Source: Lachnospiraceae bacterium
GTDB lineage: Bacteria > Bacillota > Clostridia > Lachnospirales > Lachnospiraceae
NCBI GenBank assembly: GCA_024681795.1
Contig: JAILAD010000020.1
Span: forward strand, 1-64,000
Length of the DNA stretch: 64,000 nt
Direction: 5' to 3'
Shown here piece after piece: positions 1-64,000 of this stretch (position 1 is its first letter; each line of letters opens with the position of its first letter). Below the pieces are notes generated by a model. That model was given only the letters and a program-made list of their open reading frames with translations. It was not told where the DNA came from and did no database searches. The translations under genes and the position numbers were made by a program.

Positions 1-1
1 G

Positions 2-139
2 AAACAAATACGACCCTCCAAATTTGGAGGGTCGTTCAACGAACCAAACGTTCCTACCAGTAATGTTGTGGTTGATATGGTTGCCCCCCAACGCAGGATT
101 GCCAAGATAATAGGCGGCGAGGTGGATGTAAAAGCATAA
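2..139 (+). CDS. possible C-terminal fragment of an unrecognised protein
   Basis: A reading frame ending with TAA at 137-139 is open back to base 2, so it would be the last 45 residues of a protein starting outside the window. It ends in GGEVDVKA and I do not recognise it. A perfect 24-bp palindrome at 11-34 lies inside the frame, which may mean that the palindrome is an intergenic element and the frame is chance. No membrane segment or metal motif is visible. The stretch from 140 to 250, between it and the next gene, shows nothing I can name. Confidence 0.3.
   Translation, partial: KQIRPSKFGGSFNEPNVPTSNVVVDMVAPQRRIAKIIGGEVDVKA
11..34. repeat. 24-bp perfect palindrome
   Basis: The arms CGACCCTCCAAA and TTTGGAGGGTCG meet without a loop, giving a perfect 24-bp inverted repeat. 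No T-run follows (the next bases are TTCAAC), so it is not a typical intrinsic terminator. It could be a protein binding site or a repeat element; its left context is outside the window. Confidence 0.5.
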
Positions 140-250
140 ACCATCTCATTATTTTAATAAGAAAAGGAACTGTCTTATGAACACTGCCGTAATATCCGGG
201 TCTGTTTTTTTAGCAGAACGCTCCCGTCGGAGTTCGTGAAGGCACGATAT

Positions 251-1591
251 TTACCTCGGTTCACCGCAGATATACGTATCTTTTCCGACGTGGTAGGTCG
301 ATACCGTGATGGGATTGGGTTCTTCGGGAATGTAACCCTGAATCACATTGACAATGTCATGGGAATCCAGATACCGGTCACGGACCAGATAGGAAACGGT
401 TTCGTATCCGTTTTCATATGCATCGCAAAGCAGTTCTGCGATTTCCTGCTCGGCAAAGGCAACGTCTTCTTCGTAGGGCGCGTCGCAGTATCCCGCATCC
501 GTAAACAGCCCGGAGTAATAAAAATAGTTGTCGTCGGAATACATGGAAATCCGGGTCAGTTCGTTTCCTTTCGGAATATAATGAGTCTCTTCGAGGATGT
601 CCTTTCCGGCATTGAAGTAAATATATGCCGGATAATAGTAGCCGTTTGAATTAAAGGTGGTATCGTCGTATGTGACATCGACCGAATACCAGATTCCGTC
701 AAGGCTGATGATATTCCATACATGGAGATTGCCTTCCGCGCTTCCGCTCTGGCTTTTACTTTGCAGTCCTGCCATTTTACAGAGCATGTTAAAGGCATCC
801 GCATATCCCTGACAGTTCGCTTTTCCGTCCAGTAAAAGACCGGTAACGGTACAGTATCTCGGAACCGGGTCTTCGCTTCCGGGGTTGTAGTAAACCGTGG
901 AACGGCAGATGTAGTCGTGAATCAGGCGTTCCTTTACGAGAATGTTTTCTTCCGGATTCACGGTATTTTCTATAAAATCAGAGGTCATTTCCAGCACTGT
1001 CATTTCGTCATCGGTCAAACCGGAGGAATCCCCCGATTCATAAGCGTCGGCAATCATGGTGCCGGGGTAGTACATGATAAAAACGTTCCAGTATTCGGAC
1101 TGATCCCTCATAATCGTATAATTGGTGGAAACGTAGGGCAGTGAAAAACGGTAAAGCAAAAGATCGTTGTCGATTGTAAAACCGTTCGAGGAATAAAAGG
1201 AAAAGGATTGAATCCGGTTCCTTAAAATGTATTCCATGTATGCGTTTAATTCCCTGTCGTTTGAAATGACGGGGGATTCATCACTTGAAAAATCCGGCAG
1301 GTCCGGCTTGGTCCATTCTATGGTAAGGTTTGTGTTTGTTTCCGAAGTATCAGGAACAGGGAAATCGTATGTTCCGCCGCTTTCCGGCTCTGAGGAAGGG
1401 GTTTGGGAGGATGAGTCCGTTTCGCTGCCGGGATTAACCGGGAAATAGGGAAGGGTCTCGGAAGAGTCCTCGAAGAGGGAAAGGATTTCGGAACATCCGG
1501 AAAAAAGAAGAGAAGCGCATAAAAAGAGAAGCGCCGCGAAGGTGCCTGCTTTCAGGTGTATGCTTTTTTTCGGAAGCTTCTTTTTGTTCAT
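251..1591 (-). CDS. transglutaminase-like domain lipoprotein
   Basis: The 446-residue protein begins with a lysine-rich n-region and a hydrophobic stretch ending in the lipobox FSGC, with Cys33 as the lipidated residue, so it is anchored on the outside of the membrane. A Ser/Pro/Glu-rich linker (about 40-105) follows. The transglutaminase-like core shows the papain-type triad in the usual order: Cys260 in KANCQGYADA, His290 in LHVWN and Asp305 in SVDVTYDD. Such proteins can be cysteine proteases or cross-linking enzymes acting on the cell surface, and the substrate cannot be read from the sequence. The gene is transcribed alone, away from the membrane protein at 1872. I found no clear terminator after it. 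The family call is firm; the activity is inferred. Confidence 0.85.
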   Translation of the reverse strand: MNKKKLPKKSIHLKAGTFAALLFLCASLLFSGCSEILSLFEDSSETLPYFPVNPGSETDSSSQTPSSEPESGGTYDFPVPDTSETNTNLTIEWTKPDLPDFSSDESPVISNDRELNAYMEYILRNRIQSFSFYSSNGFTIDNDLLLYRFSLPYVSTNYTIMRDQSEYWNVFIMYYPGTMIADAYESGDSSGLTDDEMTVLEMTSDFIENTVNPEENILVKERLIHDYICRSTVYYNPGSEDPVPRYCTVTGLLLDGKANCQGYADAFNMLCKMAGLQSKSQSGSAEGNLHVWNIISLDGIWYSVDVTYDDTTFNSNGYYYPAYIYFNAGKDILEETHYIPKGNELTRISMYSDDNYFYYSGLFTDAGYCDAPYEEDVAFAEQEIAELLCDAYENGYETVSYLVRDRYLDSHDIVNVIQGYIPEEPNPITVSTYHVGKDTYICGEPR

Positions 1592-1645
1592 TCCTTTTTA
1601 TTATAGTAGAAGATGCACGGAATCGCCATTTTTTTATTTTAATCG

Positions 1646-1674
1646 TTTACAAACATATGTTCGCGTACTATAAT
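1646..1674 (+). promoter_or_regulatory. sigma-A type promoter of a probable small RNA
   Basis: TTTACA (1646-1651) and TATAAT (1669-1674) are separated by 17 bp, a near-consensus vegetative promoter. Transcription would start near 1681 and meet a strong terminator at 1710-1744 before any gene begins. Confidence 0.6.
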
Positions 1675-1680
1675 ACGGTT

Positions 1681-1744
1681 AATGCAACATCATTCCCAAA
1701 GAGGAAAAGAACGCGGAAAATTTTTAATGATTTTTCGCGTTTTT
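1681..1744 (+). ncRNA. candidate small RNA or attenuated leader (about 64 nt)
   Basis: A near-consensus promoter lies just upstream and an intrinsic terminator closes the unit: the stem AACGCGGAAAA (1710-1720) pairs with TTTTTCGCGTT (1731-1741) over 11 bp with one G-U pair, followed by T residues. A second promoter begins at 1746, so the short transcript looks separate from the mRNA of the gene at 1872. No open frame of note is present. It could be a small RNA, or a leader whose terminator is regulated and read through into the gene at 1872. Confidence 0.45.
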
Positions 1745-1745
1745 G

Positions 1746-1774
1746 TTGTCAGACACTTTTTGAGCCTGTATACT
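1746..1774 (+). promoter_or_regulatory. promoter of the membrane protein gene at 1872
   Basis: TTGTCA (1746-1751) and TATACT (1769-1774) are separated by 17 bp, immediately after the terminator of the preceding candidate small RNA. The leader to the ATG at 1872 would be about 90 nt. Confidence 0.55.
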
Positions 1775-1871
1775 GAAAAAGCGTGATTTTTATCCGACAT
1801 TTCATAAAATCACGGAAGAACGGAATTATTATAATAAGTATGTTACATCAGGTGAAGGAAGGGGAAGAAAG

Positions 1872-2513
1872 ATGGCATTTTTATCAAAGACAAGATCACT
1901 TGTTATGGGAATCGGTCTGACGATAATCGGAATAGGCTGTATGATTTACGGACTGATTATGGGAATCAGTGCCAGGACGGCACCGGTGGATTTGTATGAA
2001 GTGGACTGGAATACGTTAAAACCGTATCAGCACGTGGAATTCGATCTCGATTTTATCGCCGACTGCTATATGTATTATGAAAGAGACGGGAAGGAAACCT
2101 CCAGATTTTATGCGGTTCCGAATCTTTATGCAAATGAAGACGGATATGTGGATGTCAATCATTTTATGGGGATTGCGGTAGCGCAGAAAGATTTCGCGCA
2201 GTATGAGAAACTTGCGGACAGTTCCTATGAATGGTGGAGTGATGAAACCGGCAGTGTGGAATTCGGGAAAGACGCAATTCATATTGACGGATATTTACGC
2301 AAAATGTCTTCAAAAGATAAAGAGTATATGAAGAAGTATATGACGGAAGACTGGGGATATTCCGACAGTGAGGCGGATGAGATGATGACGAAATATGTCA
2401 TTATGACGAACGGAGCTTCCGGTGGCGGAATTCTTGCGGCAGGTGCCATTGTTATGGTTATGGGACTCGGATTACTGGTATCTGCGGTTATCCGTATTGT
2501 GAAAGGTAACTGA
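1872..2513 (+). CDS. hypothetical protein with two terminal membrane segments
   Basis: The 213-residue protein has a hydrophobic glycine/isoleucine-rich segment near the N terminus (about 11-32) and another near the C terminus (about 183-206), with a hydrophilic, acidic and tyrosine-rich central domain that is probably outside the cell. The start is supported by GGAAGGGGAAG upstream of the ATG. I recognise no family motif. It sits alone between a divergent transglutaminase lipoprotein gene and the T-box operon. Two promoters lie upstream, the nearer one just after a terminator. The function is unknown. Confidence 0.75.
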   Translation: MAFLSKTRSLVMGIGLTIIGIGCMIYGLIMGISARTAPVDLYEVDWNTLKPYQHVEFDLDFIADCYMYYERDGKETSRFYAVPNLYANEDGYVDVNHFMGIAVAQKDFAQYEKLADSSYEWWSDETGSVEFGKDAIHIDGYLRKMSSKDKEYMKKYMTEDWGYSDSEADEMMTKYVIMTNGASGGGILAAGAIVMVMGLGLLVSAVIRIVKGN

Positions 2514-2526
2514 AACGAAAAAAGAA

Positions 2527-2555
2527 TTGACATTTTTTCAAAAAAAAACTATTAT
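2527..2555 (+). promoter_or_regulatory. promoter of the T-box operon
   Basis: TTGACA (2527-2532) and TATTAT (2550-2555) are 17 bp apart in an A/T-rich stretch. The transcript would start near 2562, directly ahead of stem I of the T-box leader. Confidence 0.7.
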
Positions 2556-2561
2556 TGTTTC

Positions 2562-2840
2562 AATCGTACAAAAATAAATGCAGTGAAGGAATTATGTTTC
2601 ATTTGGATGTTTCAGAGAGTCGGCGGATGGTGTGAGCCGATACGGAAGGATGAATGCAGTCTCACTCCTGAGCAGAGTTCCCGAAATTACAGTAAGGAAT
2701 TCCGGAAGACCCCGTTATCGCAGTCGCAGATATGCTGGTATCTGATTAAGAGGTTGTGAAAACAACAAGTCGGGTGGTACCGCGGTAAATGAATGAATTT
2801 ATCGTCCCGGAGGTCATAAATGACTTCCGGGACTTTTTTT
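2562..2840 (+). promoter_or_regulatory. T-box riboswitch, probably leucine-specific
   Basis: The leader has the standard T-box parts. Stem I starts at the AGAGAGTCGG region (from about 2612) with a GGTGTGAGCC motif. The antiterminator motif GGTGGTACCGCGG lies at 2773-2785. A terminator stem of 13 bp (2804-2816 with 2821-2833) is followed by a run of T at 2834-2840. On the 3' side of stem I, CTC (2661-2663) comes directly before ACTCCTGAGCAG. This is the position of the specifier codon in well-studied leaders, where GGC precedes ATTCTTGAGCA in a glycine T-box. CTC is a leucine codon, so uncharged tRNA-Leu should allow read-through into the LeuA-like gene. T-box class is certain; the specificity is read by alignment from memory. 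Confidence 0.93.
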
Positions 2841-2904
2841 GGCCGGAAGTTTACGAAAGAATTGTTTACAGAAGGACAGTTATTCAGGAAAGAAAGGAAA
2901 CGCT

Positions 2905-4317
2905 ATGGGAAGAATCAAAATTGCGGACATTACGATCAGGGAAGCCTGTGGGAATTCGCGCGTAAGTTTAAGCTTCAAGGAAAAAATGGAAGTGGCAAAG
3001 CAGCTTGACAATCTGTTGGTAGATGTCATTGAAATGCCGAAAGTATCGGGACAGACGGAAAGCCTTCTGGTAAAATCCCTTGCTCCCATTGTAAAAAACA
3101 GTGTAATCAGTGTGGAAGCGGGACTTGACCGCAGCGAAGTGGAAAAAGCATGGGCAGCTCTGTCGGGAACAAAGAAACCCAGAATCTGCATTTCGGTTCC
3201 GACCTCCCCGGTTCAGATGGAGTATCTTTGCGGAATGAAATCCAAAAAAATTCTGGAGATGGTTCCCGGAATCGTATCCTATGCAAAGAGTTTTACGGCA
3301 GACGTTGAATTTAACTGTCAGGATGCAACGAGAAGCGAAGAGGATTTCCTGGTACAGATTATTTCCTCTGCAATCGGTGCCGGAGCAACGGGTGTAAATC
3401 TTGAGGATACTGCCGGAGTGATGCTTCCCGAGGAATTTGATACGCTGATTCAGCATCTGACGGAAAGAATTCCGGAACTGAAAAACATTCCGCTTTCCGT
3501 AACCTGTTCCGACAGCCTGGATATGGCCTGCGCCAATGCCATTACTTCCGTAAGAAGCGGTGCATCCGAAATCAAAACAACCCTTCTCGGAAAATCCGCT
3601 CCCGGTCTTGAAGAAGTTGTAAATCTCTTCAGCGAAAGAGGAGATTCCCTTCATATGGAAATCGGTCAGAAGCGTCCCGAAGTGGAGAAAATATTAAGAA
3701 AATTATCCTGGATGGATCAGAATAAAGGAAGCGGTGTACGGATTTTTGCCGGAGAGGAAGGTGCCGTCAAAGAGGAACTCGATTTGGATGAGACCGCGGA
3801 TATTTCAAAGGTAATCCGTGCCGTAAAGAAACTCGGTTACGAGCTTTCGGATGATGACAATGCAAAGGTTTATAAAGAATTTAAACGTGTTTCCGAGAAG
3901 AAGAAAATCGGAACCAAGGAGATGGAGGCCATTATTGCCACTGCATCCCTGCAGGTGGTACCGACCTATCAGCTTGTGAATTTCGTCATCAACAGCGGAA
4001 ATATAATTACGCCGACTGCACAGGTGACTCTGGAGAAAGACGGAAACAACCTGAAAGGCTTAAGCTCAGGAGACGGTCCGATCGCCGCTGCATTTCTTGC
4101 AGTGGAAATGGTAGTGGGCGTTCATTACGAATTGGACGATTTCCAGATTCAGTCCGTTACCGAAGGCAGCGAGGCAGTAGGAAATGCACTTGTAAAACTT
4201 CGCTATAACGGCAAACTATATTCCGGAAGCGGTATTTCCACCGACATTATCGGTGCAAGTATCAGAGCTTATCTGAATGCAATCAACAAGATTGTGGCAG
4301 ACAGTAAGACGGAATAA
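2905..4317 (+). CDS. LeuA-like protein (2-isopropylmalate synthase homologue) lacking the metal site
   Basis: The 470-residue protein has a TIM-barrel of the HMGL/LeuA type (about 1-300) and a C-terminal LeuA dimerisation/regulatory domain (about 350-466, TYQLVNFVI onward). The ATG at 2905 is chosen because AAAGGAAA precedes it; an in-frame ATG at 2839 lies in the terminator arm of the T-box. In active 2-isopropylmalate synthases the metal is held by the Asp of DTTLRDG, a His-x-His pair and an Asn. Here Asp8 is kept in ADITIREAC, but the His-x-His position reads Thr200-Cys-Ser202 and the later GIGERAGN motif reads LLGKSAPG. It is therefore a degenerate paralogue that may have another reaction or a regulatory role. 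It is under a leucine-type T-box and forms an operon with the downstream ligase fusion. Confidence 0.85.
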   Translation: MGRIKIADITIREACGNSRVSLSFKEKMEVAKQLDNLLVDVIEMPKVSGQTESLLVKSLAPIVKNSVISVEAGLDRSEVEKAWAALSGTKKPRICISVPTSPVQMEYLCGMKSKKILEMVPGIVSYAKSFTADVEFNCQDATRSEEDFLVQIISSAIGAGATGVNLEDTAGVMLPEEFDTLIQHLTERIPELKNIPLSVTCSDSLDMACANAITSVRSGASEIKTTLLGKSAPGLEEVVNLFSERGDSLHMEIGQKRPEVEKILRKLSWMDQNKGSGVRIFAGEEGAVKEELDLDETADISKVIRAVKKLGYELSDDDNAKVYKEFKRVSEKKKIGTKEMEAIIATASLQVVPTYQLVNFVINSGNIITPTAQVTLEKDGNNLKGLSSGDGPIAAAFLAVEMVVGVHYELDDFQIQSVTEGSEAVGNALVKLRYNGKLYSGSGISTDIIGASIRAYLNAINKIVADSKTE

Positions 4318-4403
4318 GAAGAACGGGACCCGAAGGATTCAGCAGACGGATGTCCGGAAGATTCTCCGGATTTTCCGAAGGAGATATTTAAGGAGTAAAA
4401 CAG

Positions 4404-6923
4404 ATGAAATTATCATTTAGCACAAACGGATGGGACGATTTTGACTGGACGGATTTCTATGTAACCGCGAAGGATTTGCAGTTTTCCGGAATCGAAATCC
4501 ATGATATCAAAAGAGAAGTATTCGCCGGCAAAAACAGACCTTTCAATAATGAAAATATTGTGGAAACCGCCCGGAAGATTTTTCAGATGCAGCTTGAAAT
4601 TCCGTGTCTGGATGCAACCTGTGACGTGGCAGATCCCGCAAAAATCGAGGAAAACGTTGCACAGATCCGCGAGTATATCCGGATTGCAAAGATTTTAAAC
4701 TGCCCTGCCATCCGGCTTCGTGCAGGAAAGAGTATTGCGGATACGGATGTAAGCGACGAACCGGTCATTGAGTGTATCAGACAGACTTACCGCGAGGCCG
4801 ACAATAACGGCGTATCGCTTCTTCTGGAAACCATCGGTGTATATTCCGATACGGAGCGTTTAAGAAACGTTCTGAACGTTTTCGCAAGAGACAATGTGGC
4901 TGCCCTTTGGGACATTCATCATACGGTAAGAAACGGAAACGAATCCCCGGAGAAAACCATCCAGAATCTCGGTGCGTATGTAAAGCATGTACATATCAAG
5001 GATTCCGACGAAAACGGATATGCCCTGATGGGAGAGGGAAATCTTCCGATTTCCGATTTAATGCTGGCATTAAGAAGTGTCAACTACGACGGATTTATTT
5101 CTTTTGAATGGATTCCGGGATGGCTTCCCGAATTATCCGACCCGGGAATCGTATTCCCGCATTTTGTAAATTACATGAGCCGCTATGAGAGAGAAAACGT
5201 AACGGCGGAACACGGTCTTTATTCCAACAAAGCCGGCACCGGTAAATTTGTATGGAAAAAGGAAGAGATTATCGACAAGACCTTTCCTCAGGTTCTGGAC
5301 CGCATGGTTGAGGAATTCCCCGACCAGTATGCATTCCGCTACACGACCCTCGATTACACCAGAACCTATAAGGAATTCCGGGATGACGTGGATGAGTTTG
5401 CAAGAACCTTAATCGCACTCGGCGTCAAGCAGGGCGGACACGTGGCAATCTGGGCAACCAATGTGCCGCAGTGGTATATCACCTTTTGGGCGTGCTGCAG
5501 AATCGGTGCCGTTCTGGTTACGGTAAATACGGCATATAAAATCCACGAGGCGGAATACCTTCTCAGGAACTCCGATACCCATACGCTTGTCATGATTGAC
5601 GGTTACCGGGATTCCCACTATAACGAGATTATGGCGGAACTCTGTCCGGAACTTGCAGACAATGTTCCCGGAAAAGCGCTTCACTGCAAACGTCTGCCGT
5701 TCTTACGCCATATCATCAACGTATCTTCCAGACAGCCCGGCTGTCTTACCTGGGAAGACGCTCTTGCACTTGCCGACAGCGTTCCGATTGAAGAAGTATA
5801 CAGAAGATCTTCGCTGGTAGACAAGCATGACGTCTGCAACATGCAGTATACTTCCGGTACCACGGGCTTCCCGAAGGGAGTTATGCTGACGCACTATAAT
5901 GTTGTAAATAACGGAAAATGCATCGGCGACCGTATGGACCTGTCCACGGCGGACCGCATGATGATTCAGGTTCCGATGTTCCACTGCTTCGGTATGGTAC
6001 TTGCCATGACCGCATCCATGACGCACGGCGTAACAATTTCGCCGATTCCGTATTTTTCCACGAAGCCGGCACTTGCCTGCATCAATCAGGAAAAAATTAC
6101 CTGCTTCCACGGCGTGCCGACCATGTTCATTGCGATGCTGGAGCATGAAGATTTTGCGAAGACCGATTTTTCCTATATGAGAACCGGTATTATGGCGGGC
6201 TCTCCCTGCCCGATTGCCATCATGAAGGACGTGGTGGAAAAAATGCACATGACCGAGATTACGATTGTTTACGGACAGACCGAAGCATCTCCGGGATGTA
6301 CGATGTCCAGTACGGAAGATTCGCTGGAAGTTCGTGTCAATACGGTCGGCGGACCGCTTCCCGGCGTGGAATGCAAGGTTGTGGATCCCGAAACCGGAGA
6401 GGAAGTACCGGACGGTGTAAACGGCGAATTTGTGGCCAGGGGCTACAATATCATGAAGGGGTATTATAAAATGCCCGTCGCGACGGCACAGGCGATTGAT
6501 GCCGACGGATGGCTCCATACGGGTGATCTGGCCTGCAGAACCCCGGAAGGAAATTTCAGAATTACCGGAAGATTAAAGGATATGATTATCCGCGGCGGTG
6601 AAAATATTTATCCGAAGGAAATCGAGGAATTCATTTATACTTATGATAAAGTAAAGGATGTTCAGGTAATCGGCGTTCCGGATGAACAGCTCGGCGAGGA
6701 AATCTGCGCCTGCGTGGTTCCGAAGGAAGGCATGGAGATTACGGAGGACGAAATCAGGGATTATGTACGTTCCCACATGGCAAAGCATAAGGTGCCGAAA
6801 TATGTGGATATCGTGGAAGGCTTCCCGATGAATGCAGCCGGAAAGATTCTGAAGTATAAGATGAGAGAGGCTGCCGTGGAGAAGTACGGACTTGCGAAGG
6901 CAGACAGCATCGAAACCGCATAA
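4404..6923 (+). CDS. fusion of xylose-isomerase-like TIM barrel and acyl-CoA synthetase
   Basis: In this 839-residue fusion, residues 1-268 form a sugar phosphate isomerase/AP-endonuclease-2-like TIM barrel (motifs LLLETIG, WDIHHTVRNG, VKHVHIKDS, ISFEWIPG). From about 285 to the end it is an ANL-superfamily AMP-forming acyl-CoA synthetase. The ATP-binding loop YTSGTTGFPKG is near residue 483, YGQTEAS and GWLHTGDLA follow, and the hinge GRLKDMIIRGGENIYPKE and the catalytic lysine region AAGKILKYKM close the protein. All core adenylation motifs are intact. AAGGAG precedes the ATG. It lies 86 bp after the LeuA-like gene and probably shares its T-box control. The acyl substrate is unknown. A link to branched-chain acids is inferred from the leucine control only. 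Confidence 0.88.
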   Translation: MKLSFSTNGWDDFDWTDFYVTAKDLQFSGIEIHDIKREVFAGKNRPFNNENIVETARKIFQMQLEIPCLDATCDVADPAKIEENVAQIREYIRIAKILNCPAIRLRAGKSIADTDVSDEPVIECIRQTYREADNNGVSLLLETIGVYSDTERLRNVLNVFARDNVAALWDIHHTVRNGNESPEKTIQNLGAYVKHVHIKDSDENGYALMGEGNLPISDLMLALRSVNYDGFISFEWIPGWLPELSDPGIVFPHFVNYMSRYERENVTAEHGLYSNKAGTGKFVWKKEEIIDKTFPQVLDRMVEEFPDQYAFRYTTLDYTRTYKEFRDDVDEFARTLIALGVKQGGHVAIWATNVPQWYITFWACCRIGAVLVTVNTAYKIHEAEYLLRNSDTHTLVMIDGYRDSHYNEIMAELCPELADNVPGKALHCKRLPFLRHIINVSSRQPGCLTWEDALALADSVPIEEVYRRSSLVDKHDVCNMQYTSGTTGFPKGVMLTHYNVVNNGKCIGDRMDLSTADRMMIQVPMFHCFGMVLAMTASMTHGVTISPIPYFSTKPALACINQEKITCFHGVPTMFIAMLEHEDFAKTDFSYMRTGIMAGSPCPIAIMKDVVEKMHMTEITIVYGQTEASPGCTMSSTEDSLEVRVNTVGGPLPGVECKVVDPETGEEVPDGVNGEFVARGYNIMKGYYKMPVATAQAIDADGWLHTGDLACRTPEGNFRITGRLKDMIIRGGENIYPKEIEEFIYTYDKVKDVQVIGVPDEQLGEEICACVVPKEGMEITEDEIRDYVRSHMAKHKVPKYVDIVEGFPMNAAGKILKYKMREAAVEKYGLAKADSIETA

Positions 6924-6957
6924 ATGAGCGGGAACGGCAGCAGGAGCAGGAACATTC

Positions 6958-8319
6958 ATGCAGATTGTTTTACCGGAAGACGTAAAAAAAATAATAGGGA
7001 TGATACAGAAGGCGGGCTTCGAGGCATACGCGGTAGGCGGATGCGTCAGGGACTGCCTTCTTAACAAGGTCCCGAATGACTGGGACATTACAACCTCGGC
7101 CCTTCCCGAAGAGGTGAAAGGGCTTTTTTCGCATACCTTCGATACCGGAATTAAGCACGGAACGGTAACCGTACTTTTGCATCATGTGGGATATGAGGTA
7201 ACCACCTACCGGATTGACGGGGAATACGAAGACGGACGTCATCCGAAGGAGGTTTCCTTTACAAGATCGTTAAAAGAGGACCTTTTGCGCAGGGATTTTA
7301 CCATCAATGCAATGGCCTACAACGATACGGACGGTCTGATTGATTTATTCGGCGGGCAGCAGGATTTAAAGGACGGCATAATACGTTGTGTCGGGAATGC
7401 GGAGGACCGCTTCGGAGAAGATGCGTTAAGGATGCTTCGGGCAGTCAGATTTTCGGCACAGCTTGATTTTGAAATAGAAGAAGAGACGTTAAAGGCCGTT
7501 AAGAAACTTTCCGGAAATCTGGAGAAGGTTTCCGAGGAGAGAATTCAGACGGAACTGGTAAAAACGATAACGAGCGACCATCCCGGAAAAATAAGGATTG
7601 CCCATGAATGCGGACTGACAAAGGTATTTCTTCCGGAATTCGACGTCTGCATGGAAACCGCACAGAACAATCCGAATCATTTGTATACGGTCGGGGAACA
7701 TTCCGTAAGGAGCATGGAACGGATTCCCGCAAAAAAGGAACTGCGTCTTACGATGCTTTTGCATGATATCGGGAAACCGGCTCTTAAGACCACGGATGAA
7801 GAGGGAATTGACCATTTTCACGGACATCCCGCGAAATCCGCAGAGATGGCAAGGGAGATTTTAAGGAGGCTGAAATTCGACAATCAGACGGTTGATAAGG
7901 TCAGCAGACTCTGTGCATGCCACGATGTCAGAATCGAGCCGGGAAAGAAATACTTAAGGCGCGCCATGAACAGGCTCGGCGGAGATCTGTTTCCGGATTT
8001 CTTTCTGGTACAGCGTGCAGATGTCTGTGCGCAGAGCGACTGGAAGAGAAAGGAAAAACTTGACCAGATTGCCCGGAATGAAGCGGATTATAAGGAAATA
8101 ACCGATGCGGGAGAATGTTTTTCCTTAAAGGACCTGGCAGTGAACGGAAAGGACCTGATTGATGCCGGAATAAAACCCGGAAAAGAGATTGGAGAAATCC
8201 TTGAAAAAATGCTGAATCTCGTTTTGGAGGACCCTGAAAACAACGAAAAATCGCGACTTTTTGAGTTATGTCTACCAAAAACACAAGAAAATGGGGAAAA
8301 ATCGAAAAAAAAGTGCTAA
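6958..8319 (+). CDS. cca: CCA tRNA nucleotidyltransferase
   Basis: This 453-residue enzyme adds or repairs the 3' CCA end of tRNAs. The class II nucleotidyltransferase head shows YAVGGCVRDCLL and the metal-binding NDWDITTSA, then the RRDFTINAMAY and RFGEDALRMLRAVRF motifs. An HD domain with LLHDIGKPAL (around residues 265-275) follows, giving the bacterial HD-containing form. The C terminus is lysine-rich and ends just before the hup promoter. The ribosome binding site before the ATG is modest (AGGAGCAGGA). The gene follows the ligase fusion after 34 bp, so it may be co-transcribed with it, although its function is general tRNA maturation. Confidence 0.95.
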   Translation: MQIVLPEDVKKIIGMIQKAGFEAYAVGGCVRDCLLNKVPNDWDITTSALPEEVKGLFSHTFDTGIKHGTVTVLLHHVGYEVTTYRIDGEYEDGRHPKEVSFTRSLKEDLLRRDFTINAMAYNDTDGLIDLFGGQQDLKDGIIRCVGNAEDRFGEDALRMLRAVRFSAQLDFEIEEETLKAVKKLSGNLEKVSEERIQTELVKTITSDHPGKIRIAHECGLTKVFLPEFDVCMETAQNNPNHLYTVGEHSVRSMERIPAKKELRLTMLLHDIGKPALKTTDEEGIDHFHGHPAKSAEMAREILRRLKFDNQTVDKVSRLCACHDVRIEPGKKYLRRAMNRLGGDLFPDFFLVQRADVCAQSDWKRKEKLDQIARNEADYKEITDAGECFSLKDLAVNGKDLIDAGIKPGKEIGEILEKMLNLVLEDPENNEKSRLFELCLPKTQENGEKSKKKC

Positions 8320-8346
8320 AAACCCCCATATTTTGTGGTTTTTTCC

Positions 8347-8375
8347 TTGACAAATATTGAAAAAACCTCTATAAA
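8347..8375 (+). promoter_or_regulatory. strong promoter of hup
   Basis: TTGACA (8347-8352) and TATAAA (8370-8375) are separated by exactly 17 bp. The position, just after cca and about 70 bp before the hup ATG, fits a highly expressed gene. Confidence 0.8.
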
Positions 8376-8445
8376 TAGAGTATACGATGAATACGTCGTA
8401 GAAACTATAAAACAGTATTAAATTAACTAAGAGGAGGAGTTCATA

Positions 8446-8727
8446 ATGAACAAGACAGAATTAGTTGCTGCTATCGCTGATCAGGCAGGTTTAACCAAGA
8501 AAGATGCTGAGAAGGCAGTTAACGCTTTCACAGACGTAGTAAAGAAAGAATTAAAGAAGAAAGACGGAAAGGTTCAGTTAGTTGGATTCGGTACTTTCGA
8601 TGTTGCTAAGAGAGCAGCAAGAGAAGGAAGAAATCCTCAGACCGGCGCTAAGATGAAGATTAAAGCTTCCAAGGCTCCCAGATTCAAAGCTGGTAAGGCT
8701 CTTAAGGATGCTGTAAACTCCAAATAA
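8446..8727 (+). CDS. hup: HU family DNA-binding protein
   Basis: The 93-residue protein has the complete HU/IHF fold: the N-terminal helices [16 protein letters not shown], the conserved [19 protein letters not shown] arm and [13 protein letters not shown] at the end. It bends and compacts DNA as a nucleoid dimer. AAGAGGAGG upstream of the ATG is a strong ribosome binding site, and codon use is biased to a few preferred codons, in keeping with high expression. A strong promoter precedes it and a clear terminator follows at 8756-8783, so it is mainly a single-gene unit ahead of rqcP. Confidence 0.97.
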
Positions 8728-8755
8728 TTGAAGAATTAAGCGTAAGTAATGAAAG

Positions 8756-8783
8756 GGCCATCTCGTAAGAGATGGCCTCTTTT
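8756..8783 (+). terminator. intrinsic terminator of hup
   Basis: GGCCATCTC (8756-8764) pairs with GAGATGGCC (8769-8777) around a GTAA loop, followed by TCTTTT. Confidence 0.88.
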
Positions 8784-8812
8784 AATCCGCGGGATATGAA
8801 AAGGAAAATAGT

Positions 8813-9076
8813 ATGAGACTGGATAAATATTTAAAAGTATCACGACTGATTAAGAGGCGAACGGTTGCCAATGAAGCCTGCGATGCGGGAAGAGTGAGTG
8901 TAAACGGAAAGGTTGCCAAGGCTTCCCAGGATGTAAAGGCGGGAGATGTCGTTTCCATCCGGTTCGGCGACAAATGCGTTGAGGCTGAGATTTTAAGCGT
9001 AGCGGATACCGTTCGTAAGGAAGAGGCCAGGGAAATGTACCGTTATCTGCCGGGATCGGCGAAAGATGAAACCTGA
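8813..9076 (+). CDS. rqcP: S4-domain RNA-binding protein RqcP (YabO)
   Basis: The 87-residue protein is almost entirely an S4 RNA-binding domain (MRLDKYLKVSRLIKRRTVANEACDAG, then VNGKVAKASQDVKAGD). In Bacillus the homologue RqcP works with RqcH in Ala-tailing of nascent chains on stalled 50S subunits. The size and the position ahead of the divIC-like gene match yabO in the conserved cluster. In spore formers yabP and yabQ normally come next, but here a 241-bp gap with only a promoter follows. Confidence 0.92.
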   Translation: MRLDKYLKVSRLIKRRTVANEACDAGRVSVNGKVAKASQDVKAGDVVSIRFGDKCVEAEILSVADTVRKEEAREMYRYLPGSAKDET

Positions 9077-9228
9077 CAGGACGGAAAAGACGAAAAATAA
9101 CCGGTACGACATCGGCGTAACCGGGCGAAAAATTGTGTCAGGTGACATAATGAAATACAATATATGGTAATTGTTAACATAAATCACTTGAATTTATTGG
9201 AAAAATAAGCCAAATTTTACAAAAAAGG

Positions 9229-9257
9229 TTGACGTAATATTATGTGTTCGTTAAAAT
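9229..9257 (+). promoter_or_regulatory. promoter of the divIC-like gene
   Basis: TTGACG (9229-9234) and TAAAAT (9252-9257) are 17 bp apart, about 60 bp before the start codon at 9318. The rest of the gap 9077-9317 shows no gene; yabP and yabQ would be expected here in spore formers. Confidence 0.7.
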
Positions 9258-9317
9258 TATTACTGTGCTGTTATGTAAACGATGATAGTACATATTATTG
9301 CACAGGGGAACGGACAA

Positions 9318-9635
9318 ATGGCGAATCGTCGCAAATCTGGAAATCGTCGAAGAAGACGCGGACCGAATAACAGACTCGGAATGATTCTGATTACAGCGGT
9401 TCTTCTTTTGGTATTTGCGGCATCGATGTTCAAGGTTATTTCCATCCGGAAGGATCAGGCCGAGTACAAAGAAAAGGAAGAATATTATTCCGTTCTGGTA
9501 GCGGGCGAGGAGAAACGGTCCGAGGAACTGGTGGAATTCGAGAAGTACACACAGACCAATGCATATATCGAGGAAGTGGCGAAGGAACGCTACGGACTCG
9601 TAAAAGACGGAGAGATTATTTTTGTAGCAGAGTAA
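9318..9635 (+). CDS. divIC: FtsB/DivIC family cell division protein
   Basis: The 105-residue protein has an Arg/Lys-rich cytoplasmic tail (MANRRKSGNRRRRRG), one membrane segment (about 21-41), a short charged coiled coil and a C-terminal KERYGLVKDGEIIF motif typical of FtsB/DivIC proteins. It should act in the divisome, bridging early and late septal proteins. I place the start at the ATG at 9318 because AGGGGAA lies about 9 bp upstream; an ATG at 9282 lacks such a site. A terminator follows at 9638. Confidence 0.88.
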   Translation: MANRRKSGNRRRRRGPNNRLGMILITAVLLLVFAASMFKVISIRKDQAEYKEKEEYYSVLVAGEEKRSEELVEFEKYTQTNAYIEEVAKERYGLVKDGEIIFVAE

Positions 9636-9637
9636 AG

Positions 9638-9665
9638 CGGTTGGCGATGCGCCGGCCGTTTTTTT
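9638..9665 (+). terminator. intrinsic terminator after divIC
   Basis: CGGTTGGCG (9638-9646) pairs with CGCCGGCCG (9650-9658), with two G-U pairs, around an ATG loop. A run of T follows from 9659. Confidence 0.8.
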
Positions 9666-9730
9666 ATGCTATACTTTTAAAGACGGCTTGCCGGGGTATA
9701 AGAAGTATAAGAGATCAGATATAATAATTT

Positions 9731-9778
9731 AAGAATAATCTGTTTGAGAATAAGCTGTTTAATGAGAATACTCTATTT
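9731..9778 (+). repeat. three degenerate 15-18 bp tandem repeats before tilS
   Basis: The units at 9731-9745, 9746-9760 and 9761-9778 all follow the pattern GAGAATAA-CTGTTT with small changes. They fill the space between the divIC terminator and tilS, where spoIIE lies in spore formers. No function is evident. Confidence 0.5.
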
Positions 9779-9781
9779 AAA

Positions 9782-11236
9782 ATGATGTTGTTTCAGGAAA
9801 AGGTTTTTAATTTTATCAGAGAAAACAGGATGATTGAAGACGGAGATACGGTCGTTGCCGGTTTGTCCGGCGGTGCCGATTCCGTCTGCCTTTTTCTTTT
9901 GCTGGAAAAATACCGGAACATTTGTCCGTTTACGCTGACTGCAGCGCATGTGCATCACGGTCTCCGGAAAAATGCGGACGGCGACGAAGCGTATGTACGG
10001 GAACTGTGTGGCCGATATAACGTTCCGTTAAAGGTGCTGCATATTGACGCTCGTGCCGTATCCGGGGAACTCGGTGTGTCCGTGGAGGAAGCGGGAAGAA
10101 TAAAACGGTATGAATTTTTCCGGGAGGTTCTTTCCGATTCGGAAAACGGAAAAACAGCAGTCGCACACCATCGGGATGATTTATGCGAAACCATGCTGTT
10201 TCAGTTATTCCGCGGAAGCGGAATCAGCGGAATCCGGGGAATTCTGCCGGTCTCCGGGAATATTATAAGGCCGCTTCTTGACGTAAGCCGCGAAGAAATC
10301 GAGCGGTATCTGACGGAAGAAGGTATTTCCTGGCGCACGGATGAAAGCAATGAGGAATTAACCTATGCAAGGAACCGGATCCGTCATGAGATTCTTCCGG
10401 TTGCGGAGGAGATTACGCCCTGTGCGAAGGAACATATGGCGGAAAGCGCAAACCGTCTTCGGGAAATCGAGGAATATATTAAAATTCAGGCCGCGGCGGA
10501 GAAAGAGAAGTATTTCCGCCATGCACCTTCCGGGAAAGGGACGGAAGAAGGAAGCATTCTTCTGCTAAATGAAATTGCAAACCTTCCGAAAGCTCTTTCG
10601 GGAGAACTGATTCTTGAGGCGCTTACGGAAGTTGCGGGAAAGAAGCGGGACATCGGACTGGTGCAGGTGGAGGCCGTCCGGGAACTGTTTTTCATGCAGG
10701 TCGGAAGGCGAAGGGATTTTATATACGGACTTCTTGCCGAAAGGGAGTATGAGGGCGTCCGGATTGCAGTCCGGTACAGGGCTCCGGTGAAAGAAGAAAA
10801 AAACGAAAATCCGGAAGTGACCGGAGATACCGAAATTAAGGTGATTCCGGACGGCGGGGAGTTTTGTCCGGGCAGTGGCTATATCTGCAGGGCAAGGCTG
10901 ATTCCGGATCCCGATTTGAAAAAAATCCCGGAGGATTCCTATACGAAATGGCTGAATTATGATACAATCAATAATTGCCTTGTTTTTCGCAGACCGCGGG
11001 GAGGCGACTATCTTGTCATAAATAAAGAGGGCGGCAGGAAGCCGTTAAAAGATTACTTTGTGAATGAAAAAATTCCGGCGGGAGAGAGAATGTCCCGTCT
11101 CGTGCTTGCAGACGGAGACAGAATTCTCTGGGTGGTCGGATTAAGAATCGGTGAAGATGCAAAAATCACCGGAAATACAAAAACCGCAATTGAAATTTCA
11201 ATAAAGGAGGACCCCTTCTATGGCAGAGCATATTAA
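9782..11236 (+). CDS. tilS: tRNA(Ile)-lysidine synthetase
   Basis: This 484-residue enzyme makes lysidine at position 34 of the tRNA-Ile that reads AUA. The PP-loop ATP-binding motif SGGADSVCLFLLL is at about residues 29-41, followed by HVHHGLRKNADGDE and AVAHHRDDLCET, which are hallmarks of TilS. The middle and C-terminal substrate-binding domains (RRPRGGDYLVIN, KKIPEDSY region) are present, so it is full length. Two adjacent ATG codons (9782 and 9785) could serve as start, and the ribosome binding site is weak. Its end overlaps the start of hpt by 17 bp, which implies translational coupling in the usual tilS-hpt-ftsH order. Confidence 0.94.
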   Translation: MMLFQEKVFNFIRENRMIEDGDTVVAGLSGGADSVCLFLLLEKYRNICPFTLTAAHVHHGLRKNADGDEAYVRELCGRYNVPLKVLHIDARAVSGELGVSVEEAGRIKRYEFFREVLSDSENGKTAVAHHRDDLCETMLFQLFRGSGISGIRGILPVSGNIIRPLLDVSREEIERYLTEEGISWRTDESNEELTYARNRIRHEILPVAEEITPCAKEHMAESANRLREIEEYIKIQAAAEKEKYFRHAPSGKGTEEGSILLLNEIANLPKALSGELILEALTEVAGKKRDIGLVQVEAVRELFFMQVGRRRDFIYGLLAEREYEGVRIAVRYRAPVKEEKNENPEVTGDTEIKVIPDGGEFCPGSGYICRARLIPDPDLKKIPEDSYTKWLNYDTINNCLVFRRPRGGDYLVINKEGGRKPLKDYFVNEKIPAGERMSRLVLADGDRILWVVGLRIGEDAKITGNTKTAIEISIKEDPFYGRAY

Positions 11237-11750
11237 AAAAATGATGACGGAAGAAGAAGTTGACCGGAAGATCCGGGAAATCGGTCTTTTAATCAGCAAG
11301 GACTATGAGGGAAAAGAAGTACATCTGATTTGTATTTTAAAGGGTGCAAGCTTTTTTGCCTGTGAACTTGCAAAAAGAATTACCGTACCCGTGACGATTG
11401 ATTTTATGTCGGTATCGAGTTACGGCGGCGGAACCGAATCCAGCGGACACGTTAAAATCATCAAGGATCTGGATGCACCGATTGAGGGAAGGAATGTCAT
11501 TGTAGTGGAAGACATTGTGGACTCGGGACGGACGTTAAGCCATCTGATGGATCTGTTAAAAAGCAGAAACCCGGAAAGTATTGCACTTTGTGCGCTTTTG
11601 GATAAACCCGAAAGAAGGGTTGTGGACGTGGATGTGAAATACGTGGGTTATCAGGTGCCGGATCTCTTTGTTGTCGGATACGGTCTGGATTACGACCAGA
11701 AATACCGGAATCTCCCGTATATCGGTGTTGTAGAGTTTGATGAAGAGTAA
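11220..11750 (+). CDS. hpt: hypoxanthine phosphoribosyltransferase
   Basis: This 176-residue purine salvage enzyme transfers phosphoribose from PRPP to hypoxanthine or guanine. The PRPP-binding motif VIVVEDIVDSGRT lies at about residues 97-109, preceded by the flexible-loop region MSVSSYGGGTESSG and followed by KYVGYQVPDLFVVGYGLDY, which stacks the purine. AAAGGAGG sits before the ATG, inside the end of tilS. The order tilS-hpt-ftsH is conserved in Firmicutes. Confidence 0.96.
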   Translation: MAEHIKKMMTEEEVDRKIREIGLLISKDYEGKEVHLICILKGASFFACELAKRITVPVTIDFMSVSSYGGGTESSGHVKIIKDLDAPIEGRNVIVVEDIVDSGRTLSHLMDLLKSRNPESIALCALLDKPERRVVDVDVKYVGYQVPDLFVVGYGLDYDQKYRNLPYIGVVEFDEE

Positions 11751-11772
11751 AAGTTACAGAAAGGTCAGTTAA

Positions 11773-13605
11773 GTGGAAAAGAAAGGTTCAGGTCTGGGTA
11801 TTGTATTTATTCTGGTTGTGCTTCTGCTGATCGGCGGAATCATCATCAGTACGTTGAATTTTCAAAAAAATACATACACGGAAGGTAAATTTGAAGAAGA
11901 TGTTAAAAACGGGCAGGTCATAAAAGTTACGGTAAATCAGCTTCAGAATTCGGAAGGCGGTTCCGTAACGGTGGAGAAAAAAGACGGATCAACCTCCACC
12001 TTATATGTGACCAATGTTACCAAAGAAACGGAGCATTTAAGGGAACTCGGTCTGGATCCCTATGTCGGAGCGGTTCCGAAGGACAACTGGTTTTTAAACC
12101 ATATGCTTCCGATGCTGATTGTCGTAATCATCTGCATTCTGTTCTTTGTGTTAATGATTAATGCACAGAATGCGGCCATGAACAGCGGTCCGACTTCCAA
12201 GATGATGAATTTCGGAAAGAGCCGCGCGAGAATGATTAAGGATAATAAATTCCGTTTAAGCGATGTTGCGGGACTGAAGGAAGAAAAGGAAGATCTGGAA
12301 GAAATCATCCTGTTTTTAAAAGATCCCGAGAGCTTTACGAAAGTGGGTGCGAGAATTCCGAAGGGTGTTTTGCTTGAGGGCCCTCCCGGAACCGGTAAAA
12401 CCTTACTTGCAAAGGCGATTGCAGGAGAAGCGGAAGTTCCTTTTTATTCCATCTCCGGTTCGGATTTCGTGGAAATGTATGTCGGTGTCGGTGCATCCCG
12501 TGTAAGAGATTTGTTTGAAACGGCAAATGAACACAAGCCCTGCATCATTTTCATCGATGAAATCGATGCGGTGGCAAGAAGAAGAGGAACCGGTCTGGGC
12601 GGCGGTCATGATGAAAAAGAGCAGACCTTAAACCAGCTGCTGGTTGAGATGGACGGTTTTACGGAAAATTCCGGAATTATCGTTCTTGCGGCTACAAACC
12701 GTGTGGATATACTGGATCCCGCAATCCTTCGTCCCGGACGTTTTGACAGAAAGATTATGGTCGGCCGGCCCGACGTTCAGGGCAGGGAAGAGATTCTGAC
12801 CGTACACGCAAAGAACAAGCCGCTCAGTGACGAAGTGGACTTAAAGCAGATTGCAATGACCACGGCGGGATTCTCCGGAGCCGATCTGGAAAACCTCTTA
12901 AACGAGTCCGCAATCCTCGCGGCAAAGAACAACAGAGCGTTCATTATCCAGCAGGATATTAACAATTCCATGATTAAAGTGGGAATCGGAACCGAGAAAA
13001 AGAGCCGTCTGGTAACGGAAAAAGAGAAAAAAATCACGGCCTATCACGAATCCGGTCATGCGATTTTGTTCCACGTGCTGCCCGATATGGACCCGGTATA
13101 TGCGGTTTCCATCATTCCTACGGGCGGTTCGGCAGCAGGCTATACCATGCCCCTGCCGGAGAATGACAATATGTTCCACAGCAGGGATGAAATGGAGCAG
13201 GAAATCATGGTTTCCCTCGGCGGACGTATTGCGGAACAGTTAATCTTCGGAAAACTTTACACCGGCGCGTCCCAGGACATCAAGAGCGCAACCGCCATGG
13301 CCAGAAACATGGTTACCCGCTACGGTATGAGCGAGAAACTCGGCATGATCAATTACGATTCCGACGGTGACGAGGTATTCATCGGACGCGATCTGGCAAA
13401 GAACCGTCCCTACAGCGAAAAGATTGCCGGAGAAATCGACGAGGAAGTGAAAAGAATCATTTCGGAATGCTATCAGAAGGCTGAAGCTATTATCAAAGAG
13501 CATATGGATGTGCTTCATAAATCCGCGGCTCTCCTTCTGGAAAAGGAAAAAATCACCGGAGCAGAGTTCGAAGCATTGTTTGAAGAGGATGTAGTTCAGG
13601 AGTGA
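11773..13605 (+). CDS. ftsH: ATP-dependent zinc metalloprotease FtsH
   Basis: This 610-residue membrane-anchored AAA+ protease starts with GTG. Two membrane segments (about 8-27 and 112-133) flank an extracytoplasmic domain. The AAA domain has Walker A GPPGTGKT, Walker [10 protein letters not shown] and the second region of homology [20 protein letters not shown]. The zinc protease motif HESGH lies near residue 427, with the third ligand in the [14 protein letters not shown] region. The enzyme degrades misfolded membrane and regulatory proteins. It is full length, although the C-terminal tail is short. An apparent small RNA unit follows it. Confidence 0.97.
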
Positions 13606-13663
13606 ATATACAAAATGCACAACGAAGCGTCAAAACTTTTATGAATTTTGTGTATTCTTGATG

Positions 13664-13692
13664 TTGAAAAAGGGGTTGCGCGTTGCTATACT
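13664..13692 (+). promoter_or_regulatory. strong promoter without a downstream coding gene
   Basis: TTGAAA (13664-13669) and TATACT (13687-13692) are 17 bp apart. Transcription would begin near 13700 and run into a terminator by 13788, while the next gene is on the other strand. The promoter therefore points to an RNA product. Confidence 0.65.
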
Positions 13693-13698
13693 TCTTCT

Positions 13699-13788
13699 TG
13701 TAACCCCCCAATACATTATAGTTTTTTGCTATACCCCATAAGAAGAAATACCTTCTCTAAAAAGGACAGTCTAACGGCTGTTCTTTTT
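13699..13788 (+). ncRNA. candidate 90-nt structured small RNA
   Basis: The unit runs from a near-consensus promoter to an intrinsic terminator. It begins with a C-rich single-stranded stretch (TAACCCCCCAATAC). Three stem-loops follow: TATAG/CTATA (13717-13733), AGAAG/CTTCT (13741-13756) and GGACAG/CTGTTC (13764-13783), the last followed by five T. No reading frame with a ribosome binding site is present. It is too short for SRP RNA, 6S RNA or tmRNA, and I do not recognise it. It converges on the ACT-domain gene on the minus strand. Confidence 0.5.
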
Positions 13789-13816
13789 ACTTTATACGGA
13801 CGGTTTTTCGGGATGT

Positions 13817-13844
13817 AAAAAGGCGTCATGCAAAGCATGGCGCC
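13817..13844 (-). terminator. terminator of the murG - ACT-domain operon
   Basis: On the minus strand GGCGCCATGC pairs with GCATGACGCC around a TTT loop (13822-13844), followed by TTTTT (to 13817). All ten pairs form, one of them G-U. It may work in both directions. Confidence 0.8.
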
Positions 13845-13888
13845 TTTAAGCGTTTATGGTTTTAACGTTTATGGTTTTAATGATTATG

Positions 13889-14296
13889 TTATGAAACCAC
13901 TTTGAAGCCCTTCGAGCGGATGCATTCCTCCACCTCCGAGATATCGTTGGTGTGGAATACCTGGACGGGAAGTCCGGAATCACGGTTAAAGGAAAGATAT
14001 ACGTAATCCACGTTGATGTTGCTGTCGGTTAAGGCATTTAAGAGTTTGCTTAACGCACCGACCTCATCGGCCATTTCCACGCCGATTACGTTGCAAAGTC
14101 TGCAAAAATATCCGGCCTTCTCCAGTTTTTCTTTTGCCAGTTCCGCATCGGAGACAATCATCCGGATAATTCCGAATTCCGCACTGTCATTCGTTACGGA
14201 TCCCCAGATATTGATTCCTTCATTGGAAAGAAGTTTCGTAATCTCCGTAAGGGTTCCTTTCTTATTCTCTGCATAAATGGATAATTGCTTTAACAT
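13889..14296 (-). CDS. tandem ACT-domain protein
   Basis: The 135-residue protein consists of two ACT-like modules: LSIYAENKKGTLTEITKLL at 5-23 and IGVEMADEVGALSKLLNAL from about residue 71. ACT modules bind amino acids or related small ligands, and such stand-alone proteins are usually regulatory. It lies 47 bp downstream of murG on the same strand and ends in a terminator, so the two genes probably share a transcript. I see no catalytic domain. The ligand is unknown. Confidence 0.85.
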   Translation of the reverse strand: MLKQLSIYAENKKGTLTEITKLLSNEGINIWGSVTNDSAEFGIIRMIVSDAELAKEKLEKAGYFCRLCNVIGVEMADEVGALSKLLNALTDSNINVDYVYLSFNRDSGLPVQVFHTNDISEVEECIRSKGFKVVS

Positions 14297-14343
14297 TTCT
14301 TTATGATTCCTTTCAGACAGCCGTAACCGGCTTATTACTTTTC

Positions 14344-15429
14344 TTATTTCCGCACCTTTATGGTGGAGGAGGAGTATTCCTCGATTAATCCGATAATCAG
14401 ATCGATGGCATTTCCCTGGGAACTTGCAGTCATCGTTTCGACATACTTGTCACGGCTTTCGTAAAGCTCGTGTATTTTTGCCGTCAGGGAAACGGTATCC
14501 ATATCTTCTTCCTGTAATACAAGGGAGTACCCCTGTGCCTCGAAAGAAGCGGCATTCAGAATCTGGTCTCCTCTGGAAGCGGCCTTGGAAAGCGGAATCA
14601 GAAGATTCGGCTTCTTTAACGCAAGAAGTTCGCAGATTGCGTTGGCACCGGCCCTGGAAACCACGATATCGGCCATTGCCAGAACATCCTTTAATTCGCT
14701 CTTCAGATATTCAAACTGCTTGTATCCGGGCTGTGTCAGTAAAAGATTGTCCACATGACCGGCTCCGCAGAGATGCACTACCTGAAAATCCTTTAAAAGT
14801 TTCGGCAGGGAGGTGCGGATTTCTTTGTTGATGGCAACGGAACCGCTGCTTCCTCCGATGACCATTAAAACGGGCTTGTCTTTGGTAAAACCGCAGAGCT
14901 CGTAAGCTGCTTCTTTGTTTCCCTTTAAAAGTTCCTCACGAATCGGGGTGCCGGTAAGGACGGCCTTTCCGTCCGGCAGTTTTTCAACCGTTTCGGGGAA
15001 ATTACAGCATACCTTTTTGGCTACCGGGATGCAGAAACGATTGGCAAGACCGGGAGTCATGTCGGATTCGTGAATGATACAGGGAATATGGAGTTCCCAT
15101 GCCGCACGGACAACGGGAACCGATACAAAACCGCCTTTGGAAAAAATCACGTCCGGGCGGATATCTTTTAAGATTCTTCTCGCTTCGGCAAGTCCTTTTA
15201 CCACACGGAACGGATCCGATAAATTTTTCGGGTCGATATAGCGGCGGAGTTTTCCGGTTGCGACACCGTAATAGGGGATATCGTAGTCGGAAATCAGTTT
15301 CTTTTCAATTCCTTCATAGGAGCCGATATAAGATATTTCATACCCGAGTTCTCTCAAATGCGGGATTAATGCGATGTTGGGGGTGACGTGTCCGGCCGTG
15401 CCGCCACCTGTAAGAACGATTCTTTTCAT
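14344..15429 (-). CDS. murG: UDP-GlcNAc:undecaprenyl-PP-MurNAc-pentapeptide GlcNAc transferase MurG
   Basis: The 361-residue glycosyltransferase converts lipid I to lipid II at the inner face of the membrane. The N-terminal loop GGGTAGHVTPNIAL (8-21) and the VIFSKGGFVSVPV motif (about 94-106) mark the lipid I binding half. MVIGGSSGSVAIN, VSRAGANAICELLAL and LIPLSKAASRGDQILNA form the UDP-GlcNAc site. The length is standard. AGAGGATG precedes the ATG. Its position outside a dcw cluster, next to an ACT-domain gene, is common in clostridia. Confidence 0.95.
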   Translation of the reverse strand: MKRIVLTGGGTAGHVTPNIALIPHLRELGYEISYIGSYEGIEKKLISDYDIPYYGVATGKLRRYIDPKNLSDPFRVVKGLAEARRILKDIRPDVIFSKGGFVSVPVVRAAWELHIPCIIHESDMTPGLANRFCIPVAKKVCCNFPETVEKLPDGKAVLTGTPIREELLKGNKEAAYELCGFTKDKPVLMVIGGSSGSVAINKEIRTSLPKLLKDFQVVHLCGAGHVDNLLLTQPGYKQFEYLKSELKDVLAMADIVVSRAGANAICELLALKKPNLLIPLSKAASRGDQILNAASFEAQGYSLVLQEEDMDTVSLTAKIHELYESRDKYVETMTASSQGNAIDLIIGLIEEYSSSTIKVRK

Positions 15430-15542
15430 GAAAATTCATCCTCTGAACCTTGTACAAAGTGTCGGTGCCCGTAAGGAAATCAGGCACCAGAAAAATTATA
15501 ACAAAGAAAGGAAACGGTATCAAGGAATTTCATACTTTCGGC

Positions 15543-15571
15543 TTGAAACAGGGCACTAATTTTGCTACACT
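15543..15571 (+). promoter_or_regulatory. promoter of pgi
   Basis: TTGAAA (15543-15548) and TACACT (15566-15571) are 17 bp apart. The leader of about 60 nt ends in AGGAGGT before the pgi ATG. Confidence 0.65.
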
Positions 15572-15639
15572 TAAACGTGGACGTAAAGTTCAAAAATACG
15601 TTAATTGGCGCATGCGCTTAAATATAGGAGGTAATTTTA

Positions 15640-16989
15640 ATGAGCAAAGTAACGTTTGACTACTCGAAGGCAGCCCCGTTTTTAAAGGATCATGAAATGG
15701 AGCTTATGAAGAAACTTGCACTGGATGCAAAGGAAGTTCTGGTAAGCAAGACAGGTGCCGGCAATGATTTTCTCGGATGGATCGATCTTCCCGTGAACTA
15801 CGATAAGGAAGAGTTTGACAGAATCAAAAAGGCGGCGGCAAAAATCCAGAGCGATTCCGATGTTCTTCTGGTTGTGGGAATCGGCGGATCTTACCTTGGT
15901 GCAAGAGCAGCCATCGAATTCTTACGTCACAGCTTTTACAATGTTGTAGATAAGAGCGTTCGTAAAACGCCCGAAATCTATTTTGTCGGAAATTCCATCA
16001 GCTCCACTTACTTAAAGCACTTAATTCAGGTAATCGGCGACAGGGATTTCTCCATCAACATGATTTCCAAGTCCGGTACCACCACGGAGCCCGCAATCGC
16101 ATTCCGCGTATTAAAGAAACTCTGCGAGCAGAAGTACGGTGAGGAAGAGGCAGCAAAGAGAATTTACGCAACCACCGACAAGGCACGCGGATCCTTAAAG
16201 GGACTTGCTACCGAGAAGGGTTATGAAAGCTTTGTTGTTCCCGATGATATCGGCGGACGTTTCTCCGTTCTTACCGCAGTGGGACTTCTTCCGATTGCCG
16301 TATCCGGTGCGGATATCGACAAACTTATGGAAGGTGCCGCAAAGGGAAGAGAGATGGCACTGAACAATGCATTCGAAGAGAATGATGCATTAAAATATGC
16401 AGCTGCAAGAAACGTGCTTTTAAGAAAAGGAAAACAGATTGAAATTCTTGCAAACTATGAGCCGGCGGTTCATTACGTATCCGAATGGTGGAAACAGCTC
16501 TACGGCGAGTCCGAAGGAAAAGACCAGAAGGGTATTTTCCCTGCAAGCGTTGACCTTACCACAGACCTTCACTCCATGGGTCAGTTCATTCAGGACGGTT
16601 CCAGAAACCTCTTTGAAACCGTAATCAATATCGAGACTTCCAGAGAAGAAATCATCATCGAGGAAGAGCCGGTTGATCTTGACGGACTGAACTACTTATC
16701 CGGAAAGAGCGTTGATTTTGTAAACAAGTGTGCAATGAAGGGTACCATCCTTGCTCATACCGACGGACAGGTTCCGAACTTCATGATCAACGTTCCCGAA
16801 GTGAATGAATTTTATCTCGGCGAACTGTTCTATTTCTTCGAGTTTGCATGCGGTGTATCCGGATACATTCTCGGCGTAAATCCGTTCAACCAGCCGGGTG
16901 TTGAAAGCTACAAGAAGAACATGTTTGCACTTCTCGGAAAGCCCGGATACGAAGAGCAGAGAGAAGCACTTCTTAAGAGATTACAGTAA
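15640..16989 (+). CDS. pgi: glucose-6-phosphate isomerase
   Basis: This 449-residue glycolytic enzyme interconverts glucose 6-phosphate and fructose 6-phosphate. [18 protein letters not shown] (about 80-97) and [16 protein letters not shown] bind the sugar phosphate. The signature [11 protein letters not shown], the active-site region [16 protein letters not shown] and the [11 protein letters not shown] motif (about 427-437) are all present. The length matches the compact Firmicute form. ATAGGAGGT gives a strong ribosome binding site. The gene precedes proS in the same direction. Confidence 0.97.
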
Positions 16990-17019
16990 TCGGCGGTAAT
17001 GATACCGGTCCGAATGAAA

Positions 17020-17056
17020 GAAAAAAACACTTCCCCGGGAATAACCCGGGGGAGTT
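17020..17056 (+). other. GC-rich hairpin between pgi and proS
   Basis: ACTTCCCCGGG pairs with CCCGGGGGAGT around an AATAA loop just ahead of the proS ribosome binding site. Only TTTG follows, so termination would be weak; it may stabilise or attenuate the transcript. Confidence 0.45.
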
Positions 17057-17076
17057 TGTAAGGAGATTATAATAAA

Positions 17077-18510
17077 ATGGCAGATGATAAGAAACAGCTC
17101 GAAGCCATCACCCCGATGGAGGAAGATTTCGCCCAGTGGTATACCGACGTGGTAAAGAAGGCGGAACTTACCGATTATACTTCCGTAAAGGGATGTATGG
17201 TAATCCGTCCCGCGGGTTATGCCATCTGGGAGTTAATCAGAAATCAGCTGGATGCGGCATTTAAGGAAACGGGAGTACAGAATGTGTACCTTCCCATGTT
17301 TATTCCCGAAAGCCTCCTTCAGAAAGAGAAAGATCATGTGGAAGGATTTGCGCCGGAGGTAGCCTGGGTTACCCAGGGCGGACTTGAGCCCCTTCAGGAG
17401 AGGATGTGCGTACGTCCCACTTCCGAGACCCTGTTCTGCGATTATTATGCGAACACGGTTCATTCCTACCGCGATCTGCCCCAGGTATGCAACCAGTGGT
17501 GCAGCGTTGTCCGCTGGGAAAAGACCACAAGACCGTTCCTCCGTTCCAGAGAGTTCTTATGGCAGGAAGGACATACGGCACACGCAACCGCAGAGGAAGC
17601 GCAGGAGCGTACCGAGCAGATGTTAAACGTATATGCGGATTTCTGCGAGAACGTACTGGCAATTCCCGTAATCAAGGGAAGAAAATCCGAGAAAGAGAAA
17701 TTCGCAGGTGCCATTGCAACCTATACCATCGAGGCTTTAATGCATGACGGTAAGGCACTGCAGTCCGGAACCAGCCACAATTTCGGAGACGGATTTGCGA
17801 GAGCATTCAATATCCAGTACACCTCGAAAGACAATAAACTTGAGTATGTTCACCAGACTTCCTGGGGAATGACCACCCGTTTAATCGGTGCGGTAATCAT
17901 GGTTCACGGAGACAATTCCGGACTCGTGCTTCCTCCGAAGGTAGCACCCACACAGGTAGTCATCATTCCGATTCAGCAGAAGAAGGAAGGCGTTCTGGAC
18001 AAGGCTTTCGAATTGAAAGAAAAATTGAAAGACTTCCGTGTAAAGGTTGACGACACCGAGAAGAGTCCGGGATGGAAGTTCGCGGAGCATGAAATGAGAG
18101 GTGTTCCTCTTCGTCTGGAAATCGGACCCCGCGACATTGAAGCGGGAAAGGCGGTTATTGTCCGTAGGGATAACGGTGAAAAGACCGAAATTTCCCTGGA
18201 CAATATCGAAGCAACCATCGGTGAAATGCTCGAACGGATTCAGAAGGAAATGTTTGAGCGTGCAAGAGCACACCGTGATGCACATACCTATTCGGCAACA
18301 AATTACGAGGAATTCGTAAAAATTATCAACGAAAAGCCCGGATTTGTAAAAGCCATGTGGTGCGGTGACCGTGCCTGCGAAGACAAGGTAAAGGAAGATA
18401 CCACGGCGACCAGTCGCTGCATGCCGTTTGAACAGGAACGGATTTCCGAGACCTGCGTCTGCTGCGGACGCCCCGCCAAAGCGCTTATGTACTGGGGCAA
18501 GGCTTACTAA
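17077..18510 (+). CDS. proS: prolyl-tRNA synthetase, archaeal/eukaryotic-like short type
   Basis: The 477-residue class II synthetase charges tRNA-Pro. Motif 2 ([12 protein letters not shown], then [31 protein letters not shown]) and motif 3 ([18 protein letters not shown] follows the core) are complete. The anticodon-binding domain is followed by a C-terminal zinc-type domain ending in ALMYWGKAY, with Cys pairs in WCGDRACED and CVCCGRP. This is the type without the editing insertion, common in clostridia. AAGGAG precedes the ATG. A GC hairpin between pgi and proS could adjust its expression. Confidence 0.96.
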
Positions 18511-18560
18511 AGAGCCGGGATTTTTGAAAAAGAAATTAATTGATTAAAGGAGATAAAATT

Positions 18561-19751
18561 ATGAATGTATTGGTAATTAACTGCGGAAGTTCATCCCTGA
18601 AATATCAGCTGATTAATTCGGATTCCGAAGAAGTTCTTGCAAAAGGACTTTGCGAAAGAATCGGTATGGACGGGGCAAGACTGAATCACACTCCGGCAGG
18701 CGGAGAAAAGGTTGTCATCGAGAATCCGATGCCGGATCACACCGTTGCGGTTCAGATGGTAATCGACGCATTAACGGATGCAAATCACGGCGTTGTAAAA
18801 TCTCTCGACGAGATTGACGCGGTAGGACACAGAATCGTCCACGGCGGCGAGAAGTTCGCATCCAGCGTGGTAATTAATGAGGACGTTATTAAAGCAATCG
18901 AGGAATGCAACGATCTTGCACCTCTTCACAACCCCGCAAACTTAATCGGTATCCGTGCCTGCCAGAAGATTATGGCAAACGTTCCGATGGTAGCCGTATT
19001 CGATACCGCTTTCCATCAGACCATGCCGGAAAAGGCATATATGTACGGACTTCCTTACGAGTATTATGAGAAATACAAAGTACGTCGTTACGGATTCCAC
19101 GGCACCAGCCACGACTTTGTGTCTGCACGTGCGGCTGAGATTTTGGGAAAAACAAGGGAAGACTTAAAGATTATCGTTTGCCACCTCGGAAACGGTGCAT
19201 CCATTTCCGCGGTAAAGAACGGCAAATGCGTGGACACTTCCATGGGACTTACTCCGCTGGAAGGTTTGATTATGGGAACTCGCTGCGGTGACATCGATCC
19301 CGCAATCGTGGAATTCATCGCAAACAAAGAAGGCTTAACCGTATCGGAAGTAAACAATATCATGAACAAGAAGTCCGGTGTGGAAGGAATGAGCCGCGTA
19401 TCCAGCGATTTCCGTGATCTTTCCAAGGCAATGGATGAAGGCAATGCACTTGCAAAAATGGCTCTGGAAGCATACACCTATCGCGTGGCAAAATATATCG
19501 GTTCCTATGTGGCAGCCATGAACGGTGTCGACGTAATCGCATTTACCGCCGGAATCGGTGAAAATGACGGCCGTGTACGCAGCATGGTAGGCGAGTATCT
19601 GGATTATCTCGGATGCGGAATCGATCCGGAGAAGAACGCAATCCGCGGTGAGGAAGTGATTATTTCCAGACCCGGAGACAAGGTTACGGTTATGGTTGTT
19701 CCGACCAACGAGGAACTTGCAATTGCACGTCAGACGGTTGCACTGGTATAA
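18561..19751 (+). CDS. ackA: acetate kinase
   Basis: The 396-residue enzyme makes ATP and acetate from acetyl phosphate, the last energy-yielding step of acetate fermentation. It has the ASKHA-fold signatures [18 protein letters not shown] at the N terminus, [12 protein letters not shown] and [39 protein letters not shown] binds phosphate, and [13 protein letters not shown] is near the end. The ATG at 18561 is preferred over 18540 because AAAGGAGA lies just before it. No phosphotransacetylase gene is adjacent. Two hairpins follow in the gap to the next gene. Confidence 0.97.
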
Positions 19752-19764
19752 AAACGAACAGAAA

Positions 19765-19834
19765 GGGCGGTGCTTTGGGGGAGTGCCGCCCGGACGATAA
19801 AGAGCAGATTACGGGTTTTCCCGCGAGGGAAAAC
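19765..19834 (+). other. two hairpins between ackA and the amidohydrolase gene
   Basis: GGGCGGTGC (19765-19773) pairs with GTGCCGCCC (19783-19791), and GTTTTCCC (19815-19822) pairs with GGGAAAAC (19827-19834) around GCGA. Neither has a full T-run, though AGATTTTATT follows the second. They may act as a weak terminator or an mRNA processing element. Confidence 0.45.
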
Positions 19835-19862
19835 AGATTTTATTCGGGAAGGGATTTCGACT

Positions 19863-21188
19863 ATGAAGATTTTAATTAAGGATATTATGACAATTCTGCC
19901 GGACCAGCGGGAGAAATTTGTGGTCCGGGAATGCAATATTTACGTAGAAGACGACATCATCAAAGCCGTAATAGAATGCGATAAAAAGAAGGATACGAGA
20001 GCTCCTTTTTCCGACAAAACGGCTGACAGGGTGATTTCCGGAAAAAACAGGCTTTTAATGCCCGGCATTATCAATGCGCATACCCATATCTATATGAATT
20101 TCATGCGCTGCTGCGGCGATGACCTTGCTTTTAATGACTGGTTATTCAACACCATTTTCCCCATTGAAGATCAGATGACGGACGAGGATGCATACTGGGG
20201 TACGCAGCTTGGTCTTCTTGAAATGATTGAAAGCGGAACAACCGGCTTTATTGATATGAACCTGACGATGCTTTCCTGCTGTAAGGCAATTGACGAGGCG
20301 GGCTTAAGAGGTATCGTTTCGAGAGGTCTTGTGGGCTCCGGTCCGGAAGATGAGGGTGCCATTAAGAGAATCAAGGAAACCATGGAAGCCAGAGAGAAGT
20401 ATCTGGAAAATGAAATGATTGAAATCTGCATGGGACCGCATGCACCTTATACCTGTGAAGAAAAACTGCAGCATTACATTGCGGATCTTGCATTGGAATA
20501 CAATATGAAAGTCAATATCCACCTGTCCGAAAGCCGTGATGAAGTGAAGAAGATCAAGAAAAAATACGGCGTAAGCCCGATTGCTCTTGCAGAACGTTCC
20601 GGACTGTTCAAAAACCGCTCGATAGCGGCACACTGTGTTCACATCACACAGGATGATCTGGATATTCTGGCGGATAACAGGGTTACGGTTGCGATAAACC
20701 CGGTCAGCAACATGAAGCTCGGAAACGGACTCGCGCCCGTTACCGCTATGATGAAGAAGGGAATCAATGTTGCGCTCGGTACCGACGGTGCCGCAAGCAA
20801 CAATACACTGAATATGTTCCATGAACTCAGTGTTATGACGCTGATTCACAAAGGAGCAACGGAAACCGCACAGTGTATTTCCGCAAAAGAAGGTCTGTTC
20901 ATGATGACCATGGCCGGCGCAAAGGCAATGGGAAAAGAATACGAAATCGGTTCCATTGAAGCAGGAAAAAAAGCGGATCTGGTAATTTTAAATACGGATA
21001 CGGCTTCCTTTATGCCGAGAAACGATTATATTTCCGCGCTTGCATATTCCTGCAACGGTTCCGAAGTCGATACCGTTATCGTAAACGGTAAAATTCTTAT
21101 GGAAAACCGTGAAGTCAAGACTCTGGATAAAGAGAAGATTTTCTACGAAAATGAGAAAATCATGAATCGAATTGTAAAGAAGGCGTAA
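19863..21188 (+). CDS. amidohydrolase of the MTA/SAH deaminase (SsnA/TrzF) group
   Basis: The 441-residue metal-dependent deaminase has the motif [18 protein letters not shown] near residue 60, then [25 protein letters not shown] (metal His and Glu), [15 protein letters not shown] and [17 protein letters not shown] (metal Asp). This pattern fits the S-adenosylhomocysteine/5'-methylthioadenosine deaminase family, which deaminates modified adenosines, but guanine or other nucleoside substrates cannot be ruled out. The start at 19863 is supported by GGAAGGG upstream. It is followed two bases later by deoC, so the pair probably serves nucleoside salvage. An adenosylhomocysteinase gene is also present at 40.2 kb. 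Confidence 0.85.
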
Positions 21189-21190
21189 TC

Positions 21191-21844
21191 ATGACGAACG
21201 AAGAAATTCTCGCAAAAGTGGATCATACATTACTTTCGACAACCGCAACCTGGGAGCAGATTAAGGAAATCGTGGATGACGGAATCCGTTTTCATACGGC
21301 GAGTGTCTGCATTCCCGCGTATTATGTGGCAAAAGCTTCGGAATACGCAAAGGGAAGAGTCCCGATTTGTACCGTTATCGGTTTTCCGAACGGCTATTCC
21401 ACGAAGGAAACAAAATGTTATGAAGCGGCGAATGCCGTGGAAAACGGAGCCGATGAAGTCGATATGGTAATCAATGTCGGCGCACTGAAGGACCGGAAAT
21501 ATGATGAAATCGAGGAAGAAATCCGCGACGTGAAAGCAGCCTGCGGAGAGAAAATCCTGAAAGTCATCATTGAGTGCTGTCTGCTTACGGATGAAGAAAA
21601 GGTAAAGATGTGCGAAATCGTCACGAATGCCGGTGCGGATTATATCAAAACCTCTACCGGATTTTCCAAAAGCGGAGCGACGAGAAGGGATGTTGCCCTG
21701 ATGAAAGCGCATGTCGGAGAAAACGTTAAAGTAAAGGCAGCAGGCGGAATTTCCACGCTGGAAAACGCGCGTGAATTTTTAGAACTCGGTGCGGACCGCC
21801 TCGGTACCAGCAGGATTGTGAAAATCCTGAAAGAAAGCAAATAA
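21191..21844 (+). CDS. deoC: deoxyribose-phosphate aldolase
   Basis: This 217-residue class I aldolase splits 2-deoxyribose 5-phosphate into glyceraldehyde 3-phosphate and acetaldehyde in deoxynucleoside breakdown. The Schiff-base lysine is Lys153 in [17 protein letters not shown]; the proton-relay aspartate is in [12 protein letters not shown], and VKAAGGIST carries the second conserved lysine. The length is standard. It begins only two bases after the amidohydrolase stop and is closed by a strong terminator at 21871. Confidence 0.96.
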
Positions 21845-21870
21845 TTCATTCCGATACGGTCGTGAATGGA

Positions 21871-21902
21871 ATCACCGGAGAGTTTTCTCCGGTGATTTTT
21901 TT
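21871..21902 (+). terminator. intrinsic terminator after deoC
   Basis: ATCACCGGAGA (21871-21881) pairs perfectly with TCTCCGGTGAT (21886-21896) around GTTT, followed by six T. Confidence 0.93.
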
Positions 21903-21940
21903 GTGTCTGTACACGAATTGATTTAAACTGAAAAAAGGTA

Positions 21941-21970
21941 TTGACAAAAAAGTGTATAAATTCATATAAT
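21941..21970 (+). promoter_or_regulatory. promoter of the pilin/sortase island
   Basis: Consensus TTGACA (21941-21946) and consensus TATAAT (21965-21970) are 18 bp apart. The leader to the lipoprotein start at 22168 is about 190 nt and contains A-rich tandem repeats. Confidence 0.8.
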
Positions 21971-22096
21971 TGAAATACAAAATGTGGGCGGTAAATTCTT
22001 TACCGGAGCTGTTGATTATAAAATCAATAAAATCTTTTCATTCATGTAATTTCTGCAGTTCAGAAACAATCAGCAAATTATCAAAAAGTAAAATTC

Positions 22097-22145
22097 AAAA
22101 ATTCCAAAAGAAAAATTCCAAAGAAAAATTCCAAAAGAAAAATCC
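22097..22145 (+). repeat. A-rich 13-14 bp tandem repeats in the island leader
   Basis: AATTCCAAAAGAAA-like units are repeated three to four times without spacers, directly ahead of the ribosome binding site of the first lipoprotein gene. Unit number could vary by slippage and alter leader length. They also stay open in frame with the gene, but the signal peptide shows that translation starts later. Confidence 0.65.
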
Positions 22146-22167
22146 AGCAAAAGAAAGGATGAAGGAT

Positions 22168-23283
22168 ATGAAGAAAAAGTACATATTTGCGTTTTTCGGC
22201 GCACTCTTTCTGGCGACCGCATGTGCCGGTTGCAGGGAGGCTGTTTCCGTTCCTCTCCCGGATTACGGGAATACGGAAGTTCCTCTAAACGAAACCGTTA
22301 TGACAGCAGGAAACGAAAAGCAGACGGAGGGGGAGGCGGCCAGTGAAAAAGCTGTCGGAAAAGCGGATAAAAAAGCCTCCGGAACAGCAGCAAAAGAAGG
22401 GAAAACCGCAAAGGGTGCCGACGATACGAAAGGAAAGGCGGCAGCTACCGGAAAAGATATTTCCGGGAAAGGAAATGACAGTGAAAACATTGATTTCGCT
22501 GCAGGAAAGGAATCCGGGGAAGAAGCGGAGTCTCCGGGCAGAAATAACGGAAAGAAAACGGAAATGAAACCCGAAACGAAACCCGAAGCGGAATCCGGGA
22601 CGGAAACAGACGGAAAAGGCGATAAGAAGGACGGTGAAAAAGCAGTAAAGGAAGCGGTCCGGCAGATTGTGGAAAAGACGGGTTCCGTAAACACGGCGGA
22701 AGTACCGGATTCCGGGATTTTTTACCTGAGCGGAGAACCCCGGACAGTCTGTAAAGGTCCCGGAGAGGATTACGGAATGGTGACGGATAACGGCGGGAAC
22801 GCGGTAATTAACGGTAATTGTCCGGTAACACTGCTCGGAAGAACGGATAACGGATGGCTTCATGTGTCCTATGTATCGACGGGAGCGGTTGCATACCAGA
22901 ATGCCGAACCGCATACGGTTGAAGGATATATTCCTGACGGATGCCTGATAAAAGAGGAGGATTACATTGCCGGACTTGAACTTCTTAATGAGCATGGTGA
23001 AAGAGTAAAAAACGAAGTGGATAAGCTGATTGAAGAGAAGCAGAAAGAGAAAGAAGAGCTGAAAAAGAAGAAGGAGAAAGAGGATGCGGAAATGAAGAAA
23101 GAGAAAGAGAATAAGGAACCGGAGAATGAAGAGACTACGGAACCGATGAATGAAGAGAGTACGGAAGCGGAGGTTGAAGAGAGCACGGAACCGGAGGCGG
23201 AAGAGAGCACGGAGCCGGAACGGAAAGATACAGAGGAAAAGGAAAGAGAGCAGAATGACGAAGAGCAGAGTAAAGGAGAATAA
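22168..23283 (+). CDS. secreted lipoprotein with SH3-like domain and acidic tail
   Basis: Starting at 22168 (AAGGAT upstream; 22159 is an alternative), the protein has a signal peptide, MKKKYIFAFFGALFLATACAGC, split here as MKKKYIFAFFG plus ALFLATACAGC, ending at one of two possible lipid-anchored cysteines. Residues about 25-170 are a Lys/Glu/Gly-rich low-complexity linker. A globular region (about 175-260) with KGPGEDYGMV and GRTDNGWLHVSYV resembles a bacterial SH3 domain, which often binds the cell wall. The last 110 residues are a highly charged coiled-coil-like tail with repeated EESTEPE units. It is the first gene of the pilin/sortase island and ends one base before the pilin start. Its role, perhaps as an assembly or wall-contact factor, is inferred. 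Confidence 0.8.
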   Translation: MKKKYIFAFFGALFLATACAGCREAVSVPLPDYGNTEVPLNETVMTAGNEKQTEGEAASEKAVGKADKKASGTAAKEGKTAKGADDTKGKAAATGKDISGKGNDSENIDFAAGKESGEEAESPGRNNGKKTEMKPETKPEAESGTETDGKGDKKDGEKAVKEAVRQIVEKTGSVNTAEVPDSGIFYLSGEPRTVCKGPGEDYGMVTDNGGNAVINGNCPVTLLGRTDNGWLHVSYVSTGAVAYQNAEPHTVEGYIPDGCLIKEEDYIAGLELLNEHGERVKNEVDKLIEEKQKEKEELKKKKEKEDAEMKKEKENKEPENEETTEPMNEESTEAEVEESTEPEAEESTEPERKDTEEKEREQNDEEQSKGE

Positions 23284-23284
23284 C

Positions 23285-26200
23285 ATGAAGAAAAAGAGGA
23301 GGTTATTTTACAGGATAGCCGCATTATTTTTGATGATACTGACTGTGCTTCCGGTTGTTTTCGGCAGGTTCGGGTTACCTGCAAAGGCAGCCGGTGAGAT
23401 TGAATATGTAAGCCATACGATTAACAAACACCAGTTAATTCAGTACAGTAACGTTTTCCCGGGAGGGACCTGGGAAACCCATTACTATGATTACGGCGAT
23501 CCGGGCTCGGATGAAGGCCGGGCCGTTTACTGTATCGAATCTTATAAGTCGTCGCCGAATAACGGGACGGACTATTGGGCGAATTATCTGGCAGACGTAA
23601 AAATGAAAGACCCGGAATCCTACGCGGACCATACATTGCTTGCTGCGGCCGTTGCACACGGTCCGGGCGGGGCACTGTACGATGCCGGAAAGAAATGGTG
23701 GGCAACCTGCGGACAGACGGGAATCAATGCGGACAGCAACGAGTCCATGTACGTCATCACACATATTGCGGCCAATTATGCTTATCTCGGAATGTCGCTG
23801 GATGATATCAGTACGGACAGCCCGGTATTTCAGGGGGTTCCCGCTGATTATTTAAAGTATTTTAAGCAGTATATGGAATTTCTGGGAAAAGTAGCCGACG
23901 GGGAACCGACTTACCGCGATCCGAATCATGACGGGGAAGGCTGGGAAAACTGGATTACCACCTGGTCGAATTTCAAGGTCCGGGTGTATCTGCCGGATAA
24001 TACCGGAGTCCAGAAGATGGCCATGTTCGTGGATGCCGAGTGGCGCGGGATTTACTACGAGCCGGGGATTCGCATTAACCTTCCTTTAATTAAAACTCCG
24101 GACGGCGGAACAGGACCTGCAATTCCTTCCATGGAGGGTGCCGTATATGGTCTTTATACGGCAGACGGTACGGAGAAGCAGAGAATTACCCTTCACGCAG
24201 AGGGCGGAATCAGTCCGAATACTGCAGTATACGGAAAGTTTGACTGCTACCTTCAGCCGGGCGGAGGCGAAGAATGGGATGCTTCCTCACCGAAACCGTT
24301 TCATGATGATTCCTACTATATTCAGGAAATATCGGCACCGGAGGGATTTGCACTCGATCCGGAGAAACACTGGTTTTCTTTTAAAAGAAATACGGAGTCG
24401 GCGGACGGCACGGAACACGGCATTATGAGATTTGTTTCGGATGACCCGATTTTTGAAAGGGCGGGCGATCCGATGGGATACAGCTGTGATGAGGCAATGC
24501 CTGCAACGGTTAAGGAAGAAACAACGGAGAAACCGTTCACACCGGACATCCGGATATTAAAAAACGGGAGCTGCAACCTGGACGGAAAAAACGCGGACGT
24601 ATCGAAGGCGAAATACGGCCTGTTTGACGAAAAAGGAAAACTCCTTCAGGAGATTTCCCTGTCCGGAACGAAGACGGAAGGCAGGGGAAAATTCAGTTAT
24701 GAAATAAAGGAGACGGGAACTTATTACATAAAGGAAACCTACGCACCCGGGTATTTTGACCTGGATCCGACGGAATATAAATTCCGCGTATCCTTATCGG
24801 ACGGCAGTCTGGTTTCCGATCACAAAGGGTTTGTGGTGGATGTAACGGATCTGAAGAAGGCGAATATTACGGTTTCGGAAACACCGAATAAATACGAATG
24901 GAGAATGAAAGTAATCAAGACTGCCGAGTCGGTCGGCGATTTTACATCTTTGGACGGCGTGGTATACGGGCTGTTCCGGGAGGACGGAACGGAGCTGGAA
25001 AGAATCCGTCTGAGCGGTAACGGAAAGGGCGCCTCCGGACAGTTTTCGAAGGTCGTCACGGATAAGGCGGAAGCAGGAAAATACTATGTGCAGGAGATTG
25101 AGTCGGTCAAAGGTTTCCGACTGAATGCCAAGAAGTACCGGTTCAGTGTGGATGTTGAGGAACAGAAACTTGTTACTTCCGAGGAAGAAATCGATATTTC
25201 GGGAGATGAAGCGGTTGTAAATGCAGCGGATAGAGCGGAAAAAGGACGGTTTTCTTTTGTGAAAAAGGGAGAAGACGGGCTGCTCATTTCCGGAGCGAAA
25301 TTTGAGGTTTATCTGAAATCGGAACTTCGGAAAGATGCGGACGGAGGCTGGGATTTTGCTTCGGCAAAGCCGCGTCAGACAATTAAATCCGGACCGGACG
25401 GTGTGGTAAAATCCGGAGATCTGGATCTCGGAACCTATATTGTCAGGGAAATTTCCGTATCGGATGCATATCTGATAACGGAGCCGATTGAAGCGGTAAT
25501 CGATAAGGACCGAGTCAGCATTGAGCTGGAGAAAGTGACGGACCGGAACGTTCCGGTTAAGATCCGATGCACAAAGAAGGATTCCGGAAGTGAAAAAGTG
25601 GTATTGAAAGCAGGAACCTCTTACGAAATCAAAGACGAAACCGGAAAGAATATTGCTGACAGACGCGGCGAAACCCGGTTTGCATGTGATGAAACCGGCG
25701 TCATTTTAATCGATGCGGAGCTTTCTCCGGGAACCTATACCGTAAGTGAGGTAATGCCTCCGAACGGGTATCTTGCGGATGCCGTTCCGGTCAGGGTGAA
25801 AGTTGACGGAAATTTAAACTGTGTGATTGAAAACGGAGTTCGTATCCACGACGTGGAATTCAAAAACACGGAAAAGAGGGGAGAAATCACAGTCACAAAG
25901 GCCGGAAAAACCTTAACGGAAGTTGCTTTTAAGGAAAAATCCGGCGTAAGGAAAGCGGAGTTTGTATGGAAGGAGGCACCGCTTCCGGGTGCGACCTTTG
26001 AAGTAAGGGCCGGAGAGGATATTTACTCCTCCGACAATCAGGGAACGCTTCTTCATAAAAAAGACGAAACCGTCGGAACAATCGTAACGGGTGAGGACGG
26101 AAATGCAACCATCGGAAGCCTTCCGCTCGGAAAATATTATCTGACGGAAACCGTTGCACCGGCGGGGTATGTACTGAATGAAACCCCGGTGGAGGCAGAA

Positions 26201-27577
26201 CTGAAAGACGAAGATTCCTCAGTCCGGATGATTGTGGAAGCAAGGACGGTGTTTGATGAAAGACAGAAGGTGATTCTTAAATTTTCAAAGACCGACGGCG
26301 AAACCGGAAAGCCGCTTTCCGGAGCAAAATTCGGTCTGTATGCGGATGAGGATATCCGGAATTTTGCCGGAGACGTTCTTGTGAAAAAAGGAGAATGCCT
26401 GGCGGTTGCAGCCTCCGATGAGGAGGGAAAAATTGATTTCGGAACGGACCTTCCTTTTGCCGGCTATATGGTGAAAGAGGAGCAGGCACCTTGGGGATAT
26501 GTACTGGACAAAAACGAATACCGTTTTACGGCGGAAGCGCCGGAGAGCCGCACCGTGTCCGTGACGTATCAGAATACCTGGAGCAACATGCCGGTTCGCG
26601 GGAACGTGATTTTTACAAAAATCGGAGAAACGTTGACGGATTTCCGTGACGGAAAATTTATTTACGAAAACAAAGAATTGGCCGGTGCGGAGTTTGAGGT
26701 GCATGCAACCGAGGTTTACACGTACGATCGGGCGACGGATAAAAACGGAAACCGGACGGCATACTACGAAAAAGACGAGCTTATTGAGAAGATTACGGTC
26801 GGGGAGGACGGAAAGGCGGAAATAAAGAATTATCCGATCGGCACTTATTATCTGGTAGAAACAAAGGCTCCTTACGGAATGAAAAAAGCGGAAAAGCCGT
26901 TCCCTTTTGAAATCAGATATCAGGGCCAGAATACCCCGATTGTTCTGTCAAATGAGAGTATTTTAAACGAAAGACAGAAAATTACGTTATCTGTCGGAAA
27001 ATTACAGAGAACAAGCAACATGCGTTTAGACGGCGGAGTCTTCGATCTGTATGCGAAAGAAGATATAAAAAATTATGCCGGAAAGGTCATTGTCGGAAAG
27101 GATACTAAGATTGCCTCCGCAAAGGCGGAAGACGGAGTTGTGGATTTCGGTCTCGACCTGCCTCACGGAGAATATTACATCAGAGAGAGTGAAGGAATTC
27201 ACGACCACTACGAAAACAATGAGATTTATGCCGTGGACGGCAGTTACAGGAATCAGGAAATCGGAAATCTCGGAATCGACCTTGTTATTTACAACGATAA
27301 GCAGCCGGGACTCGGAAGACTTATGTTTAAGGTGGCCGGAGCCTCCTTTGAAAAGAAAAAGAACAATTACATTACGGGAGATACCATGGGAAGTACGGGA
27401 TATTCCGTTTTAATCGGGGAAGAAGAGGATATCACGTCCGCAAAGGATCTGAACAGAAGGGCCGGCGTGATTTTCGGAATCATTCTTGTTTTTGTCGGAG
27501 GAATCGGAATCCTGGCATTGAAAGCGGGCTGCAGAAAGATCCGCTTCCGGAAAGGAAAAGATTCCGGGAAGAAGTAG
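23285..27577 (+). CDS. large SpaA-type isopeptide pilin/adhesin
   Basis: The 1430-residue surface protein has a signal peptide ending AKA-A near residue 35. An N-terminal thioester-like domain shows Cys83 in AVYCIESY, but His160 (VITHIAANYAYLG) stands where the thioester Gln is expected. About nine SpaA/Cna-B modules follow, recognisable by motifs such as LPGATFEV, GKYYLTETVAPAGYVL, LSGAKFGLYADED and GTYYLVETKAPYG, each likely closed by a Lys-Asn isopeptide bond. The C terminus has NNYITGDTMGSTGY, a linker, a membrane segment (about 1393-1415) and a basic tail. No LPxTG motif is visible; ITGDT may be the sorting signal. AAAGGAG precedes the ATG at 23285. The class B sortase downstream is the likely anchoring enzyme. 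Confidence 0.9.
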   Translation: MKKKRRLFYRIAALFLMILTVLPVVFGRFGLPAKAAGEIEYVSHTINKHQLIQYSNVFPGGTWETHYYDYGDPGSDEGRAVYCIESYKSSPNNGTDYWANYLADVKMKDPESYADHTLLAAAVAHGPGGALYDAGKKWWATCGQTGINADSNESMYVITHIAANYAYLGMSLDDISTDSPVFQGVPADYLKYFKQYMEFLGKVADGEPTYRDPNHDGEGWENWITTWSNFKVRVYLPDNTGVQKMAMFVDAEWRGIYYEPGIRINLPLIKTPDGGTGPAIPSMEGAVYGLYTADGTEKQRITLHAEGGISPNTAVYGKFDCYLQPGGGEEWDASSPKPFHDDSYYIQEISAPEGFALDPEKHWFSFKRNTESADGTEHGIMRFVSDDPIFERAGDPMGYSCDEAMPATVKEETTEKPFTPDIRILKNGSCNLDGKNADVSKAKYGLFDEKGKLLQEISLSGTKTEGRGKFSYEIKETGTYYIKETYAPGYFDLDPTEYKFRVSLSDGSLVSDHKGFVVDVTDLKKANITVSETPNKYEWRMKVIKTAESVGDFTSLDGVVYGLFREDGTELERIRLSGNGKGASGQFSKVVTDKAEAGKYYVQEIESVKGFRLNAKKYRFSVDVEEQKLVTSEEEIDISGDEAVVNAADRAEKGRFSFVKKGEDGLLISGAKFEVYLKSELRKDADGGWDFASAKPRQTIKSGPDGVVKSGDLDLGTYIVREISVSDAYLITEPIEAVIDKDRVSIELEKVTDRNVPVKIRCTKKDSGSEKVVLKAGTSYEIKDETGKNIADRRGETRFACDETGVILIDAELSPGTYTVSEVMPPNGYLADAVPVRVKVDGNLNCVIENGVRIHDVEFKNTEKRGEITVTKAGKTLTEVAFKEKSGVRKAEFVWKEAPLPGATFEVRAGEDIYSSDNQGTLLHKKDETVGTIVTGEDGNATIGSLPLGKYYLTETVAPAGYVLNETPVEAELKDEDSSVRMIVEARTVFDERQKVILKFSKTDGETGKPLSGAKFGLYADEDIRNFAGDVLVKKGECLAVAASDEEGKIDFGTDLPFAGYMVKEEQAPWGYVLDKNEYRFTAEAPESRTVSVTYQNTWSNMPVRGNVIFTKIGETLTDFRDGKFIYENKELAGAEFEVHATEVYTYDRATDKNGNRTAYYEKDELIEKITVGEDGKAEIKNYPIGTYYLVETKAPYGMKKAEKPFPFEIRYQGQNTPIVLSNESILNERQKITLSVGKLQRTSNMRLDGGVFDLYAKEDIKNYAGKVIVGKDTKIASAKAEDGVVDFGLDLPHGEYYIRESEGIHDHYENNEIYAVDGSYRNQEIGNLGIDLVIYNDKQPGLGRLMFKVAGASFEKKKNNYITGDTMGSTGYSVLIGEEEDITSAKDLNRRAGVIFGIILVFVGGIGILALKAGCRKIRFRKGKDSGKK

Positions 27578-27624
27578 GAAAAAGGTAACGGGAAAAGACC
27601 GAATCAGAGAAGGAGGAAAATATT

Positions 27625-28302
27625 ATGAGAAAAAATACCGAAATTATGAAATTTATAAAGAATCCGAACAGAAAAATGCAGGGAAGAAAATCCGGAAACG
27701 GGTGCGGATTTCCGGGACTGAAAGGACCGGCCGGAGCGGGGCTTGTGCTTGCACTCTGCGTCTTTGCAGGATGCAGCGGACTTAACGGGACATCCGGTTA
27801 TTCCGAAGCAATGCCGGAATCGGTGAAGAATACGCAGATTTTGACCGATTTTGAAACGGATGAGGAAGTCAATACGCTCAACAAGTCGGAAAGTGAGGTG
27901 ATAACCAAAACGGATAAAAAGGAAAAAAACGAAAAAAACGAAGAGCCGGAGGAGACAGGCCGGGCGGAACGGAAAGATACGGAAACAGCCGGGCAGGCGG
28001 ATTCGGGTGTAATTTCCGGGACTTTTTGCAGGAATGAGGGAGGTGTCACGGAGTATCCTGCATATATTGCGGAGGACGGCACACAGCATCTGATTTCCCT
28101 TGATCTTTATGCGGACGCTCCTTTCTGGGAAGGATACGAAAACGATGTACTCCGTATTGTCGGGCTTGATGCGGGAAAATACCGGCTGACCGGGGCTTCC
28201 TGGGCAGGCGATCCCTACTGGGGAACGGAGTACAGTCCGGAAAATGACATGACCGTAGCGGTTGAATACCGGGATGCCGTTTATTCCTATGCGGTACGAT
28301 AA
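27625..28302 (+). CDS. lipoprotein of the pilin/sortase island
   Basis: The 225-residue protein has an unusually long basic n-region, a hydrophobic segment (about 36-48) and the lipobox VFAGC (Cys50). A Lys/Glu/Thr-rich linker (about 90-125) leads to a small C-terminal domain with aromatic residues (LDLYADAPFWEGYEND, GDPYWGTEYSP) that I do not recognise. GGAGGAAAA precedes the ATG. The gene lies between the pilin and the sortase and overlaps the sortase start, so it belongs to the same transcript. It resembles the first lipoprotein of the island only in having a charged wall-spanning linker. Its function is unknown. Confidence 0.75.
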   Translation: MRKNTEIMKFIKNPNRKMQGRKSGNGCGFPGLKGPAGAGLVLALCVFAGCSGLNGTSGYSEAMPESVKNTQILTDFETDEEVNTLNKSESEVITKTDKKEKNEKNEEPEETGRAERKDTETAGQADSGVISGTFCRNEGGVTEYPAYIAEDGTQHLISLDLYADAPFWEGYENDVLRIVGLDAGKYRLTGASWAGDPYWGTEYSPENDMTVAVEYRDAVYSYAVR

Positions 28303-29230
28303 ACAGAAAAACCGGACGGAAGGAAAAATCGTTTTCGCTGCGCTCGTGCTTACGGTTCTGATTTTTGCGGCTGTGGTTACGGTGTGGAATGAGAGTTTTG
28401 CCGTGGCGGGGAATAAGGATGTAATTCCCCGGGCGGAAGAAAACGGAATAAAAGACGTCCGGAGGAAGGAACCGTCCGGGTGGACAGAAAGCGGGGCAGG
28501 GTATGGGGAAAGTCGTGATAAGGGAAAAGGAGCCGCTTTTGAAATCATTCCTTCGGACGCTTCCCTTCTTCGGAAGTACCGGGAATTAAACGGGGACGTG
28601 GTGGGAATCATCACAATCCGGGACAGTATTTTAAGACACCCGGTTGTGCAGTCGCCGGAAAGAGGAGAGGATTTTTATCTTTATCACGATCTGAATCTCC
28701 GACGAAATACACACGGAGTTCCGTTTCTTACACTGGATTCCGATCTTACAAAGGACGGCGGAAACGCAATCCTTTACGGGCACAATATCATCTGGACCGA
28801 ACCGCGGGATATTTTCTGTGACCTGGTGAATTATGAAAGCATAGACTATTATAAATCCCATCCCGTTATTGAGATTGTGACGGAGAAAGGGACGTCAAAG
28901 TACCTGATTTTTCTCTATGCCCTTATAGACACTTCGGATGCGGATGCATTCGTTTACTGGGAAAATACCGGGTGGGAGAGCGAAGAGGAGTTCATCTCCT
29001 ATATGGAGGAGATGGAGAAACGAAACTGGCTGGAGGTTCCTGTCTCCCGTACGGTCAGGGATACCTTTCTGACCGTTTCCACCTGTTCCAGAGAACTGGC
29101 GCATTCCGGAACAAACCGGATGATTCTGATGGCGAAAAGGCTTGATGCGGGAGAGGAATACGCGGAGATTGTAAGAGGAAGCAAAATGCGTACCAATCCG
29201 TACCTTCCGGAAAAACTGAGACGGAATTAA
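28274..29230 (+). CDS. srtB: class B sortase
   Basis: The membrane-anchored transpeptidase has a hydrophobic segment at about residues 19-38, a charged linker, and a sortase fold with the catalytic set His170 (ILYGHNI), Cys271 (TVSTCSRE) and Arg282 (HSGTNRM). The TLxTC motif here reads TVSTC. The helical insert YWENTGWESEEEFISYMEEM before the Cys strand is typical of class B enzymes. It probably attaches or polymerises the pilin encoded upstream. The start is uncertain: ATG at 28274 or 28289, or TTG at 28262, all within the end of the preceding lipoprotein gene, without a clear ribosome binding site, which suggests translational coupling. Confidence 0.93.
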   Translation: MPFIPMRYDKQKNRTEGKIVFAALVLTVLIFAAVVTVWNESFAVAGNKDVIPRAEENGIKDVRRKEPSGWTESGAGYGESRDKGKGAAFEIIPSDASLLRKYRELNGDVVGIITIRDSILRHPVVQSPERGEDFYLYHDLNLRRNTHGVPFLTLDSDLTKDGGNAILYGHNIIWTEPRDIFCDLVNYESIDYYKSHPVIEIVTEKGTSKYLIFLYALIDTSDADAFVYWENTGWESEEEFISYMEEMEKRNWLEVPVSRTVRDTFLTVSTCSRELAHSGTNRMILMAKRLDAGEEYAEIVRGSKMRTNPYLPEKLRRN

Positions 29231-29278
29231 GCATGCAGCCGGAACGGCCGGCAGCAGAACCACACGAAACAAAACGTT

Positions 29279-29313
29279 ATTGCGGCATCTCTTTTTGGGG
29301 TGTCGCAATTTTG
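29279..29313 (+). terminator. intrinsic terminator of the pilin/sortase island
   Basis: ATTGCGGCATCTC (29279-29291) pairs with GGGGTGTCGCAAT (29297-29309) through 13 pairs including G-U, with a TTTTT loop, followed by TTTG. Confidence 0.75.
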
Positions 29314-29327
29314 CCGTACTTATTTTA

Positions 29328-29356
29328 TTGCTTTAAATATCCGTAAGTGATACAAT
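29328..29356 (+). promoter_or_regulatory. promoter of the split transketolase genes
   Basis: TTGCTT (29328-29333) and TACAAT (29351-29356) are 17 bp apart, about 45 bp before the start codon. Confidence 0.6.
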
Positions 29357-29405
29357 AAAACCGCTTATGTCCTTTAGGGAATATGTATAAAGCAAGGAGG
29401 AACCC

Positions 29406-30242
29406 ATGGAAAATTCAGAACTGAAAATTATTGCCAATAAAGTGCGCCAGGGAATCGTTATTTCCACTCATGCCGCCAAATCCGGTCATCCGGGCGGAAG
29501 TCTGTCGGCTGCGGATATTTTTACTTATTTATATTTTGAGGAAATGAACGTGGATCCGAAAGATCCGAAGAATCCCGACAGAGACCGTTTTGTTCTTTCA
29601 AAGGGACACACGGCTCCCGGCTTATATTCCACACTTGCGATGCGTGGATACTTCCAGTTTGAGGATTTAACCTCCTTAAGACATCTGGGCTCGTTCCTGC
29701 AGGGACATCCCGATATGCATAAGACCCCGGGCGTGGACATTTCCACGGGATCCCTGGGACAGGGCATTTCGAACGCGGTCGGCATGGCACTTGCGGGCCG
29801 GATGGATCGGAAAAATTTCAGAGTTTACACTCTTTTGGGAGACGGAGAACTCGAAGAAGGCCAGGTTTGGGAAGCATCCATGTTTGCAGGCTTTCAGAAA
29901 CTGGACAATTTATGCGTAATCGTTGACAACAACGGTCTTCAGATTGACGGTAAAATTGATGAAGTATGTTCCCCTTACCCGATTGACAAAAAATTTGAGG
30001 CGTTCAATTTCCATGTAGTGAAAGCGGATGCACATGATTTTGATTCTTTAAGAGCGGCATTCAAAGAAGCGCGTGAAACGAAGGGAATGCCTACCGTCAT
30101 CATCTGCAACTCCGTTAAAGGAAAGGGAATTTCCTTCATGGAGAACCAGGCCGGATGGCACGGCGTTGCACCGAATGACGAGCAGAAGGAAGAAGCGCTT
30201 AACGAATTGAAGAAGGCAGGTGAAGAATTATGTCAGAAGTAA
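29406..30242 (+). CDS. transketolase, N-terminal (thiamine diphosphate) subunit
   Basis: The 278-residue polypeptide corresponds to the N-terminal third of classical transketolase. It has the conserved HAAKSGHPGGSLSAADI start, the LSKGHTAPGLYS motif and the ThDP/Mg motif GDGELEEGQVWEA through VDNNGLQIDG. With the next gene it forms a split transketolase that moves two-carbon units in the pentose phosphate pathway. AAGGAGG precedes the ATG. It overlaps the second subunit gene by 13 bp. Split pairs of this kind are common in clostridia and archaea and need no frameshift explanation. Confidence 0.95.
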   Translation: MENSELKIIANKVRQGIVISTHAAKSGHPGGSLSAADIFTYLYFEEMNVDPKDPKNPDRDRFVLSKGHTAPGLYSTLAMRGYFQFEDLTSLRHLGSFLQGHPDMHKTPGVDISTGSLGQGISNAVGMALAGRMDRKNFRVYTLLGDGELEEGQVWEASMFAGFQKLDNLCVIVDNNGLQIDGKIDEVCSPYPIDKKFEAFNFHVVKADAHDFDSLRAAFKEARETKGMPTVIICNSVKGKGISFMENQAGWHGVAPNDEQKEEALNELKKAGEELCQK

Positions 30243-31174
30243 AGAAAATAGCAACCCGTCAGGCTTATGGCGAAGCACTTGCCGAGCTGGGAGAAAAATA
30301 TCCGAATCTCGTAGTCATGGACGCGGACCTTGCCGCATCCACCAAAACCGCAATGTTCAAGAAAAAATTCCCGGAGAGATTTTTCGATGCGGGAATTGCG
30401 GAGGCAAACATGGTCAGCATGGCAGCAGGCCTTGCAAGTACCGGAAAGGTTGTTTTTGCAAGCTCCTTTGCAATGTTTGCAACCGGAAGGGCATACGAGC
30501 AGATTCGTAACTCCGTCGGACACTGCGGATTAAACGTAAAAATTGCGGCTACACACGGCGGTATTTCCGTCGGAGAAGACGGTGCAACCCATCAGTGTAT
30601 CGAAGACGTTGCCCTGATGCGCAATATCCCCGGCATGGTGGTATGTGTTCCTTCCGATTATGTGGAAGCGAAAGCTGCGGTTGCGGCGGCAATCGAGCAT
30701 GACGGCCCGGTATTTTTACGATTCGGAAGAAGCAATGTTCCCGTAATCAACGACAGGGAAGACTATCATTTCGAACTCGGAAAAGGCACCGTTTTAAAAG
30801 AAGGAACGGATGTGACGATTATCGGAACGGGAATCTGTGTGGACAGCGTCATGCAGGCTGAGAAGATGCTTGCAGAGGAAGGAATCAATGCGCAGATCGT
30901 CAATATTCACACCATCAAACCGATTGACGAGGAACTGATTACGCACTGTGCGATAAAAACCGGAAAAATCGTTACCGTGGAAGAGCATTCCGTCATCGGC
31001 GGACTCGGAAGTGCCGTATGTGACGTGGTTTGCAAAACCCATCCCGTACCCGTTATGAAAATCGGCGTACAGGATGTGTTCGGTACCTCTGGTTCCGCGG
31101 AAGTTCTGATGAAATATTACAGACTTGACGGACAGGGCGTATACGAGCAGGTAAAGGAATTTCTTGGGAAATAA
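30230..31174 (+). CDS. transketolase, C-terminal subunit
   Basis: The 314-residue subunit holds the pyrimidine-binding and C-terminal domains: VVMDADLAASTKT, FDAGIAEANMVSMAAGLA (the catalytic Glu contacting the thiamine pyrimidine ring), THGGISVGEDGATHQ, and the C-domain VDSVMQAEKMLAEEGI with VTVEEHSVIGGLGSAV. It starts inside the end of the N-terminal subunit gene, so the two are translationally coupled. Its stop codon lies in a 15-bp tandem duplication (31160-31189). Confidence 0.95.
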   Translation: MSEVKKIATRQAYGEALAELGEKYPNLVVMDADLAASTKTAMFKKKFPERFFDAGIAEANMVSMAAGLASTGKVVFASSFAMFATGRAYEQIRNSVGHCGLNVKIAATHGGISVGEDGATHQCIEDVALMRNIPGMVVCVPSDYVEAKAAVAAAIEHDGPVFLRFGRSNVPVINDREDYHFELGKGTVLKEGTDVTIIGTGICVDSVMQAEKMLAEEGINAQIVNIHTIKPIDEELITHCAIKTGKIVTVEEHSVIGGLGSAVCDVVCKTHPVPVMKIGVQDVFGTSGSAEVLMKYYRLDGQGVYEQVKEFLGK

Positions 31175-31189
31175 TTTCTTGGGAAATAA
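31160..31189 (+). repeat. 15-bp tandem duplication at the transketolase stop
   Basis: TTTCTTGGGAAATAA occurs twice in direct succession. The first copy supplies the last codons and the stop of the transketolase subunit; the second lies in the untranslated gap. It looks like a recent slippage or duplication. Confidence 0.8.
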
Positions 31190-31267
31190 TTTCCGGAACG
31201 AATCTCCGGAAAAACAGATTCAGGGGAAAACTCCGGATGAAAATCAGGTAATTTTGGAGGAATGAAA

Positions 31268-33277
31268 ATGACAAATAAAGGACCATATTATATTACAACC
31301 GCAATTGCATATACCTCCGGGAAACCGCATATCGGAAATTCATATGAAATCGTCCTTGCGGATGCAATTGCACGATTCAAAAGAAAAGAAGGATACGATG
31401 TATTTTTCCAGACCGGAACCGACGAGCACGGTCAGAAAATAGAATTAAAGGCGGCGGAAGCAGGCGTTACCCCGAAGGAATTCGTGGACGGCGTGGCAGG
31501 AGAAATCAAGTCGGTATGCGACTGCCTCAACACTTCCTATGACAAATTTATCCGTACCACGGATGCGGACCATGAGCGCCAGGTTCAGAAGATTTTCAAA
31601 AAATTATACAATCAGGGCGATATTTACAAGGGTGCATACGAAGGAATGTACTGTACTCCCTGTGAGTCCTTCTGGACCGAGTCCCAGTTAAAGGATGGCA
31701 AATGTCCGGACTGCGGAAGGGAAGTAAAACCTGCAAAAGAGGAAGCATATTTCTTTAAAATGAGCAAATATGCCGACAGACTGATTGAACACATCAATAC
31801 CCATCCGGAATTCATCCAGCCGGTTTCGAGAAAGAACGAGATGATGAACAATTTCCTTCTTCCGGGACTGCAGGATTTATGCGTGTCCAGAACCAGTTTC
31901 AAATGGGGAATTCCCGTTGATTTCGATGACAAACACGTGGTATACGTATGGCTTGATGCGCTTACGAACTATATCACGGGAATCGGATATGATGCGGACG
32001 GCAACTCCACCGAGCAGTATAAAAAATACTGGCCGGCGGATCTTCACTTAATCGGAAAGGATATCGTAAGATTCCATACGATTTACTGGCCCATTTTCTT
32101 AATGGCACTCGGCGAGCCTCTTCCGAAGAAGGTGTTCGGACATCCCTGGCTTCTGTCCGGAGACGGCAAGATGAGCAAGTCTCTCGGAAATGTTTTATAT
32201 GCGGACGATCTGGCGGCATTTTTCGGCGTGGATGCGGTGCGCTACTTCATGATTCACGAGATGCCGTATGAAAACGACGGTTCCATCAGCTGGAATCTGA
32301 TGACGGAAAGAATCAACACAGACCTTGCAAACGTACTCGGAAACCTCGTAAACCGTACGATTTCCATGAGCAACAAGTACTTTGGCGGGGTTGTGGAAAA
32401 TAAAAATGTTCCGGATGATCCGGATGCCGATTTAATTCAGGTTGCCACCTCCACTTATGCCAAAGTCGAGGCGAAGATGAATGAACTTCGCGTGGCAGAC
32501 GCGCTGACCGAGATTTTCAATCTCTTCAAGCGTTGCAACAAATACATCGATGAAACGGCACCCTGGGTGCTTGCGAAGGATGAGGCAAATAAGGACCGTC
32601 TTGCCACGGTTTTATACAACTTAACGGAAGGGATTATGATGGGTGCATCCATGCTTCAGCCTTTCCTTCCGGAAACGGCGGATAAAATCGCAGCGCAGAT
32701 GAATGCATCCCTGCGCGATTTTGATACATTGGAACAGTTCGGCTTATACCCGGACGGAAAAAAAGTAACGGAAACCCCGACACCGCTCTTTGCAAGACTT
32801 GATATCAAGGACGTGCTTGCGGAAGCAGAGAGAATTGCAGCCATTCAGAAGGCGGCGGCAGCTGCGGAAGAAGGATCGGACGGTGCAAAAGAGGATGCAA
32901 AGGATGAGGCACAAAACGGCGCATCCGACGGAATCGACCTTGAGCCGAAGCCGACGATTTCCTATGATGATTTTGCAAAACTGCAGTTCCAGGTAGGCGA
33001 GATTCTTGCCTGTGAAGAGGTTAAGAAGTCCAGAAAACTTCTCTGTTCCCAGGTAAAGGTCGGAAGCAAAACGCTGCAGATCGTATCGGGAATCAAATCC
33101 CAGTATACGCCGGAAGAGATGGTCGGAAAGAAGGTTATGGTGTTAACAAACCTTGCACCTGCAACCCTGGCCGGCATTGAATCCCAGGGTATGCTTATCT
33201 GTGCGGAGGACGAAAAAGGAGCACTTTCCTTACTCGTTCCCGAAAATCCGATGCCGAGCGGCGCGGAAATCTGTTAA
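31268..33277 (+). CDS. metG: methionyl-tRNA synthetase
   Basis: This 669-residue class I synthetase has the HIGH-type motif KPHIGNSYE, the knuckle CTPCESFWTESQLKDGKCPDCG (split: CTPCESFWTESQL and CPDCG) with four zinc cysteines, and the KMSKS motif GKMSKSLGN (about 300-308). The anticodon-binding helical domain follows. An Ala/Glu/Asp-rich linker (about 535-560) leads to a C-terminal tRNA-binding OB-fold domain (FQVGEILACEEV to the end). The ATG at 31268 is chosen because GGAGG lies 7 bp before it; the ATG at 31262 is only 1 bp away. A DUF1002 gene follows 27 bp later. Confidence 0.96.
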   Translation: MTNKGPYYITTAIAYTSGKPHIGNSYEIVLADAIARFKRKEGYDVFFQTGTDEHGQKIELKAAEAGVTPKEFVDGVAGEIKSVCDCLNTSYDKFIRTTDADHERQVQKIFKKLYNQGDIYKGAYEGMYCTPCESFWTESQLKDGKCPDCGREVKPAKEEAYFFKMSKYADRLIEHINTHPEFIQPVSRKNEMMNNFLLPGLQDLCVSRTSFKWGIPVDFDDKHVVYVWLDALTNYITGIGYDADGNSTEQYKKYWPADLHLIGKDIVRFHTIYWPIFLMALGEPLPKKVFGHPWLLSGDGKMSKSLGNVLYADDLAAFFGVDAVRYFMIHEMPYENDGSISWNLMTERINTDLANVLGNLVNRTISMSNKYFGGVVENKNVPDDPDADLIQVATSTYAKVEAKMNELRVADALTEIFNLFKRCNKYIDETAPWVLAKDEANKDRLATVLYNLTEGIMMGASMLQPFLPETADKIAAQMNASLRDFDTLEQFGLYPDGKKVTETPTPLFARLDIKDVLAEAERIAAIQKAAAAAEEGSDGAKEDAKDEAQNGASDGIDLEPKPTISYDDFAKLQFQVGEILACEEVKKSRKLLCSQVKVGSKTLQIVSGIKSQYTPEEMVGKKVMVLTNLAPATLAGIESQGMLICAEDEKGALSLLVPENPMPSGAEIC

Positions 33278-33304
33278 GGTTCATCCTTAAGGAGCGTGAG
33301 AACT

Positions 33305-34306
33305 TTGAAAACAGAAAAAAGCAGTAATGCAGTGATGATAAGAACCGTTTTCATGAGAACGGTACTGACACTGATTTTTATTTCGGTACTTCTTCTTCCC
33401 GTATCCGCCGGGGCGGAAGGGGAGAAGAAATCCTACCTTGCACTCGGACAGAATCTGAGCGCGGAACAGAGGCAGATTGTTTTATCGAAACTCGGCCTTA
33501 CGGAGGAGGATGTATCCTCCATGCAGGTAGGATATATTACCAATGAAATGGAACATAAATATCTGGATGCCTATATTCCGGCAGCGGATATCGGAACCAA
33601 ATCCATATCCTGCGTTCTGGTAACGGAAGCCGATCCCGGAACGGGAATTCAGGTGACGACGGAAAATATCAGCTTCTGTACGATCAGCATGTACAAGAAC
33701 GCGCTTCTTACCTCCGGCGTGACGGATGCCAAAGTCCACGTGGTGGCTCCGACACAGGTTTCGGGGACCGCGGCACTGGTCGGAACATGGCTTGCTTATG
33801 AGGCACTGACCGGAGAATCGCTTGAAGAGGACCGCAAGGATATTGCGGTGGACGAAATCGTAACCATCGGGGAATTGTCCGATGCACCCGAAGGAGAGGC
33901 AGCAGTGGATGCCACGACGGGTGAGACCATATCCAAAGAAGTGGCGGAGGAACTGTATTCCTATGTGAAGGCCAAAGTGGTATCGGAAGGTCTTACGGAT
34001 CCGGAAAAAATCAAAGAACTTCTGGAAGAAGCGCAGACAAAATACAATGTTACCTTAACCGAAGAACAGAAAGCAAAACTGTCCGAACTGATGCCCGCAA
34101 TCGGCGGAATTCAGATTGACCCCGGAACCCTGCTTTCCCAGGCGGGAGATTTATACGACAAATACGGGGATACGGTTCTTTCGAATGCGAAGGAACTTTA
34201 CGGCGAAGTGGTAACGGAGGAAGTGAAACAAAGCTTCCTGGACGCATTTAAGACACTGCTTGTAAGCATTCTTGAAACGGCAAAGAACAAAATTCAAAAT
34301 CATTAG
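33305..34306 (+). CDS. DUF1002 exported protein
   Basis: The 333-residue protein has an N-terminal signal peptide (hydrophobic stretch TVLTLIFISVLLLPVSAGA) and the DUF1002 core: LGQNLSAEQRQIVLSKLGL, then YLDAYIPAADIGTKSISCVLV, and HVVAPTQVSGTAALVGTWLAYE. The homologue in Bacillus is YpuA, an exported protein of uncertain role. Residues beyond about 215 are helical and charged. AAGGAG at 33289-33294 fits a TTG start at 33305; a GTG at 33296 is too close to it. It sits just downstream of metG. Confidence 0.85.
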   Translation: MKTEKSSNAVMIRTVFMRTVLTLIFISVLLLPVSAGAEGEKKSYLALGQNLSAEQRQIVLSKLGLTEEDVSSMQVGYITNEMEHKYLDAYIPAADIGTKSISCVLVTEADPGTGIQVTTENISFCTISMYKNALLTSGVTDAKVHVVAPTQVSGTAALVGTWLAYEALTGESLEEDRKDIAVDEIVTIGELSDAPEGEAAVDATTGETISKEVAEELYSYVKAKVVSEGLTDPEKIKELLEEAQTKYNVTLTEEQKAKLSELMPAIGGIQIDPGTLLSQAGDLYDKYGDTVLSNAKELYGEVVTEEVKQSFLDAFKTLLVSILETAKNKIQNH

Positions 34307-34400
34307 AAGCCGTTTTGATGGCTTGAACGGTGATGCACTACCGGCCGGAAACAGGGAATGCATAACCGGAAATACAAAGGCAGAAAGATACGGGGTACGG

Positions 34401-34868
34401 ATGAAGTATTTCATAAAAAAGGGAAAAGAAGACGATTGGGAAGACGCCATGGCGCTTGCCTACCGCACTTTCCGGAAGTTTGTTGCACCGGATTACACGG
34501 AAGAGGGAATCAGGAATTTCGTGGATTTTATTTCGGACCAGCATCTGTTCCGTATGTTTATGGTGGATGAATACCATCTTTGGGTGGCAAGGGATGAAGC
34601 GGATGAAATCATCGGAATGGCAACACTTCGTTCCGGGAACCATATTTCTCTTTTGTTCGTGGATGAAAACCATCAAAAGCTCGGAGTCGGAAGGAATCTT
34701 TTAAAAGAACTTGAGGATTTCGCAAAAGATGGGGGAAAAAATTTCCTGACCGTAAATGCATCCCCTTACGGGGTGCCGTTTTACCACCGTGTCGGATTTG
34801 CGGATACGGGGAAGGAAACCGTAAACGGCGGAATGTTAATTACCCCGATGAGAAAGGATTTTTCATAA
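34401..34868 (+). CDS. GNAT family N-acetyltransferase
   Basis: The 155-residue protein has the GNAT acetyl-CoA-binding motif HQKLGVGRNLLKELEDFA (about 92-109), preceded by the strand IGMATLRSGNHISLLFVDE and followed by FLTVNASPYGVPFYHRVGF, typical of motif B. It should acetylate an amine on a small molecule or protein; the substrate is unknown. The ATG at 34401 is taken because the protein begins there with MKYFIKKGKEDDWEDAM, the usual GNAT start; upstream in-frame sequence to 34272 overlaps the preceding gene and has no family character. It lies four bases ahead of a YesL-like gene. Confidence 0.88.
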   Translation: MKYFIKKGKEDDWEDAMALAYRTFRKFVAPDYTEEGIRNFVDFISDQHLFRMFMVDEYHLWVARDEADEIIGMATLRSGNHISLLFVDENHQKLGVGRNLLKELEDFAKDGGKNFLTVNASPYGVPFYHRVGFADTGKETVNGGMLITPMRKDFS

Positions 34869-34871
34869 AAA

Positions 34872-35612
34872 ATGGCAAAAAGAAGCAATTTTTTTACCGA
34901 TTCGGACAGCTGGTTTAACCGGGGCTTAAGCCGCCTTTTTGATATCCTTTTGCTGGGAGTCATTACGACGGCGCTCTGTATTCCGGTCATTACGATCGGT
35001 GCGGCGATTACCGCAAATATGGATATCATGCTCCGGATTGCGCTGAAAAAAGAAGATAAAATCATAAAAGGTTATTTTCAGGCATTCGGAAAGAATTTCT
35101 TAAAATCCACACTGATCTGGCTGGTTTACCTTGTGGTGGGAATTCTGGTCGGCGGTGCGGCAGCCATAACACTCGGCGGATTTCTTTCGATGGATTCCAC
35201 CGTTCGCGTCATCATGGCAATTCTTTCCATCATCATGGTCATCCTTTACGGCTTCAGCTTCAGCTATGTTTTTGCACTGCAGTCCAGATATGAGAATAAT
35301 ATTTTTACCACGATGTTAAACTCTTTGTTAATCGGTATTTCCAATTTCCCGCAAAGTGCCGTAATGCTCGGATTAACCGCGGGACTTACCGCTTTGGGAT
35401 ATTTCTTTACCGGTCTGATTCCGCTCTTTGTGGTAATCGAGTTTTCAATCGTAACCTACATCAGCGGAAAACTGATTGTTCCGGTGCTTGCCAAATTAGG
35501 CGATAAGGAAGCGGCGGGGGAAGAAATTCCGGAGGAAGAGGAACCTGCAGCGGAAGCGGAAACGGAAGAACAATCCGGAAAACAAAAGAAGAAAAATAAA
35601 AAAGAAAAATAA
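34872..35612 (+). CDS. YesL-family (DUF624) membrane protein
   Basis: The 246-residue protein has about five hydrophobic segments (around 20-40, 72-92, 105-125, 140-160, 170-192) after the N-terminal signature DSWFNRGLSRLFDILLLGVITT, typical of DUF624/YesL proteins. These are often found with sugar ABC transporters, and an MsmX-type sugar ATPase follows here after a 242-bp gap. The C-terminal 40 residues are a hydrophilic Glu/Lys-rich tail. AAGGATT precedes the ATG. The biochemical role of the family is not known. Confidence 0.82.
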   Translation: MAKRSNFFTDSDSWFNRGLSRLFDILLLGVITTALCIPVITIGAAITANMDIMLRIALKKEDKIIKGYFQAFGKNFLKSTLIWLVYLVVGILVGGAAAITLGGFLSMDSTVRVIMAILSIIMVILYGFSFSYVFALQSRYENNIFTTMLNSLLIGISNFPQSAVMLGLTAGLTALGYFFTGLIPLFVVIEFSIVTYISGKLIVPVLAKLGDKEAAGEEIPEEEEPAAEAETEEQSGKQKKKNKKEK

Positions 35613-35655
35613 AATTAAAATAGAGAAATAAAACGAAATAAAAAGAGAAGAAAAC

Positions 35656-35721
35656 AATGTGCACAAACGCAGGGGAGGCAACTGTACAATTTGCCCTACA
35701 GATGCGGAAAACGTGCACATT
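35656..35721 (+). other. long inverted repeat with nested stem (structured RNA or operator)
   Basis: AATGTGCAC (35656-35664) and GTGCACATT (35713-35721) are perfect complements separated by 48 bp. Between them GGCAA and TTGCC can form a nested stem. TTCTAC follows rather than a full T-run. The element lies between the YesL-like gene and the msmX promoter and could be a weak terminator, a structured RNA or a paired operator. Confidence 0.45.
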
Positions 35722-35761
35722 TTCTACAAGGAAAACAAAAAACTTTGGTTATTTGTGGTAT

Positions 35762-35789
35762 TTGAATTTGAGCGTATATTATGTATACT
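35762..35789 (+). promoter_or_regulatory. promoter of the msmX-like gene
   Basis: TTGAAT (35762-35767) and TATACT (35784-35789) are 16 bp apart, about 65 bp ahead of the start codon. Confidence 0.6.
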
Positions 35790-35854
35790 CCTTTATTAGA
35801 GTGGCGTATAGCTCAAAATAAGAATGTATAAAATAATTCAGGAGGATTTAATTA

Positions 35855-36967
35855 ATGGCAGGATTATCTTTAAGAAACGTATGTAAGGTTTATCCTAACG
35901 GTTTCGAAGCAGTTAAGGATTTCAACCTTGAGATTTCCGATCAGGAATTCATCATCTTCGTAGGACCTTCCGGATGCGGTAAGTCCACAACCCTTCGTAT
36001 GATCGCAGGTTTGGAAGATATTTCTTCCGGTGAACTTCGTATCGGCGAGAGACTTGTAAACGACGTAGAGCCGAAGGACAGAGATATCGCGATGGTATTC
36101 CAGAACTACGCTCTGTATCCTCATATGACAGTATATGAGAACATGGCATTCGGTCTTAAGTTAAGAAAAGTTCCGAAAGATGAAATTGATAAAATGGTAA
36201 AAGAAGCAGCTAAGATCCTTGATCTTACCCCGTTGCTTGACCGTAAGCCGAAGGCTTTATCCGGTGGACAGAGACAGCGTGTTGCCATGGGACGTGCTAT
36301 CGTTCGTAATCCTAAGGTATTCCTTATGGACGAGCCTCTTTCCAACCTGGATGCAAAACTTCGTGTACAGATGAGAATTGAGATTGCCAAGCTTCACCAG
36401 AGACTTGGTACCACCATCATCTACGTAACCCATGACCAGACCGAGGCTATGACCCTTGGTACCAGAATCGTTGTTATGAAGGACGGTGTTATCCAGCAGG
36501 TTGATACCCCTCAGAACCTTTATGACAAGCCTCAGAACCTGTTCGTAGCAGGATTCATGGGATCTCCTCAGATGAACTTCCTTGATGCTATTGTTGAGGT
36601 TTCCGGCGATACCGCATACTTAAACGTTGCTGGTCACTCCATTCCTCTTCCTCCTGCTAAATCCAAGAAGTTAATCGAGGGTGGCTATGACGGAAGATCC
36701 GTAACCTTCGGTATCCGTCCTGAAGACGTATATGACAGCGAGATGTATGTTGAGACTTCTCCTATGAGCGTATTCGAATCCACCATTAAGGTTTACGAAT
36801 TACTTGGTGCAGAAGTATTCTTATACTTCGATCTTGAGATGTTCCCGATGACTGCAAGAGTAGATTCCAGAACGACTGCAAGACCGGGCGATACCATTAA
36901 GTTTGCTCTTGATGTTGAGAAGATTCACGTATTTGACAAAGAGACTGAAATGGTTATTACCAACTAG
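35855..36967 (+). CDS. msmX: MsmX/UgpC-type sugar ABC transporter ATPase
   Basis: The 370-residue ATPase has Walker A GPSGCGKST, Q-loop MVFQNYALYPHMTVYENMAFGL (split: MVFQNYALYPHM, then NMAFGL), ABC signature LSGGQRQRVAMGRA, Walker B KVFLMDEPLSNLD and the switch His in VTHDQ, followed by a TOBE-type C-terminal domain. It stands alone with its own promoter and terminator, as do MsmX-type ATPases that energise several sugar importers. Codon use is strongly biased (many CTT, CCT, CGT codons compared with neighbours), which suggests high expression. AGGAGG precedes the ATG. Confidence 0.93.
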   Translation: MAGLSLRNVCKVYPNGFEAVKDFNLEISDQEFIIFVGPSGCGKSTTLRMIAGLEDISSGELRIGERLVNDVEPKDRDIAMVFQNYALYPHMTVYENMAFGLKLRKVPKDEIDKMVKEAAKILDLTPLLDRKPKALSGGQRQRVAMGRAIVRNPKVFLMDEPLSNLDAKLRVQMRIEIAKLHQRLGTTIIYVTHDQTEAMTLGTRIVVMKDGVIQQVDTPQNLYDKPQNLFVAGFMGSPQMNFLDAIVEVSGDTAYLNVAGHSIPLPPAKSKKLIEGGYDGRSVTFGIRPEDVYDSEMYVETSPMSVFESTIKVYELLGAEVFLYFDLEMFPMTARVDSRTTARPGDTIKFALDVEKIHVFDKETEMVITN

Positions 36968-36986
36968 TTTAAAGATATTAAAAATA

Positions 36987-36995
36987 TGCTATAAT
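36987..36995 (+). promoter_or_regulatory. extended -10 promoter of the two-component operon
   Basis: TGC precedes TATAAT (36990-36995), an extended -10 element without a recognisable -35. The start point would fall inside the terminator hairpin of the msmX gene, so terminator and new transcript overlap. Confidence 0.45.
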
Positions 36996-37027
36996 AAGGG
37001 TGTTCGCGGATATGCGGACACCCTTTT
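36996..37027 (+). terminator. intrinsic terminator of the msmX-like gene
   Basis: AAGGGTGTTCGC (36996-37007) pairs with GCGGACACCCTT (37014-37025), loop GGATAT, followed by TT and further T/A bases. Confidence 0.85.
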
Positions 37028-37074
37028 ATAATGCGAGAGTTCGCATATGAAATAATTCCGAAAAGGAGTTCTTT

Positions 37075-38781
37075 GTGAAACTTAACACCAGACTGATTGT
37101 TATATTTTTTGCCGTGGTTTTTCTGCCGTTTATCCTGGCAGCCACCACGTTTTTTGTAATCTGCGGTTCCATGGTATGGAATTTAAAGCATACCTACGGC
37201 GTGAAGGATGTTCCTCTTTCCGCGGCATTAAGTCCTGCGGAACTGTATTCTTCCGTTACGGAAAAATATATGGAGATTTTGAAACAGAAACTGGAAAGCG
37301 ACAGGGATTTTTATAAAAACGGCGAGGAAATCAAGGAAATCGACGACCAGTTAAGCCAGCTTTCTTCTTTTGTCATCATCAAGGGGGAAGAAGAAATTTA
37401 TTATATCGCAAAAGAGCATGAAGAGGATGAGGTACTGAGTGTTTTACCCGCTCCGGGAATTTTGCCCGAGTCGGAGACGGCCAGTCTTTATTATAACGAC
37501 ATTCACCGTGTGGTAAAGCAGAAGGATTTTGTCATGTCGGACGGAACAAATGCGACGATTTATATCATTACCTGCGTCAGCATGATTATTTCCGACGTAA
37601 CCAGTTCCGGTGTCATCATTTCACTGGTCGTGGTACTTGTGCTGACCGGTATTTTACTTACTTCATGGTTAAATCAGGGTATTATAAAACCCATGATTTC
37701 CTTAAAAGGCGCAATGATGAGAATTGAGCAGGGCGACCTGGAAACCCCGGCAACGACCGCAGAGAAAGGCGAGGTCGGAGAACTGTTCGAAGGCTTTGAA
37801 AAAATGAGAGTCCGCCTGAAAGAATCCGAAGAGGAAAAAATCAAAACCGAGGCGGCCAACAAGGAGTTAATCAGCAATATTTCCCATGATCTGAAGACGC
37901 CGATTACCTCGATAAAAGGATATGTGGAGGGAATCATGGACGGGGTTGCGGACACTCCGGAAAAAATGGAAAAATATATAAAAACGATATATAATAAAGC
38001 GGGAGACATGGACTATTTAATCGATGAACTGACCATGTTTTCCAAAATCGATGCCAATCAGATTCCATATCAGTTCCACCGTATGAATGTCGGGGATTAT
38101 TTTTCGGACTGTGCCGAGGAAGTGGGTCTGGACCTTGAAACCAAGGGAATCGGTTTTAAATATGAGTGCAACTGCAATCCGGAGGTGGAAATTTATGCGG
38201 ATCCGGAGCAGTTAAAGAGAGTCATCAACAATATTATCAGTAATTCCGTAAAATACCGGAAAGACGAAAACAGTCTGATTACCCTTCGGATTTCCCTGAA
38301 AGAACAGAAATATGTTCTGGTGGAAATCGAGGATAACGGAAAAGGCATTTCCGGGAAAGAACTTGAAAAGGTATTCCAGAGATTTTACCGGACGGATGCT
38401 TCGAGAAATTCCAAGCAGGGCGGAAGCGGAATCGGACTCAGTATTGCCAGAAAAGTCGTGGAGGACCACGAAGGCGAAATCTGGGCGACCGGTGAAGAGG
38501 GAGTCGGACTTACCATTCACTTTACCCTTCCGGTTTACAGGGAAGAGATTGTAACGGAAGAGACGGAGGAGGAAAGCAGAAATCCGATTCTCAGAATCGA
38601 AAAGGTTGTCGGAAAAACCGTCGGCAATACCGTTGCGGGAATCAAAACCGGTGTGGAAAAAACCATGGCCGAAATTGAGAAAAAGACAAAGAAGACGGAA
38701 TACATAGAATTAGAGATTCCGGAGGGCGAAATCGCAAAGCCGGATACCGGGGATGGGAAGAAAAGCATAACGGAAGAGTAA
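37075..38781 (+). CDS. membrane sensor histidine kinase with HAMP domain
   Basis: The 568-residue kinase starts with GTG after AAAGGAG. Membrane segments at about 8-30 and 178-198 enclose an extracellular sensor region. A HAMP linker (about 200-252) precedes the HisKA helix with phospho-acceptor His271 (ISNISHDLKTPITSIKGY). The ATPase domain shows the N box (VINNIISNSVKY), G1 (EDNGKGISG) and G2 (GGSGIGLSIARK). After the ATPase domain there is an atypical tail of about 80 residues, with VVGKTVGNTVAGIKTGVEKTMAE, probably helical. It pairs with the OmpR-type regulator downstream. The signal is unknown. Confidence 0.93.
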   Translation: MKLNTRLIVIFFAVVFLPFILAATTFFVICGSMVWNLKHTYGVKDVPLSAALSPAELYSSVTEKYMEILKQKLESDRDFYKNGEEIKEIDDQLSQLSSFVIIKGEEEIYYIAKEHEEDEVLSVLPAPGILPESETASLYYNDIHRVVKQKDFVMSDGTNATIYIITCVSMIISDVTSSGVIISLVVVLVLTGILLTSWLNQGIIKPMISLKGAMMRIEQGDLETPATTAEKGEVGELFEGFEKMRVRLKESEEEKIKTEAANKELISNISHDLKTPITSIKGYVEGIMDGVADTPEKMEKYIKTIYNKAGDMDYLIDELTMFSKIDANQIPYQFHRMNVGDYFSDCAEEVGLDLETKGIGFKYECNCNPEVEIYADPEQLKRVINNIISNSVKYRKDENSLITLRISLKEQKYVLVEIEDNGKGISGKELEKVFQRFYRTDASRNSKQGGSGIGLSIARKVVEDHEGEIWATGEEGVGLTIHFTLPVYREEIVTEETEEESRNPILRIEKVVGKTVGNTVAGIKTGVEKTMAEIEKKTKKTEYIELEIPEGEIAKPDTGDGKKSITEE

Positions 38782-38865
38782 GTACGGATAAGAAAGTATC
38801 GGGAAACGAAGACCGGGCAAAAAAGAAAATAAAAACTGAAACTGAAGAATAAAGAGGGGCAGGTT

Positions 38866-39558
38866 ATGAACAACATTTTAATTATTGAAGACGAGCAGGC
38901 GATTGCCGAACTCGAAAAAGACTATCTGGAGATGAACGGTTTTCACATTACCGTTTGTGAGGACGGCCTGACCGGTTCGGAAACCGCACTTTCCGGCGAT
39001 TTTGATTTAATCATTTTGGATTTAATGCTTCCGGAGATCGATGGTTACGAAGTATGCCGCAGAGTCCGCGAGGTTAAGGACATTCCGATTATTATGGTCA
39101 GTGCCAAGAAAGAAGATCTGGATAAAATTTACGGCCTCGGAATGGGCGCGGATGACTATATGACGAAGCCGTTCTCCCCAAGTGAACTGGTTGCAAGAGT
39201 AAAGGCACATATGACACGGTATTCCAGACTGATGAGTGCGAAGAAGAGCAATAACGACATTCTGGAAATCAAAGGGCTTCGTATCGACAAGACCGCACGA
39301 AGAGTGTTTATCGGCGGTGTGGAGAAACAGTTTACTACCAAGGAATATGACCTGCTGGTATTTTTGGCGGAGCATCCGGACGTGGTTTACACCAAACAGG
39401 AACTCTTTAAGGAAATTTGGGGCATGGAATCCGTGGGAGATATCACGACCGTAACCGTTCATATCAAGAAAATTCGCGAGAAAATGGAAGACGATCCGTC
39501 CACACCTCGCTATATCGAGACAATCTGGGGCGTGGGATACCGCTTCAAAGTATCATGA
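38866..39558 (+). CDS. OmpR/PhoB-type response regulator
   Basis: The 230-residue regulator has a receiver domain with acidic residues IIEDE at the N terminus, phosphorylated Asp52 (IILDLMLPEIDG), Thr/Ser in IIMVSAKKED and Lys in MTKPFSP. A winged-helix DNA-binding domain (about 133-229) ends with TVTVHIKKIREK and YIETIWGVGYRF. It is 84 bp after the kinase gene and is translationally coupled (ATGA overlap) to the RluA-type gene. Target genes cannot be read from the window. Confidence 0.95.
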   Translation: MNNILIIEDEQAIAELEKDYLEMNGFHITVCEDGLTGSETALSGDFDLIILDLMLPEIDGYEVCRRVREVKDIPIIMVSAKKEDLDKIYGLGMGADDYMTKPFSPSELVARVKAHMTRYSRLMSAKKSNNDILEIKGLRIDKTARRVFIGGVEKQFTTKEYDLLVFLAEHPDVVYTKQELFKEIWGMESVGDITTVTVHIKKIREKMEDDPSTPRYIETIWGVGYRFKVS

Positions 39559-40211
39559 TAAAAATAATATTTGAGGATGACAGTATTGTCGTAATCGGAA
39601 AACCGGCCAGCATTGCGGTACAGACAAAGAAACTTGCGGAAGAGGATGCGGAAAGCTTCTTAAGAAAGCATCTGAAAGCAGAAGGGGCGGTACCGAAAGA
39701 CGGATACCCGGCGCCGATCACGAGGCTGGACCAGCCCGTGGAAGGTCTGGTGCTGTTTGCGAAGACGAAAGAGGCTGCGGCAAATCTGACGCGGCAGTTA
39801 AACGAGCATTCCATGAAGAAGATCTACCGGGCGGAAATATACGGAAGTTTTGAAAGCATCCCCCGGGGGACTCTTCGGGACAGGCTTTTAAAGGACGGGA
39901 AGACGAATACTTCAAGAGTAGTACTGCCCGGAGAGTGCGGATATGCCGACGGAAAAGAGGCATCCCTGAATTATGAGGAGACAGCCCCCGGAGTTCTCCG
40001 GATTGAACTGATAACCGGGCGTCACCATCAGATCCGTGTACAGCTTGCCAGTGCGGGACATCCGATTCTCGGTGATTTAAAATACGGAACCGCCGAATCC
40101 AAAGAGGAAAGCGACAGACGCGGAATTGCAAGGCTTATGCTTACTGCGGAGGAACTTCATTTCAATCACCCGAAGACCGGAGAGAGGGTGAAATTTCTCT
40201 ATGCGGAATAA
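39555..40211 (+). CDS. RluA-family RNA pseudouridine synthase
   Basis: The 218-residue protein starts at 39555, overlapping the stop of the response regulator by ATGA. It has the catalytic motif ITRLDQPVEGLVLFAKTKEAA (split: ITRLDQPVEG, LVLFAKTKEAA) with the essential Asp, and the later ITGRHHQIRVQLASAGHPILGDLKYG motif (RHHQIRVQ, GHPILGDLKYG). There is no S4 domain at the N terminus, so it belongs to the short RluA-like group. It modifies uridine in rRNA or tRNA; the exact site is unknown. Upstream in-frame sequence to 39417 is only the other frame of the regulator gene. Confidence 0.9.
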   Translation: MIKIIFEDDSIVVIGKPASIAVQTKKLAEEDAESFLRKHLKAEGAVPKDGYPAPITRLDQPVEGLVLFAKTKEAAANLTRQLNEHSMKKIYRAEIYGSFESIPRGTLRDRLLKDGKTNTSRVVLPGECGYADGKEASLNYEETAPGVLRIELITGRHHQIRVQLASAGHPILGDLKYGTAESKEESDRRGIARLMLTAEELHFNHPKTGERVKFLYAE

Positions 40212-40252
40212 ATATACTATATTGACAATCCACAGACAGAAAGGGGAAAAAC

Positions 40253-41509
40253 ATGCCTAGCGAAATCAAAGACATTAACCTTGCGGAGAGCGGGGAACAG
40301 AAAATCGAGTGGGTGAAAAGACATTGCGATCTTTTGCGTACATTAATGGAGGAATTTGAACAGACCAAACCCTTTGCGGGAAAGAAGATTGCATTAAGTG
40401 TACACCTTGAAGCAAAGACCGCGTTCCTCTGTCTGACACTTGCTGCGGGCGGAGCGGAAATGCATATCACCGGCTCCAATCCGCTTTCCACGCAGGATGA
40501 CGTGGCGGCGGCGCTGGTAAAGGCCGGCCTTGAAGTACACGGCTGGTATGGAGTAAACGAAGAAGAATACATTCATCATATAGAAGAAGTTCTGAAGATC
40601 GGTCCGGACATCATTATCGACGACGGCGGCGATCTGGTTCATATGATGCATACCAAATTCCGTGATTTGATTCCGAAAGTAATCGGCGGCTGTGAAGAGA
40701 CCACGACCGGAATTTTACGTCTGGAAGCAATGGAAAAAGCGGGTGAACTTAAGTTCCCCATGATTAAGGTAAACAATGCGCAGTGCAAGCATTTCTTTGA
40801 TAACAGATACGGAACCGGACAGTCCGTTTGGGACGGAATCAACCGGACCACAAACTTGATCGTGGCAGGTAAAATCGTAGTCGTTGCGGGCTACGGCTGG
40901 TGCGGTAAGGGAACGGCCATGAGGGCAAAGGGACTCGGCGCAAGAGTTGTGGTTACCGAAGTGGATCCCGTAAAGGCAATTGAAGCGGTTATGGACGGAT
41001 TTGACGTTATGCCGATGAAGGAAGCGGCGAAAATCGGTGATTTCTTTGTAACCGTGACAGGCTGCAACAAAGTAATCGACGAAGAAGATTTTGAAGTCAT
41101 GAAGGACGGTGCAATCTGCTGTAACGCCGGTCATTTTGACTGTGAGGTGGATGTGGCGTATTTGAAAAAAGCCGCTGTCGAAACAAAGGAAATGCGAAAG
41201 AATATTATGGGATACAGGCTCAAATCGGGAAATTGGGTTTATATTATTGCGGAAGGCAGGCTTGTGAATCTTGCGGCGGGTGACGGACATCCGGCGGAAA
41301 TCATGGATATGAGTTTTGCCATTCAGGCATTGTCTGCAAAATATCTTGCGGAGCGTGCGGATAAGCCCGATTCACTCCCGGGTATGCTTATGGATGTACC
41401 GGTTGAGGTAGATCAGGATGTTGCGCGAAGGAAGTTACATTTCCTCGGAAAAGAAATCGACGTGCTGACTCCGGAGCAGATTGCGTATCTCGGAAGTGCG
41501 GACGTTTAA
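40253..41509 (+). CDS. ahcY: adenosylhomocysteinase
   Basis: The 418-residue enzyme splits S-adenosylhomocysteine into homocysteine and adenosine, closing the methyl cycle. SVHLEAKTAFLCLTL and GSNPLSTQDDVAAAL are the SAH-binding start, EETTTGILRL and NRYGTGQSVWDGINRTTN follow, and GYGWCGKGTAMRAKGLGARV is the NAD-binding glycine-rich loop. CNAGHFDCEVDV and the C-terminal LAAGDGHPAEIMDMSFA complete it. AAAGGGG precedes the ATG. The sequence matches the bacterial/archaeal form without the eukaryotic insertion. A strong terminator follows. Confidence 0.95.
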   Translation: MPSEIKDINLAESGEQKIEWVKRHCDLLRTLMEEFEQTKPFAGKKIALSVHLEAKTAFLCLTLAAGGAEMHITGSNPLSTQDDVAAALVKAGLEVHGWYGVNEEEYIHHIEEVLKIGPDIIIDDGGDLVHMMHTKFRDLIPKVIGGCEETTTGILRLEAMEKAGELKFPMIKVNNAQCKHFFDNRYGTGQSVWDGINRTTNLIVAGKIVVVAGYGWCGKGTAMRAKGLGARVVVTEVDPVKAIEAVMDGFDVMPMKEAAKIGDFFVTVTGCNKVIDEEDFEVMKDGAICCNAGHFDCEVDVAYLKKAAVETKEMRKNIMGYRLKSGNWVYIIAEGRLVNLAAGDGHPAEIMDMSFAIQALSAKYLAERADKPDSLPGMLMDVPVEVDQDVARRKLHFLGKEIDVLTPEQIAYLGSADV

Positions 41510-41514
41510 AAAAC

Positions 41515-41548
41515 CGGCGGGAGCATTATGCCCCGCCGCTTTATTTTT
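41515..41548 (+). terminator. intrinsic terminator of ahcY
   Basis: CGGCGGG (41515-41521) pairs with CCCGCCG (41532-41538), with an inner GCA/TGC stem, followed by CTTTATTTTT. Confidence 0.9.
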
Positions 41549-41622
41549 GGAAAAGTGATTCGGGTTTTCTTCAGGAAAATGTTTTGCAGGATTAAAAAGT
41601 TTTTGAAAAAAGATGCATTTTG

Positions 41623-41654
41623 TTGGACATTAGTTGGACACACAGGGGTATAGT
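41623..41654 (+). promoter_or_regulatory. TTGGACA direct repeats and -10 element of the 723-residue protein gene
   Basis: TTGGACA occurs at 41623-41629 and 41634-41640, an 11-bp period. TATAGT (41649-41654) lies 20 bp after the first TTGGAC. The same layout recurs ahead of the gene at 44006. The repeats look like an activator or special sigma-factor site overlapping the -35 region. Confidence 0.45.
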
Positions 41655-41726
41655 GGGAAACGTAGATTAGGAAATTGCCCTGTTTTATAAGCAGGAAAAC
41701 AATAGATAAATCGGGAGGGAAACAGG

Positions 41727-43898
41727 ATGCCGAACTATAAAGATCTGAAAAATAAGGATATCAAAAAAGCAAACAATGATTTTAATGGTATTATTCTGAA
41801 CATTTTAAAGGAGACCGAAAAGGAAAGAAAAGAGCTTTTCAAAGATAACCGTACGGTAAGTGATTTGACGGAAGCAGAAAGAACAAGAGCCGCAAAACTG
41901 TATGAGTTTATTTTCGGTATGCTGGCAAACCGCCCTGAAGTGAAACTTTTTAAGGAGGTTCACCCGGAAGCAAAGGACACGGATTTTATTTTTGTGAACA
42001 ATCAGTCCATGACGGAGATTATTCAAAATGATACGGAAATCCATCAGGCAATCAAAGACGGCAAGGTAAAACCGGTTATGCAGAATCCGAATGCAATGGA
42101 TGATTTTATCGGAGCAAAGGCACTGGAAATCATTACCAAGGCAGAGAATGAACAAATCGGTTTCTCCGAGTTGGAAGTCAATAAGGAAGAAGACGGATTG
42201 TTCGCAGCAGGGATCAGCCTTCTCGGAGAAGTTGCGGAGAAGGTTGTGGAAGAGCTCGGCAAGAAGAATGACGAAATAAATGCCGGTGAAAATGCGGAAA
42301 ACGAAGGGGAACCGGAAAAGAAAAACGAAGAAATAGAGATTAAAGAACCGGAAAAAGAGAACGAAGAGAAAGAGAATAACGAGCCGAAAAAAGACGAAGA
42401 ATCCGATATAGAAGAGGAAAGAATCGAAAATATTGACAATACAAGCGAACATTCCGGCAGCAAGGATGAAAAAGAGGAAGGCGATCTGAAGGAACTTGAG
42501 ACCCAAGAGGCTCTTCCGACAATGGAGGAAATTAAGAAACATATACAATTTGAGGAACCGAATACAGAACTTAGTATTACCGATCGATTGATTGCCGAAA
42601 AAGGCACATTTGCAATATCTGTATACGAGGAAGAGAACAATATAAACAAGACCTTAAAAAATATTCAAAAAGGTTTCGGAAAGCAGAATGCGAAAAATCT
42701 TTCCGAAGATGAGAAGGAAAAAATTGCGGATGCAAAAAGGGAATGGGAGGAAGTCATTAATGCAAGAATTCTGCAGCTTGCGGATATGTACCGGATGAAG
42801 GAAATAACGGGATATTACCTGCAGGTTCGGGCAGAACAGCTGAATGCGTTAAAAATTAATCCCTGGAGTAAGGTTCCGAATACTCCCAAAGTGGAAACCG
42901 ATAAGGTACCGGAATCAGAGGAGGAACTCAATAATCTGATTACAGACCGCCTGGAGGGAAGAATCTGGAAAGACCATTTAAAAGATCTGCCGACTTTTAT
43001 TCAGTGGAAACTGGAAAATGACAATACCATCAAACTTGAGGAATTTGACAAAGACGAGTGGGAACTTCTGTATAAGAATGCCTGCCGTCGGGAAATGGAA
43101 AAGAACCCTCCCGCTCTTCCGGAGAAAGTTATGATGCCCCATATTGAGAGCGAGGAAGAAGGAGAGGCCCGACTTACCGGAGAACTGCTTACGGAGACTT
43201 CCCGGGTGGTGGTAGACGCATATATGAATGACCCTTCTGTTGAACGCGAAAGAATAATGTTATCTTCCAAGGGAACAAAGAATATCGGAACAAAATTTAT
43301 GATAGATGACAGAAAGAGAAGATTCAAGCAGATGCTGGATTCCGATATCCCTCATCTGTCGGAATCGTCGAATAACACGGATGAGGCGAAAAAAGGAAAA
43401 ACAGGCAAAGAAGCTGAGAATCAGAAGGATTCTCCGATCAATAAAATGCTAAGTATGGGTGCTGAAATTCTTGGTTTAGAAATAATTACCCTGAATGATA
43501 ATCTGGTGCCGGGCAGACTGTACTTTTACACTTTTGTACGCAGACTGGGGAAGGACCCCTCCTTCCAGAAAGTAATGAAGTCGCTGATTGGGGAAGTACA
43601 GGCGGAATATGAACGGGAGAAAGAGAAAAATCCGGAGGTCCGTGTATCGGATATTCCCAAGGCCCAAAGATTTTTGGAAATGTTTGAAGACAAGTCCCTT
43701 TTAAGTGCAGTCAGAATGCAGATGAAAATTGACAGAATGGGAAAGAATCCGAAGAATGCAGTGAAAAAGAACGCACCGAAAACCAGAGACACAGGTACGG
43801 AAACAGCTGAGACAGAGAATGGTGCAATTAAGCATGCAAAGATTCAGCTGAACAAACCGAAAAATCCGGAAGAAGGAAAAGACGGTCCGAAATTATAG
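41727..43898 (+). CDS. uncharacterised 723-residue acidic protein
   Basis: I do not recognise this protein. It has no signal peptide or membrane segment, so it should be cytoplasmic. Residues 1-185 form a predicted mainly helical region. Residues about 190-265 are very rich in Glu, Lys and Asn (low complexity). A helical region with EKEKIADAKREWEEVINARILQLADMY (as EKEKIADAKREW, EEVINARILQLADMY) follows. Another domain lies at about 385-640, and a Lys/Pro-rich tail ends the protein. GGGAGGG precedes the ATG. It shares an unusual direct-repeat promoter signature with the next gene, which suggests they work together. It resembles nothing in my memory beyond general coiled-coil proteins. Confidence 0.8.
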   Translation: MPNYKDLKNKDIKKANNDFNGIILNILKETEKERKELFKDNRTVSDLTEAERTRAAKLYEFIFGMLANRPEVKLFKEVHPEAKDTDFIFVNNQSMTEIIQNDTEIHQAIKDGKVKPVMQNPNAMDDFIGAKALEIITKAENEQIGFSELEVNKEEDGLFAAGISLLGEVAEKVVEELGKKNDEINAGENAENEGEPEKKNEEIEIKEPEKENEEKENNEPKKDEESDIEEERIENIDNTSEHSGSKDEKEEGDLKELETQEALPTMEEIKKHIQFEEPNTELSITDRLIAEKGTFAISVYEEENNINKTLKNIQKGFGKQNAKNLSEDEKEKIADAKREWEEVINARILQLADMYRMKEITGYYLQVRAEQLNALKINPWSKVPNTPKVETDKVPESEEELNNLITDRLEGRIWKDHLKDLPTFIQWKLENDNTIKLEEFDKDEWELLYKNACRREMEKNPPALPEKVMMPHIESEEEGEARLTGELLTETSRVVVDAYMNDPSVERERIMLSSKGTKNIGTKFMIDDRKRRFKQMLDSDIPHLSESSNNTDEAKKGKTGKEAENQKDSPINKMLSMGAEILGLEIITLNDNLVPGRLYFYTFVRRLGKDPSFQKVMKSLIGEVQAEYEREKEKNPEVRVSDIPKAQRFLEMFEDKSLLSAVRMQMKIDRMGKNPKNAVKKNAPKTRDTGTETAETENGAIKHAKIQLNKPKNPEEGKDGPKL

Positions 43899-43941
43899 GA
43901 AACGGATAACGGAAAGGGAGCCTAAAGTGCTCCCTATCTTG

Positions 43942-43973
43942 TTGGACACAGGATGGACAACCGTTGTTAAGAT
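43942..43973 (+). promoter_or_regulatory. TTGGACA-type repeats and -10 element before the 147-residue protein gene
   Basis: TTGGACA (43942-43948) and ATGGACA (43953-43959) are 11 bp apart, and TAAGAT (43968-43973) lies 20 bp after the first TTGGAC. This matches the element at 41623-41654. A GGGAGC/GCTCCC hairpin just upstream (about 43917-43935) may end the transcript of the preceding gene. Confidence 0.45.
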
Positions 43974-44005
43974 GATCAAAAAAGAAATTATCGGAGGTTC
44001 TAAAA

Positions 44006-44449
44006 ATGCCAAAGCCTAAAAATCGATTTACAAATGGAAAATTCGGACTTAGCGCTGCTGCATCCCAGTACGATGATGCAATTTCGCAGTTTCTTATCTA
44101 TATGGAATCGTTAAATGCGCCCCTTTTCAGAGAGGCGCTCAATTATCGTGACCAAAATGCGCGTTCCCCTAAGAATCAGAATAAAGAGCCGGAAGGGATT
44201 TATGCAGCTTATGCGTTTGATAAGACCTTTGATTCGAAAAAAGATGCGGAAAATAAGCGCAAAAAAATGAAGGACTTAAAGAGCAAACCGGATCGCTTTA
44301 TGCAAAATCCAACGCCGGAAGCACAGAAGATTAAGGGGTATTTGGGGACACTAAGCAAAATGCTGAATACGGATTCCGGTGATTTTGGGCGGGCAATGAC
44401 GGAGAATGCATATCTTTCCAATATGCTTTCCATGTTCCGAAGCCAATAA
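44006..44449 (+). CDS. uncharacterised 147-residue protein, probably frameshifted at its end
   Basis: This small basic protein starts MPKPKNRFTNGKFGLSAAASQYDD, written here as MPKPKNRFTNGK and FGLSAAASQYDD, has no signal peptide and is not recognised. TCGGAGG precedes the ATG. It ends at TAA in LSMFRSQ, but the +1 frame continues without interruption from the same place to a stop at 44597 with a protein-like composition. The intact protein may thus have been about 195 residues. It follows the unknown 723-residue protein gene and shares its promoter signature. Confidence 0.7.
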   Translation: MPKPKNRFTNGKFGLSAAASQYDDAISQFLIYMESLNAPLFREALNYRDQNARSPKNQNKEPEGIYAAYAFDKTFDSKKDAENKRKKMKDLKSKPDRFMQNPTPEAQKIKGYLGTLSKMLNTDSGDFGRAMTENAYLSNMLSMFRSQ

Positions 44450-44597
44450 GGGAAACCGTGGGGAACTTGAGAAACTCGGCAGGATTGCCGCAAGTACCGG
44501 CTCTAAAATTAAAATCAATATTCCCGCGCAGGAGCCAATCCACGCGCCGAATCAGCAGTTACGGAATGAGGCACCTGTTCTTGGCGGCCCGAGATAA
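44412..44597 (+). pseudogene. +1-frame continuation of the 147-residue protein
   Basis: From the SEANKGNRGELEKLGRIAAS segment to VLGGPR and TAA at 44595-44597, this frame has normal codon choice and hydrophilic, protein-like content, yet lacks a ribosome binding site or convincing start. Joined to the frame of the gene at 44006 by skipping one base near 44436-44446 it makes one longer protein. It is either a disabled C terminus, a programmed frameshift product or a sequencing error. Confidence 0.5.
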
Positions 44598-44661
44598 AAC
44601 GCTTATTTGGTCATATGTTTATGGATCGGTTATCTTATTTAAAAGGAGCAGCCCCTTCTGT

Positions 44662-44690
44662 TTGACGAAAATGATTTACTGTGTTAGTAT
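44662..44690 (+). promoter_or_regulatory. promoter of the amino acid ABC transporter operon
   Basis: TTGACG (44662-44667) and TAGTAT (44685-44690) are 17 bp apart. The 90-nt leader ends in AGGAGG before the binding-protein gene. Confidence 0.65.
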
Positions 44691-44779
44691 GGTAGTACTT
44701 TACCGCGTTAAAACATCCGTTGCGGCAGTGATTTTAACCGGAAACATAAAAAGCAGAATTGTTATTTTAGGAGGAAAAA

Positions 44780-45577
44780 ATGAAAAAGTTTTTAGCAATC
44801 GGACTTACTGTTTTGACTTTGGCAATGCTCCTTAGCGGATGCAATACAAAGAAAGAGGGAAAGGTTTTCAAGCATGGTTTTGACCTGGATTATCCTCCCT
44901 ATTCCTATATTGACGACAACGGCGAGGTCGGAGGATTCGATGTAGAACTCTGCAAAGCGGTTTGCGAGTACAACGGATGGACATACGAAGCGGTTCCTTT
45001 TAACTGGGATGCAAAGGATGCCGAATTAAACGCAGGAAACTGCGACTGTATCTGGTCCGGATTTACAAGAAACGGACGTGAAGATGATTACACATGGAGC
45101 ATGAGCTACTCCGACAACACCCAGATGATTTTGGTTCCCGACGGATCCGACATCACATCTCTGGAAGATCTTGCGGGCAAGGCAGTAGGCGTACAGACCG
45201 CTACCAGCGCATATGATTTACTTCAGGATTCCGAAGAAGGTCAGGGAGAACTTTGTGCTACTTTCGCTTCCCTGGAAATCTATGATACTTATACCATCGC
45301 ATTCAACGACTTACAGGCCGGCGGAATCGATGCAATCGCAATTGACATTACTTCCGGTAATTATTTAATGAGCGGAAATCCCGGATATCACTTCCTGGAT
45401 GAAGAACTCGGAAGCGAGCAGTATGCAATCGGTTTCCGTAAGGACGATACCGAGCTTTGCGAACAGGTAAATACGGCACTTCAGGCACTTGTAGATAACG
45501 GAACGTATGATGCAATCGGTCAGAAGTATCCTGAAATCTATGAATTCCTCTGCTTAAAGCCTTCAAACGCACAGTAA
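44780..45577 (+). CDS. polar amino acid ABC transporter substrate-binding lipoprotein
   Basis: The 265-residue family 3 solute-binding protein has a signal peptide ending in the lipobox LLSGC (Cys21). The core has FDLDYPPYSYIDDNGEVGGFDVELCKAV (as DYPPYSYIDDNGEVGGFDVEL), WDAKDAELNAGNCDCIWSGF and DLAGKAVGVQTATSAYDLL, typical of polar amino acid or opine binders. It delivers its ligand to the permease and ATPase encoded next. TAGGAGG precedes the ATG. A CntK-like racemase domain encoded downstream hints at histidine or a related amino acid as ligand, but this is inference. Confidence 0.92.
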   Translation: MKKFLAIGLTVLTLAMLLSGCNTKKEGKVFKHGFDLDYPPYSYIDDNGEVGGFDVELCKAVCEYNGWTYEAVPFNWDAKDAELNAGNCDCIWSGFTRNGREDDYTWSMSYSDNTQMILVPDGSDITSLEDLAGKAVGVQTATSAYDLLQDSEEGQGELCATFASLEIYDTYTIAFNDLQAGGIDAIAIDITSGNYLMSGNPGYHFLDEELGSEQYAIGFRKDDTELCEQVNTALQALVDNGTYDAIGQKYPEIYEFLCLKPSNAQ

Positions 45578-45615
45578 TCAGTTAATTATCGTAAAGGGGA
45601 TTCAGATAAATGAAC

Positions 45616-45635
45616 AGGGGGGATTATTCCCCCCT
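45616..45635 (+). other. hairpin between binding-protein and permease genes
   Basis: AGGGGGG (45616-45622) and CCCCCCT (45629-45635) form a perfect stem around ATTATT without a T-run. Such hairpins after a binding-protein gene often protect its mRNA and raise its level over the permease. Confidence 0.6.
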
Positions 45636-45660
45636 ATTCGTATCATAAGGAGTTATCACC

Positions 45661-46308
45661 ATGACATTTGGCACAATGTTATCCACAATGGCAGCAGGAA
45701 TGCTGAAAACCATATTGCTGTTTGTTCTGACGCTTTTGGGGTCGCTTCCGCTCGGTATGATTGTGGTCTTTCTAAAAAAATCCAAATTCAAACCGATTGC
45801 CTGGATTACCGACATCTATATTGCCGTCATGCGCGGTACGCCGCTTATGTTGCAATTGCTGGTATGGTATTTCGGACCGTATTATCTGTTCGGATTCAGC
45901 ATCCGCGGATATAAATTTACGGCGCTTTTGATTGGTTTTATTATGAACTATGCAGCATATTTTGCGGAGATTTACCGAAGCGGAATCGATTCGATGCCAA
46001 TCGGTCAGTATGAGGCTGCGGAAATTCTGGGATACAGCAAAATCCAGACATTCATGAAAATCATTCTTCCGCAGGTAATCAAACGGATTCTTCCTTCGGT
46101 CACAAACGAGGTCATTACACTTGTAAAGGATACCTCCCTTGCATCGGCGCTTGCCTATTCGGAAGTATTTTCTCTTGCAAAACAGATTTCCGCTTCGCAG
46201 ACTTCGTTCATGCCGTTTTTAATCGCGGGTATTTTCTATTTTGTTGCAAACTATGTTGTGGCATGGATTATGAACCGGATTGAGAAATCCATGCAGTACT
46301 ATAAATAA
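45661..46308 (+). CDS. polar amino acid ABC transporter permease
   Basis: The 215-residue membrane protein of the HisM/GlnP family has about five membrane segments. TYIAVMRGTPLMLQLLVWYFG-type sequence (IAVMRGTPLMLQLLVWYFG) near residue 60 and the EAA loop YEAAEILGYSKIQTFMKIILPQ (AAEILGYSKIQTFMKIILPQ) near 118-140 contact the ATPase. It forms a homodimeric channel with the ATPase encoded downstream. AAGGAG precedes the ATG. Confidence 0.94.
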   Translation: MTFGTMLSTMAAGMLKTILLFVLTLLGSLPLGMIVVFLKKSKFKPIAWITDIYIAVMRGTPLMLQLLVWYFGPYYLFGFSIRGYKFTALLIGFIMNYAAYFAEIYRSGIDSMPIGQYEAAEILGYSKIQTFMKIILPQVIKRILPSVTNEVITLVKDTSLASALAYSEVFSLAKQISASQTSFMPFLIAGIFYFVANYVVAWIMNRIEKSMQYYK

Positions 46309-46335
46309 AACCGGTATCGGAAGAAAGGTTTTTGT

Positions 46336-47175
46336 ATGATGAATTCAGACAATGAAGTCTCGAAAATGACGAATTTTAGCGAAGAAACCGTAAATACGTC
46401 GAACCCGGAAAAAGTAATTCTGACAATGAACAAAATCCAAAAAAGCTTCGATGGGCTTGTGGTACTGAAAGATATTAACTTAACCGTGCGACACGGGGAG
46501 GTTGTCAGCATTATCGGTCCTTCCGGAAGCGGAAAATCCACATTGCTCAGATGTGCGACGTTTCTTGAAAAAATAGACGGCGGTGAGATTATTTATCTTG
46601 ACAAAAAGGCAGTCACCACGAGTTTTTCCGGTAAGGTATGTTATACCGGTAAAGCGGAAATGAAGGAAATCAAGAAGTATTTCGGCCTGGTATTCCAGCA
46701 GTTTAATTTATTTCCCCATCATTCCGTTTTAAAGAACGTGATGGAGGCGCCGGTCAATGTGCTGAAGCGTGATAAGGCGGAAGTGGAAAAAGAGGCAAGA
46801 ATTTTACTTGAAAAAATGGGACTTGCGGACAAAGCGGACCAGTATCCCTGCAATCTGTCCGGCGGACAGCAGCAGAGAGTTGCGATTGCCCGTGCACTCG
46901 CAATGAAACCCGAAATACTGTTTTTTGACGAGCCGACTTCTGCACTTGATCCCGAACTTACCATCGAGGTTTTGAAAATTATCCGTCAGCTTGCCGAAGA
47001 GAAAATGACCATGGTAATCGTTACACATGAAATGTCGTTTGCGGCGAATGTCAGCAACCGGGTTATTTTCATGGATGGTGGTGTAATCGTGGAGGAAGGC
47101 GATCCGAAGGATGTATTCGGAAATCCGAGGCAGGAGAGAACGAAGCAGTTCCTGAAGAGCTATAAGGAAGAATAA
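46336..47175 (+). CDS. polar amino acid ABC transporter ATPase
   Basis: The 279-residue ATPase has Walker [11 protein letters not shown]-loop [18 protein letters not shown], signature [17 protein letters not shown], Walker [15 protein letters not shown] and switch VTHEM. About 30 extra hydrophilic residues precede the usual start of the domain ([11 protein letters not shown]), and there is an insertion with [20 protein letters not shown] after the Walker A region. It completes the importer with the two genes upstream. AAAGG precedes the ATG. Repeats of the GTAATGGTGCCTGACC type follow the stop. Confidence 0.95.
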
Positions 47176-47177
47176 TG

Positions 47178-47227
47178 TAATGGTGCCTGACCCCATTAAG
47201 TGAGTGTAATGGTGCATGACCCCATTA
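47178..47227. repeat. two copies of a 21-bp palindromic repeat (REP-like family 1)
   Basis: TAATGGTGCCTGACCCCATTA (47178-47198, written as 5' TAATGGTGCCTGACC then CCATTA) is followed by a copy with one change at 47207-47227. Each has inverted ends TAATGG/CCATTA. A third copy is at 50818-50838. Sequences of this kind are scattered in many bacterial genomes and resemble REP elements moved by Y1 transposases. Confidence 0.75.
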
Positions 47228-47243
47228 CACCGGAGGGATGAAA

Positions 47244-48692
47244 TTGGAAAAGATACCCGTAAGAAATTATGTCCTGATGAACCCGACCGGAAACCGGACG
47301 ATTCTCGTAACCGGTAAGGTCGCGAAGAAGGATTATAAGGCAATTGCATCAGAACTGATGAAAAAAGAACCCACTGCAGAGCAGGTGGGTTTTCTTGACA
47401 TGAGTAATCCGAAGGAATTACACCTCAATATGGCAGGCGGTGAATTCTGCGGAAACGCCACCATGTCGGCCGCGGTTTATGCGGTTCTTAAGGGAATCGC
47501 GAAAAGTCCCGTAAAAATCCTGGTTTCCGGAGCGGAGGGGGAACTGAAGGCAGAAGTAAAATCCGCAGAAGACGGCAAATATACGGGATGCGTAAAAATG
47601 CCGTCCCCTGTTGAAATTAAAAATGTAAAGTTGAAACTTGACGGTACTGAGATGTTTTTTCCGGCTGTGTTTTTCGACGGAATCACCCACGTGATTGCTT
47701 CCGGTGTCGGGATTGCAAAAAAGAAAGCGGAACAGTATGCAAAAGAATGGTGCAGGCAGTTGAAGGTTTCGTGCCTCGGAATCATGTTCCACGATTCCGA
47801 AAAAAATAAGATTAAGCCGCTTGTATATGTGAAAAGCCCCGAGACGCTCTTTTGGGAAAGTTCCTGCGGAAGCGGATCGGTTGCCGTCGCGGCCTGGCTT
47901 GATTCAACCGGCAGGAAGAAGGATGTGCATGAATTTGCGGAGCCGGGCGGAAGGCTGAAGGTGGAAAGAAGAGGCCGGAGTTATTATTTAGAGGGGGCCG
48001 TGAGTCTTGAGAAGGAAGTGAATACCGGGTCGGAGCCTGACATAATAAACGTTCAAAAGAACCGGATTCGTGCGATTCTTGACGAACTGGACCGGCAGTA
48101 CGGCACACAGTACAGGTGTTATCTCAATTACGAAACGCCCTGGCAGCTTTTGTTTGCGACCATTATGAGTGCACAGTGTACGGACGAGCGTGTAAACCTC
48201 GTAACAAAGGACCTTTTTGTAAAATATCCGGACCTGGAGGCTTTTGCGAAAGCGGATCTGAAAGAACTTGAGCAGGATATTCATTCCACGGGATTCTATC
48301 ACAACAAGGCAAAAAATATCATTGCCTGTGCGAAGGTTCTTCTGGAAAAGTATAACGGAGAAGTGCCTTCGGATTTAGAGAGTCTGACCGCTCTTCCCGG
48401 AGTCGGCAGAAAAACCGCCAACGTCATCCGCGGAAACATCTATCATATCGACAGTATCGTGGTGGATACCCATGTTAAGAGAATCAGCAAAAAACTCGGC
48501 ATCACGGCGGAAGAGGATCCCGAAAAAGTGGAATTTGACTTAATGGAAAAACTTCCGAGGGATCACTGGATTTTGTATAATATTCATATCATCACACTCG
48601 GACGAAGCATCTGCAAGGCACCGACGCCGAAATGTGAGGAGTGTTTTTTAAAGGATTTATGTCCGTCATATGGGAAAAAATCCGGCAAATGA
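47244..48692 (+). CDS. nth: CntK-like (DapF-fold) amino acid racemase fused to endonuclease III
   Basis: Residues are numbered from ATG 47238; TTG 47244 is preferred because GGAGG lies 7 bp before it. Residues 1-262 are a DapF-fold racemase with catalytic Cys71 (GGEFCGNATMS) and Cys210 (WESSCGSGS). NPTGNRTILV, EQVGF and the Cys motifs match the histidine racemase CntK of staphylopine synthesis more closely than true DapF. Residues 275-484 are a complete endonuclease III: SAQCTDERVNLVTKDL, HhH motif LPGVGRKTANVI with Lys392, Asp410 (VVDTHV) and the iron-sulphur cysteines 459, 466, 469 and 475. There is no stop between the halves. Upstream is an amino acid importer; downstream an AlkD-like repair gene. 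A GTG near residue 261 could start a free endonuclease. Confidence 0.88.
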   Translation: MEKIPVRNYVLMNPTGNRTILVTGKVAKKDYKAIASELMKKEPTAEQVGFLDMSNPKELHLNMAGGEFCGNATMSAAVYAVLKGIAKSPVKILVSGAEGELKAEVKSAEDGKYTGCVKMPSPVEIKNVKLKLDGTEMFFPAVFFDGITHVIASGVGIAKKKAEQYAKEWCRQLKVSCLGIMFHDSEKNKIKPLVYVKSPETLFWESSCGSGSVAVAAWLDSTGRKKDVHEFAEPGGRLKVERRGRSYYLEGAVSLEKEVNTGSEPDIINVQKNRIRAILDELDRQYGTQYRCYLNYETPWQLLFATIMSAQCTDERVNLVTKDLFVKYPDLEAFAKADLKELEQDIHSTGFYHNKAKNIIACAKVLLEKYNGEVPSDLESLTALPGVGRKTANVIRGNIYHIDSIVVDTHVKRISKKLGITAEEDPEKVEFDLMEKLPRDHWILYNIHIITLGRSICKAPTPKCEECFLKDLCPSYGKKSGK

Positions 48693-48756
48693 AAAAATCA
48701 TGTCCCTGAAAATACCCATATAGTCTTGGGCGGTAAAACGAAGGAGAAGAGACAAA

Positions 48757-49449
48757 ATGATTTCGACGGAAGAAATAAGAAAGCATCTGTTCACTCTTCA
48801 GGATGCAAAATACCGTGATTTTTCGGCGGGACTCAATCCGGAAATCGGGAAGGAAACCGTGATCGGAGTCCGTACCCCGGCACTCCGGCAGTACGCGAAA
48901 GAACTGTTGAAATCCGGCGGATATGAGGATTTTTTAGAGGAACTTCCGCACCGGTATTTTGATGAAAACCAGCTCCATGCATTTCTGATTTCGGGAATGA
49001 AGGATTATGACGTATGTATGCGGGAACTTAACAAATTCCTGCCGTATGTGGATAACTGGGCAACATGTGACCAGATGTCGCCGAAGATTTTTAAAAAACA
49101 CAAGGCGGAGCTTTTAAAGGAAATCAACAGGTGGCTGAAATCCCAAAAAACATATACAATCCGGTTTGCAACCGGAATGCTTATGGAACATTTTCTGGAC
49201 GGGGATTTTAAGCCGGAATATCCGGAAAGGGTGGCAGGAATCCGTTCGGAGGAGTATTATGTAAATATGATGACGGCGTGGTATTTCGCAACCGCGCTCG
49301 CAAAGCAGTATGATGCGGTAATTCCTTTTATTGAAGAAAAAAAGCTGGATCCGTGGACACACAACAAAACGATTCAGAAGGCGGTGGAGAGTTATCGTAT
49401 CAGTGATGAGAGAAAGGAGTATTTGAGGACGCTGAAGATAAAGAAGTAA
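48757..49449 (+). CDS. AlkD-like DNA alkylation repair protein
   Basis: The 230-residue, all-helical HEAT-like-repeat protein of the DNA alkylation repair family has the motifs VIGVRTPALRQYAKEL, YFDENQLHAFLI, LPYVDNWATCDQMSPK (with the Trp-Asp region used in AlkD) and DPWTHNKTIQKAVESYRIS. Members remove alkylated purines from DNA. AAGGAG precedes the ATG. Following the endonuclease III fusion by 64 bp, it suggests a base-excision repair pair. Confidence 0.9.
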   Translation: MISTEEIRKHLFTLQDAKYRDFSAGLNPEIGKETVIGVRTPALRQYAKELLKSGGYEDFLEELPHRYFDENQLHAFLISGMKDYDVCMRELNKFLPYVDNWATCDQMSPKIFKKHKAELLKEINRWLKSQKTYTIRFATGMLMEHFLDGDFKPEYPERVAGIRSEEYYVNMMTAWYFATALAKQYDAVIPFIEEKKLDPWTHNKTIQKAVESYRISDERKEYLRTLKIKK

Positions 49450-49477
49450 AGAAGACAGGGAAATAAGGGGGGATAGT

Positions 49478-50629
49478 ATGCATTACGATCCGAATTACAA
49501 AGGGCAGATTTTCTATGATAAAAATGCAATCGGTATTGATGAAGTAGTGGGTCTTCTTCGTCAGGAATTATCGTCGAGGCAGTTTAAAATACCGGCGCCG
49601 AAAAACAAACTGACGAAAATCGTATTGTTTTCACTGCTTGGTTTATCCGTGGTTGTTCTGCTGGTTGCGGCACTTGTATGGATTTTTACAAGAAGTGCTG
49701 CCTACACGGTTGTATTGTTTGTAATCTGTGCGGTATATGTTGTCGGTTTTGAGGCTATAATTACCGCGATTTCCATGGAAATTCTGCGAAAAGCCTGCAA
49801 CGATCCGGTTGACGCAGTCTGTATCGGTTACAGTCTTTCCGGTAACGGAACGGGTAATAATACTTACGGCGGAAGGATTGTAAAAGCGCCGGTTTTTCAA
49901 TATGAATATCATGGCTTTAAATATACTGCTTTTGACGGGATATATGATAATATATCGAAACAGCCCGCGGTTTCCCAGAAGACGAAGATTCTGGTAAATC
50001 CTTCCGATCCGGAAGATATCGTTTGGAATTTCAATAAAAACAGGGAGATTTTCCTCATTCTCGGAGGTATTTTTGCGATTGTTTTTTGCAGCGCAATGTT
50101 GCTTGTGGTTCATGGTGATGAGAAATTCATGAATTCCGTGATTCCTTCCAGAGCGGCGGCCGTGGCAGCCGAAAAAGAGAAGGATGCGGCATTGAATCCG
50201 GAAGGAGCCGGGAGTGAAAATGTATCCGATACGGGGAACGCAGAAGGGGAATACGTAATTCAAAAAACCGATGACGGCAAAATCATTATGGATGAAGGAT
50301 ACATGAAAAACGAAGTCTGGTCGTATTTTCCTGATTCTTCTTTTATCGTTAAGAGGCGTAAGGTTACGAGGGTTGAGGATCCAGATGGCGGAGATTTTTA
50401 CATTCTTTATTTCGACGAAGATCCTGATTTTACCGATTCCGAATGGTATTTTACGAAAAATGATGTGCAGGGTACGGCACCGGAAGACGGAATCGTTACT
50501 CTCACGGAGGAAGTCAAAAACGCAAAGCCGGGTGATGAGTTTATTTACACGGAAGTGACGGGAGTCGGATCTGCCAAAATTTTCAGTACGAAGGAATTTG
50601 TTCTGGCAGATCTTTATTTGGAAGAATGA
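49478..50629 (+). CDS. DUF3592-like membrane protein
   Basis: The 383-residue protein has a cytoplasmic N terminus, two adjacent membrane segments (about 47-70 and 75-97), a region with VDAVCIGYSLSGNG and KAPVFQYEYHGFKYTA, VNPSDPEDIVW (typical of DUF3592-like proteins) and a third membrane segment (about 199-218). An Ala/Glu linker and a C-terminal domain rich in acidic and aromatic residues follow. The role of such proteins is unknown. GGGGGGAT precedes the ATG. A terminator follows at 50677. Confidence 0.75.
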   Translation: MHYDPNYKGQIFYDKNAIGIDEVVGLLRQELSSRQFKIPAPKNKLTKIVLFSLLGLSVVVLLVAALVWIFTRSAAYTVVLFVICAVYVVGFEAIITAISMEILRKACNDPVDAVCIGYSLSGNGTGNNTYGGRIVKAPVFQYEYHGFKYTAFDGIYDNISKQPAVSQKTKILVNPSDPEDIVWNFNKNREIFLILGGIFAIVFCSAMLLVVHGDEKFMNSVIPSRAAAVAAEKEKDAALNPEGAGSENVSDTGNAEGEYVIQKTDDGKIIMDEGYMKNEVWSYFPDSSFIVKRRKVTRVEDPDGGDFYILYFDEDPDFTDSEWYFTKNDVQGTAPEDGIVTLTEEVKNAKPGDEFIYTEVTGVGSAKIFSTKEFVLADLYLEE

Positions 50630-50676
50630 AGATAAAATAATTAAAGATAATAAACGGATTATTATGATTGGAAAAA

Positions 50677-50698
50677 AGGGCCGGAAGGCTCTTTTTTT
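50677..50698 (+). terminator. intrinsic terminator after the DUF3592-like gene
   Basis: AGGGCC (50677-50682) pairs with GGCTCT (50687-50692) around GGAA, followed by a run of T to 50698. Confidence 0.82.
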
Positions 50699-50770
50699 CA
50701 CAGAAAGTTCGCTTTTCTTTACATATTCCGGCGAGTATAATTGAAGATGTAGCAGCAGGTGCCGGCGTTA

Positions 50771-50838
50771 GGTGCCTGGCACCGTTACGAAATTGTTACG
50801 GAACTGACACAGAAATGTAATGGTGCCTGACCCCATTA
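50771..50838. repeat. REP-like family 1: third copy plus a GGTGCCTGGCACC variant
   Basis: GGTGCCTGGCACC (50771-50783) is a 13-bp palindrome with central T. After GTTACG-rich spacer sequence comes the 21-bp TAATGGTGCC-type unit (50818-50838), identical to the copy at 47178. The element lies directly ahead of the aldo/keto reductase gene. Confidence 0.7.
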
Positions 50839-50863
50839 AGAGACACCATGGGAGGGGTTATAC

Positions 50864-51973
50864 ATGGGAATTGAGATGAAGGATACGAAAAAACTCGGCT
50901 TCGGCTTAATGAGGCTTCCGAGAAAGGGGATTGCCACCGATGTGGAGCAGGTTAAGACGATGGTGGATTTATTTCTCGATGCAGGCTTTACCTATTTTGA
51001 TACGGCTTATGTCTATCCCGGTTCCGAGGCAGCCACGAAGAAAGCATTGGTGGAACGATATCCGAGGGAAGCATTTACCCTTGCGACGAAGGTAAATGCG
51101 AGCGTTGCCTTAAATGCAAAAATGGCAAAAAGCCAGTTCACCACAAGCCTTGAGAGAACCGGCGCCGGATATTTTGATTATTATCTCCTTCATGCTTTTA
51201 TGGAGAATAACTACCGGAAATACGATAAATTCGAGCTTTGGGATTTTGTAAAGGAACAGAAGGCGAATGGCCTTGTTAAAAATTTCGGCTTTTCCTTTCA
51301 CGCCGGCCCGGAACTTCTGGATCAGATTCTGACGGAACATCCGGAAGTGGATTTTGTCCAGCTGCAGATTAATTATGCGGACTGGGAAAATCCGAAGGTT
51401 ACTTCAAGAGCCAACTATGAGGTGGCGAGGAAACACGGAAAGCCCATCGTGGTAATGGAACCCGTCAAGGGCGGCGGGCTTGCGAATCCGCCGAAACCCG
51501 TAAGGGAACTCTTTCAGGAATACCATCCGGATATGTCCTATGCGTCCTGGGCGATTCGGTTTGTGGCTTCCCTGGACGGGATTCTTACGGTACTTTCCGG
51601 AATGTCCAATATCGCACAGATGGAAGACAATCTTTCCTACATGAAAGATTTTAAACCGTTAAACGAAGAAGAGCAGGAGATAATCCGTAAGGCGCAGGTA
51701 CTTTTGGGACAGTATTCGACAATTCCCTGCACGGCCTGTCATTACTGTACGGAAGGCTGTCCGAAGCAGATTGCGATTCCGGACATTTTTGCGGCAATGA
51801 ACAAGCAGCTCGGAAACGGACAGATGGCAGAGGCGAAAGAGGCCTATGCTTCGGCAACCGCACAGGGCGGCACGGCATCTTCGTGTATCGGTTGTAAGCA
51901 GTGTGAGGGAGCCTGCCCTCAGCATCTGAATATTACGGAATATTTAAAGCAGGCTTCGGAAATGTTTGAGTAA
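50864..51973 (+). CDS. aldo/keto reductase with C-terminal iron-sulphur clusters
   Basis: The 369-residue protein has an AKR barrel with the catalytic Asp and Tyr in YFDTAYVYPGSE, Lys in TLATKVNA and His in DYYLLHAF. The C-terminal region has two cysteine clusters, CTACHYCTEGCPKQI (about 290-304) and CIGCKQCEGACPQHL (about 346-360), typical of [4Fe-4S] ferredoxin domains. Such fusions are common in anaerobes, where ferredoxin may replace or supplement NADPH; the substrate is unknown. GGGAGGGG precedes the ATG. It lies just ahead of the lar genes. Confidence 0.92.
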   Translation: MGIEMKDTKKLGFGLMRLPRKGIATDVEQVKTMVDLFLDAGFTYFDTAYVYPGSEAATKKALVERYPREAFTLATKVNASVALNAKMAKSQFTTSLERTGAGYFDYYLLHAFMENNYRKYDKFELWDFVKEQKANGLVKNFGFSFHAGPELLDQILTEHPEVDFVQLQINYADWENPKVTSRANYEVARKHGKPIVVMEPVKGGGLANPPKPVRELFQEYHPDMSYASWAIRFVASLDGILTVLSGMSNIAQMEDNLSYMKDFKPLNEEEQEIIRKAQVLLGQYSTIPCTACHYCTEGCPKQIAIPDIFAAMNKQLGNGQMAEAKEAYASATAQGGTASSCIGCKQCEGACPQHLNITEYLKQASEMFE

Positions 51974-51997
51974 GGAAACGCCGGAAAGTCGGATTAT

Positions 51998-52807
51998 ATG
52001 ACGGAATTACTGGAAGAAAAATATATAAAATTGCAGGAATACTTAAAAAGCTGCGGAAAGCCGGCAATCGCATTTTCAGGAGGAGTGGATTCCACATTTC
52101 TTGTGATGGCGGCAAAAAAGATGCTGGGCAGTGATTTTATTGCAATTTCGATGGATATTCATTCGGTTCCCCTTCTGGAAAAAGAAGAGGCGGAGGATTT
52201 CTGTTCGAAGTTTGAAATTCCGCGGATTGTAATCCGGTATGACGAGCTCGGCATTCCCGGATTTGCCGAAAACCCGGCGGACCGTTGTTATATCTGCAAA
52301 AAAGCCCTGTTTACGGAAATCCTGAAAAAAGCAAAAGAAGAGGGATTCGATGTCGTGGCGGAAGGGTCAAACGTGGATGATGAAGGAGACTACAGGCCGG
52401 GAATGAGGGCACTTTCGGAACTCGGAATTAAGAGCCCGTTAAAAGAAACGGGATTTACGAAGGAAGAAATCCGGATTCTGTCGAAAGAAATGGGGCTGCC
52501 GACCTGGGACAAGCCCTCGAAGGCATGCTTAAGCTCCCGATTTGCTTACGGCGAGAGGATTACGGAGAAGAAACTGCGTATGGTCGAGGTGGCGGAACTG
52601 TATCTCCAGACACTGGGATTTGTGCAGTTAAGAGTGCGGATGCACGGAGAGAATCTGGCACGAATTGAGGTGAGTCCTTCGGATTTTGAGGGAATTCTGG
52701 AGAATAAGAAGAAAATCGTCAGGGAATTCAAAAAAATCGGATTCGATTATACGACGCTTGATTTAAAAGGATTCCGAAGCGGAAGTATGAATGAGGTTTT
52801 GAAATGA
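51998..52807 (+). CDS. larE: ATP-dependent sacrificial sulphur transferase LarE
   Basis: The 269-residue PP-loop enzyme has SGGVDS at 27-32 and Cys176 in PSKACLSSR. In LarE of Lactobacillus the corresponding Cys176 gives its own sulphur to the pyridinium precursor of the nickel-pincer nucleotide. RCYICKKALF (95-104) and EGSNVDDEGDYRPG are also family motifs. It adenylates the precursor made by LarB, and LarC then inserts nickel. It overlaps larB by four bases (ATGA). The ribosome binding site is weak. No larA (lactate racemase) gene is in the window. Confidence 0.94.
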   Translation: MTELLEEKYIKLQEYLKSCGKPAIAFSGGVDSTFLVMAAKKMLGSDFIAISMDIHSVPLLEKEEAEDFCSKFEIPRIVIRYDELGIPGFAENPADRCYICKKALFTEILKKAKEEGFDVVAEGSNVDDEGDYRPGMRALSELGIKSPLKETGFTKEEIRILSKEMGLPTWDKPSKACLSSRFAYGERITEKKLRMVEVAELYLQTLGFVQLRVRMHGENLARIEVSPSDFEGILENKKKIVREFKKIGFDYTTLDLKGFRSGSMNEVLK

Positions 52808-53574
52808 GCAAGGCAAGAGAAGTTTTGGAACGGTTGAAAAACGGTGAGATTACGGTTGAAGAGGCGGAACTGTATTTTCGCTCGGAACCGTACAAAGAGA
52901 TGGGTTTTGCAAAACTCGATATGCACCGTGAAATCAGGAGCGGTTTTCCGGAAGTCATTTACTGTGCGGGAAAGCCGGATGAATACCTGGTTTCGATTTA
53001 TGAGAAAATGACGGAGACGAACGGCTGTGCATTCGGAACCAGGGCTTCAAAGGAACAGTTTGAACTGGTAAAAGAGCATATTCCGGATATTGAATACGAT
53101 CCGGTTTCCAAAATCCTGAAGGTGGAACGAAACCAGAAGGAACGAAAAGGGATGATTGCAGTCTGCTGTGCCGGAACGGCGGACCTTCCGGTGGCGGAGG
53201 AAGCGGCGCAGACGGCGGAGTACTTCGGAACCCGGGTGGAGAGAATCTTCGATGTCGGAGTCAGCGGCATTCACAGGCTTCTTTCCAAGGTGGAGATTTT
53301 GCAGCAGGCAAACTGTGTGGTAGCCATTGCCGGAATGGAAGGGGCACTCGCAAGTGTTGTCGGCGGACTGGTTTCCAATCCCGTAATTGCGGTTCCGACC
53401 TCGGTCGGATACGGAGCTAGTTTCGGCGGACTGTCCGCACTTCTTACAATGATAAATTCCTGTGCCAACGGAGTTGCGGTTGTCAATATCGATAACGGAT
53501 ACGGTGCGGGATATATGGCGACGCAGATTAACAGACTTGCGACGGAGCATACGGCTGCCGGAAAAGAAGAGTAA
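52804..53574 (+). CDS. larB: pyridinium-3,5-biscarboxylic acid mononucleotide synthase LarB
   Basis: The 256-residue enzyme carboxylates and hydrolyses nicotinic acid adenine dinucleotide in the first step of nickel-pincer cofactor synthesis. The C-terminal half is PurE-like: VCCAGTADLPVAEEAAQTAE, VGVSGIHRLL, VAIAGMEGALASVVGGL and PTSVGYGASFGGLSALL. The N-terminal part, with EVIYCAGK and GTRASKEQ, is typical of LarB. It begins with the stop of larE and ends inside the first unit of a 37-bp tandem repeat. Confidence 0.94.
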   Translation: MSKAREVLERLKNGEITVEEAELYFRSEPYKEMGFAKLDMHREIRSGFPEVIYCAGKPDEYLVSIYEKMTETNGCAFGTRASKEQFELVKEHIPDIEYDPVSKILKVERNQKERKGMIAVCCAGTADLPVAEEAAQTAEYFGTRVERIFDVGVSGIHRLLSKVEILQQANCVVAIAGMEGALASVVGGLVSNPVIAVPTSVGYGASFGGLSALLTMINSCANGVAVVNIDNGYGAGYMATQINRLATEHTAAGKEE

Positions 53575-53672
53575 AGAGCAAACCCGGAGAAATACCGGGA
53601 AAGAAGAGTAAGGATTAAACCCGGAGAAATACCGGGAAAGAAGAATAAAGAGTAAACCCGGAAAACCCGGGG
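53564..53672 (+). repeat. 37-bp tandem repeat at the end of larB
   Basis: Nearly three direct copies with a 37-bp period (CCCGG at 53583, 53620 and 53657) span the last codons and stop of larB and the gap to larC. Each full unit contains a CCCGG/CCGGG hairpin around AGAAATA. The units carry copies of the AAGAAGAGTAA tail, so it looks like repeated duplication of the larB end. Confidence 0.85.
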
Positions 53673-53691
53673 AAAAAAGGCGGGGGAAGAA

Positions 53692-55143
53692 ATGCGGAAA
53701 TTATATTTTGAATGTGAAACGGGAATCAGCGGCGATATGATTGTGGCATCGCTTCTGGACCTTGGGGCGGATGAAAAGATTTTAAAGGATGCCCTTGCGG
53801 GGATTCACGATGACGGATTTTCCGTAAAAATCAGCCGTGTGATGAAAGCGGGAATCGACTGCTGTGATTTTGATGTGGTGCTGGATGAGGCGCATGAGAA
53901 TCACGATCATGACATGCAGTACCTGTACGGGCATAATACGGAGAAACATATTACGGAGAGCATTGTTCACGAGAATGACCACGGACATGACCACGGACAC
54001 GATCACGAGCATAATCACGACCATGACCACGGATATGACCACGACCATGACCACGACCATGACCACGAACATACCCATGATCACGACCACGACCATCACC
54101 ATAACCATCACCACGGACGGAATTTAAAGGATATTGAGCAAATCATTGACGGTCTTGATATTTCGAAGAAGGCCTCCAAACTGGCAAAGAAGACTTTCCG
54201 TATTCTGGCGGAGGCAGAGTCGAAAGCGCATAAGAAATCCATCGACGAGGTGCATTTTCACGAAGTCGGAGCCATTGATTCCATTGTGGATATCGTTGCA
54301 GCGGCGGTTTGCTTTGACAATCTCGGAATCGATGAAGTTGTTGTAAGGAAAATTTCCGAAGGGCAGGGAACGGTTCGCTGCCAGCACGGAATTCTTCCGG
54401 TTCCGGTTCCGGCGGTTTTGAATATTGCCACGGAGTACGGGCTGCCGATTTCCGTAACCGAACGGCAGGGAGAACTGATTACCCCGACCGGTGCCGCATT
54501 TCTTGCTGCAGTCATGACTTCAAAAAAACTGCCGAAGACCATGAAAATCGTAAAAGCCGGTCTCGGTGCCGGAAAGAGAGAATACGAAATCCCGAGTATC
54601 CTCCGGGCCATTCTGTTTGAAGAAAAGAAATCCGATGAGGAGGAATCCGAACCGGCAGGAAAACCGGAAAAGGGAAAAAAGGAAACCGGAAAACCGGCGA
54701 ATCCGGAAAATACGATTTGGAAACTTGAGAGCAATATTGATGATTCCACAGGGGAAGTTCTGGGATATGTCATGGAGGAACTGCTTGAGGCGGGAGCAAG
54801 GGATGTTTATTATATGCCCGTTTACATGAAGAAAAACCGCCCGGCATGGATTTTATCCGTGATAACCACGGAGGAGAAAATCGCGGAACTGGAGGAAATC
54901 ATCTTCCGCGACACGACCACCATCGGAATCCGCAGGCAGCAGATGGAGCGGACCGTGCTGGAGCGCGTGGAGGTGAAAGTGCAGACCGCATACGGCGAAG
55001 CGGCGGCAAAAATCTGCAGGTACGGTGATTTAACCAAAATATATCCGGAATACGAAAGTGCGGCGCGTCTCGCGAGGGAGACGAAGGTCCCGATTGACAA
55101 GATTTTACGGGATATCGTGGATGCATTTGAAGGGGCGGATTAA
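53692..55143 (+). CDS. larC: nickel insertion protein LarC with histidine-rich segment
   Basis: The 483-residue protein inserts nickel into the pincer nucleotide. ETGISGDMIVASLLDLGA at the N terminus, KSIDEVHFHEVGAIDSIVDI, PVPAVL and the C-terminal LESNIDDSTGEVLGYVMEELL (ESNIDDSTGEVLGYVM) and LYGDL-type region are LarC signatures. Between residues 93 and 141 there are about 25 histidines, mostly as His-Asp pairs, which probably store or deliver nickel. In Lactobacillus larC is read as two frames joined by a programmed frameshift; here it is one open frame. A Lys/Glu/Pro-rich linker lies near 315-340. Confidence 0.94.
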   Translation: MRKLYFECETGISGDMIVASLLDLGADEKILKDALAGIHDDGFSVKISRVMKAGIDCCDFDVVLDEAHENHDHDMQYLYGHNTEKHITESIVHENDHGHDHGHDHEHNHDHDHGYDHDHDHDHDHEHTHDHDHDHHHNHHHGRNLKDIEQIIDGLDISKKASKLAKKTFRILAEAESKAHKKSIDEVHFHEVGAIDSIVDIVAAAVCFDNLGIDEVVVRKISEGQGTVRCQHGILPVPVPAVLNIATEYGLPISVTERQGELITPTGAAFLAAVMTSKKLPKTMKIVKAGLGAGKREYEIPSILRAILFEEKKSDEEESEPAGKPEKGKKETGKPANPENTIWKLESNIDDSTGEVLGYVMEELLEAGARDVYYMPVYMKKNRPAWILSVITTEEKIAELEEIIFRDTTTIGIRRQQMERTVLERVEVKVQTAYGEAAAKICRYGDLTKIYPEYESAARLARETKVPIDKILRDIVDAFEGAD

Positions 55144-55273
55144 AAAAATCTTTTTAAGGAACTTCTTGTATAGTAAAATAAAGAAGTATGGAAACAAAAG
55201 AAGCAGGAAAACATAGAAGTAAAAAATACGGAAGCACGAAGATAAAGCGATTTGAAGAAGGAGGATTTCTATT

Positions 55274-55681
55274 ATGGCATGTTTTTTGGTACCCGCTACG
55301 GAAGCAGTTGTGACGACAATTATCACAAAGGTTGTGGAGGCACGTGAAAAGAAAGCAGGTGTTGAGCATGTAAGTGAGGCGGAATTAAAGGAAGTAAAAA
55401 CGCCTTTTTCCAAAAAAATGAAATGGCTGAACGGTTTGTTATGGGGCGGTTCGGTGCTCCTGGCCTTCGAGCATTTATGGCATGGTGAGATTACTCCGTT
55501 TTTCCCGTTCCTTACGGCAATGGCAGATCCGGCAGAAACCGCGGATATGCTGCATGAGATGGCAACTTCCGGTGTGGCGATGGCAGCAGTGGTTACGCTT
55601 GTGTGGGGCGGTGTTGTGATTGTATCAGGTGTACTTGAGAAACGCGCCGCAGCCGAAAAAGAGGCAGAGGAGACGCAATAA
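55274..55681 (+). CDS. small membrane protein of unknown function (first of a pair)
   Basis: The 135-residue protein has an N-terminal stretch with TEAVVTTIITKVVEAREKK and two membrane segments (about 54-72 and 98-120) separated by a loop with HGEITPFFPFLTAM. The tail is Glu/Ala-rich. GAAGGAGG precedes the ATG. It overlaps the next small membrane protein gene by one base (TAATG), so the two are co-translated and may form a complex. They follow larC by 130 bp. I do not recognise the family. Confidence 0.75.
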   Translation: MACFLVPATEAVVTTIITKVVEAREKKAGVEHVSEAELKEVKTPFSKKMKWLNGLLWGGSVLLAFEHLWHGEITPFFPFLTAMADPAETADMLHEMATSGVAMAAVVTLVWGGVVIVSGVLEKRAAAEKEAEETQ

Positions 55682-55992
55682 TGACACTTCTTATCACAAT
55701 TCTTGCCGCAGTTGCTGCGACCGTTATCTGGTATTCCGGTGAAAAAGCAAGAAAACTCCACGTCGGAATGCTTGTATGCATGTTCTGGGGTGCGTCATTA
55801 ATGTGGCTTGTGGATGCCGTTGTGGAATTTGCGGAAATCCGCGCCGAATATTTTACCCCGGCGCCGGCGGATATGCTGAATGATGCATTTCTGGGATTTT
55901 CCGTAATTGCTCTTGCTCTGGTTATCTGGATTGTTACGGTTTTAATCCGGGATCCGAACGGGGTATTTAAAAAGAGACTGAAGAAAAATTAA
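55681..55992 (+). CDS. small membrane protein of unknown function (second of a pair)
   Basis: The 103-residue protein has three likely membrane segments (about 1-18, 27-46 and 70-90), with GEKARKLHVGMLVCMFWGASLMW (as GEKARKLHVGML, VCMFWGASLMW) and a basic end KKRLKKN. It starts within the stop codon of the preceding gene, which supports joint assembly of the two proteins. A terminator for this operon lies at 56029. The function is unknown. Confidence 0.72.
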   Translation: MTLLITILAAVAATVIWYSGEKARKLHVGMLVCMFWGASLMWLVDAVVEFAEIRAEYFTPAPADMLNDAFLGFSVIALALVIWIVTVLIRDPNGVFKKRLKKN

Positions 55993-56017
55993 TGACGGAA
56001 GTAATACAGCGTATTTA

Positions 56018-57025
56018 TCAGGATTTGGAAGAAGCCTTCTTAACTTTGTAAGGCTTCTTTTTATTTCCGAACTGAAAAAGAATCAGCGGAAATACGGATA
56101 AAAGCATGCAGCTTAAAACCATTCCGGAATGGATGGTAACGGCCTTGTCGCCGTGGCGCTGCACAAGATATTCAAGATAACCCGTAACGCCGAGGGCTGC
56201 GAGTTCCAAAAGTACGGGAAGAAGGAAAATGAATTTGAATTTTTTCCGTCTTACGGCGCGAATCAGAAAATAAATTAAGACCGCAACCAGAAAGACCGCG
56301 GAGGCAACCTGAATGATGCTGACGAATCCGTTAAACGGAAAATAGCCGGCGTCATATCTGGCGCTTTCGAGAACCAGTTCCGCGGAACCGAAAAGAAGAA
56401 GGAATGCACATGCGGTGCAGCCTTTTTTATTTTTATGGAACTGGTAAAAGACGGTCGTCAGTATTCCGATCAGGGAAAATGCGAGGAATCCGAAGAAATA
56501 AATTGCGAGCCGGTATTCCGTTTCTCCCTGGCTGTTCAGTGCTTTTGCGGTAATCGGCAGTGAAATCAGCCGCTCGTCGGTAATGACCATTCTTCCGAGG
56601 CAGCTCTGGTGATAGCGACAGGTTAAATAAAGAAGGCCGATTCCGAATGCGGTTCCCGGGGCAAGGGCATCCAAAAGCTCCGCGAGATTTTTGTTCAAAT
56701 GAAGTAACCGTACGAGAACGGCTGCCAGGAGGATGCCCGGGATGATGCCGAGTAAGGAAAATGTATCGAAATCTTTTGAGATAATTGCGCCCCACAGACT
56801 TTCAAAACGGGACTGATGGGAGTACCAGTAAAGAATTCTGCATAACAGGAAGGAAAAGGCAACTCCGAAGGGGAGGAACACAAAAAGGGAGAGTGTTCTT
56901 TTTTTGCCGTCTTTTGTGGTGTACAGGCATAAGGTATAGAAAAACCATGCAGGAATCGTGAGCACAATCAAAATTGCGCTCCAGGTGATTTCCGTATTGT
57001 CGATGATGAGTGCGGTTGCGTTCAT
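56018..57025 (-). CDS. Lgt-like polytopic membrane protein
   Basis: The 335-residue protein has about seven or eight membrane segments. SLLGIIPGILLAAVLVRLL followed by LLDALAPGTAFGIGLLYLTCRYHQSCLGR (LLDALAPGTAFGIG, CRYHQSCLGR) and later ELVLESARYDAGYFPFNGFVSI (VLESARYDAGYFPFNGF) resemble prolipoprotein diacylglyceryl transferase, but the spacing is unusual and the essential residues cannot be confirmed by eye. It ends a minus-strand operon with the glycosidase and the Rrf2 regulator. Its last codons overlap the terminator of the convergent operon. Confidence 0.7.
   Translation of the reverse strand: MNATALIIDNTEITWSAILIVLTIPAWFFYTLCLYTTKDGKKRTLSLFVFLPFGVAFSFLLCRILYWYSHQSRFESLWGAIISKDFDTFSLLGIIPGILLAAVLVRLLHLNKNLAELLDALAPGTAFGIGLLYLTCRYHQSCLGRMVITDERLISLPITAKALNSQGETEYRLAIYFFGFLAFSLIGILTTVFYQFHKNKKGCTACAFLLLFGSAELVLESARYDAGYFPFNGFVSIIQVASAVFLVAVLIYFLIRAVRRKKFKFIFLLPVLLELAALGVTGYLEYLVQRHGDKAVTIHSGMVLSCMLLSVFPLILFQFGNKKKPYKVKKASSKS
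56029..56063 (+). terminator. terminator of the lar - small membrane protein operon
   Basis: AAGAAGCCTT (56029-56038) pairs with AAGGCTTCTT (56050-56059), followed by TTT and A/T bases. It lies within the 3' end of the convergent Lgt-like gene. Confidence 0.82.
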
Positions 57026-57093
57026 GGGTAAATCTGTTTTCCCTGTTTTTTAATTCATGCTGATTGCAGTTCCGTGAATTTTACGTAAAAAGC

Positions 57094-58842
57094 CTAATTA
57101 TTTTCATCTTCCGGAAGTGCCGTTGCAAAGTAAAGGATGTCGCTTACGGTGCGTTCGGTATCAAAGTCTATGTGGTTCGAGACGTGGTCGCGGATAATGA
57201 TTTCAGCGGTTTGCCCGCCGTCGAGTACATAGGCGTTCTCCACTTTTTTGGTCATCATCATCTCGCGCGCCTCTGCAATGGTGCAGGTCGGTGTGCCGTA
57301 GCCGTTGTTGCAGGTGGTTAAAAGATAATGGCCGTTCCCGCGTGTCGAAAGGATGGAGCGGGAATAACGGGTGTTTACTTCGCCGATTAAATAGCTGTTG
57401 CTGGACTGATGGGGCTCTCCGTCGGCAATCAGAACCGGTCCGAATGCAAGCGTAAAGAGTACGTCGTTGTCTTTTACATACTGCTCCGCCTGTTCTTTGC
57501 TTGCCAGCTCCCCGGCATAGGTAAAGAGAAGTTCTCCGTCGGAGTTAACGTGGCAGAGCTCCAGTTTTACGGGGTTGAAGCGGTAAAGCGTGCGGTTGTA
57601 AACAGTCATGCCTTCGGCACGGAATTTATAGAAGTCGCCGTTCATGGCAACCACGGCATTGGCTTCTTTTGCGAGCTCGGAGCCGTATTTTTGTATGGGG
57701 GAGCCGTAGGTGTCCATCGAGAATTTTCTCCGGAACTGCGAAGGATCGGCAACATAAACTTCCGCAAAATTACAGCCGTGCCCCAGTACACGTTCCTTCC
57801 AGACGATGGCAAGGATGGTATCGTCGGCATAGTATTCGATCGGCTTTCGTAAGAAGTCTGCGTTCGGGACGAAGAAGGGCTCTTTGTCGCCGACAAGCTG
57901 GGGATATTCGGCGAGTAATTTTACGATATCGTTCGGATCTTCCGTGATGCCGTATTTTTCGGGGTTCGGAACCGGACCTTTGGTAGCGTCTTCCGCAAGA
58001 CTGTAGACTTTCGGGATAAAGGTCAGATCCCCTAAAACTTCACTTTTGATGTTGTTAGCGTAGTTTCCGCCCGAAGAAGACCCGTTTAACGCAAGCTGCA
58101 GGTCGTTATTCGGCAGGACTTTCCACTCTCCGTTCTGATAATTTAATTCCAGTCCGACCTGTGTGTCGGTGTAGTAAGCCGGGGCATTCTGCAAAACCTT
58201 ATCTACGGCTGACTGATAAATTTCGTCCAGAACATCGGTACGGTAGTTATTGTCTTTATCGTATACGTCGGATTTTTTTGAATTTTCGACACGATACTCG
58301 AGCTCTTTGTCGACCTCCGTTAATATATCGGGAACCAGGGTGTTCAGATTTAAGGAGGTGAATTCATATGTCTGCTTTGCTTTTGTACCGTTTAAGGAAG
58401 GCATTCCGTATGATTTGTATGAATAACTGTCCTTCAGTGATTTTTCCAAAAGAAGCGCGGGGGCATCCGGCTGTGTCAGGGAGGGATTAACCTGCATCGG
58501 ACCGTTCAGCATTGCATTGGCGGAGTCTTCCTCACCTGCGCAGACGTAAGCCATGAAGGCATTCGCGGCATCTTCCGGCTGTTTGGAGGGCATGAAAACC
58601 AGCGTGCCTGATGTTTTGGAAAGTGCGAAGTAGAACAGAATCGCAAAGGAAAAGATTCCGGAGAGCAGCGCCCAGGGGAGTTTGATTTTTCTGTTTTTTG
58701 CAAGGAGAACAAAGGTAAAAAACAGGATTACGAAGATAACCACAACGACCGCGAGAATCAGAAACGAGGCTTCATCCACGTTTTGTGCGGCTGTTACGGT
58801 GTTTTGAAAAAACAGGGTAATTGCGGTGAGAATTTTATTCAT
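57094..58842 (-). CDS. membrane-anchored phosphodiester glycosidase (NAGPA-like)
   Basis: The 582-residue protein has two membrane segments near the N terminus (about 25-47 and 57-74) and a long extracellular part. Residues about 80-300 form a domain I do not recognise, perhaps a lipoprotein-like cap. The C-terminal 250 residues are a phosphodiester glycosidase domain with AVVAMNGDFYKF, GPVLIADGEP, RSILSTRGNGHYLL, VENAYVLDGGQTAEIII and VSDILYFA. The human relative uncovers mannose 6-phosphate tags; bacterial members may trim cell-surface phosphodiesters such as exopolysaccharide. It lies 3 bp downstream of the Rrf2 gene. Confidence 0.9.
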   Translation of the reverse strand: MNKILTAITLFFQNTVTAAQNVDEASFLILAVVVVIFVILFFTFVLLAKNRKIKLPWALLSGIFSFAILFYFALSKTSGTLVFMPSKQPEDAANAFMAYVCAGEEDSANAMLNGPMQVNPSLTQPDAPALLLEKSLKDSYSYKSYGMPSLNGTKAKQTYEFTSLNLNTLVPDILTEVDKELEYRVENSKKSDVYDKDNNYRTDVLDEIYQSAVDKVLQNAPAYYTDTQVGLELNYQNGEWKVLPNNDLQLALNGSSSGGNYANNIKSEVLGDLTFIPKVYSLAEDATKGPVPNPEKYGITEDPNDIVKLLAEYPQLVGDKEPFFVPNADFLRKPIEYYADDTILAIVWKERVLGHGCNFAEVYVADPSQFRRKFSMDTYGSPIQKYGSELAKEANAVVAMNGDFYKFRAEGMTVYNRTLYRFNPVKLELCHVNSDGELLFTYAGELASKEQAEQYVKDNDVLFTLAFGPVLIADGEPHQSSNSYLIGEVNTRYSRSILSTRGNGHYLLTTCNNGYGTPTCTIAEAREMMMTKKVENAYVLDGGQTAEIIIRDHVSNHIDFDTERTVSDILYFATALPEDENN

Positions 58843-58845
58843 GAA

Positions 58846-59274
58846 TCAGTTTCCCGCCTTTTTGTTGTCCGGGTTTTCGGAAATGAGATCGCTTAATTTC
58901 TTGCCGTAGAAGAAGTCATGGACCAGATTGTCAAACTCCGTCCATAAAGGAAGTGTCTGACAGGAACTTCGTCTCGGACAGTCATATTCCGGATGTGCGA
59001 TGCAGGCTACGGAGTTCAGGTTGCCTTCCATCAGCTCGAGAATTTCGCCGACCGGATACTCTTCGGGTTTGCGACAGAGTTTGTAGCCGCCGCCTTTTCC
59101 GCTAGCGCCTACTAAAAGTCCTCCCGCAACCATGTCTTTTACGATGATTTCCAGGTATTTTTTGGATATTTCCTGTCTTGCGGCAATGTCCTTAAGAGGG
59201 ATATAACTGCCGTTGTCGTGCTCTGCCAAATCTATCATAACGCGGATTGCGTAACGCCCTTTAGTTGAAATCAT
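58846..59274 (-). CDS. Rrf2 family regulator with cysteine cluster
   Basis: The protein of 142 residues starts at the ATG at 59274, preceded by GGAGGAAG. It has the Rrf2 winged helix MISTKGRYAIRVMIDLAEH, AARQEISKKYLEIIVKDM, and GGLLVGASGKGGGYKL. Three cysteines in SVACIAHPEYDCPRRSSC (positions about 91, 99 and 105 of this numbering) resemble the [2Fe-2S] ligands of IscR/NsrR, so it may sense iron-sulphur status, nitric oxide or redox state. It is the first gene of the minus-strand operon and its own promoter contains inverted repeats fit for self-regulation. Confidence 0.92.
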   Translation of the reverse strand: MISTKGRYAIRVMIDLAEHDNGSYIPLKDIAARQEISKKYLEIIVKDMVAGGLLVGASGKGGGYKLCRKPEEYPVGEILELMEGNLNSVACIAHPEYDCPRRSSCQTLPLWTEFDNLVHDFFYGKKLSDLISENPDNKKAGN

Positions 59275-59303
59275 GGTATCTTCCTCCGTATCAAACATTA
59301 CCT

Positions 59304-59333
59304 ATTATACCTTAGGGTAAGTAGGTAAATCAA
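59304..59333 (-). promoter_or_regulatory. promoter and probable operator of the rrf2 operon
   Basis: On the minus strand TTGATT (59328-59333) and TATAAT (59304-59309) are 18 bp apart. TTACC and GGTAA arms, and the inner TACC-CTAA-GGTA, overlap the -10 region and could be the Rrf2 binding site. Confidence 0.65.
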
Positions 59334-59344
59334 GAGTGAGTTAC

Positions 59345-59407
59345 GGGGACAGTCCCTCTTGTGTCGCACGGGGACAGTCCCCGTTGCGCACCCTGGGGAC
59401 AGTCCCC
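59345..59407. repeat. three GGGGACAGTCCCC palindromes (REP-like family 2)
   Basis: Copies lie at 59345-59356 (shortened), 59369-59383 (full, with outer C/G) and 59395-59407, at about 25-bp spacing. This palindrome is known to occur as scattered intergenic repeats near Y1-type transposases in other bacteria. It marks the border between the Rrf2 operon and the more AT-rich sensor region. Confidence 0.8.
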
Positions 59408-59414
59408 GGACTGG

Positions 59415-59443
59415 TTGAATATGGAAAACAGGATTGTTATACT
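59415..59443 (+). promoter_or_regulatory. promoter of the sensor operon
   Basis: TTGAAT (59415-59420) and TATACT (59438-59443) are 17 bp apart, starting directly after the last REP-like copy. The position rules out translation starts before about 59450 and supports the ATG at 59478. Confidence 0.7.
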
Positions 59444-59477
59444 GACATTGGCAGTAAATCTTTTTTTAGGGAGAATT

Positions 59478-60149
59478 ATGATACATAAAAAGGATATTAT
59501 TATCAATCGAGTAATTGTGATCCTTCGATCGGTTGTTTTTGGTTGGTATTTATATATTTTTACCGGAATATTTTATACGAATGAGTCATTTTATCCGCTG
59601 AAGGATCTGTTCCGCTGTGATATAAATAAGAGACTGCAAATTATTGCAGTCTCCTTTATATGCCTGGCGGCAGGGACATTACTCTCAACATCGCTTTCTT
59701 CATTGGAAAAGAAAGTATCTGAAAGAAAACCACGGATTAACCGCTGGATGCCTGTGTCCGTCATATTATTGGCATTACTTCCGTTCGCATTGTTGTTACG
59801 AGACTACAATGAGACGTTTTTTTATCATATATCAAACGAACCCGGAGCAGATAATTTATTTCTGTTTGTAATAGCCGTTGCTATTCAGATGGTATATTTT
59901 ATTCACCTGGTCAGCATTGGAGCAGAGATAAAAGAGAAAGAATATGCGCATACAATTTCGGCGTTGTTGGCCGGTAAGGAAAATATTGAGAAAAAAATTG
60001 AGGAACAGGAGAAGCAGAAGAAACGGATAACAGAACGAATGGCTGAGATTTCTGATATGATTGCGGATAATCCGCAGGTTCCGCCAGAGGTAAAGAAATA
60101 TTTTGATGAAGTGAGAACAGAGGAGTGGGTTTCGAATGAACATTCATAA
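59478..60149 (+). CDS. membrane protein with C-terminal coiled coil, paired with a sensor kinase
   Basis: The 223-residue protein starts at 59478, with AGGGAG before the ATG. It has four membrane segments (about 9-28, 46-66, 87-106 and 122-142) and then a long charged coiled coil (about 150-190, EIKEKEYAHTISALLAGKENIEKK as EIKEKEYAHTIS and ALLAGKENIEKK). It ends in a short acidic region. It has no catalytic motif and I do not recognise it. Its end overlaps the kinase start by 14 bp, so it is likely an accessory sensor or partner of that kinase. It resembles the membrane half of agr-type kinases without the ATPase. Confidence 0.75.
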   Translation: MIHKKDIIINRVIVILRSVVFGWYLYIFTGIFYTNESFYPLKDLFRCDINKRLQIIAVSFICLAAGTLLSTSLSSLEKKVSERKPRINRWMPVSVILLALLPFALLLRDYNETFFYHISNEPGADNLFLFVIAVAIQMVYFIHLVSIGAEIKEKEYAHTISALLAGKENIEKKIEEQEKQKKRITERMAEISDMIADNPQVPPEVKKYFDEVRTEEWVSNEHS

Positions 60150-61512
60150 TCTGTATGTTTTTTTATATTTTTTTATAATGCATGTCGGCCTGGCAGGACA
60201 AGCGGCTTTTATTATTCCGTTTAAAAAAAATCGCAGAATTCCATGTCTCCTGGTCTGCTTATTGTTATTAATGCCGACAACGTTTATTGTCATCGCAGTC
60301 AATTACTTTCAGACAGGTTGGGAGACTACTCCGCTCTGGTTTTTTATCGGGCATCTGGCATGCCTGGTACCGCTGTATTTTTGGAGTGAAGGTAATTTTA
60401 TTATAAATTTTCTTATTTTTTTCCCTATTGGATTTCTGGAGAATATTTTATTTGAAGGTTCAATCGGAGTATTGATTTGTTATTTTTCTCCGGACCCGTT
60501 ACCGATTCGGTGTCTTTATGACATAAAGGATTTTAATTTTGTTATCTGGTGGATAGTCATCCAGCTGATAGAATCGGCGGCAACCGTTTATTTTGTAACT
60601 TTTATGAAAAAAATATTTAAAAAGAATCTCCTTGCCAATATTATGTTGGTGGTATATCAACTTCCGGTTTTGCCAATCTCATTTGCATATACGGATCCGA
60701 GATATGAAGTGGTTCGTCCGGATTTTCATATCAGTACTGCTTTGGTCAGCCTTCTGTATTTTCCTTTTTTTTCGTTTCTTGTGCTGCTTACCTATCACAT
60801 ACATGAACGGATTGTATTAAAACGGAAAATGGCTTTGATAGAGAAAGAGTACGGGAAACTCTATGAGCAATACGGTATCTATGTCCGTAACTCTGAAAAA
60901 AACAGGTACTGGCGGCATGACATTAATAATCATCTGACAGTCATGGAAAGTATGCTGGAAAGCCTGGATGAAGAAGCTAATTCAATGAGGCGGAATTTGA
61001 AAAGGGTTGTATCGGAAACAGGGGAAGCGATTCTCGAAAGTAAAAAAAATGACATCGTCTGTTATTCCGGTAATGCCTTGACAGATACGCTGCTAATGGT
61101 AAAGAAGTCTCTTGCGGACGAAAAAAAGATTCAGATGGATATCCGGACAGAGCCGTTAAAAAATACTTTCGTATCGGATTATGATTTGATTGCACTGCTT
61201 TCGAATCTGCTGGATAATGCAATGGAGGCTACAGAGAAACTGGATGAAAATGAACGAAAAATTACGTTCTATATGTACGAAAAGAACGGCTATCTGTGTG
61301 TTGATGTAAACAACTCCGTATCGGAGGGTACAGATCCGGTGAAAAGAGGATTTGACACAACAAAGACAGACCGGAATCAGCATGGTCTGGGTACATACAT
61401 TATTCGTTCCGTAGTCAGAAAATACAAAGGATATGAAAAAACCGTCACAGACGGAAATATTTTTCGATATTTTGCAGCTCTTAAAACAGAAGGGGAGTCT
61501 AATGCCGGCTGA
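60136..61512 (+). CDS. agr-like sensor histidine kinase with GHKL ATPase
   Basis: The 458-residue kinase has about six membrane segments (residues 5-215), a short coiled linker, the phospho-acceptor His261 in RYWRHDINNHLTVM and a GHKL ATPase domain with LLSNLLDNAMEA (N box) and HGLGTYIIRSVVRKY (G box). This is the layout of AgrC/VirS-type quorum or peptide sensors, but no agrB or agrD gene is seen. The start overlaps the coiled-coil membrane gene. Its 3' end overlaps the convergent LytTR regulator by 14 bp, an unusual arrangement for a cognate pair. Confidence 0.93.
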   Translation: MNIHNLYVFLYFFIMHVGLAGQAAFIIPFKKNRRIPCLLVCLLLLMPTTFIVIAVNYFQTGWETTPLWFFIGHLACLVPLYFWSEGNFIINFLIFFPIGFLENILFEGSIGVLICYFSPDPLPIRCLYDIKDFNFVIWWIVIQLIESAATVYFVTFMKKIFKKNLLANIMLVVYQLPVLPISFAYTDPRYEVVRPDFHISTALVSLLYFPFFSFLVLLTYHIHERIVLKRKMALIEKEYGKLYEQYGIYVRNSEKNRYWRHDINNHLTVMESMLESLDEEANSMRRNLKRVVSETGEAILESKKNDIVCYSGNALTDTLLMVKKSLADEKKIQMDIRTEPLKNTFVSDYDLIALLSNLLDNAMEATEKLDENERKITFYMYEKNGYLCVDVNNSVSEGTDPVKRGFDTTKTDRNQHGLGTYIIRSVVRKYKGYEKTVTDGNIFRYFAALKTEGESNAG

Positions 61513-62218
61513 GTCCCTCAAAGAAAGCATTTCGAACTTCCTTTATATGGGGACGTGAGACAGGAATTTTAACTCCGTTTGCAAGAATAACGTATGTGGT
61601 CTGATAGTTGGTTATTCTGTTTGTATTAATAATATAGCTTTTGTGACAGAGTACAAAATAATCCGGCAGTTTTGGGATGAAAGCACTTAAATGTCCGTAT
61701 GTGGATATGGAATCTGATTCGGTGTGAATTGTAAGGACACGTAAATCACTTTCTATATACAGTATATTGTGTGCATAAATCTTTCGAATTCCGTTTCGCA
61801 CTTCCTGAACGGACAATGTAAATTTTGATTCGATTTGGATCATTTCAAAGATTCGGGAGAGGGTGTCCGAAAGGTTTTCCCTGCTAATTGGTTTGCAAAT
61901 AATCCCGCTTGGATCGGTGTTAAAAATGCCCGAGACGAGTTGCGGATATCCGGTAATATAGACGAATTTCCACATAGTATCTTTTTTCTGTAATTCCGCT
62001 ACATGTTCAATTCCGTTTTCATTTCCGAGACAGATATCAACAAAAATGATTCCGGTCTGTTTTTCCTTGTTTTTCAGGGCAAGACAGAGAGATTCATAAT
62101 TGCTGCATTTATGAAAAGGGAGAGAAAGGTCCGGAAATAACTCGTTAACGGTTTTCTCAAGAGAAGAACATACTTCGTAATTATCATCCAAAACGGCAAA
62201 AAAAACACAGGGTTTCAT
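61499..62218 (-). CDS. LytTR-type response regulator
   Basis: The 239-residue regulator has a receiver domain with VLDDN acidic residues at the N terminus, phosphorylated Asp61 (IIFVDICLGNENGIEH) and Lys in ICKPISREN. A LytTR DNA-binding domain (about 130-235) with ILYIESDLRVLTIHTESDS, DYFVLCHKSYIINTNRI and IPVSRPHIKEVRNAF follows. It fits the adjacent GHKL kinase as partner although the genes converge. The ATG at 62218 is chosen (a GTG nine bases earlier is possible). Its likely targets include the repeat protein gene at 62500. Confidence 0.93.
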   Translation of the reverse strand: MKPCVFFAVLDDNYEVCSSLEKTVNELFPDLSLPFHKCSNYESLCLALKNKEKQTGIIFVDICLGNENGIEHVAELQKKDTMWKFVYITGYPQLVSGIFNTDPSGIICKPISRENLSDTLSRIFEMIQIESKFTLSVQEVRNGIRKIYAHNILYIESDLRVLTIHTESDSISTYGHLSAFIPKLPDYFVLCHKSYIINTNRITNYQTTYVILANGVKIPVSRPHIKEVRNAFFEGLSRH

Positions 62219-62255
62219 TATAATCACTCTTTTCCGAATTTTTTGAACACGTATA

Positions 62256-62285
62256 AATGTAACACGTTCCTGATTTTTCTGTAAA
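62256..62285 (-). promoter_or_regulatory. probable promoter of the LytTR regulator gene
   Basis: On the minus strand TTTACA (62280-62285) and TACATT (62256-62261) are 18 bp apart, with TG one base before the -10. Confidence 0.4.
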
Positions 62286-62337
62286 TGGAAAAACTTATTT
62301 TCAATATTGTATTTTTATACCCGGGAAAGCAAGTTAT

Positions 62338-62396
62338 AACGTATATTACGTAAATTATGACATTGATAAAAATAGCAGAGAAGGTTTGTTTATAAT
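62338..62396 (+). promoter_or_regulatory. possible LytTR-controlled promoter of the repeat surface protein
   Basis: TATAAT (62391-62396) has no proper -35 at 17 bp, which suggests activator dependence. Upstream, AACGTA (62338-62343) and TACGTA (62347-62352) resemble half-sites of LytTR regulators. The leader to the ATG at 62500 is about 100 nt and holds only a doubtful 30-codon frame. Confidence 0.35.
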
Positions 62397-62499
62397 TAAA
62401 AGGGATTTTTTCGAAAAGAATCTCTGTGACCGGGAAAAAAGTGTTATTGATTTGATAAAATTGCAGCGCTTTTTTAATTTTTGAAAGGTGGGTGGTTTA

Positions 62500-64000
62500 A
62501 TGAAAAAAAGTATGAAAAGTATTATTCTGATTTCAGGGTTTTTGCTGATTTTGTTTTGTGCGGTAATTCCGGCAAAAAGGGTAAAGGCCGCAACAATTTG
62601 GACGGAAAGCAGAGAACTGACAAAAAATGAAACAGTCAACGGGGATTTGATCATTAAGAGTACGACGGATTTAAAGGGATATACTCTTACCGTAAACGGA
62701 ACGCTTATTATCGATGCATGGGTCGATACAAGTGATTACGGAAAAATAAAAGTAACCGGAGATTTGATTTGCAAGAGCGGTTATTTGATTTTAAGAAAGG
62801 GTTCCGTTTCGGATATCGGCGGAAGCTTAAAATTTATCGGACTTGACGCTGATAATAACGAGGTAAAGGGGACAGGAAGACTTTACTGGATAGAAGATAC
62901 CGCAGTCATTAATGTCGGTGGGGATTATGTAATCAACACAACCGGAAGTCTGAATGAAAGTCTTACAATAAACCTGAAAGGTAATCTGATTAATAAATCC
63001 GGAAACAGCTTATCCAAAACAACCATTAATTTTAACGGAACGAATCAGCAATGTATTAATCTTTACAGCAATGCAGAATTGGGAAGCTTGGGCGGAACAA
63101 ATAATAATATTAAGGTCGGTAAGTATTTTAACGGAAGAATTCTGAAAAACTTCAGTTTTAAATCTGATGAACCGATTGTGTATATAAGTGAAACTGTAGA
63201 ATTAAACGGTTACTCTCTTTCAATTCCGACAACGGTAGTTGCAGATGCGTGGTTGGATACGGGAAACTACGGAAAATTTAGTGTTGAGGGAGATTTGATT
63301 TACAGAGACGGATATTTTATTTTGCGAAACGAGTCTGCTACAAATATTTCGGGAGACATGAAGTTTATCGGACTTGATAACGATAATAATGAAATAAAAG
63401 GTTCGGGAAGACTTTATTGGATAGAAGAAACGGCAGTACTCAATATTGGCGGCGATTATATAATCAATACGACAGGTAGTTTGAACGAAGAGTTCACAAT
63501 AAACCTGAAAGGAAACCTGGTTAACAGATCGGGAAACAGCCTGTCTCAAACAACTATCAATTTCAATGGAACGAATCAACAGCTTATCGATATCGATAAA
63601 GACACCGATTTGGGAAAATTAGGTGGTACAAACGGGAATATCAAAGTTGGCAGGTATTTCAACGGAGATATTTGTGTGGACATGACAATTAGTTCTGCTG
63701 AAGATGAGGTAATAATTAATAAATATACTGATCTGGGCGGCCATTTACTTACCAGTTCCTGCTCTTTAGTGGCAAAAGGCACGGTAAAAATCGGAGAAGG
63801 AGGAATTTTAACGGTAAAGGGTGACTATACACAGGCAAGTGACGGATTGGACGTAGGTTCAGGAACGGGAAAAATTAGTGTATCGGGAGATTTAAATGTA
63901 TGTGGAGTTGATGCATCAGGAAACCAGGTAAAAGGGACCGGGTATCTTTCCACCCAGGCATCTTCGGTTGTAAATGTTACAGGCGATTTTATGTACAACT
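62500..64000 (+). CDS. secreted repeat protein (partial, runs off the window)
   Basis: From the ATG at 62500 the frame stays open to base 64000, at least 500 residues. A signal peptide (MKKSMKSIILISGFLLILF, then CAVIPAKRVKA-A) directs export. The mature part is built of strand-rich repeats: a unit of about 177 residues occurs twice (around residues 55-230 and 232-408), with shared segments such as GSLKFIGLDADNNEVKG/GDMKFIGLDNDNNEIKG, TGSLNESLTINLKGNL and TTINFNGTNQQ, and a third, shorter unit begins. Many VxGDL and LxGNL patterns suggest a beta-solenoid. GAAAGGTGGG precedes the start. It is probably a surface adhesin or matrix protein controlled by the adjacent agr-like system. I do not recognise the family. 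Confidence 0.85.
   Translation, partial: MKKSMKSIILISGFLLILFCAVIPAKRVKAATIWTESRELTKNETVNGDLIIKSTTDLKGYTLTVNGTLIIDAWVDTSDYGKIKVTGDLICKSGYLILRKGSVSDIGGSLKFIGLDADNNEVKGTGRLYWIEDTAVINVGGDYVINTTGSLNESLTINLKGNLINKSGNSLSKTTINFNGTNQQCINLYSNAELGSLGGTNNNIKVGKYFNGRILKNFSFKSDEPIVYISETVELNGYSLSIPTTVVADAWLDTGNYGKFSVEGDLIYRDGYFILRNESATNISGDMKFIGLDNDNNEIKGSGRLYWIEETAVLNIGGDYIINTTGSLNEEFTINLKGNLVNRSGNSLSQTTINFNGTNQQLIDIDKDTDLGKLGGTNGNIKVGRYFNGDICVDMTISSAEDEVIINKYTDLGGHLLTSSCSLVAKGTVKIGEGGILTVKGDYTQASDGLDVGSGTGKISVSGDLNVCGVDASGNQVKGTGYLSTQASSVVNVTGDFMYN

Follow-up and report, generated by a model that had tools for sequence, protein, structure and literature searches.

A two-gene module in Lachnospiraceae DNA is, with a probability of about three in four, the regulated entry step of an isovalerate-carboxylation route to leucine. 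The module lies within the 64,000 nucleotides of contig JAILAD010000020.1 that were analysed as a whole (the window), and its carriers, gut and rumen clostridia in which the usual leucine pathway is often missing, appear to derive their leucine from isovalerate, a branched short-chain fatty acid. In the proposed scheme, uncharged tRNA-Leu would act on a T-box leader to permit readthrough of transcription, the acyl-CoA ligase encoded by the second gene would convert external isovalerate to isovaleryl-CoA, a VorBAC-type 2-oxoacid:ferredoxin oxidoreductase working in the reductive direction would join isovaleryl-CoA and CO2 into 4-methyl-2-oxopentanoate (2-oxoisocaproate), and IlvE would transaminate this product to leucine. 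The first gene would descend from the committed enzyme of the former pathway and now serve the replacement as its leucine sensor; its product probably binds to the ligase and reduces ligase activity when leucine is abundant.

Results

A leucine T-box leader precedes the module

All features described here are on the forward strand. The leader stands behind a putative sigma-70-like promoter (TTGACA-17-TATTAT, positions 2527-2555) that matches 11 of 12 consensus positions and is the best of seven such sites in the region; since shuffled sequences average 6.8 sites, its placement before the leader is the main argument for it. The leader (2574-2812) matches the full Rfam model RF00230 with 116.9 bits (E 3.3e-25), above the gathering score of 93 bits, and the specifier columns of the covariance-model alignment give the codon CTC (Leu) at 2661-2663. 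A preliminary description of this DNA had already called a clear T-box with a CTC specifier and had named the covariance model as a possible source of a different codon; the model returned the same one. The T-box sequence GGGTGGTACCGCGG (2772-2785), part of the antiterminator and predicted to pair with the end of uncharged tRNA, is followed by an intrinsic terminator with a T run (2804-2840; 13 pairs, −24.6 kcal/mol, z −5.9) that would compete with the antiterminator. The stem I region folded alone was uninformative (z +1.2). As controls for reading the specifier, two further leaders of the source genome, both below the gathering score, gave ACC ahead of a presumed thrS (92.5 bits) and UGG ahead of a presumed trp operon (79.6 bits), the genes being named by reading. 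A wrong specifier was ruled out by the covariance-model alignment together with a Leu-to-Leu change between CTC and CTG in two leaders of related loci. The leader would be expected to respond to uncharged tRNA-Leu.

The LeuA-derived gene and the ligase fusion occur as a pair

Relatives were taken from the best 80 of at least 585 stretches with some gene 1 relative (E ≤ 1e-3, a set that may include ordinary LeuA), and because only the best 80 were kept, the locus sample leans to close relatives. Two entries (L022 and L042) are apparently one locus, and only one of them was counted each time, which gives 85 loci in addition to the window; two others (L064 and L076) belong to one assembly. In this best-match sample the fusion gene directly follows the LeuA-derived gene at 83 of the 85 loci, the other two being contig ends, and the two genes overlap or are at most 10 nt apart at 59 of the 83. 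A T-box stands before the pair at 68 of the 85 loci, and every readable leader of the sample, the window included, specifies Leu (68/68; CTC in 66, CTG in 2). A T-box near gene 1 is absent from 15 of the 82 loci with enough upstream sequence, and cmscan at gathering level returned none at any of the eight of these loci that were scanned. The check set out in the preliminary description, that the pair co-occurs and always follows a T-box, thus held for the pairing and failed for the constant presence of the leader. A ruminant or horse gut source was named for 42 of the best 80 records (of at least 585), and the pair is also present in the record titled Neobittarella massiliensis (L099), a cultured carrier.

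Gene 1 is a LeuA homologue without the metal site

Gene 1 (2905-4317; 470 aa) encodes a LeuA-derived protein of HMGL-like and LeuA_dimer domains with the LeuA fold, and it stays below the cut-offs of both LeuA models (TIGR00973, 306.9 vs 598.7 bits; NF002086, 332.4 vs 532 bits). The metal ligands of LeuA are an Asp, the HxH pair and the Asn of the GIGERAGN loop. In gene 1, codons 200-202 (3502-3510) read Thr-Cys-Ser where the alignment places the His-x-His metal pair and residues 227-234 read LLGKSAPG, both as first described; relative to two ordinary LeuAs the loop lacks four residues and the Asn ligand is without an equivalent, and a shortened loop is seen in all eight alignment rows inspected. 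An ordinary LeuA that takes its metal ligands from elsewhere, an objection raised in the preliminary description, was ruled out by residue conservation in the family, where none of the 86 aligned sequences of the best-match sample has His at 200 or 202.

The regulatory domain is a different matter, and the earlier reading of it as intact was borne out. The LeuA_dimer (leucine allosteric) domain (residues 337-463; 3913-4293) scores 103.7 bits over a cut-off of 24.9 and spans positions 4-130 of the 131 in the profile. Mean pairwise identity in the gene 1 family (best-match sample) is 71% in this domain and 43% in the barrel, the reverse of ordinary LeuA (23% and 44%, from one pair only and thus a thin yardstick). 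The dN/dS values of five close pairs (dS about 1-2) are 0.006-0.05 for the regulatory domain and 0.07-0.18 for the barrel; judged from these comparisons, the barrel is also under purifying selection. A decaying pseudogene was ruled out by the dN/dS values and the family-wide conservation. Gene 1 is probably a leucine-sensing pseudoenzyme that controls the ligase, a role in which it would bind leucine and exert feedback. Its ligand could differ from leucine, because His407-Tyr408 of the regulatory domain is invariant in the gene 1 family and absent from both of the ordinary LeuAs used for comparison. When the regulatory domain alone was searched against the PDB, only weak matches came up (best E 0.43), and a literature search for leucine-binding residues found no paper. 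The structure model of gene 1 has a pTM of 0.60, and its domain orientation was left unused.

The protein might instead have kept a catalytic role through a remodelled active site, such as a condensation or lyase reaction on branched acyl-CoA, in which case the pathway would not be a simple carboxylation. Asp8 is kept in 86/86 sequences, the barrel residues Asp140, Arg143 and Asp168 are invariant in 30 sequences, and the selection on the barrel fits such a role. However, one would expect conservation in a newly formed active site, and the site is variable: position 200 varies widely, Ser202 is found in only 50/86 sequences and Arg12 in only 43/86. The shortened loop also speaks against catalysis, as does position 224, which is Lys in 82/86 sequences and Glu in the two ordinary LeuAs. 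We regard a catalytic gene 1 as unlikely and prefer the leucine-sensing pseudoenzyme.

Gene 2 is an acyl-CoA ligase fused to a TIM barrel

Gene 2 (4404-6923; 839 aa), the proposed isovaleryl-CoA ligase, joins an AP_endonuc_2 (xylose-isomerase-like) domain (residues 22-237; 4467-5114) to an AMP-binding domain (residues 299-688; 5298-6467) and an AMP-binding_C domain with a catalytic-type Lys814 (residues 739-814; 6618-6845), in agreement with the sugar-isomerase-like barrel and complete acyl-CoA synthetase first described. The motifs SGTTG, K491-G492, YGQTE, H705, G707-D708 and R723 are present in 28/28 sequences, T706 in 25/28, and K814, which we take to be the catalytic Lys, in 28/28; in domain set, core motifs and Lys, gene 2 is an AMP-forming acyl-CoA ligase. 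The barrel candidates for the metal ligands of an AP_endonuc_2 isomerase or epimerase, presumably the Glu-Asp-His-Glu positions, are conserved only in part: E142 (26/28), D170 (18/28), H197 (27/28) and E235 (22/28). Gene 2 missed the cut-offs of all NCBIfam models listed, NF009233 being the best, and its fold search gave ligase structures only among the matches listed; the structure model has low confidence around residues 479-520. Its substrate is not readable from the ligase sequence, and we infer isovalerate from the T-box identity, the neighbouring genes and the pathway gaps.

Module genomes tend to lack LeuB and to carry VorB

Neighbours were counted on the same strand within the fetched stretch, which leaves operons unproven. 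By this count VorA and VorB both accompany the module at 20 of the 85 loci, IlvE at 19 and any Vor or IlvE gene at 29. Seven loci (L062, L063, L066, L073, L074, L085 and L104) have the order pair-IlvE-ATPase-VorB-VorA-VorC-HTH/cupin, and representative VorB and IlvE proteins from the loci exceed their NCBIfam cut-offs.

A 150-genome sample of the family held seven module genomes (gene 1 match E below 1e-90); two genomes with barrel-only matches (G020 and G127, E near 1e-31 to 1e-33) were treated as ordinary LeuA, and in G092 the gene 1 relative ends near a contig end with its partner out of sight. With related genomes treated as independent, LeuB over cut-off was found in 0/7 module genomes vs 133/143 others (p 7e-8) and VorB over cut-off in 6/7 vs 8/143 (p 1e-6). 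In two genomes of this sample, G039 and G134, VorB is over cut-off and LeuB is not, and neither gives a module match. We extended the tests to 57 genomes, made up of these seven and of 50 hand-picked from the 80 loci with most short contigs avoided, completeness values covering the family genomes. LeuB over cut-off is missing in 46 of the 57 and kept in 11, and VorB over cut-off is present in 50; the seven without it include G115, which is 97% complete. In 40 of the 57 genomes, again hand-picked, IlvC was kept in 10.

The source genome (93% complete) gave no IlvC match and no LeuB or LeuA over cut-off. Two other HMGL-like genes were found in it, one of the oxaloacetate-decarboxylase type and one that has no LeuA_dimer domain, and neither scores above a LeuA cut-off; a true leuA alongside the window gene was ruled out for this assembly. 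VorBAC is present, on a contig separate from the module where a T-box was not found, and IlvE is over cut-off, so that ligase, 2-oxoacid:ferredoxin oxidoreductase and branched-chain transaminase occur together in this genome. The preliminary description had offered two readings, activation of a branched acid in an alternative route or a LeuA paralogue with a regulatory role; because of the pairing, the Leu T-boxes, the usual LeuB loss and the nearby VorBAC and IlvE genes, both readings are favoured together. The second would hold for a LeuA-derived regulator and not for a paralogue in the strict sense, there being no normal LeuA beside it in the 93% complete genome.

A parallel set of ligases has Ile and Val T-boxes

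A second ligase type, surveyed in the same 40 hand-picked genomes, is immediately preceded by a T-box at 28 of the 30 loci returned, the other two having about 131 and 145 nt of upstream sequence. The 28 T-boxes specify Ile in 24 cases and Val in 4, and the five second T-boxes found before a next copy of the ligase are all Val, with the limit that only 3 of the 10 T-boxes in these five tandem Ile/Val loci pass the gathering score. In the tree, the four enzymes of the Val type group in a single clade (support 100/99). In the source genome the Ile T-box ligase carries HTH and cupin domains, and its best NCBIfam match is MbcS (NF047394) at 446.5 bits; since this misses the cut-off of 850 bits, we call these ligases MbcS-like only. 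According to the excerpted text of PMC10026030, MbcS of S. aureus accepts 2-methylbutyrate and isobutyrate and handles isovalerate poorly, and a separate ligase for leucine fits for this reason.

The same comparison opens another possibility, namely that branched-chain fatty acids of the membrane are primed with branched acyl-CoA from these ligases, and that the T-boxes respond because acyl-CoA runs short whenever the amino acids do. MbcS serves this purpose in S. aureus (PMC10026030, in the portion consulted), and isovaleryl-CoA would suit either purpose. Primer supply, however, leaves unexplained the VorBAC and IlvE genes adjoining the module, the usual absence of LeuB, and the fact that gene 1 is best conserved in a leucine-type allosteric domain; moreover, induction of IlvE and VorBAC by a lack of leucine would be wasteful of that amino acid if the two worked oxidatively. 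We consider it improbable beside the route to leucine.

VorBAC-type enzymes can run oxidatively, and the module could on that ground be degradative or detoxifying, acting on isovalerate or leucine breakdown products with an incidental link to the T-box. A T-box raises expression when charged tRNA is short, however, as would be expected for genes of synthesis or uptake; the T-boxes come in three specificities that correspond to three branched acids, and AMP-forming ligases spend ATP in activating acids. Degradation therefore seems very improbable.

Discussion

With slightly more confidence than doubt, we propose that the standard leucine pathway was dropped and that the leucine-sensing half of its committed enzyme was kept as a LeuA pseudoenzyme, now attached to the committed enzyme of the replacement. 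Feedback control would thereby have moved between unrelated pathways, on top of T-box control in which Leu, Ile and Val T-boxes each match their own branched-acid ligase. Branched-chain volatile acids have been known as rumen growth factors for some sixty years; if the proposal is true, the leucine route, and by the same logic those to Ile and Val, acquires genes and control elements as well as markers for metagenome searches. Predictions of auxotrophy would change, because module genomes called leucine auxotrophs may grow on isovalerate. The three T-box specificities predict three ligase substrates, and gene 1 would offer a test case of a catalytic enzyme turned regulator of its own replacement.

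The chemistry proposed here, in which isovalerate is carboxylated and aminated to leucine, is that known in rumen bacteria since 1962 (Allison 1962, 1966, cited in PMC7356843), with parallel routes from 2-methylbutyrate to Ile and from isobutyrate to Val (PMC7356843). That work, as far as the excerpts of this source present it, is physiological, whereas we propose a set of genes, control by a T-box and a protein with a leucine domain, none of which was met for this route in the literature searched. In comparison with LeuA (TIGR00973/NF002086), gene 1 has the same barrel fold (3ewb, TM 0.93 by target length, rmsd 1.7) and shares the LeuA_dimer domain, although its whole chain reaches only TM 0.54 by query length (rmsd 17.7) against the leucine-bound LeuA 3fig; it differs in the lack of the HxH and Asn ligands, the shorter GERAGN loop, the sub-cut-off scores and the inverted conservation. 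MbcS of S. aureus (NF047394) is likewise a short branched-acid ligase; the Ile T-box ligase of the source genome differs from it by the HTH and cupin domains and the score below the MbcS cut-off, and gene 2 belongs to a different ligase branch (best NF009233). A T-box before a leuA-type gene is also described for Geobacter and Pelobacter, where the gene is named 2-isopropylmalate synthase in the passages drawn from PMC2494555, whereas the T-box described here is followed by a relative without the metal site and then by a ligase.

Results

In a region of the window (2527-6923), a promoter-like site, a T-box leader and a terminator precede two genes, a LeuA-derived gene 1 (2905-4317, + strand) and a gene 2 encoding a TIM-barrel/acyl-CoA ligase fusion (4404-6923, + strand). 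The leader scored 116.9 bits as a T-box (RF00230), with a CTC specifier; the specifier column was controlled in the same genome, where it gave Thr before an apparent thrS and Trp before an apparent trp operon (genes named by reading). Relatives of gene 1 were sought in one genome per species (84,980 species), and at least 585 stretches encoded some relative, a set that may include ordinary LeuA. Of these at least 585, the 80 best were retained, and six loci from a sample of 150 genomes of the family to which the window belongs, one a duplicate, were added to give 85 loci beside the window. The fusion lay directly downstream of gene 1 in 83 of the 85, the remaining two stopping at a contig end, and the two genes overlapped or were separated by no more than 10 nt in 59 of the 83; the pair thus co-occurs, a point that the preliminary description suggested checking. 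On its second question, whether the pair always follows a T-box, the answer was mixed: a hallmark was present within 320 nt upstream in 68/85 loci, and in 67/82 of those with at least 250 nt of upstream sequence, the other 15 having none. All 68 readable leaders, window included, specified Leu (CTC in 66, CTG in 2), as had been read for the window leader; three additional hallmark rows, outside the 68, were unreadable for the specifier. An Rfam search at gathering level found no T-box in the eight hallmark-free loci tried, in several of which Vor (2-oxoacid:ferredoxin oxidoreductase) and IlvE (branched-chain transaminase) genes adjoin the pair. Overall, the module is a real, conserved and coherent system across the 85 loci beside the window.

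Individual loci showed further features. Locus L099 carries two exact T-box hallmarks, 241 and 118 nt before the gene 1 start, possibly a doubled antiterminator, and locus L020 carries a second hallmark with two mismatches that may be due to chance. In the closest named relative among the matches listed (89% identity in gene 1), gene 2 is present as two open frames (L030:4872-7404), a split that may be a sequencing error or real. In the window, a gene on the same strand (6958-8319), which we take to encode a tRNA nucleotidyltransferase, starts 34 nt past the end of gene 2 and may be cotranscribed; five relatives have a similar gene after the pair.

Gene 1 encodes a LeuA relative of 470 residues that, judged by its residues, is not a normal LeuA. 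The loss of the His-x-His pair, described previously for the window protein, was confirmed across the family, with His at position 200 or 202 in none of 86 aligned sequences. The GIGERAGN loop was shortened (eight alignment rows inspected), position 224 was Lys in 82/86 sequences and Glu in two ordinary LeuAs, and Asp8, presumably the remaining LeuA metal ligand, was kept in 86/86. The predicted structure has the LeuA fold (mean pLDDT 84, pTM 0.60), and its barrel matched 3ewb with a TM-score of 0.93 by target length and an rmsd of 1.7. Mean pairwise identity was 71% in the regulatory domain and 43% in the barrel, whereas two ordinary LeuAs of the family sample, compared with each other, showed 23% and 44%, respectively. 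In five close pairs (dS about 1-2), the regulatory domain had a dN/dS of 0.006-0.05 and the barrel one of 0.07-0.18. The regulatory-domain identity and low dN/dS therefore indicate that gene 1 is maintained by selection, the sensor half above all, and this pattern is the one expected of a regulatory pseudoenzyme. We infer that gene 1 binds leucine; in mycobacterial LeuA, as described in PMC11057210, leucine is held in a dimer-interface pocket of this domain and a loop closes over it.

The 839-residue product of gene 2 joins an AP_endonuc_2 barrel to a complete AMP-forming acyl-CoA ligase. Among 28 sequences, the ligase core motifs and Lys814 were invariant or nearly so, and pairwise identity was 77% in the ligase part and 44% in the barrel; by its sequence, the ligase appears intact. 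The candidate metal ligands of the barrel were kept in 18 to 27 of the 28.

Clustering of the module neighbours yielded 2-oxoacid:ferredoxin oxidoreductase subunits, a branched-chain transaminase, a P-loop ATPase, an amidohydrolase and HTH-cupin-ligase proteins. Representatives of VorB (548.8 bits, NCBIfam cut-off 399) and IlvE (397.1 bits, cut-off 250.05) exceeded their cut-offs, and those of VorA and VorC matched 2-oxoacid oxidoreductase models below cut-off. On the module strand, VorA and VorB were both found in 20/85 loci, IlvE in 19/85 and any of these in 29/85; among loci of at least 14 kb, at least one was found in 24/46. Seven loci shared the one-strand order pair-IlvE-ATPase-VorB-VorA-VorC-HTH/cupin. 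The small P-loop ATPase (CbiA/ParA-like by weak matches; L062:13004-13672 and relatives), perhaps an assembly or iron-sulfur factor, occurs in 25 loci, mostly adjoining Vor genes. In 17/85 loci (L058:11918-12727 and 16 others), the module strand also encodes an Amidohydro_2 protein downstream of the two genes; no NCBIfam model matched the single representative scanned at E 0.001.

Across 57 module genomes, VorB was over cut-off in 50 and LeuB in 11. LeuB was over cut-off in 133 genomes of the family sample, divided as 0/7 module genomes versus 133/143 others (Fisher p 6.6e-8), and VorB in 6/7 versus 8/143 (p 1.4e-6), both tests treating related genomes as independent. Of these eight others with VorB over cut-off, two (G039 and G134) have neither LeuB over cut-off nor a module match, so other arrangements exist. 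In the window's own genome, neither LeuB nor LeuA was over cut-off and IlvC had no match; the preliminary description had suggested comparing gene 1 with a true leuA of the same genome. Its one aconitase-type gene matched a hydratase model best and fell under the LeuC cut-offs, and its IlvE, a partial frame, scored 348 bits (cut-off 307). A relative given as 100% complete (G120) likewise had no LeuB or IlvC over cut-off. Contig C46 of the own genome carries a cluster of ATPase-VorB-VorA-VorC-HTH/cupin-MbcS-like ligase (L114:2966-8822), at which no T-box was found; its HTH-cupin protein is a candidate for regulating it. Elsewhere, an HMGL-like gene in which the HGH and GIGERTGN motifs are intact (L002:1294-2715), and which resembles a Re-type citrate synthase gene, lies near an isocitrate-dehydrogenase-like fragment.

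A second T-box in the own genome (G000:C56:37395-40019; loci L014 and L026) scored 97.1 bits and reads AUC (Ile). Behind it is an HTH-cupin-ligase protein of 766 residues, matched best in NCBIfam by MbcS, the methylbutyryl-CoA synthetase of S. aureus (446.5 bits, under the cut-off of 850), and relatives (E up to 1e-100) were present in 37/40 module genomes tested. The three without this MbcS-like ligase all have IlvC (3/10 IlvC-positive versus 0/30, p 0.012). A T-box hallmark lay directly upstream in 28 of the 30 MbcS-like loci returned, the other two reaching, by their coordinates, about 131 and 145 nt upstream, and the specifiers were ATC in 24 and GTA/GTC in 4. The four Val-type enzymes formed one clade (support 100/99, unrooted tree of 30). 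In five loci a second T-box precedes the next copy, the first reading Ile and the second Val in all five; three of these ten tandem T-boxes (two Val, one Ile) exceeded the Rfam gathering score, with the same reading in the model alignment, and seven were under it. Two tandem Clostridiales-1 sRNAs (RF01699; L117:10209-10526, - strand) lie just past the end of a second MbcS-like ligase frame.

Discussion

We propose that low leucine would raise uncharged tRNA-Leu and cause T-box antitermination, and that gene 1 and gene 2 would then be made, a step that is most likely given the leader and established T-box knowledge. Gene 2 would activate isovalerate, VorBAC would reductively carboxylate the isovaleryl-CoA and IlvE would then yield leucine; this chemistry is also most likely, from gene content and from the rumen physiology described in PMC7356843, which supports an isovalerate route to leucine. 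In S. aureus, MbcS is reported (PMC10026030) to activate 2-methylbutyrate and isobutyrate, and isovalerate poorly, a division of labor that predicts a separate isovalerate ligase under Leu control. The Ile T-box ahead of the HTH-cupin-ligase gene in the own genome also supports the proposed route. Least certain is the final step, in which gene 1 would sense leucine and restrain the ligase.

Formation of leucine from isovalerate has long been known as physiology. Within the portions of the open-licence literature searched, no link of this route to T-boxes, a LeuA pseudoenzyme or the gene pair was found, and acyl-CoA and isovalerate were absent from the main text, as available, of two T-box surveys (PMC2494555 and PMC3766115). 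The system joins a known pathway to a gene set, control by T-boxes of three specificities and a pseudoenzyme that is probably a sensor, a combination without match in that literature, and our claim of novelty therefore concerns the gene module, its control and its sensor rather than the chemistry.
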